Source: a virus
IMG/VR virus record: IMGVR_UViG_3300042519_000444
Location: 1-24,837 of that record
Length of the DNA: 24,837 nt
Strand: one strand, 5' to 3'
The notes under the pieces were generated by a model that searched no databases, was not told the DNA's origin, and saw nothing but the letters and a program-made list of their open reading frames with translations. How positions within the stretch are numbered: position 1 is the stretch's first letter; every line of letters begins with the position of its first letter. Shown here in pieces: positions 1 through 24,837 of the stretch. A program made the translations under genes and the position numbers.

Positions 1-223
1 TATCGTTTGCTGGAACACCAGCATCATAAGCAATGTAGTGCTGGTTAGCAATGGTTGCACCTGCAGGACGAATAGCAATACGGTAAGTTGCTGCACTAGC
101 AGCACGGTTAGCAATGGTGATAGTAGACACAATAGCCTGTTTGCCTGAACCTACAGTATAAACATCTGTATTAGTTGTAGCACTAGGTGCTGATTGTCCT
201 AGGACTTTGTATGTAAATGCCAT
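1..223 (-). CDS. Virion/tail-associated protein, 3' end cut off by window edge
   Basis: An open frame runs from an ATG at 223-221 to the left edge without a stop (74 codons visible), beginning MAFTYKVLGQSAPSATTNTD. The visible part is rich in Thr, Ala, Ser and Ile with alternating hydrophobic residues, which suggests a beta-structured virion protein. Its ATG follows the TAA of the collagen-like gene directly, so it belongs to the same late operon. Position downstream of a fibre gene suggests a tail or capsid-decoration role. I recognise the general style from environmental phage virion genes but cannot name a family. Truncation is by the window, not by mutation. Confidence 0.7.
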   Translation of the reverse strand, partial: MAFTYKVLGQSAPSATTNTDVYTVGSGKQAIVSTITIANRAASAATYRIAIRPAGATIANQHYIAYDAGVPAND

Positions 224-1463
<1,240 letters not shown>

Positions 1464-1464
<1 letters not shown>

Positions 1465-1691
1465 TATTTGTCCTTCAAGTGGAAATCAATGTGTTCGTTT
1501 AAACGTTTTTCAATACGTAGTACAGTGTGTGCTACATCTGGGAGTGCACGTCCACCATTACTAGTAGGTTGTATGGGATAAGTCTGTTCTTTAATAAAAG
1601 ACTTTAATGGATTAAGTATAATAACCTTAAAGATAACTCCGATTATACCTAGAGTTAAAGAGGCTGCTGTTAGCCATTCTAATATGCTCAT
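1464..1691 (-). CDS. Small one-span membrane protein, holin-like
   Basis: 75 aa. Residues about 8-28 (ASLTLGIIGVIFKVIILNPL) form one strongly hydrophobic segment. The rest is a charged, soluble tail ending in HLKDK. This layout (short N-terminus, one transmembrane helix, charged C-terminal region) fits small holin-like proteins of phages, but no endolysin gene is visible in the window to support a lysis cassette. A membrane anchor of another kind is equally possible. The start ATG overlaps the preceding TGA (ATGA) and the stop overlaps the next ATG (TAATG). Confidence 0.5.
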
Positions 1692-1939
1692 ACTGTAATC
1701 ACGTCATAACCTGCTGCTTGTAAGTCCGCTGCTTCTTCATCAGATACAGGATACTCATGACCACCCTGGTAAGTAATATCTGCTTCAGCAATATCATCTT
1801 GAGTTGGGAAACGAATCTCATAGTATGCTCCATCAATCTTAAGTACACTGACCCCACGAGTTAATGTGTAACGTGCGAATAGCCAGTTGCCACCTGCAGG
1901 TCCTTCTTCGACCGTTGGTGGGATGAATACGTATGCCAT
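1688..1939 (-). CDS. Conserved small virion-region protein, unknown function
   Basis: 83 aa, beginning MAYVFIPPTVEEGPAGG and ending SDEEAADLQAAGYDVITV. The body (RYTLTRGVSVLKIDGAYYEIRF) looks beta-rich, and the C-terminal segment resembles the short motif with which many actinophage virion proteins end (hydrophobic-Ala-Ala-Gly-Tyr). It has a strong ribosome binding site (GAAAGGAAATC before the ATG) and lies 65 bp after the capsid gene, separated by a hairpin. Its position immediately after the major capsid protein would fit a head-completion or decoration role; this is inferred from context only. Confidence 0.6.
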   Translation of the reverse strand: MAYVFIPPTVEEGPAGGNWLFARYTLTRGVSVLKIDGAYYEIRFPTQDDIAEADITYQGGHEYPVSDEEAADLQAAGYDVITV

Positions 1940-1966
1940 GATTTCCTTTCAGTACCCTAAGAATGC

Positions 1967-1986
1967 TCTCCACCCGAAAGTGGAGA
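1967..1986 (-). terminator. Hairpin after the capsid gene, candidate partial terminator or processing site
   Basis: A perfect 7-bp stem (TCTCCAC with GTGGAGA on the plus strand) closes a 6-nt loop between the capsid gene stop and the next gene. No T-run follows it on the minus strand, so it is not a textbook terminator. It may lower readthrough, or protect the 3' end of the abundant capsid message. Confidence 0.4.
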
Positions 1987-2004
1987 ACAAACTTAGAGCA
2001 CTAC

Positions 2005-3021
2005 TTAAGCGATGCTTGAAGCAGACTCGATGCGGTATAGTGCTTCGTTGCGGTATACACCGAAACCAAGAACACCGTACCAACCGATTGGACGAGCACG
2101 CATTAGTTTATCAGTAACTGGACCGATAACTACGTGTGGCTCTTCAGCAACTGCTTCAGCAAGTGCTTGCTGTCCTGCAATGAATGTGCGGTATACTGGG
2201 ATTGAAGAATCGCCATCATTAGCCTTGTATAGGCGTGGTGATTCAACGAAGTATGCACCTTCGAACTGACCGATTTCGCCAGCCCAGATTGCATCATTGC
2301 TTTGGTATTCGTGCGGGTTACGCCAAGAAGCAGCACCTGTTTCAGCACGTAAGTCGTGTGAAACTTCTGGGTGGATACCAACCCAGTATAGTGAACCCTT
2401 GCGACCATTAGCCTTGTTGCTACGTAGTTTAGCAACTGCTTTACGGATATCTGCTGCAGATAGTGTGTCATCTGAAGTGATACCTGATGTTGTGGTTGCA
2501 GTGGTTGTTCCACCTGTTGCGTACAATACGTTTGTACCAGCAAGTAATGCAGTTTGTGCTACATCGTCCATGCTGTCAGCCATGTTGAATGCAATGATGT
2601 TAGCAACTGCAGGATCAACATCAGCAAGTGATGTTAATTGTAGTTTGCGAGTAACCATAGCAGCGTTACCATATTCGTTAAGAGTAATGGTAACAATGTC
2701 TGGAGTACCTAGTGATACTGCATCTGGGTCAACTTGCTCCGATAGAGGAGTAGTTGCTTTTGACAGGTCGTTGTAAATCTGTAGTGCTACAGATGAACCT
2801 GGCATTGCCTGACGAGCAGGCTTCTTGTCTGCTACTGAACGTAGCAATGGGGTTGCGCGTAATTCGAATTCAACAAGGCGGTCGTATGCCTTCTGAACTA
2901 GACCAGCACCGTTTGATGGGGTAAATGTACCTACGTTGTTAGCGGACGAGTATTGTCCACCACCAAGTCCACCATTAGTGTTTGCGGAACCACCAGAGAG
3001 GGCTGTATAAGCATTAGCCAT
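2005..3021 (-). CDS. Major capsid protein (N4-gp56-like)
   Basis: 338 aa. After a Gly/Ser/Asn-rich N-terminus (about 1-40), the chain follows the pattern of the N4-gp56 major capsid family (HK97 fold): an AYDRLVEFELRATPLLRSVA helix, PGSSVALQIYNDL, then LSEQVDPDAVSLGTPDIVTI, the conserved EYGNAAMVTRKLQLTSLADV block, and a MDDVAQTALLAGTNVLYATG helix. The C-terminus ends with GVLGFGVYRNEALYRIESAS. It should assemble the icosahedral shell with the scaffold encoded just upstream. It has a clear ribosome binding site (AAAGGAAAA) and a 36-bp gap from the scaffold gene. I see no procapsid protease, so maturation cleavage is uncertain. Confidence 0.85.
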   Translation of the reverse strand: MANAYTALSGGSANTNGGLGGGQYSSANNVGTFTPSNGAGLVQKAYDRLVEFELRATPLLRSVADKKPARQAMPGSSVALQIYNDLSKATTPLSEQVDPDAVSLGTPDIVTITLNEYGNAAMVTRKLQLTSLADVDPAVANIIAFNMADSMDDVAQTALLAGTNVLYATGGTTTATTTSGITSDDTLSAADIRKAVAKLRSNKANGRKGSLYWVGIHPEVSHDLRAETGAASWRNPHEYQSNDAIWAGEIGQFEGAYFVESPRLYKANDGDSSIPVYRTFIAGQQALAEAVAEEPHVVIGPVTDKLMRARPIGWYGVLGFGVYRNEALYRIESASSIA

Positions 3022-3057
3022 TTGGGGATTTTCCTTTGTTAGGTTTGATTATTGCGA

Positions 3058-3567
3058 TTATTCCATACCCTGTCGGTAGAGTAACTCTAAGAGTTCCTCT
3101 TGCGACTGGGCATTATTGATGCTACCGAACAAGTCGTTGGTATCATCTAGAGAATAGGCACCTGATGTAGCAGCATCGATCTGGCGTAGTGTAGCAATAT
3201 CTGCTTCATTTAAACCATTGCTTTGCTGTACTTGTTGTACTCCAAAGATATCACCGTACTGCTCTAACCATAAATTTATGGATTCCAATGAACCATCTAG
3301 GTCTCCTGGAATGAGAGCGGCAATCTTCGGATTGATGTTTTTCTCTTGTAAGACTTTGCTAATTGTGGACTCTCGCTGGAATTTACGTAAACTTTCCAAC
3401 TCAACTTGCAACTCTTTTAGTTGCTTATCCTTGGCTCTTTCAGCACGACGTACTTTACGAAGTGCATCGTTATCCTTAGAACCACGACGAGGTGTTTCAT
3501 CTTCAACTTCATCTAAGTCGAAATCGAACTCGTCATCATCTAGCCAGTCTTGATTGTTGTTGCTCAT
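3058..3567 (-). CDS. Capsid scaffolding protein (predicted)
   Basis: 169 aa, strongly acidic at the N-terminus (WLDDDEFDFDLDEVEDE), then a basic, helical, coiled-coil-like segment (residues about 32-66, RKVRRAERAKDKQLKELQVE) and a helical C-terminus ending ELLELLYRQGME. Acidic, helical and directly upstream of the major capsid gene is the standard profile of a phage scaffold, which guides procapsid assembly and then leaves. The assignment rests on position and composition rather than a signature motif. Confidence 0.75.
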   Translation of the reverse strand: MSNNNQDWLDDDEFDFDLDEVEDETPRRGSKDNDALRKVRRAERAKDKQLKELQVELESLRKFQRESTISKVLQEKNINPKIAALIPGDLDGSLESINLWLEQYGDIFGVQQVQQSNGLNEADIATLRQIDAATSGAYSLDDTNDLFGSINNAQSQEELLELLYRQGME

Positions 3568-3683
3568 CGCAACACTCTCCCTTACATAGTTGTTACGTAT
3601 ACTCTCACTCTTACACAGGGGAATGTAAGTTGGTGTATACTACCGCTCTTTTACTCGTTGGGGGCGGTCAATCCAACGAGAGT
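3568..3683 (-). promoter_or_regulatory. Gap upstream of scaffold and capsid genes with hairpin and weak promoter-like boxes
   Basis: This 116-bp gap is the largest inside the late operon. An 8-bp perfect stem (CTCGTTGG 3654-3661 with CCAACGAG 3673-3680, 11-nt loop) sits just after the upstream gene's stop. On the minus strand it is followed by TAGTATAC (about 3637-3644) and later GAGTATACG, which could be -10 boxes of an internal promoter boosting scaffold and capsid synthesis. No convincing -35 box stands at standard spacing. A transcript-processing hairpin is the alternative. Confidence 0.35.
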
Positions 3684-4772
3684 TTATACTTGTCTCTTCT
3701 TGCCTAGTGAACCAGTAGTGATACCTGAACTACCACCGAACTGTGACCTAGCCTGAGAAGCCAGTGCTTTAGTACGCTTAGATGTCTGTCCAAGCAGTGC
3801 TTCTTTCTCAAGTTCTGTTTGAAGTGTTCCAACTTCAACATCACCAAAGATACGACCTGCTTGTTCTACACCAGCCTTTTGCTGTGCTACAGCCTGGAAC
3901 CCAGTACGTGCTTGTTCACGTGTGACACCAGACCTACGTAGTTCTTCAGAACCAAGTTGTGATTTAATACCAGCAGTTGCTGCTTCAGCAGCGATACCTG
4001 CACGTGCAACCTTTTGTTGTAGTACTTTAGCACCTTCATTACCGGATAGTAATGCTTCAAGAAAATCAGAGTTATTAAGAGTCGGAAACTCTGAAGCAAG
4101 TTGTTGCTTTAATGCACTATCAGCATTCTGAATTGCATTGTATCCATTAATCACACGTTCTTCCAGTTCAGTGGTAGATACATCTCCAGCAAAAATTGAA
4201 TCTAAAGTCTTTTGATTTGCTAGATTGTTTAATCCATAGCGCTGTAGTAACTCTGTGTTGGCACGTTCAGCGGTTGCATACTCTGCGATTGTAGGTAGGT
4301 ATGAAACCTTTTGTGTTTTTGCACGCTCACGTAAATCTAATAGACCCTTGAATCGTGAACGGTAGTTCACAAGTGATGGATCATCTAGTAGTAAGTCTGG
4401 AACTGTACCAGCAGATACACCATCATTCATCTTGGTTTGACCAGCAGTAAAGATCTCACGAATCCATGCATCATCATTAGGTCCAAATGAACCAAAGACT
4501 ACACCTAGTTCGGATTTGAAAATGTCGTAGTTAGTTGCTGCATTAGGTACGTTTGCAGTTGCTTGATTCTGTATACGCATCAATTCATTAATGTATGATG
4601 CTTGATCAAAAGAACTGGCAACTTCTGTACCAACTGTTCCAGCAGTATCTACTGTGGCTGGTAAATCAGTACCACCATCACCTTTTTTAACAGTTTTGGT
4701 AGGTGCTTTACCAACAGCAGTAAACCCAGTGCCTCTTAACTTAGCGTATTCTTTAGCATAATCTATTGCCAT
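3684..4772 (-). CDS. Helical virion-associated protein, possible internal/ejection protein
   Basis: 362 aa. The N-terminal ~60 residues are Lys/Gly/Thr-rich and probably flexible. The remainder is Ala/Gln/Glu-rich and predicted mainly helical (for example ERVINGYNAIQNADSALKQQ and LQQKVARAGIAAEAATAGIK), ending with a basic GSLGKKRQV tail. It is the third of three helical proteins between portal and scaffold and overlaps its upstream neighbour by TAATG. Size, helicity and company with a giant protein suggest an internal virion protein ejected with DNA, in the manner of the T7 gp14-gp16 set, but I see no specific homology. Confidence 0.55.
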   Translation of the reverse strand: MAIDYAKEYAKLRGTGFTAVGKAPTKTVKKGDGGTDLPATVDTAGTVGTEVASSFDQASYINELMRIQNQATANVPNAATNYDIFKSELGVVFGSFGPNDDAWIREIFTAGQTKMNDGVSAGTVPDLLLDDPSLVNYRSRFKGLLDLRERAKTQKVSYLPTIAEYATAERANTELLQRYGLNNLANQKTLDSIFAGDVSTTELEERVINGYNAIQNADSALKQQLASEFPTLNNSDFLEALLSGNEGAKVLQQKVARAGIAAEAATAGIKSQLGSEELRRSGVTREQARTGFQAVAQQKAGVEQAGRIFGDVEVGTLQTELEKEALLGQTSKRTKALASQARSQFGGSSGITTGSLGKKRQV

Positions 4773-5569
4773 TATCCACCAAATCCAAACGCACGCTTAA
4801 ACGAACTAGCCAAATCTACTGCTTCTTCCTTAGCATTCTTGGTAAACTTCCAAGCATCCATGTTCTTAACATCTTTAACGAATTCACTAATAGGCTTAAT
4901 GGTTCCATCAACCTTAGCGATAGCACCTTGAAGTACTGGATTAGTTACAGATAAAGTATTGGGATCTACTTCTAGTAGTGATGCCATAGTATTGATGTAC
5001 GGACTAGCAAGATCCTTTAGAGTTAACTTTGGATTCTGACGTAGGCGATCAGCAAAACCACTGTATAATTGCGCAGCAGATTCACGGTAACTATTAAAGA
5101 TTTCTTCTGCAGTCTTTTGTCCAGATATAACTGACTGCATATCTTTAGCGAATACAGATGAACCATAGTTGAGACCCATACCATCTGCATATGAAGATAG
5201 TTCATCAATAGTCTGACGTGCAGCCCCACCAAACTTACCTGACTGAATAACGGCAGGTGCTAATCCTTGAAGATATTCTTCCATGAATAGATTAGGATTA
5301 AAAGAATAACTTGTTTGTGAAGTAGAACCATCTTTACCAGACTGACGAGTAGCATAACGCTTTTCTAGTTTCTGTAGTTGTCCATAGAATACAGTAAATG
5401 CTTTAGGGTCATAGTAACCATATAGTTCAGTCATAGCCTTACGGAATGTAGAACGAGAGTCTTCACGTGTAGTTAAATTGTAGGATACGCTTGAGTATGA
5501 ACCACTTTTACTAACAGTGTCAATATTAGTTGGCTCTTTACTTTTTGCTATCTCTGCGCCGTTTGCCAT
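4772..5569 (-). CDS. Virion-associated protein, unknown family
   Basis: 265 aa, no recognised motif. It has a Lys/Ser/Thr-rich N-terminus (about 1-35), a helical middle (RSTFRKAMTELYGYYDPKAF, KLEKRYATRQ), and a C-terminus ending DLASSFKRAFGFGG. The TAATG overlaps at both ends tie it to the 1881-aa protein upstream and the 362-aa protein downstream, implying coordinated, near-stoichiometric synthesis. I infer an internal virion or head-tail role from this placement. An adaptor or tail function cannot be excluded. Confidence 0.5.
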   Translation of the reverse strand: MANGAEIAKSKEPTNIDTVSKSGSYSSVSYNLTTREDSRSTFRKAMTELYGYYDPKAFTVFYGQLQKLEKRYATRQSGKDGSTSQTSYSFNPNLFMEEYLQGLAPAVIQSGKFGGAARQTIDELSSYADGMGLNYGSSVFAKDMQSVISGQKTAEEIFNSYRESAAQLYSGFADRLRQNPKLTLKDLASPYINTMASLLEVDPNTLSVTNPVLQGAIAKVDGTIKPISEFVKDVKNMDAWKFTKNAKEEAVDLASSFKRAFGFGG

Positions 5570-8500
5570 TACAGTCCTTCATCTAATTCTGTGAATGATG
5601 GGATATCTTCTAATACGTCATTGGATATATAGCGATCATACATACGCCCAAATGCAGGGTATTGATCAATGATTGCTTTTGCCACTTCATCACGCCATTC
5701 TAGTATCCAGCGATTCTGTTTAGTATCAGCACCTGCAACACCAGTACGGGCTGCTTCCTGCTCTAACTTATCCTTGAATACTTCACGTGCTTCCATATAA
5801 GTTTGTAAGCCCTTAATTGCATCAGAGTTCTTGCCCACCGTATTCATAAACTTTTTGTCAGATAGTAATCTATTTACAATTGCTAGATTGTTTGTTGACT
5901 TATCTGTCTGGAATGTATCCGGACGAGTAGCCCAGATAGGGAACTTCTGTTCTATTTCTAGTTCTACTGCATCTTTCCAGGGCTTGTACTGCTCTTTGTA
6001 AGTATCAGAGTTCTTTGAGATGCCGCGATCTTCTGCATGCTTCTCAATGTATTCAATGTTAGAGTAGTATAATTCCGTAGCCATTGAATACTGTTGACGT
6101 TTAGCACGTTCATTAACATTATCTAATTTACTACGTAAAGGTTTACCATTGATAGTAGTAGAGAACATCTTGTCTTCAACAAATTGACTATAATCTTCAG
6201 TTGGATTACCAGAACTAAACAACTCACCTAGTAGTGGGTTGTCAGGGAATAGGTAATCGATCTGTTCGACTAATCCAATATTTTGTTCTAGGTTCTTTAG
6301 TGTTTGTGGTGTAGCAAGTAAACCTAAACGGTTATCCGTAGAACGTGTGGTAAAGATCTTAGATATAGTACCAGCCATAGGTGTATTGTAGCGATCTTCA
6401 ATGCGTGCTGTTAGTTCTAATGCAGCCTTATCGGAGTCACCCTTGTAATCTTTACGTAGTTTATTAAACTCAGTTTCAAGATTACGTGACTCAGTATCAC
6501 CTAGTTTGAATCCGACAATAGGACCAAAGAATGATGCAGCAGCCTCAACCCATAATGAGTTAGTTGCTAGATATGCTGCTTCTTGCTTAATAGCATCATC
6601 ATCAATCGATTGATTATTCAGCATTTTATTCATTACAATCATATCTTGTGCTGCTGTATAACGTGCATTGAATCGTTGGTTTGCTTCATCACTTGCAAGT
6701 CTAGAGTTACCCTTGCGGATTGCAGCCATGGCAGATATCATCCAAGAGTTCATTGGATTAATATTGGTTATAGCGGATTCAGGTAAAGTCTTGCCATATG
6801 TCTTTTCATAGTACGGCATGATATACTTGTTAACGATATCTTCAGCATTCTTACCGAATAACTTCATTGATATCTCGTCAGGATTAGACCTAACTAGTGC
6901 GTATGACAAACCTGTTTGTGCTACTGGTCCACCTATAGTAGGTAGAATTGGGAATTGACCCTGTGTAATTACATCGATAGCAGTAGGATCTACACGTAAT
7001 TCTGTTTTACCAGTTTTCTTACGTATGTATCCGCCAACGCCTTCGGTACCTAAACCTAAGATAATCGTATCTCTTTTAGTAGACCAAGGATTACCAGATG
7101 CAACTAAGTTACCATCTTCATCATATACCACACCAGCACGGTATGGTGCATTGTATGCATTAACCATTAGTGCTGCAATTTCTGGATTCTGTGATACTGT
7201 GTTTAACCAGAACCGACTTGAGTTCTGATGTGCCATGTAGAATGGTGACACAAAGCGCATTAACGAACCTAAATCAGTGTAGCGTTCTATTGAATATAGA
7301 CGTTGCATAAGTTCTTTATAGGCACGTGTAGTTGCAGTATTCTTAATCTTATCTGCATACTGTGCAACCATTGCGTTTGCCTCAGACTCTGATTTACCTT
7401 GAGCCTTTGCTTGCTTACGGATAACAGTAGATAGGCGACGTGCTTCAGCATCGTGTACCATATTGTAGAATGGATGACGTACTAAATGATCTTCAGGTAA
7501 TGTAGCAACATACTTGAATATATTAGATACTACGTTACGCCATATCTTAGCCTGTGCATTAACGCGTTCTGAGTTAGCCATAACTGGATTGCGTACATTT
7601 AATGGTATGTTAGCAGATACTGCTGCAGTTACTTTACCTTCTGCTGCAGCCTGTGTTAATGACATTGCCTTGCCATCTATATCTACAGTAATAGGAGAGC
7701 CAAATTCATCTACATCAGGCAAGTACTGTGCTCTAATTTGTACGAACTGACGATCTACGAGATCGGAAATAGTTTGTCCATTAGGCTTATAGTTAGTGCT
7801 TAAGTTAGTTTTCTGATCGCGTACGTATGAGCGTGCCTGTGGATCTGAACTCTTTAACCAGGTTAAGATTTCTTTTTTAATTGCTAGTGGCTTCTTACCT
7901 TCAGCAAGACCTACGACTATACGCGAACCTACAGCATCCTTCATGATGATGTTGTTTACATATTCAGAATGCGCAGATACCCATAATGGTTCATCAATAA
8001 CAATCTCACGCACTTCATTTCCACTACTAAATACGTGTAAACCAGTTACTCTATTGTCATCATTAAGCATACGTAAAGAAGATGAGCCAGAAGATGTTGC
8101 TCTGCGTAGCATTTCACTAGCATCACCAGCAAGAGATTGACCAATGAATACACCATCAGCAATTTCAATCTTATCCTCAAAGGATCTCTGTAATCTAGCC
8201 TTAGCGCTTGCTTTTTCTTGAACTGCTACGAACTTACCACGAACTTTATCGTGATCCACAAAGATTAACTTAGCATTGTCGATATGCTTATCTAATCGTG
8301 CAATAAAGAACTGTAAGTCTTTAATATCACCAGCAAGACTAGGAGATAATGTCTTTTTGTCTATTGCTGATAGTTTTTGTGCAAGTTCATCATACAAATT
8401 ATTGATATGATCTAGTGCTTGTGACGCTTCTTTAGATCCCATAGTACTAGATATGCGGTATGCTTCTTTGAAGTCACCATCAAGCAGTGATCTAACGACA

Positions 8501-11214
8501 TTTCCCTGTGAACCAGGCAAAGAATTAGTATTATTGATCTTGCGATAGGTATTAATTACCAGTCTTGCAGCAACTTTATCTTCTCTACTACCAATGTGTC
8601 CAACAATGTTGTCAACTTTACCAGAAATTACAGCAAGTGGGAATGAAACACTATCATTAGCCTGTAGTAACTCTTCGCTTAACTCTTTAGAACGTTGAGA
8701 AATTGCTTTATCTATAAACTCTTTGGTACGACGACTTGGTGCACCTATAGCAAGGGATACTTTTTTCTCGGATTGCAATAAGTTTTCATTAATGCGATTA
8801 AGTTTTATACTATTAACGCGTGCACCAGTACGTGTTTTTACGTTTGCTCCAATTCTAGATGGAGCGCGTAATGCTTCGCCAGCACTACCACGTATAATCA
8901 TGTCTGTCCACGAAAATCCATACTTTGAATTCATGTCCATCATGGATGCACCTACACGTAACCATCCTTCAAAGATATTACGTGTAGTATATTTAAGACT
9001 TAGTAATGTAGTTGGCTTCCAGACGAATGTTTGGTAAATATCCATTATATCGGTTAGTCTATCTTTACCAACTTTAAGTCTACCTTTAGTAATATCACCT
9101 GCGGTGGCAACAGTACCTTGAGTTGCTTCACGGAATTTTCTATCCTGAGCAATCATATTCTTTATTTGCTTTGGACTTAAATCATCAGCAACAATCTGTT
9201 GTAAGAAACCTTTAAATGCTAAATGGTTTTCTTGAACAATGTCAGATACTTCTTTCATGTTCAATGCAAAATGATTATTAGGCATTTGAGTAGCAAATGC
9301 TGGGTCATTCATTAGAGATGCACGTACTTCAGCAATATCTTTTTTACTTGCCTGTGCTAAACCACGTTTGTTTGCACGTACAAGTGCAAGTGAGTTAACT
9401 AATTTTTCAACTTCCGTCTGAGCAAGTACTGAACCAGAACGTGAATCAATCATGGTATAGTTCTTTTCGAGAACATCACGGATTAACTTAGTACGCTGTA
9501 CATTTGTTTCACGAACAATATGATTAGTAAACTCATCTAGTGCAGCGATCTGCTTTTTAGATAGTCTACCGTATTGTTGTGGAAATTGCTTCTTAACAAT
9601 TCCAGTTAAAGTATCACGCTGTAAGCGTTCAGCAAATCGGAATCGCTCATCAGCCGTTGTTAACTTACTGTAGTTTTCTGCATACTTGCGTGCGGTAGCA
9701 GGTGATATGTCACCATACTTAACTGATTGCTGTAAGCGTGAATTAACTTCTTTGTATGAGAACTTTGCTGGGATACCATCAATGATCATATTACCAGCAG
9801 GTACTTCGCGTAACTGTTGATTAGGACTTACCCAGTATGCAGCACGAACAAAACGTGGACCAGTTCCACCAACCATAGTAGATACTTGTTTAGCCATTGA
9901 TAGATCACTAATAGGATCTACCTCGCCCCAGAATCCTTTAGCATTTACTTCTGCCATGGATGTACGAATACGTTCTAATCTATTAAATTTAGACCATGTT
10001 GTATTAGCAGCACCAAGAAGAGTATCTGTACCAGTACCTTCTAGCGCCTTTACTGAGTTAGTTGGAAGTGCACCGACACGTTGTTCAAGATTCTTTCGTT
10101 CTTTGTTTACGTTCTTGTATTCGGTACTTAAACTTTTCTTTTGTTGCCTTAAGGTTTCAATTTGATTGATTAACTTTTTATTAGTTTCTTCAATTTGTTG
10201 AATCTTCTTTGCGGAAAGATTTAGACGTGAAGTATTTTGAAGTCTATTCTTTTCTTGTTTCATAGTAGAAATTTTTGATTCAATTGATTCTACACGCTGA
10301 GAATACTTATTGACTAATACTGATAATTCATCATTACGCGATACAAGTTTATTAAAAGTTACATTGTCTCCAACCATAACCTTAATTACGTTACCAACTT
10401 CGGCACGACCACCATATGCGTATGCAGAACGTAATGCTTGTGCTGCAACCTGTGGATTAGCGCTATCTGCAACTACACCATAACGAATGATACCTTGAAT
10501 ATCTTTTGAGTTCTCAACTGCATCAATAAGAGGTTTAACACCATTATCGATACCTTCAACAGCATCATTGATTTCTTTGGTGAATGTTTCAACACGTGTA
10601 CGTGATGTGATACGGCTAGCAAAACCTGTATTACGTGCAACTGGACGAGATAACGTGGCAACTTTAACACCAGTAGCAATTTTACCAAGGCGATAGAATG
10701 GATCGAATATAGTGCTAACGCTAGCATCAACTAGACCAGACCAGAACTGTGCGGAGCCAGAAGTAAAGTAACTCTCAACACTATTAGTATCTGCCCAGTC
10801 TACTTTATCAGTACCTTGAGTACCAGGAGTTAAGTCACCAACAAGTGCAACCATAGCACGACCAGGAGAAATAGAACGTCGCCATTCATTGCCTGGTTGA
10901 TTGCTATAGAAAGATCCAGAAGCACGTTTAGAGTCTTCTTTTGCTTTCTCGAACTGATCACCTAGAGATAGGTTCTTGTTTTGCTCACGGTAGTTACTAT
11001 TGGCAACAAGTAGTGCAGCAGTTAAAGGTGGAGCAATCTTCTCACGATACAGGTAGCCATATTTATCGGCTGCCTTACCAAGAGTGTCAATTGTTTTCTG
11101 TCCAGCCTCGGTTTCGTAAACTTCACCAAGTGCTTTTTTACCAAGTTCAATTGCATCTGCTTTGGTACGTTCAAACCAATTCTTGTCAGTTGGTTGTGGT
11201 GTAGTGTTCGACAC
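5569..11214 (-). CDS. Giant (1881 aa) virion-associated protein, predicted internal/ejection protein
   Basis: 1881 aa, by far the largest product here. Start is GTG, overlapping the preceding TAG as TAGTG. Residues about 57-72 (REKIAPPLTAALLVAN) are mildly hydrophobic; residues about 293-382 form a long Lys/Glu/Gln-rich coiled coil (ESKISTMKQEKNRLQN, NKKLINQIETLRQQKKSL); the rest is mostly helical. A later region contains LMRFVSPFYMAHQNSSRFWL, a motif style I associate with large phage internal proteins. I find no clear enzymatic signature. The gene lies between portal and scaffold, where a tape measure is not expected, and is followed by two helical proteins, so an ejection protein like T7 gp16 or a capsid-internal protein is the best guess. 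A giant polyvalent virion protein with hidden enzymatic domains is the alternative. Confidence 0.6.
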   Translation of the reverse strand: MSNTTPQPTDKNWFERTKADAIELGKKALGEVYETEAGQKTIDTLGKAADKYGYLYREKIAPPLTAALLVANSNYREQNKNLSLGDQFEKAKEDSKRASGSFYSNQPGNEWRRSISPGRAMVALVGDLTPGTQGTDKVDWADTNSVESYFTSGSAQFWSGLVDASVSTIFDPFYRLGKIATGVKVATLSRPVARNTGFASRITSRTRVETFTKEINDAVEGIDNGVKPLIDAVENSKDIQGIIRYGVVADSANPQVAAQALRSAYAYGGRAEVGNVIKVMVGDNVTFNKLVSRNDELSVLVNKYSQRVESIESKISTMKQEKNRLQNTSRLNLSAKKIQQIEETNKKLINQIETLRQQKKSLSTEYKNVNKERKNLEQRVGALPTNSVKALEGTGTDTLLGAANTTWSKFNRLERIRTSMAEVNAKGFWGEVDPISDLSMAKQVSTMVGGTGPRFVRAAYWVSPNQQLREVPAGNMIIDGIPAKFSYKEVNSRLQQSVKYGDISPATARKYAENYSKLTTADERFRFAERLQRDTLTGIVKKQFPQQYGRLSKKQIAALDEFTNHIVRETNVQRTKLIRDVLEKNYTMIDSRSGSVLAQTEVEKLVNSLALVRANKRGLAQASKKDIAEVRASLMNDPAFATQMPNNHFALNMKEVSDIVQENHLAFKGFLQQIVADDLSPKQIKNMIAQDRKFREATQGTVATAGDITKGRLKVGKDRLTDIMDIYQTFVWKPTTLLSLKYTTRNIFEGWLRVGASMMDMNSKYGFSWTDMIIRGSAGEALRAPSRIGANVKTRTGARVNSIKLNRINENLLQSEKKVSLAIGAPSRRTKEFIDKAISQRSKELSEELLQANDSVSFPLAVISGKVDNIVGHIGSREDKVAARLVINTYRKINNTNSLPGSQGNVVRSLLDGDFKEAYRISSTMGSKEASQALDHINNLYDELAQKLSAIDKKTLSPSLAGDIKDLQFFIARLDKHIDNAKLIFVDHDKVRGKFVAVQEKASAKARLQRSFEDKIEIADGVFIGQSLAGDASEMLRRATSSGSSSLRMLNDDNRVTGLHVFSSGNEVREIVIDEPLWVSAHSEYVNNIIMKDAVGSRIVVGLAEGKKPLAIKKEILTWLKSSDPQARSYVRDQKTNLSTNYKPNGQTISDLVDRQFVQIRAQYLPDVDEFGSPITVDIDGKAMSLTQAAAEGKVTAAVSANIPLNVRNPVMANSERVNAQAKIWRNVVSNIFKYVATLPEDHLVRHPFYNMVHDAEARRLSTVIRKQAKAQGKSESEANAMVAQYADKIKNTATTRAYKELMQRLYSIERYTDLGSLMRFVSPFYMAHQNSSRFWLNTVSQNPEIAALMVNAYNAPYRAGVVYDEDGNLVASGNPWSTKRDTIILGLGTEGVGGYIRKKTGKTELRVDPTAIDVITQGQFPILPTIGGPVAQTGLSYALVRSNPDEISMKLFGKNAEDIVNKYIMPYYEKTYGKTLPESAITNINPMNSWMISAMAAIRKGNSRLASDEANQRFNARYTAAQDMIVMNKMLNNQSIDDDAIKQEAAYLATNSLWVEAAASFFGPIVGFKLGDTESRNLETEFNKLRKDYKGDSDKAALELTARIEDRYNTPMAGTISKIFTTRSTDNRLGLLATPQTLKNLEQNIGLVEQIDYLFPDNPLLGELFSSGNPTEDYSQFVEDKMFSTTINGKPLRSKLDNVNERAKRQQYSMATELYYSNIEYIEKHAEDRGISKNSDTYKEQYKPWKDAVELEIEQKFPIWATRPDTFQTDKSTNNLAIVNRLLSDKKFMNTVGKNSDAIKGLQTYMEAREVFKDKLEQEAARTGVAGADTKQNRWILEWRDEVAKAIIDQYPAFGRMYDRYISNDVLEDIPSFTELDEGL

Positions 11215-11381
11215 TAATCTTCCCCAATCCTCTGACCCTTATTGATCATTAGTAACTCGTTTAAAAAATCATTACGATCGTCGTCACTTTCCCATTCAAC
11301 AGTTGCGAATGGAAATACTACGTCCGCATTTTGGGCACCAAACATATTAGTGAATGCTGCAATATTCTTTGCAAGATCCAT
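11214..11381 (-). CDS. Small acidic protein, unknown function
   Basis: 55 aa, MDLAKNIAAFTNMFGAQNAD onward, containing an acidic stretch (EWESDDDRNDF) and ending GQRIGED. The ribosome binding site is good (AAGGA, ATG at 11381), and the TAG stop overlaps the GTG start of the giant gene (TAGTG), which supports a real, coupled gene rather than leftover space. It fills the only gap between the 131-aa gene and the 1881-aa gene. The role is unknown; a small virion or chaperone component for the giant protein is a contextual guess. Confidence 0.6.
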   Translation of the reverse strand: MDLAKNIAAFTNMFGAQNADVVFPFATVEWESDDDRNDFLNELLMINKGQRIGED

Positions 11382-11384
11382 CTA

Positions 11385-11780
11385 TTATTCCTTCGTTGCT
11401 TCAGTCTTTACAAAATTAAGAAATACCTTGAATGCACTTGGTGCATCAGGTTGTGCTGCTAATGTATCCAATTGATCCATGTACTTAGCAATCATAGCAT
11501 AACGATTATTAACTGCAGGGGCTGGTGTGTAGCCAGGACCAACAGATAATCCATCAGTGATAGGCTGATCTGGGTATTGAGTTTCCTGTGTTAGAGGAAC
11601 AATACTTTGTGCAGAAGGTAATCTGTACATTTCTGGTGGAGTCTTTCTTGGCATAGGTGCACCAGATTTGATTTCGTTAATTTCTTTACGACTACCATAT
11701 GTACCATTTCCAGGAAGATCTGTACGTTTTGAAAGTTTACCTGGACCAGATACCTTTGGACTTTGTTGCATACGTGGCAT
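11385..11780 (-). CDS. Pro-rich hypothetical virion-region protein
   Basis: 131 aa. The N-terminal two thirds are basic and rich in Pro, Gly and Ser (SGPGKLSKRTDLPGNGTYGS, GAPMPRKTPPEM) and look disordered. The last ~45 residues (RYAMIAKYMDQLDTLAAQPD onward) look helical. Its ATG overlaps the portal gene's TAA (TAATG). No family recognised. Proteins of this type next to portals can be head-completion or internal virion proteins, but this is inferred only. Confidence 0.55.
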   Translation of the reverse strand: MPRMQQSPKVSGPGKLSKRTDLPGNGTYGSRKEINEIKSGAPMPRKTPPEMYRLPSAQSIVPLTQETQYPDQPITDGLSVGPGYTPAPAVNNRYAMIAKYMDQLDTLAAQPDAPSAFKVFLNFVKTEATKE

Positions 11781-13537
11781 TACATACCACCACCCATTTG
11801 TGCTAGGATAGCATTAATGTCCATTGGTGGTTGTTGCCCCTGAGGAGCCTGAGTCGGTTGTTCCTGTGGTGGAACTTCTTCCTGTGGTGGAATACCCAAC
11901 TCAGGCATTCCCATTGCTTCTTCTGGTTGTTCAGTTTCGGCTGGTTCCTCAGGTTCTGGCTTTTCAAAGACTTGCATTACTGCTTCTTCAATTGAAGTAC
12001 CTTTACGTCGAGCATCAATTACCTTAGCAATCTTCTCAACGATATCGGAAGGATCTTGTCCTTGCGTAGCCATTTGTGGAATAGCACCTGATAGTGCTGC
12101 AAGAGATGCTGATAGTGAGTCACGCATCTTCTCTATATCAATGCGTTCTTGTTCACCTGAAACGTTCATGCTCCATGGTAACTCTCGCATGATGAAATCA
12201 CGGGATACTAGGTTAGCCTGTAAAGACTGCAGTGCAAAGATAAGTGCGCGAGATGGATCTAATCCAGCCATTAAGCCATAGCGTACCTGTACAGTATGGT
12301 CGCCTTTAATGTCTTTTTCTGAATCATATTCAAATTCGTAAGGAGCACCATTGAATGTACCGCGTTGCTTCTTCTTACCTGGGAATAACTTCTCATCCAT
12401 TTCAAAACATATGGAAGCAACTTGTTCAAGTGATTCAGCAAGGATTGTTTGCATAGCCTTAATCTGGCTATCAAAGCCACCCATAAGAGCCTGTACACCA
12501 GAGCCAGTAATAATACTAGCATCCATCTGACCGGAGCGACCTTCAGGGTAACGTGAACCCATTCGCATTTCATTCTCAAGAATCTGTTGTTCAGTAAAAG
12601 CACCAGTAGGTAGTTCAAGACCTACGCGACGTACACCAGCAGGATTGCTTGTACGTATGATAGCATCTGGACCAAAGGCAAATTCATTAATATCTTGAGG
12701 AACAACAATAGGAGCCTGTACTGACTTCTCTGCTGCTTCCATGGCAAGTAAAGAGAAACGTGCTCGTGCGATTTGAACCCACAACACATCGTCAAATTGT
12801 CCACGTGGATCGTCTAGGTCAATACCTGGACGTTTAGGAACAACAACGGAAAGTCTTCCAATTGGATTCTTCGACTTACGGAGCACAAGATTATCACGTT
12901 GCGGAAGGTAAAGAACAATCTGATCTTTATCTTCGTAGCGCACTAACTGTAGTTCACTATTCATATCTGTATTGCGACGACCTAATGCTCCGACAATACG
13001 TCCCTCATATTCTGGGAAGTCGATGCATAGTTCTCTTACAGATTTCATGTATACTTTGGAGTATGAAACACATCTACCGTAGCGGTCGTATTCAGGGTAA
13101 GCCCCCATTGGATTTTCTACACGGATACGTGGCATACGAGCCTCAAAATCAGGCTCAACTACAATAGGTAAGAATGCATAAGTAAATATCCAGTCTGCAC
13201 CTGTATACATCTGGGTCTGTAACCCAGAATATTGTACGTAATTGTTTACAATCATACTACGTTTGTCTGCTGCTTTACGAGCATTATCACTGGTAGCATT
13301 ACTTGTAGCGCAGTTAAATGATGGCAAAGGAGCCAACACTTCTGCTAAGTCTCTTGCAACAACGTCAACGAAGTTGGCAATCATTGGTTTAGAGATTCCT
13401 TCAGGGAACATCTCTGGGTATACTGACTCCATGTTACCACGACGAACGGCAGTTATGTCGCGCATTCTCTGGTCGCGTCCGGCATAGCGGTTACTTAAGG
13501 CAAGAACCTTGTCCGCAATTTGGTCAATACTAAGCAT
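11780..13537 (-). CDS. Portal protein
   Basis: 585 aa. It lies directly downstream of the large terminase, the usual place, and has portal-like features: an N-terminal helical region, IANFVDVVARDLAEVLAPLP, a mid-region PMGAYPEYDRYGRCVSYSKV, then the long wing/stem helices (EQQILENEMRMGSRYPEGRS and QIKAMQTILAESLEQVASIC). Portals form the dodecameric ring through which DNA is packaged and ejected. The last ~75 residues are very Pro/Glu/Gln-rich (KPEPEEPAETEQPEE, PPQEEVPPQEQPTQAPQGQQ) and probably disordered. The ribosome binding site is AAGGT about 9 nt before the ATG; the gap to the terminase stop is 9 nt. Confidence 0.85.
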   Translation of the reverse strand: MLSIDQIADKVLALSNRYAGRDQRMRDITAVRRGNMESVYPEMFPEGISKPMIANFVDVVARDLAEVLAPLPSFNCATSNATSDNARKAADKRSMIVNNYVQYSGLQTQMYTGADWIFTYAFLPIVVEPDFEARMPRIRVENPMGAYPEYDRYGRCVSYSKVYMKSVRELCIDFPEYEGRIVGALGRRNTDMNSELQLVRYEDKDQIVLYLPQRDNLVLRKSKNPIGRLSVVVPKRPGIDLDDPRGQFDDVLWVQIARARFSLLAMEAAEKSVQAPIVVPQDINEFAFGPDAIIRTSNPAGVRRVGLELPTGAFTEQQILENEMRMGSRYPEGRSGQMDASIITGSGVQALMGGFDSQIKAMQTILAESLEQVASICFEMDEKLFPGKKKQRGTFNGAPYEFEYDSEKDIKGDHTVQVRYGLMAGLDPSRALIFALQSLQANLVSRDFIMRELPWSMNVSGEQERIDIEKMRDSLSASLAALSGAIPQMATQGQDPSDIVEKIAKVIDARRKGTSIEEAVMQVFEKPEPEEPAETEQPEEAMGMPELGIPPQEEVPPQEQPTQAPQGQQPPMDINAILAQMGGGM

Positions 13538-13546
13538 TAATATACC

Positions 13547-15442
13547 TTAAAGATAAATCATGTGCTGCTCATAGGCAGCCTCGTCTAGGTCAACAACATA
13601 TTGTTGCATCTGGTTTTTACGTGTAGCGAATCGATTGTTCATGTGAGACGTACGATTCGTTCCTTGCAAGATTAACTCTTTGGCGCGGATTTCACAGAAC
13701 CACAGAGCCATTACACAGTCTGTTGGATTCTTAGTATCTGGCTTCCAAGTAATCAGTTGGTTAACAAGAGCCTTTATATGCTCATTGTTTACATCAGGCA
13801 AACCAATCATATTGTTATTCTGATGCTTGCCCTCTCGCATGGTCCCAAATAGGGACGACATGCCAGCGACACCAAAACTAGTGTCCCATTTATTTTTGCC
13901 TGTAAAATGTTCTTTCATTTGACAGCCGTGGTTTGTCATCCAAACCCGTAAATCCTCGTCAAGAGCATAAGCCTTTTGGTGTGCGTTGATCTCTACACGT
14001 AACTCTATGGGTCTGTATTTGATTACCCACTCTTCCATCAATGCTCGGATCTTCTGTGGAGTAGGCTGGTCCATATTGTAAACATCTAGAACTAGACGTT
14101 GACCACTGTGGCGCTCTACAGCATAAGCAACCATCGCTGCCTTGCCTGACATGGCTGGGTCGAATCCTAAGATCGTTACCCATTGTCCCTCTTGAGGATG
14201 TCCAGGTGCTCCCATTTTAAGAACACCAGGTTTACGCATGCGGTTGATAGATGAGTTAACAAGCGGTAAGGGGAATATAGAATCCTCTTCAACATCTTGC
14301 TGTTGATAAACAAGTGCCCAGGTAGCAGGATTAACTTCGCCGCGACGGGCATATAGGCGTTTACCATCCCACTTAGGGTAGTGACCATTCTCATCACTAA
14401 TAAGTAAATCTGAATCATCGTCGTTGCCTTCTTGTGCGCCGTCCCATGGACGATCAGACTTGGGCCATAATGTAAGCCAGTCCTTTGGTTTGTCAGCAAC
14501 TTCAAGAACTGCTGGCATAGCCAGATAGGTAAATGGGGATTTACCACCAGACCAGTGATCTGGATTTCTAATCTCTTTATATAAGTCAATTGACGATACG
14601 CGCGTACCAGCAATGACTAGAGTACCTGTGGCACCCACACGGGTGATAACCATCTTCTGCAACCAGTTAAGTTGCTTTTCCCACTCGTGGGCGTTAGTGG
14701 TAGTAACCACGTCGTCCAGGATAATCAAGTCTGCACGGGTACCATAGATTTGCTGACCCATACCAATAGCCTGAACAGTTGGGTCCTTCTCGCCGGACGA
14801 GCGTTCTAGGTAGATGCGGTCAGCAGTCCATTGGTCGGCTGTGGCTTTATAGCCTCCAGCAGGTCCATACACGCCTTGCATCTTAGCCCAGTCGGGTTCG
14901 GTGAGGCGTTGCTTGATTGAGTAAAGGAATTCTTTTGCACGGGTCTGAGTCTGAGATACGATAACGATACGAATGTTTGGATCCATAGCGATACGGTAGG
15001 TCGCGTAGCCCACAGTCATAACAGTAGACTTGGCGTGCTCTGGGGGAACGTTGATTAGAAGACGACGGCGGTTGCCAGGCTCGAAGGTCATGGCAGGGTG
15101 TAGCCAGGAAGGTTCGCGTCCCTCTAGTACGTCAATCCAAGATTGGTGGTGAGGGAATATCTCTGAGTTAAGAAACTCTCGGGAGAAGGTGGCGTAGTCT
15201 AGATTCTCTTTACCGCCAGCCAGGGTCTCGCCCATCAGTTTGATTTGCTGGTTGCGGGCTTCTTCTAAACGGAAAGCAAAGTCGCCGTCTCGGAGCCAGG
15301 TTTTAAGAGAGCCAGGCTTACGACCAACGATGGCTAGGGCAGCATGTTCGTCCACGCCGCGCGCCACCTGAGACAGGAATTCTGCCTGGTCCTTAATCTG
15401 CTTCTTAATTAGGTGATGATCTTCACCCTTATGTGCTCCCAC
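13547..15442 (-). CDS. terL: Terminase large subunit
   Basis: 631 aa, GTG start preceded by GAGGA. The N-terminal ~60 residues include a helix-turn-helix-like stretch (EHAALAIVGRKPGSLKTWLR), perhaps DNA recognition. The packaging ATPase follows: Walker A-type NVPPEHAKST (131-140, Lys138, with Ala where Gly is usual), Walker B LIILDDVV (239-246), and coupling-motif candidate VIAGTRVSS (276-284). The RNase H-like nuclease has ILGFDPAMSG (Asp428), RVEINAHQKA (Glu484) and TDCVMALWFCE (Asp575) as likely metal ligands. It cuts and pumps DNA into the procapsid with the portal encoded next. No separate small terminase is visible; it may lie outside the window, or the N-terminal segment may serve. Confidence 0.92.
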   Translation of the reverse strand: MGAHKGEDHHLIKKQIKDQAEFLSQVARGVDEHAALAIVGRKPGSLKTWLRDGDFAFRLEEARNQQIKLMGETLAGGKENLDYATFSREFLNSEIFPHHQSWIDVLEGREPSWLHPAMTFEPGNRRRLLINVPPEHAKSTVMTVGYATYRIAMDPNIRIVIVSQTQTRAKEFLYSIKQRLTEPDWAKMQGVYGPAGGYKATADQWTADRIYLERSSGEKDPTVQAIGMGQQIYGTRADLIILDDVVTTTNAHEWEKQLNWLQKMVITRVGATGTLVIAGTRVSSIDLYKEIRNPDHWSGGKSPFTYLAMPAVLEVADKPKDWLTLWPKSDRPWDGAQEGNDDDSDLLISDENGHYPKWDGKRLYARRGEVNPATWALVYQQQDVEEDSIFPLPLVNSSINRMRKPGVLKMGAPGHPQEGQWVTILGFDPAMSGKAAMVAYAVERHSGQRLVLDVYNMDQPTPQKIRALMEEWVIKYRPIELRVEINAHQKAYALDEDLRVWMTNHGCQMKEHFTGKNKWDTSFGVAGMSSLFGTMREGKHQNNNMIGLPDVNNEHIKALVNQLITWKPDTKNPTDCVMALWFCEIRAKELILQGTNRTSHMNNRFATRKNQMQQYVVDLDEAAYEQHMIYL

Positions 15443-15486
15443 AATACGTCCTCAATATAAACATCAAATAACAACCATATATATAA

Positions 15487-15539
15487 GCGACCCACAAGGG
15501 GTCGCGTTATGTTATATTCTACGCTGCACAAGGCAGCGT
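15487..15539. repeat. Two tandem hairpins with identical ACAAG loop
   Basis: Hairpin 1 is GCGACCC-ACAAG-GGGTCGC (15487-15505). Hairpin 2 is ACGCTGC-ACAAG-GCAGCGT (15521-15539). Both have 7-bp perfect stems of different sequence around the same 5-nt loop, and each borders a TATATATA tract. They lie 45 to 97 bp upstream of the terminase start, probably in the late leader. Confidence 0.7.
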
Positions 15540-15582
15540 TATATATATAAAACCCTACATATATACTAACCCCATTAAAAGG

Positions 15583-15604
15583 GTCCCCGTAACGCATTGG
15601 GGAC
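15583..15604. repeat. 6-bp inverted repeat, possible terminator
   Basis: GTCCCC and GGGGAC flank a 10-nt loop. ATTTTTA follows 6 nt downstream on the plus strand, so it could act as a weak intrinsic terminator in that direction. Confidence 0.35.
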
Positions 15605-15615
15605 GAACTATTTTT

Positions 15616-15633
15616 ATGTGACTTACGTCACAT
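15616..15633. promoter_or_regulatory. CRP/FNR-family consensus operator
   Basis: ATGTGACTTACGTCACAT is an 18-bp inverted repeat that matches the CRP-family consensus TGTGA-N6-TCACA exactly. CRP/GlxR-type regulators of Actinobacteria use this consensus. Its centre is about 180 bp upstream of the terminase start, so it could place the late promoter under a host cAMP-type regulator. Binding is inferred. Confidence 0.5.
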
Positions 15634-15760
15634 GGCAATAACTCAATGGTACCAAGGGGTTCCGAAATACAGCACGAAAAATTATATGAGAGTAATATAT
15701 ATATAATCTCACCTGCTTTAATAACCGTAGGTCTGTTTTTGTTCTCGGTGTCTGTCCATA

Positions 15761-15808
15761 GTTGCCTTCAGGCAACAAATACCCTGCACCTAGTCACCGA
15801 TAGGTGAC
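15761..15808. repeat. Two adjacent 6-bp hairpins with tetraloops
   Basis: GTTGCC-TTCA-GGCAAC (15761-15776) and GTCACC-GATA-GGTGAC (15793-15808) are perfect inverted repeats 16 bp apart. Both fall in the non-coding control region; neither has a T-run. Their role is unknown. Confidence 0.5.
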
Positions 15809-15855
15809 CCATGTTTAATAAGTTTCTATTTATTTAATAAATAACTTTTATTTGT
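15809..15855. other. AT-rich stretch, candidate unwinding element
   Basis: About 47 bp nearly devoid of G and C, including the inverted repeat TTATTTA-A-TAAATAA. Flanked by palindromes in the divergent control region, it would suit a DNA unwinding element, but no recognised initiator boxes accompany it. Confidence 0.3.
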
Positions 15856-15983
15856 GGTGATCACAGTCCACTCGCACCTATTCGGCGCACCTGTAAAACC
15901 TTTAACCCTTATTCCAATGGGTAATTAGTGAATGCCTTTTAAAAGCGATTCAAGCCCTATTTCAGACACTTACCCATCAAGTT

Positions 15984-15997
15984 GGTACTCGAGTACC
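15984..15997. promoter_or_regulatory. Perfect 14-bp palindrome, candidate operator
   Basis: GGTACTCGAGTACC is self-complementary over all 14 bases. The core CTCGAG recurs at 16130-16135 and inside the hairpin at 16197-16202, giving three copies in about 215 bp. It may be a dimeric regulator site. Confidence 0.4.
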
Positions 15998-16025
15998 CTT
16001 CAGCCGTAAACGGCGCTTTATGTTC

Positions 16026-16055
16026 ACTTTAACTAAAGTGCGCTTTAACTAAAGG
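16026..16055. repeat. Paired palindromic repeat, copy A
   Basis: Two 14-bp units, ACTTTAACTAAAGT (16026-16039) and GCTTTAACTAAAGG (16042-16055), with a 16-bp period. Each is an imperfect palindrome with 6-bp (5-bp in the second) arms. It lies 175 bp upstream of the first early gene. The same pair recurs at 16808, 17147 and 17891. Candidate operators for a shared early-gene regulator. Confidence 0.8.
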
Positions 16056-16175
16056 GAATTTGCCAGACACGCGACACGCCCAAATTCAATAACTCGATGG
16101 ATTTTGCGTTTAGCCCGTAATCCCTTATGCTCGAGTCATAACTGAATAGCGGAATTGCTTAGGTCGCTTTTGTGG

Positions 16176-16210
16176 CTAACTAATTCGAGCAAATTGCTCG
16201 AGTTGGTTAG
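16176..16210 (+). promoter_or_regulatory. Long leader hairpin just before the first early gene
   Basis: Arms 16176-16192 and 16194-16210 pair over 17 positions around a central A, with 15 Watson-Crick pairs and two G-T (G-U in RNA) pairs. The ribosome binding site AAAGGA begins 6 nt later. It may stabilise the message 5' end, control ribosome access, or act as a DNA operator. Confidence 0.6.
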
Positions 16211-16230
16211 TCATGAAAGGACTAGAAAAA

Positions 16231-16755
16231 ATGGATACGAAAACAGCAAAGCAAGTTGATGTTAAAGCACTAGTAAGCAACTTGATCGCAATAGGTAACA
16301 AAGCAAAGTTAGACACCGCAAAAGCCTTACAAAAGGCAATTAAGCAAGGTGCAAAGCCAAGCCAAATTGCGAGAGTCTGGAAAGAGTCAGACACTAACGC
16401 GCTCAACGCCGACTCGATCACAAAATACGCATTAGCCTACGGCGCAACGCTAAACGGCGCGGATTTTGACAAAGTGCTAAGTGACTTGAACAGCAACAAA
16501 ATTGCTCGCGGAATAGTTGTATCTTTCGGTGATGATGACGCTGAAATTCCAAGCGAATACCAAGCATCTAATGAGCCAAAAGAGAACAAGCGAAACGCAA
16601 GCGATCCAACGGCTACAAGTCAAAAGGCACTCGATCTAATCGTGCAACGTGTGAAAGACGGTAAGATCACGACACGCGAAGGCTTAAATATGTTAGCCAA
16701 AGCACATAACGACCTTGCAGAATTTGCAAAGGTAACTGGCGCAAAAGTCGCTTAA
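16231..16755 (+). CDS. First early gene, unknown function, candidate regulator
   Basis: 174 aa. I place the start at ATG 16231 because AAAGGA stands 9 nt before it; an in-frame ATG at 16213 would put that site inside the coding sequence. The first ~80 residues are helical and Lys/Ala-rich (LVSNLIAIGNKAKLDTAKAL, GAKPSQIARVWKESDTNALN), with a helix-turn-helix-like feel around KPSQIARVW. The middle is acidic, Asn/Glu/Lys-rich and probably disordered; the C-terminal ~50 residues (LDLIVQRVKDGKITTREGLN) are helical again. It is alone between a long leader hairpin and a strong terminator, so it is probably one transcript, highly expressed or tightly regulated. No family recognised; a DNA-binding regulator is inference. 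Confidence 0.65.
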   Translation: MDTKTAKQVDVKALVSNLIAIGNKAKLDTAKALQKAIKQGAKPSQIARVWKESDTNALNADSITKYALAYGATLNGADFDKVLSDLNSNKIARGIVVSFGDDDAEIPSEYQASNEPKENKRNASDPTATSQKALDLIVQRVKDGKITTREGLNMLAKAHNDLAEFAKVTGAKVA

Positions 16756-16764
16756 GCAATTCAC

Positions 16765-16801
16765 AAAAGACCCCTAGTCGGAAACGGCTAGGGGTCTTTT
16801 T
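16765..16801 (+). terminator. Strong intrinsic terminator
   Basis: The stem pairs 16765-16780 with 16785-16800 (16 pairs including one G-T), closed by a GAAA tetraloop at 16781-16784, with a TTTTT tract at 16797-16801. The matching A-tract on the 5' side means it could also work on the minus strand. It begins 9 nt after the stop of the 174-aa gene. Confidence 0.9.
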
Positions 16802-16807
16802 ATTGTC

Positions 16808-16837
16808 ACTTTAATTAAAGTACACTTTAGATAAAGT
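16808..16837. repeat. Paired palindromic repeat, copy B
   Basis: ACTTTAATTAAAGT (16808-16821) is a fully self-complementary 14-mer. ACTTTAGATAAAGT (16824-16837) follows at the same 16-bp period. It lies immediately after the terminator and 125 bp before the next gene. The rest of the 16838-16946 gap shows no gene or clear structure. Confidence 0.8.
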
Positions 16838-16961
16838 CATATGTAGATGTCATGAGTCTGGTATCTGTTGGCAGATGTCTTGTGTATGTGGGCAAGTGCT
16901 GAATTTGGTCTAAGGCATGGGTCTGTGGTAAGGTTGATGTAATCAAGTGAAAGGAAATGAG

Positions 16962-17132
16962 ATGCCAAAGCGGTACTCAAAAGGTATCCCTACTAGTAGG
17001 GTTATCAAGTCAAGGTCTTACGTTATAACCAACGCTCGACCTAAGATTGAGAGTGTGCATAAGAACACGCGATCAACAAGGGTAAGTATTCGCAGAGATA
17101 CTGCGCTTTACTTAGCATGGTTAGATAGTTAG
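16962..17132 (+). CDS. Small highly basic protein
   Basis: 56 aa, MPKRYSKGIPTSRVIKSRSY onward, with many Arg and Lys (NTRSTRVSIRRDT) and a short hydrophobic C-terminus (ALYLAWLDS). I prefer ATG 16962, preceded by AAAGGA at 6-nt spacing, over an in-frame GTG at 16947 that would swallow the ribosome binding site. The charge suggests nucleic-acid binding. It stands alone between repeat copies B and C. No family recognised. Confidence 0.6.
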   Translation: MPKRYSKGIPTSRVIKSRSYVITNARPKIESVHKNTRSTRVSIRRDTALYLAWLDS

Positions 17133-17146
17133 GGATTTGACCTAAC

Positions 17147-17176
17147 GCTTTAACTAAAGTACACTTTAACTAAAGT
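17147..17176. repeat. Paired palindromic repeat, copy C
   Basis: GCTTTAACTAAAGT (17147-17160) and ACTTTAACTAAAGT (17163-17176), again with 16-bp period. The second unit ends 4 bp before the ribosome binding site of the 45-aa gene. TTGACC (17137-17142) lies 17 bp from TACACT (17160-17165), so a promoter could overlap the repeat here. Confidence 0.8.
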
Positions 17177-17195
17177 CGAGAAAGGACAATATAAA

Positions 17196-17333
17196 GTGAG
17201 TAGCAAGTCTGAACTACGCAAGGCACGTAAGAATTATCATGAGTTTGTGGCAAGCACACAACACCAGCGTAAGCAACGTGACAAGCAACGCGCCATGAAT
17301 AAGCGACACACGAGGACAGTGCAACATGGGTAA
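17196..17333 (+). CDS. Very small, highly basic protein
   Basis: 45 aa from GTG 17196, MSSKSELRKARKNYHEFVAS onward, followed by HQRKQRDKQRAMNKRHTRT. AAAGGA at 17181-17186 is a good ribosome binding site at 9-nt spacing, and the end overlaps the next gene by 8 bp, as in a compact operon. About a third of the residues are Arg or Lys and the chain looks helical, so nucleic-acid or nucleoid binding is plausible. Function unknown. Confidence 0.55.
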   Translation: MSSKSELRKARKNYHEFVASTQHQRKQRDKQRAMNKRHTRTVQHG

Positions 17334-17538
17334 ATTAAACGTAGAAATTATGACCTATGAACCATACTGGTACGAGTGTGATAGGTGTCAGTTTAAGACA
17401 GATAAGTATGAGTCACTGGCACAACTAACGTTGGCTATCGCCAAGCACCAGCATATAACCTATGTTGTCGAGCGTAAGGGTAGACCAGCACCTATGAAAC
17501 CAAGTGAGTTCTATAAGAGTATCGGAGGATCAGTATGA
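17326..17538 (+). CDS. Small zinc-finger protein
   Basis: 70 aa. A CX2C pair (Cys18, Cys21 in YECDRCQFKTD) is followed 19 residues later by HQH (His41, His43), a layout close to a C2H2 zinc finger. The C-terminus is basic (VERKGRPAPMKPSEF). The ATG overlaps the end of the 45-aa gene, with GAGGA upstream. It may bind nucleic acid or a host protein. Its TGA overlaps the next ATG (ATGA). Confidence 0.65.
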   Translation: MGKLNVEIMTYEPYWYECDRCQFKTDKYESLAQLTLAIAKHQHITYVVERKGRPAPMKPSEFYKSIGGSV

Positions 17539-17744
17539 GTAAGCATGTATTTAATGTGACGTTTGAAATAGACATAGATGAAACGCATGTGATAGGTAAG
17601 TTTCTAGAGGACTGTGTGCTAAGTAATGATGATGGTGGGTTCTTATCGAACACCGTTATCAAAGCACTTGATCAACTAGATGTACTCAATTCCATTAACA
17701 AGAATGGTACTTGGGCTAAACTAAACTACATTAAGGGGGTGTAA
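17535..17744 (+). CDS. Small acidic protein, unknown function
   Basis: 69 aa, MSKHVFNVTFEIDIDETHVI onward, with an initial beta-strand pattern, then an acidic loop (EDCVLSNDDGG) and a helix (TVIKALDQLDVL). GGAGGA upstream and ATGA overlap with the zinc-finger gene indicate a coupled real gene. No family recognised. Confidence 0.55.
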   Translation: MSKHVFNVTFEIDIDETHVIGKFLEDCVLSNDDGGFLSNTVIKALDQLDVLNSINKNGTWAKLNYIKGV

Positions 17745-17745
17745 C

Positions 17746-17889
17746 ATGGGATTAATAAAGGATCTATATATTCATTATCGTAATCTGTTGGCTCGACTAG
17801 ACGCTGACGGAGATTTGACACAGACACCTATCTTTGATAGGTTAGAACGTGAATGGGCAGAGCGTGGCTTTGCACCTATCGGCAAGTAA
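17746..17889 (+). CDS. Very small protein, unknown function
   Basis: 47 aa, MGLIKDLYIHYRNLLARLDA onward, ending REWAERGFAPIGK. AAGGGGG lies just before the ATG. It is predicted helical and amphipathic. It closes the first small-gene operon; the paired repeat begins 2 bp after its stop. No family recognised. Confidence 0.55.
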   Translation: MGLIKDLYIHYRNLLARLDADGDLTQTPIFDRLEREWAERGFAPIGK

Positions 17890-17890
17890 G

Positions 17891-17920
17891 ACTTTAACTA
17901 AAGTACACTTTAAGTAAAGT
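17891..17920. repeat. Paired palindromic repeat, copy D
   Basis: ACTTTAACTAAAGT (17891-17904) and ACTTTAAGTAAAGT (17907-17920), 16-bp period. It ends 10 bp before the ribosome binding site (AAGGAG) of the amidoligase gene, so it lies in or at the start of that gene's leader. This is the last copy seen in the window. Confidence 0.8.
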
Positions 17921-17943
17921 GACTTAACGTAAGGAGAAATGGA

Positions 17944-19233
17944 ATGACGATTATGTTAGAAGGTATTAACCCACTAACAGGGTCAGTGGTAGTTGATGGT
18001 GATATGACACCTGATACTCACCCACTATCAAACGCGGTACGAGAATGTGAGATGTGTTCTAATCCGTTTATGTATCATGAGAATGATGAGGAATCATTGT
18101 CAATAAAAACAGGTAGGTATAACTATGAGTTAAGTACTAGTATATATACTTATTATTATATATGTCCTACCTGTACCAATGAGTGTACTTCATGTGGCAC
18201 TAGGCGACCAGCACTAGACGATATGAACTACTCTTATCTTCTCAATACACGTTACTTCAAGGGAATGTGTGAGAGTTGTTCTGATGAGCATTACTGTTGT
18301 GAGAACTGTAGTGATGTGATCTATCAAGATGATGTTGAATGGATAAGTGACAGTGCCTACTGTATGAACTGTCGTAGTCGTATATCAGAGTGGTGTTCTA
18401 TATGTGATCAGTATGAATACAACACTGACTTATGTACACCACATGATGACAACATACATAACTATGGATATAAACCTGACCCAGTATTCTATGGTCAGGA
18501 TAAAATCAATAGTCACTTACGATTCGGTATTGAGTTAGAGGTTGAGGCTAAGTCTGGTGACTTAAACGAGGGTTCGGAACTCATGACGAATGAGTGGGGT
18601 GACTTCTGTTATCTCAAGGAGGATAGTTCACTTAACTTTGGGTTCGAGATAGTAACGCACCCTGCTAGTTTAGAGTACTATCAGAATGAGATCAGTTGGA
18701 ACACTATAAATAGGTTACGTGACTTAGGGTTTAGGTCATGGAATACGAGTACCTGTGGTCTGCATGTGCATATAGATAGACGTGCATTCAAGGATCGCAC
18801 TCACTTACTAGCGTTTACCTATCTGCTTAACAATAATACTGGGTTATCCCAGCATTTAGCAGGTCGTAACTCGCACGAGTATGCCTATATAGGTAGTGAT
18901 AGTAAGCACAACAACCTACGTACTATCAAGGGTCATGGTCGTGGTCGTGGTGGTGACAGGTACTTGGCTATCAACCTACAAAATAGTACAACTGTTGAGA
19001 TACGTATGTTCAAGGGTTCGCTCAAGGTCGAGCGTATTCTCAGCGGTATCGAGTACTGTCATGCACTTGTGCAGTACTCACGTGACATCAGGAGTGGCAA
19101 CAATGCAAGCGTAATGCTACGACCTGAGGAGTTCACATCTTGGATACGTAAGCAAGGTAAGTATCCTAATCTGGTGCAATTCTTGCCAGACTTTGAAGTA
19201 ATCGAACAAGACAACAATCAAATGGAGGAATAA
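17944..19233 (+). CDS. Amidoligase (GS-like COOH-NH2 ligase) with N-terminal zinc ribbons
   Basis: 429 aa. Residues about 195-360 match the phage/bacterial amidoligase family, ATP-dependent enzymes with a glutamine-synthetase-like fold that join a carboxylate to an amine: FGIELEVE (194-201, metal-binding Glu), LKEDSSLNFGFEIVTHPAS (224-242), the CGLHVHID signature (271-278) and NLQNSTTVEIRMFKGSL (344-360). Residues 35-164 hold seven CXXC pairs (first at 35/38, last at 151/154), i.e. several zinc ribbons, which may bind a substrate protein or nucleic acid. AAGGAG gives a clear start. The next gene, 1 bp after the stop, is a class II glutamine amidotransferase that could supply ammonia. The substrate is unknown; peptide, protein or metabolite modification is possible. 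Confidence 0.85.
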   Translation: MTIMLEGINPLTGSVVVDGDMTPDTHPLSNAVRECEMCSNPFMYHENDEESLSIKTGRYNYELSTSIYTYYYICPTCTNECTSCGTRRPALDDMNYSYLLNTRYFKGMCESCSDEHYCCENCSDVIYQDDVEWISDSAYCMNCRSRISEWCSICDQYEYNTDLCTPHDDNIHNYGYKPDPVFYGQDKINSHLRFGIELEVEAKSGDLNEGSELMTNEWGDFCYLKEDSSLNFGFEIVTHPASLEYYQNEISWNTINRLRDLGFRSWNTSTCGLHVHIDRRAFKDRTHLLAFTYLLNNNTGLSQHLAGRNSHEYAYIGSDSKHNNLRTIKGHGRGRGGDRYLAINLQNSTTVEIRMFKGSLKVERILSGIEYCHALVQYSRDIRSGNNASVMLRPEEFTSWIRKQGKYPNLVQFLPDFEVIEQDNNQMEE

Positions 19234-19234
19234 T

Positions 19235-20077
19235 ATGTGTCTACTAATGGTATCAATGGGTCAAGCACCCGACTATAATCACATCAGCAATGCGAACATC
19301 AATAACCCTGACGGCTTTGGGTTTGCAGTACATACGGGTGACCGTATCATAACAAGTCGTGGCATGAATCCACAGAAAACTGTGGATAAATTCTACGACA
19401 CCTTAGATAAGGCAGGGAAAGACTTCGTTGCTATCTATCACTCACGCATTACTACACATGGTGACAGTATCGTAGAGAATGCTCACCCATTCAAGGTAGA
19501 TGGGCGTAGCGATCTCATCTTGGCACACAATGGTATGTTACCTATCCACCCAAAGGCAGGTGATCGCAGATCAGACACCCGTATCTTTGCTGAGGATATC
19601 ATGGTTAACATGGGTATAGAGATGTTAGATGATAAGCATTCGTTTGCTAGGCTAGAGGACTGGGCTGCAGGTAGTAAGATTGCTATCTTATCTAATGCGC
19701 CAGAGTTACGTGACTCTGTATACATTGTCAACGAACACTTAGGTGCATGGGAAGGTGACATCTGGTGGTCTAACAGTAGTTACAAGAATGCTTATACATT
19801 CTATGGCACAGGTTACTACGGTGCTAGTCGTGGGCTGTGGTCTACTGATGACCTACTAGAGTCGGATCGTCAAGCCCTAATCGGTATCGAATCAGAGGGG
19901 CAATACATTAATGGCACAGAGTTATGTTACACTTGTTACATACCTATCAGTGAGGAAAGTTATTACGAGGGTGTGTGTAGTGCGTGTAACTCATGCTTAG
20001 ATTGTTTCGATAGTTCAAACAACTGCATGTGTTACTCACCTGCAACTGCTAATTGGTGGAATGAGGTGGAAGTATAA
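19235..20077 (+). CDS. Class II glutamine amidotransferase with C-terminal zinc ribbon
   Basis: 280 aa. After Met removal, Cys2 would be the N-terminal nucleophile that hydrolyses glutamine. Family motifs follow in order: NPDGFGFA (24-31), IYHSRITTHG (67-76, substrate-binding Arg71), NAHPF (82-86) and LAHNGML (96-102, oxyanion-hole Asn99/Gly100). Residues 231-266 add eight cysteines (CYTC, CSACNSCLDC, CMC), a zinc-ribbon-like tail not needed for catalysis and reminiscent of the ribbons in the amidoligase. GGAGGA stands before the ATG. Immediate adjacency to the amidoligase suggests the two work as one enzyme, the amidotransferase releasing ammonia and the ligase using it or its own amine substrate. 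Confidence 0.85.
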   Translation: MCLLMVSMGQAPDYNHISNANINNPDGFGFAVHTGDRIITSRGMNPQKTVDKFYDTLDKAGKDFVAIYHSRITTHGDSIVENAHPFKVDGRSDLILAHNGMLPIHPKAGDRRSDTRIFAEDIMVNMGIEMLDDKHSFARLEDWAAGSKIAILSNAPELRDSVYIVNEHLGAWEGDIWWSNSSYKNAYTFYGTGYYGASRGLWSTDDLLESDRQALIGIESEGQYINGTELCYTCYIPISEESYYEGVCSACNSCLDCFDSSNNCMCYSPATANWWNEVEV

Positions 20078-20310
20078 TGAGAACATACACTGACATATTT
20101 ATTAACAGTGATGAGATAGAGTTTAAGTTTCGTAAACTTGAATCAGACTACAAGGGTACGTGGGTACTTAACGTAGACACTAACTCTATATTCATGACAG
20201 AGCAACAGATCAAGCAACTGGCTGATGCAATAGGTAAAATCTATTGGGACCTAGAGGTACCATTAGAACTAGTAGATCCTGAGGAGGAATACAATGAGCA
20301 ACTGGGATAG
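20077..20310 (+). CDS. Small acidic protein downstream of the amidoligase pair
   Basis: 77 aa, MRTYTDIFINSDEIEFKFRK onward, with predicted beta strands, then a helix (EQQIKQLADAIGKIYWDLEV) and an acidic end (DPEEEYNEQLG). Its ATG overlaps the amidotransferase TAA (TAATG), so it is translated with that pair and could be a partner or substrate; this is only a positional inference. No family recognised. Confidence 0.55.
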   Translation: MRTYTDIFINSDEIEFKFRKLESDYKGTWVLNVDTNSIFMTEQQIKQLADAIGKIYWDLEVPLELVDPEEEYNEQLG

Positions 20311-20503
20311 GGATCCTGATTATACAAAGAAGTATCAAGAGGCTACCTACCTAGCAACTAAGGAGTTACGTGATACTTATAGTAAAGAGTATAAAGATAT
20401 GCTAGATAAACATCTACTTAAATCTGGTATTATCACAAGGAGAATGCGTAGTAAGTTACTAGAACAGATAAAGGTTGGTGATATAGTTCATGAGTTTGTA
20501 TAA
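20294..20503 (+). CDS. Small charged helical protein
   Basis: 69 aa, MSNWDRDPDYTKKYQEATYL onward, nearly all charged or helical (TKELRDTYSKEYKDMLDKHL), ending KVGDIVHEFV. GAGGAGGAA lies 5 nt before the ATG, and the gene overlaps both neighbours. No family recognised. Confidence 0.55.
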   Translation: MSNWDRDPDYTKKYQEATYLATKELRDTYSKEYKDMLDKHLLKSGIITRRMRSKLLEQIKVGDIVHEFV

Positions 20504-20783
20504 AGATATGCCAGACCTGAGCGGTGCTTTATGTGCGCAGATGGATGGTGATTTATTCTATGATGACTATGTAGCATACGACTTCAAGACAGACTGGGGT
20601 TACTATGTATCGACTGCACCTAAGCAACATGCTCAACTGCGTAGGATTTGTTTAACATGTCCAGCACTAGAAACATGTAAAGAGTACGCAATAACCCATG
20701 AACTGTACGGTTTTTGGGGTGGTATGACTGCTATCGAAAGACAGGCAGAACGAGTGATGAGGGGAATAAAATGTCAAGCATAA
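20490..20783 (+). CDS. WhiB-family Fe-S transcriptional regulator
   Basis: 97 aa, the usual WhiB size. It has the four invariant cysteines (Cys15, Cys54, Cys57, Cys63, the last three as CX2CX5C in CLTCPALETC) that hold a 4Fe-4S cluster, the tryptophan-glycine turn GFWGGMT (74-80), and a basic tail (ERQAERVMRGIK) that contacts DNA in this family. WhiB proteins bind the primary sigma factor and redirect or block transcription. Phage versions such as WhiBTM4 can repress host whiB2. The start at 20490 overlaps the upstream gene by 14 bp and has only a weak ribosome binding site (AAAGG, distant); ATG 20508 is an alternative. Confidence 0.9.
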   Translation: MSLYKDMPDLSGALCAQMDGDLFYDDYVAYDFKTDWGYYVSTAPKQHAQLRRICLTCPALETCKEYAITHELYGFWGGMTAIERQAERVMRGIKCQA

Positions 20784-20971
20784 GTCTTATTGGTAGTGGC
20801 TACTATTCTTATTGGTTCTCTACTAAAGATGTAGTGAATGCTTACTGCATGATGTGTAGTAAGATAACTAGAACACGTGACGTATGTCGTGATGACTATG
20901 GTGACTACACTGTTACATGTCGTAACTGTAATGATGCAATAGAAATATGGAAGGACCATGAAGATGAATGA
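20771..20971 (+). CDS. Small zinc-ribbon protein
   Basis: 66 aa from ATG 20771, chosen because GAGGGG precedes it; an in-frame ATG at 20714 lies deep inside WhiB and lacks support. Cys26/Cys29 (CMMC) and Cys50/Cys53 (CRNC) form a four-cysteine zinc-ribbon signature, with an extra Cys39. The acidic end (WKDHEDE) coincides with the ribosome binding site and start of the next gene. Possibly a transcription or translation modulator; unknown. Confidence 0.6.
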   Translation: MSSISLIGSGYYSYWFSTKDVVNAYCMMCSKITRTRDVCRDDYGDYTVTCRNCNDAIEIWKDHEDE

Positions 20972-21194
20972 TGAATTCTCACCAGAGGTTTACGAAAAGA
21001 TACGAGATCACTGGGATATTATTGCTGGTATGGATGATAAGTTCTACAAGCAAGCGACTAAATGGTGGAACACTAAGGCATCACCAACACTACGAGTACT
21101 CATAGTTGCATCAGCATACTATGAATCATTAGCACAACAGGCTCATCATATTGATGAGTTTATCCAAGAGATGATGGAGGAAGACGATGAGTAA
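20964..21194 (+). CDS. Small helical protein, unknown function
   Basis: 76 aa from ATG 20964, MNDEFSPEVYEKIRDHWDII onward. AAGGA is 8 nt before this ATG, a better spacing than for ATG 20958. The body is amphipathic helix (KFYKQATKWWNTKA, TLRVLIVASAYYESLAQQAH). Overlaps the neighbours at both ends. No family recognised. Confidence 0.55.
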   Translation: MNDEFSPEVYEKIRDHWDIIAGMDDKFYKQATKWWNTKASPTLRVLIVASAYYESLAQQAHHIDEFIQEMMEEDDE

Positions 21195-21405
21195 AGGTAC
21201 GACATTCCTATTAGCACTAACAACAGAGGGTGACGAAGGCGCAGCACGAGTCGTCCTCACTGGTATAGTAGATGTACTAACTAACTACCCTAATGTAATA
21301 TCAGTTGAGGTCATTGATGATGACGAGATCTTTCTCAATGACTTAGAGGATGACGATGACCTCGCTGATTTCTTCAGTGACATAGACATTGAGGACGATG
21401 AATGA
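21187..21405 (+). CDS. Small acidic protein, possible DNA mimic
   Basis: 72 aa. The N-terminal half is a beta/alpha pattern (FLLALTTEGDEGAARVVLTG, IVDVLTNYPNVISVEVI). The C-terminal half is almost continuous Asp/Glu (FLNDLEDDDDLADFFSDIDI, then EDDE). GAGGAA precedes the ATG. Such dense negative charge recalls phage DNA-mimic or anti-restriction proteins, but no specific family is seen. Confidence 0.55.
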   Translation: MSKGTTFLLALTTEGDEGAARVVLTGIVDVLTNYPNVISVEVIDDDEIFLNDLEDDDDLADFFSDIDIEDDE

Positions 21406-21521
21406 TATCATTGTTACTTAGTGTTATAGTGGTACAGGTTGCTGTTATCTATAATCAACAGAAACGTATAGCGTATTTACTTGACACCGTTAGGAGATTC
21501 AGATACATTGAGGACACGTAA
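21402..21521 (+). CDS. Predicted membrane micropeptide
   Basis: 39 aa, MISLLLSVIVVQVAVIYNQQ onward. Residues 1-17 are one hydrophobic segment, followed by a basic cytoplasmic-type tail (QQKRIAYLLDTVRRFRYIED). Its ATG overlaps the TGA of the acidic gene (ATGA), and its end overlaps the next gene. The positive-inside pattern fits a single-span membrane peptide. Function unknown. Confidence 0.45.
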   Translation: MISLLLSVIVVQVAVIYNQQKRIAYLLDTVRRFRYIEDT

Positions 21522-21840
21522 GAAAGAACTAGATGCTATAGCAGATATGTTATCTAACCCTGCAGAATCAGTCGATGACTTAGCAAAAGATATATGGAGT
21601 ACCATCGACGAGGCACGTAGGGGTAGAGAACTATGGGTTGTGGCTGTACAGTACAACATAGGTCAGTATCTCTTTGGTCCTTATGAGTCAGAGGCTATGG
21701 CACAGAAGGATCTAGAAGGTAGAGGTAACCTTCGAGGTATGAAACCAAATGAAGTTGGTAGAGTATTCAAATTGTTATCTCCTGTTAACAATTTCGTTAC
21801 CGAAATGTTACAAGACCAGGGAATACTAGACTTCAGATAG
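21508..21840 (+). CDS. Hypothetical protein, last gene of the small-gene operon
   Basis: 110 aa if started at TTG 21508, which AGGAGA precedes by 10 nt; TTG 21481 upstream is possible. The N-terminal half is helical and acidic (KELDAIADMLSNPAESVDDL). The second half, RELWVVAVQYNIGQYLFGPY followed by SEAMAQKDLEG, has the strand-helix look of a small alpha/beta domain, reminiscent of a SPOR-like repeat, unproven. A structured non-coding block follows the stop. Confidence 0.6.
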   Translation: MRTRKKELDAIADMLSNPAESVDDLAKDIWSTIDEARRGRELWVVAVQYNIGQYLFGPYESEAMAQKDLEGRGNLRGMKPNEVGRVFKLLSPVNNFVTEMLQDQGILDFR

Positions 21841-21854
21841 TGGTTAGTGTATAG

Positions 21855-21872
21855 GCACCCCTTCGGGGGTGC
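21855..21872 (+). terminator. UUCG-tetraloop hairpin, probable terminator or mRNA end
   Basis: GCACCCC-TTCG-GGGGTGC is a perfect 7-bp GC-rich stem with the exceptionally stable UUCG loop, 14 nt after the 21840 stop. TATATATATA follows instead of a T-run, so termination is plausible but not textbook. Confidence 0.5.
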
Positions 21873-21883
21873 TATATATATAG

Positions 21884-21903
21884 GTTATTCTAATTAGAAT
21901 AAC
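21884..21903. repeat. Perfect 20-bp palindrome 1
   Basis: GTTATTCTAATTAGAATAAC is fully self-complementary. In RNA it would fold as an 8-bp stem with an AATT loop; in DNA it is a candidate dimer operator. Confidence 0.65.
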
Positions 21904-21920
21904 TATAGGTTTATATAGTG

Positions 21921-21940
21921 GATAGTACTTAAGTACTATC
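21921..21940. repeat. Perfect 20-bp palindrome 2
   Basis: GATAGTACTTAAGTACTATC is fully self-complementary; its RNA form is an 8-bp stem with a TTAA loop. Its centre is 37 bp from that of palindrome 1, and the sequences differ. Confidence 0.65.
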
Positions 21941-21983
21941 ATGGTAGGTTGATGGTTTAATCCATTTCCCATTGACCTACCAT
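21941..21983 (+). repeat. Inverted repeat with inner hairpin
   Basis: ATGGTAGGT (21941-21949) pairs with ACCTACCAT (21975-21983). Inside, ATGG (21952-21955) pairs with CCAT (21962-21965) around TTTAAT. It abuts palindrome 2 without a gap. Confidence 0.55.
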
Positions 21984-21986
21984 CTG

Positions 21987-22049
21987 GGTCTGTCCTAGTG
22001 GAAGTGTTGTGGGGGAGCAACATAACAAGTGCGATTCTTGTACAGACCA
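21987..22049 (+). tRNA. tRNA-like element with reduced D-arm (uncertain)
   Basis: 63 nt. The acceptor-like stem GGTCTGT (21987-21993) pairs with ACAGACC (22042-22048), followed by an unpaired A. An anticodon-like stem TGTTG/CAACA closes an 8-nt loop TGGGGGAG, and a T-arm-like stem ACAAG/CTTGT closes a 7-nt loop TGCGATT. The D region is only about 11 nt (CCTAGTGGAAG) with no real stem. There is no encoded CCA, and the 8-nt loop lacks U33, so decoding is doubtful. It may be a degenerate tRNA or a tRNA mimic. Confidence 0.35.
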
Positions 22050-22073
22050 CTCGAACAATAGAAGGGAATAACT

Positions 22074-22277
22074 ATGGCAATAAAGATAAACGGATATGAG
22101 ATACCTGCTCACGTATCCTATTCACAACTAACCACATGGTTAGATTGTGGATGGAAGTACTACCTGAGTAGGGTTGAAGGTCAGCAAGAGACAGGTGCAT
22201 GGTGGTTAGTTGGTGGGTCCTCAGTACATGAGGCTACCGAGACTGTGGACAAAGCACTATGGAATGCAGGTCTATAA
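22074..22277 (+). CDS. Cas4/RecB-like nuclease, N-terminal part (split gene)
   Basis: 67 aa. SYSQLTTWLDCGWKYYLSRV is the opening motif of Cas4/RecB-family PD-(D/E)XK nucleases, with Cys25 as the first cysteine of their Fe-S cluster. GGSSVHEATETVD (48-59) is motif I, with conserved His52. The chain then stops at TAA, before the catalytic Asp and Lys. The next gene starts at the overlapping TAATG and supplies the missing part. AAGGGA precedes the ATG. The two products probably associate into one nuclease. A frameshift in the assembly or a recent gene fission are alternatives. Confidence 0.75.
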   Translation: MAIKINGYEIPAHVSYSQLTTWLDCGWKYYLSRVEGQQETGAWWLVGGSSVHEATETVDKALWNAGL

Positions 22278-22936
22278 TGGATACAATTAACTCCTTAATT
22301 ACAGACGTTAATCTAGACTTAGTGTGGAAAGATACGTGGGATAGGGTAAAAACCGCTCACAGTGGCTCTACGGGGCAGGAAGAGGCATTGTGGAAGACTG
22401 CTGGTAGGGCTACAAAGGAGAATCCAGACAAAGAGAATGGTGACTGGTGGTTCAAGGCTGGTCGTGACATGCTCGACTCATGGGTTAAGTTTAGAACAGG
22501 TGAACTGGGCTGGCAGATATGGGAAGCACCCAATGGTACACCTGCTATCGAAATAGGTATGTCCCCTAGTGTTGGGGATGTACCAGTACAGATGGGTATT
22601 GACCGAGTGATGGTCACACCTGCTGGAGAACTGGTAATCGTAGACCTTAAGACAGGGCAACGGACACCATCATCAGACTTACAATTAGCATTCTATGCGT
22701 ATGGTATGAGTAAGACATTCGGTATAAGACCACAGTACGGGACATACTGGATGGCAAGACAGGGAATAACATCGCCCCTGATTGACTTAGACTTCTATAC
22801 AGACAGTATGGTAGAGGACATCATAGTCAAGTTCGACAAGGCACGTAAGGCAGAACTATTTCTACCTAACTATAGCCATTGTAAGATGTGTGGTTTCACT
22901 CAAGTATGTAAGTGGAATAAGGAAGGAAAGCAATGA
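22277..22936 (+). CDS. Cas4/RecB-like nuclease, C-terminal catalytic part (split gene)
   Basis: 219 aa from ATG 22277, overlapping the previous TAA; upstream extension in this frame to 22259 lacks a ribosome binding site. Catalytic motifs are GIDRVMV (Asp109) and the ELVIVDLKTGQ block (Asp123, Lys125), then QLAFYAYGM (136-144). CKMCGFTQVC supplies Cys202, Cys205 and Cys211 in the CX2CX5C pattern of the Cas4/AddB Fe-S cluster; the fourth cysteine and motif I lie on the upstream 67-aa product. Such nucleases process DNA ends in phage recombination. The downstream ATPase and resolvase genes support that role. There is a 4-bp overlap with the next gene. Confidence 0.8.
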   Translation: MDTINSLITDVNLDLVWKDTWDRVKTAHSGSTGQEEALWKTAGRATKENPDKENGDWWFKAGRDMLDSWVKFRTGELGWQIWEAPNGTPAIEIGMSPSVGDVPVQMGIDRVMVTPAGELVIVDLKTGQRTPSSDLQLAFYAYGMSKTFGIRPQYGTYWMARQGITSPLIDLDFYTDSMVEDIIVKFDKARKAELFLPNYSHCKMCGFTQVCKWNKEGKQ

Positions 22937-23376
22937 CAGAAAAAAACTACGTAGTTAATGTCAAAACAAAGAACAACACCATCATCACAGTACGTGCTGA
23001 TAGTGCTGAAGAACTGAATGCAAACATCACAGAGATGGTTAACTTTGGTGTTAACGATTCGGTTCTAGCACTAGAGGAATTATTCTTGGGTATCATGCCT
23101 GCTGCACCAAGTGCAGTTGATCTTGTATCCCAGACATTAGGTGCAACAGTAACTAGCATCACACCAGTTAGTAACTTCGCACCAGTACCACCACCTGTTG
23201 CTACACCTAGCGTTGCTGGTCAACGTATGTGTCAGCATGGTCCAATGGTTACTCGTAAGGGTAGTGGTGCTAAGGGTGAATGGAAGGGATACTTCTGTCC
23301 TACACCTAAGGGTACTGAAGGACAATGTACACCTGAGTGGGTAACTAAGAACATGCCAGAATGGAATACCATTTAA
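22933..23376 (+). CDS. Zinc-finger protein, possible recombination accessory or ssDNA-binding
   Basis: 147 aa. Residues 1-50 form a beta/alpha pattern (NYVVNVKTKNNTIITVRADS). Residues ~55-97 are Pro/Ala/Val-rich linker. Residues 100-132 carry Cys100, His102, Cys122 and Cys132, within CQHGPMVTRKGSGAKGEWKG and CPTPKGTEGQC, a probable zinc ribbon. Proteins of this build commonly sit between Cas4-like nuclease and RecA-like genes in actinophages, which I recall but cannot verify here. Partnering with the nuclease or binding single-stranded DNA is inferred. Confidence 0.6.
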   Translation: MTEKNYVVNVKTKNNTIITVRADSAEELNANITEMVNFGVNDSVLALEELFLGIMPAAPSAVDLVSQTLGATVTSITPVSNFAPVPPPVATPSVAGQRMCQHGPMVTRKGSGAKGEWKGYFCPTPKGTEGQCTPEWVTKNMPEWNTI

Positions 23377-23429
23377 CATGGGTGCACCCGAGCATGTGAT
23401 TAAACTGCTCACAATTTTTAGGAGGTTGA

Positions 23430-24212
23430 ATGAAAACATTAACACGGTCAGTTGGTAGACCTGACATTGGTGGTGAGCCAATGCCATCGGTATTCCGTAC
23501 CTTTGATACCAATCAAATCATAGTACGTCGTGCTGAAGTTAGTATGATTGCAGGACAACCTGGTGCTGGTAAGTCTACGTTAGCATTAGCGATGGCTCTG
23601 CGTATGCAAGCACCAACTCTTTACCTATCAGCAGATACTAACGCACACACTATGGCAATGCGCTTGTACTCAATGATAGAGGGTGTATCACAATCGGAAG
23701 CGGAAAGAGTTATATCGGATAACCCTGCATTAGCCAAGGATAAGTTATCAAAGGCAAGTCATATCTATTGGTCATTCGATTCCAACCCTGGACTTGGTGA
23801 CATTGATGATGAGGTTACTGCTATCGAGGAACTGTTAGGTGAACCACCTGCACTGATAGTAGTAGATAACTTAATGGACGTAGCCATGGATGGTGGCGAA
23901 GAGTTCGGTGGTATGCGTAGCGCAATGAAGGAGTTAAAGTATCTTGCACGAGACACAAATGCAGCAGTCCTGGTATTGCATCACACGAAAGAATCGTATA
24001 GTGCTGACCCTTGTCCACCTCGTTCGGCAGTTCAAGGTATGGTAAACCAATTGCCTGCCTTGATCCTTACACTTGGACAGCATCAAGGATTGATGGCAGT
24101 AGCATCAGTAAAGAATAGATACGGTAAGGCTGATCCATCAGGCAACACACCAGTATGGTTACAGTTTAATCCAGAGTATATGTTTATAGCAGACCTAGAA
24201 GAAGCAAGATAA
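23430..24212 (+). CDS. RecA/DnaB-superfamily ATPase
   Basis: 260 aa. Walker A is GQPGAGKST (42-50). LYLSADTNAHTMAMRL (64-79) resembles the post-Walker segment of RepA/DnaB-like ATPases. Walker B is ALIVVDNLMD (141-150). AVLVLHHTKES (179-189) holds the histidine sensor-like motif. The whole is a single RecA-type core without primase or N-terminal helicase domains. In actinophages such proteins are called DnaB-like helicase or RecA-like recombinase; sequence alone does not decide. AGGAGG stands just before the ATG. The 53-bp gap upstream contains the palindrome GGGTGCACCC (23380-23389). Confidence 0.85.
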   Translation: MKTLTRSVGRPDIGGEPMPSVFRTFDTNQIIVRRAEVSMIAGQPGAGKSTLALAMALRMQAPTLYLSADTNAHTMAMRLYSMIEGVSQSEAERVISDNPALAKDKLSKASHIYWSFDSNPGLGDIDDEVTAIEELLGEPPALIVVDNLMDVAMDGGEEFGGMRSAMKELKYLARDTNAAVLVLHHTKESYSADPCPPRSAVQGMVNQLPALILTLGQHQGLMAVASVKNRYGKADPSGNTPVWLQFNPEYMFIADLEEAR

Positions 24213-24226
24213 CAGGAGGAAATAGT

Positions 24227-24415
24227 ATGGATATGGTAGCAATAGTAATAGCATTCATCGCAATGTTTATTGGTGGGTATCAGTTCGGTCGAATCAGTGG
24301 CGCACGAACAATGGCAATCTCCATCGTTGAGGCTGGTACCAATAAGTATGGCAAGGACTTTAAGAAGTCCATCACTGTCGAGATGGAAAAACAAATAAAG
24401 AAACTTAAGAAGTAA
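24227..24415 (+). CDS. Small single-span membrane protein
   Basis: 62 aa. Residues 3-18 (MVAIVIAFIAMFIGGY) form a membrane segment. The cytoplasmic-type tail is basic and helical (NKYGKDFKKSITVEME, KQIKKLKK). AGGAGG precedes the ATG. No family recognised. Next to replication genes it might tether a complex to the membrane, but this is speculative. Confidence 0.6.
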   Translation: MDMVAIVIAFIAMFIGGYQFGRISGARTMAISIVEAGTNKYGKDFKKSITVEMEKQIKKLKK

Positions 24416-24416
24416 C

Positions 24417-24494
24417 ATGATTAATGTGACAGTTGTGATCGTACTAATTGCAGTGCTAGCACTAATTCTGTACATAGACAGGGATAATCTATAG
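24417..24494 (+). CDS. Membrane micropeptide
   Basis: 25 aa, MINVTVVIVLIAVLALILYI then DRDNL: a bare hydrophobic helix with a short charged end. The ATG is 1 nt after the previous stop, and the TAG overlaps the GTG of the resolvase gene (TAGTG), which argues for translation. The ribosome binding site is weak (AAGAAG). Confidence 0.45.
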   Translation: MINVTVVIVLIAVLALILYIDRDNL

Positions 24495-24829
24495 TGAGTA
24501 AATCAAAGCAGAAGGGAACTGCTGCAGAAACTGCAGTCGTTAACTGGCTAAAGTCAACTGGTAGAGATGGTGTAGAACGTCGTGCTCTTCATGGTATTAA
24601 TGACCGTGGTGATGTGGCAGGTATACCATCAGTTGTTATTGAGGTTAAGAATCACGCAAAGATGTCTCTTGCTGAATGGGTGGATGAGATGGTAGTTGAA
24701 GTAGAAAATGATAATGCTGATACTGGTGTAGTTATCCACAAGCGTAAGGGTACAACTGATGTAGGTAAGTGGTATGCTACAATGACAGTAGACCAGTGGG
24801 AATTACTATTAAGTTATGCAGGTTACTAG
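24494..24829 (+). CDS. Holliday junction resolvase-like nuclease (Hjc-type PD-(D/E)XK)
   Basis: 111 aa from GTG. It opens KQKGTAAETAVVNWLKSTG, with Glu12 as the first acidic residue. GINDRGDVAGIP (34-45) gives Asp40, and VVIEVKNH (47-54) gives Glu50 and Lys52, reproducing the E...D...EXK active site of archaeal Hjc-type resolvases. The length is typical for the family (about 110-150 aa). It would cut branched recombination or replication intermediates before packaging, consistent with the nearby nuclease and ATPase. The start is fixed by TAGTG overlap. Confidence 0.8.
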   Translation: MSKSKQKGTAAETAVVNWLKSTGRDGVERRALHGINDRGDVAGIPSVVIEVKNHAKMSLAEWVDEMVVEVENDNADTGVVIHKRKGTTDVGKWYATMTVDQWELLLSYAGY

Positions 24830-24837
24830 TGAAGCAT
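24829..24837 (+). CDS. Possible start of the next gene, cut by window edge
   Basis: The TAG of the resolvase overlaps a GTG (TAGTGAAGCAT), the same coupling seen at two other junctions here. Only three codons are visible, so this is based on the junction pattern alone. Confidence 0.25.

Follow-up and report, generated by a model that had tools for sequence, protein, structure and literature searches.

What do two phage genes that encode, side by side, a ligase and a glutamine amidotransferase accomplish together, and on which target? The pair that raises this question lies in a 24,837-base virus record from IMG/VR, analysed over its whole length (hereafter the window), whose minus-strand left half carries structural genes (major head protein, portal, and terminase) and whose plus-strand right half carries early-type genes, among them those for a Holliday junction resolvase, a Cas4-like nuclease, a DnaB-like ATPase, and a WhiB-like regulator, the last of which suggests that the host is an actinobacterium. 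The ligase and amidotransferase genes belong to this early half. A divergent intergenic region of ~770 bases (15443-16212), containing G+C-rich hairpins at 15487-15505 and 15583-15604, separates the two transcription halves. The minus strand also encodes a 1881-aa protein (phrog_10618, 5569-11214), which takes up nearly one quarter of the record with the portal on one side and the capsid genes on the other, and a collagen-like protein with GPTGPTG repeats (224-1126) that is probably a tail or fibre component.

The ligase

The first gene of the pair (17944-19233, plus strand), preceded in the sequence by the ribosome-binding site AAGGAG (17931-17936), encodes a 429-aa protein assigned by its ORF and by Pfam, PHROG, and fold matches to the amidoligases of the GS/GCS fold. 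Its score against Pfam Amidoligase_2 (PF12224) is 36.5 bits, above the curated cut-off of 22, and 49 of 50 homologues match the same family; it also matches PHROG families of unknown function, and 323 viral relatives of this ligase were found. An earlier note on this DNA had described intact GIELE and CGLHVHID motifs and seven CXXC pairs ahead of the catalytic domain, all of which we located. GIELE (residues 195-199, 18526-18540) contains Glu197 and Glu199, predicted from homologue conservation and the structural model to bind metal. The homologue alignment further delimits a conserved block D227-x-S229...E235-I-V237 (18622-18654), CGLHVHID with His274 and His276 (residues 271-278, 18754-18777), and a GS-type E-x-R motif, E352-x-R354 (18997-19005). 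Thirteen positions (G195, E197, E199, D227, S229, E235, G272, H274, H276, N344, T350, E352, and R354) are invariant in 97 of 98 homologues. In an AlphaFold2 model built from 50 relatives (mean pLDDT 80), the E-x-E, H-x-H, and E-x-R motifs sit on predicted strands 194-202, 272-278, and 350-357, and a Foldseek search with this model returned YbdK as best match (5e-7), followed by glutamine synthetases (GS, 5e-5) and the depupylase Dop. The model thus supports a GS/GCS-fold amidoligase with the intact GS-like active site that the note had predicted.

The class II glutamine amidotransferase

The second gene (19235-20077, plus strand) begins after a gap of one base, confirming the adjacency of the two genes, and each has its own purine-rich ribosome-binding site, that of the second (GGAGGA, 19224-19229) lying, as read from the sequence, within the ligase 3' end. 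ORF, family, and fold matches identify its 280-aa product as a class II glutamine amidotransferase (GAT-II) of the NTN type, GATase_4-like, with the full signature of the class: a Cys right after the start Met, an R-x-x-T-x-G loop, and HNG. The catalytic Cys2 (19238-19240), predicted to be the N-terminal nucleophile after Met removal, is conserved in 97 of 97 homologues, and His69, Arg71, Thr74, Gly76, Asn82, and His84 in 96 of them; the glutamine-binding loop H69-S-R71-I-T-T74-H-G76 (19439-19462) and the oxyanion motif H98-N99-G100 (19526-19534) were recognized in the homologue alignment. Cys2, Arg71, and Asn99, together with eight C-terminal cysteines, are accordingly all where the earlier reading of the sequence had placed them, and the features of the two proteins go far beyond what chance would produce. 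The model of this protein (mean pLDDT 83) retrieved with Foldseek the glutaminase domain of GlmS/GFAT (GFAT-1, 1e-6) and also EgtC. This fold match and the conserved residues support an NTN-type class II glutaminase fold whose active site is intact. Both genes are under purifying selection.

Joint inheritance of the two genes

We drew 80 viral loci from the 323 ligase relatives with the ligase as sole selection criterion, and in all 80 a GAT-II ORF lies directly downstream on the same strand, at a spacing of up to ~60 bases or with a short overlap; these loci are not independent, most of them coming from one actinophage group with a common terminase and WhiB gene. The same arrangement recurs in independent lineages, namely mycobacteriophage Marvin, the Methylophilales phages MEP401 and MEP402, ctgrD200, faecal phage contigs, and L011/L099, as well as in mycobacterial plasmids (M. 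abscessus and M. intracellulare). A GAT-II gene also follows the ligase directly in 76 of 80 bacterial loci, mainly from Ruminococcus and other Clostridia, and many of the bacterial loci adjoin relaxases and recombinases. Among relatives of the window chosen by their terminase, and counted only if at least 5 kb were present on the right side, nine carry both genes, 13 lack both, and none carries a single one, which shows that the pair is an accessory unit whose genes travel together. Ligase distances correlate with GAT distances at 0.93 across 48 loci, and the partial correlation given the terminase is 0.785, with none of 2000 permutations as high; physical linkage contributes to this agreement. 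Homologues standing apart had been set beforehand as the outcome that would speak against the pair; they stand together instead, and the two genes are almost always kept or lost jointly, whether in phages, on plasmids, or in other mobile DNA, a near-obligate association in which one ligase family has two GAT-II subfamilies as partners.

We followed two apparent exceptions. The Clostridioides phage AR1086-1 encodes a genuine ligase homologue devoid of the zinc-finger array, and no GAT-II was detected anywhere in its 130 kb record, so that this ligase may draw on free ammonia or on some other amine. In the Bifidobacterium phage BP677P1 (L012:1840-4076), the ligase motifs upstream of the GAT are split over two frames, GVEVE and GGHIH in one and TIELR in another, which reflects a frameshifted gene or, possibly, a programmed frameshift. 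Actinocatenispora comari has the order ligase-GAT-ligase, with two different zinc-fingered ligases around one ribbon-bearing GAT. One R. flavefaciens genome contains four ligase loci (L272-L274 and L116), three of them within ~77 kb of one contig; those examined in this species are near relaxase or recombinase genes. In two pair-free relatives of the window (L219:3496-4972 and L230:3423-4887), unrelated genes occupy the place of the pair, including one for a ~325-aa protein.

The presence of related pairs, in several copies, in bacterial genomes could suggest that they serve as metabolic scavengers, which would tap the host's pools of glutamine and glutamate for the synthesis or cleavage of small amides or antibiotics and play no part in host takeover, and cellular GS/GCS-fold ligases are indeed often directed to metabolites. 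However, the relaxase and recombinase neighbours of many bacterial copies and the rarity of the window-type GAT in Actinomycetes genomes (1 of 297) look like equipment of mobile elements rather than core metabolism, and we consider such a role very improbable. A known anti-phage defence system was also rejected, as PADLOC models gave no match to the ligase, the GAT, or their relatives.

Predicted zinc fingers and ribbons

The N-terminal third of the ligase (18046-18435) contains seven CXXC pairs (C35/38, 74/77, 81/84, 109/112, 119/122, 140/143, and 151/154), all before the catalytic domain, plus C164. A profile of the ligase family searched against the PDB matched LIM-type zinc-finger proteins (best E 8e-4), and, from the cysteine pattern and this profile match, the region is best described, with modest confidence, as tandem LIM-like fingers. 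The GAT ends in a predicted ribbon (19925-20032) with eight cysteines at 231, 234, 248, 251, 254, 257, 264, and 266, in the pattern CxxC-x13-CxxCxxCxxC-x6-CxC established from the homologue alignment, each retained by 75 to 82 of the 97 loci; a DksA/TraR-like finger was matched in only 1 of 42 members. The cysteines of both proteins would bind zinc.

The earlier note had suggested that the two proteins share a zinc-ribbon docking system, an idea that comparison of the cysteine counts in both partners did not support in that form. In Clostridia the ligase mostly keeps 6-7 CXXC pairs but the partner GAT, a member of a different class II subfamily (HTRxxTQG), has a tail without CXXC in 74 of 77 loci, and the pairs of MEP401/402 and L011/L096-L101 have few or no ribbons. 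Ribbons are thus an add-on that pairing can do without, and shared docking is rejected as its general basis. The eight-cysteine ribbon, found also in the mycobacterial plasmid homologues and in Actinocatenispora, looks like a feature of actinobacterial elements, within which a common docking system might operate. The note's alternative, a common target such as the ribosome, RNA polymerase, or DNA, is a conjecture that these comparisons neither favour nor disfavour.

Tandem LIM-like fingers, usually protein-binding modules, raise the alternative that they grip a protein target, such as the host RNA polymerase, the ribosome, or a phage protein, on which the same amidation or a peptide-ligation chemistry would act in the style of Pup conjugation. 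The return of Dop, a Pup deamidase, in the ligase fold search goes in the same direction, although its similarity is weaker than that of YbdK. Considering in addition that homologous pairs exist without ribbons and that no gene for a Pup-like protein or tag was noticed adjoining the pair, we judge a protein target unlikely.

Relationship to known systems

The combination of an amidoligase with a GAT-II is already on record in phages: mycobacteriophage Marvin and podovirus cassettes already have annotated examples of the pair, a precedent absent from the earlier note. In Marvin (cluster S, Marvinvirus), gp105 and gp106 are a ligase and a GAT-II encoded side by side and ordered as in the window (~27% and ~31% identity, respectively), with CXXC ribbons on both proteins and the same eight-cysteine GAT tail. 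They differ from the window in the gene gap (~80 bases), in the number of CXXC pairs in the ligase (four vs. seven), and in one motif (YGYHIH vs. CGLHVH), and the annotation reads only ‘glutamine amidotransferase domain’. Since this two-gene, ribbon-bearing architecture already exists in Marvin, the window pair belongs to a known kind of system. The Methylophilales phages MEP401 (gp05-06) and MEP402 (gp06-07) have the same pair in the same order, published as amidoligase and GATase, but with a long, different N-terminus, few cysteines, and no GAT ribbon.

The ‘peptidoglycan modification cassette’ of phiEco32, LUZ24, and PSA-HP1 (Iyer 2009; Hardies 2013) likewise has, among early genes, a PF12224 amidoligase adjoining a GAT-II; the combination in LUZ24-like phages is described in PMC3890496, and its prediction for phiEco32-type phages is attributed to Iyer 2009 in the passages of PMC10580990 and PMC5498523 that cite it. 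LUZ24 gp18 and gp19 show weak profile homology to the window ligase and GAT families. In contrast with the window, LUZ24 also encodes a COOH-NH2 ligase, a RimK-like ATP-grasp protein, and a gamma-glutamyl cyclotransferase, and its GAT is of the GlmS type. Neither PF14395 (COOH-NH2 ligase) nor PF06094 (gamma-glutamyl cyclotransferase) had a match in the window or in seven ~40 kb relatives, whereas the LUZ24 control was matched; PF08443 (RimK-like ATP-grasp) matched nothing in the window or its relatives, nor in the LUZ24 positive control. What distinguishes the window group from the LUZ24 cassette is its two-gene form, its finger arrays, and the lack of the COOH-NH2 ligase and gamma-glutamyl cyclotransferase. 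To our knowledge, the peptidoglycan activity of the phiEco32/LUZ24 cassette is, in the literature too, a prediction.

Proposed glutamine-dependent amidation and its main rival

Glutamine hydrolysis is the common activity of GAT-II subfamilies (GlmS, PurF, and AsnB) and, as it is shared by both subfamilies found beside this ligase family, the pair is most simply read as an ATP-dependent ligase supplied with ammonia by its partner. We propose, with a probability of about 0.45, that this accessory early gene pair encodes a two-subunit glutamine-dependent amide synthetase that takes its ammonia from the GAT and most likely acts on a host envelope precursor. In the putative complex, the GAT would hydrolyse glutamine at Cys2 and hand the ammonia to the ligase, which would use ATP and Mg to turn a carboxylate into an activated acyl phosphate before forming the amide; Glu197/Glu199, His274/His276, Glu352, and Arg354 are the candidate residues for the ATP/Mg step. 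Presenting or recruiting the target would fall to the ligase's LIM-like fingers, joined in actinobacterial elements by the GAT ribbon. The weakest step of the proposal is the nature of this target: a host cell-envelope precursor appears the likeliest, and its modification might alter the cell surface or block rivals. No gene adjoining the pair indicates peptidoglycan. A precedent for a zinc-ribbon, ATP-dependent ligase with a separate glutaminase subunit acting on lipid II is the solved MurT/GatD (PMC6113224), and cell-wall modification is predicted for amidoligase and GAT-II pairs in the passages of PMC5498523 and PMC10580990 that cite Iyer 2009. MurT/GatD can serve as an analogy only, the folds being unrelated: it combines a Mur-ligase fold with a class I GATase and its Cys-His-Asp triad, whereas the window proteins have GS/GCS and NTN folds.

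The family relationships of the GAT bring in the main rival. The nearest Pfam family of the window GAT is GATase_4 (PF13230), at 21.8 bits just below the curated cut-off of 23, and all 42 aligned relatives match it at E<=0.01. One of its members is EgtC, a gamma-glutamyl hydrolase acting without ammonia transfer, and this, with the appearance of EgtC in the fold search, counts against the amidation reading, as does the GAT-free ligase of phage AR1086-1. As with EgtA/EgtC of ergothioneine biosynthesis, which also associate a GCS-type ligase with a GAT-II-fold protein, the window ligase might join the gamma-carboxyl of glutamate to an amine carried by a metabolite, peptide, or protein, and the GAT-fold amidohydrolase would later remove the gamma-glutamyl group. 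YbdK, to which the ligase model is closest in fold, is a gamma-glutamyl ligase relative, and gamma-glutamyl cyclotransferases occur in the fuller cassettes of LUZ24 and Arthrobacter phages. However, the EgtC model TIGR03442 matches only 3 of the 42 relatives, weakly, and not the window GAT, whose membership of EgtC is thereby rejected; no other egt genes were seen; and the partner GAT in Clostridia and LUZ24 is of the GlmS/PurF type, whose known role is ammonia transfer. We consider this gamma-glutamyl conjugation and removal rather unlikely, and the preferred reading remains glutamine-dependent amidation.

A broader, equally doubtful conjecture is that the pair is a transferable, self-contained module, carried by phages, mycobacterial plasmids, and Ruminococcus relaxase elements, in which the LIM-like fingers would pick out a host macromolecule for an undescribed glutamine-dependent amidation or gamma-glutamyl modification that may serve host control or the exclusion of rivals.

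Implications

Predictions of amidoligase and GAT-II pairs in phages reportedly date back to 2009, and we found no report in the literature of a tested activity for them. With a minimum of two genes, intact catalytic residues, hundreds of viral ligase relatives, and homologues on plasmids and chromosomal mobile elements, the window pair is the simplest form in which the substrate can be sought. The presence of homologues in Marvin, a culturable phage of M. smegmatis, makes gene deletion combined with mass spectrometry of lipid II or proteins feasible, and the substrate question of amidoligase and GAT-II pairs is now easier to test.
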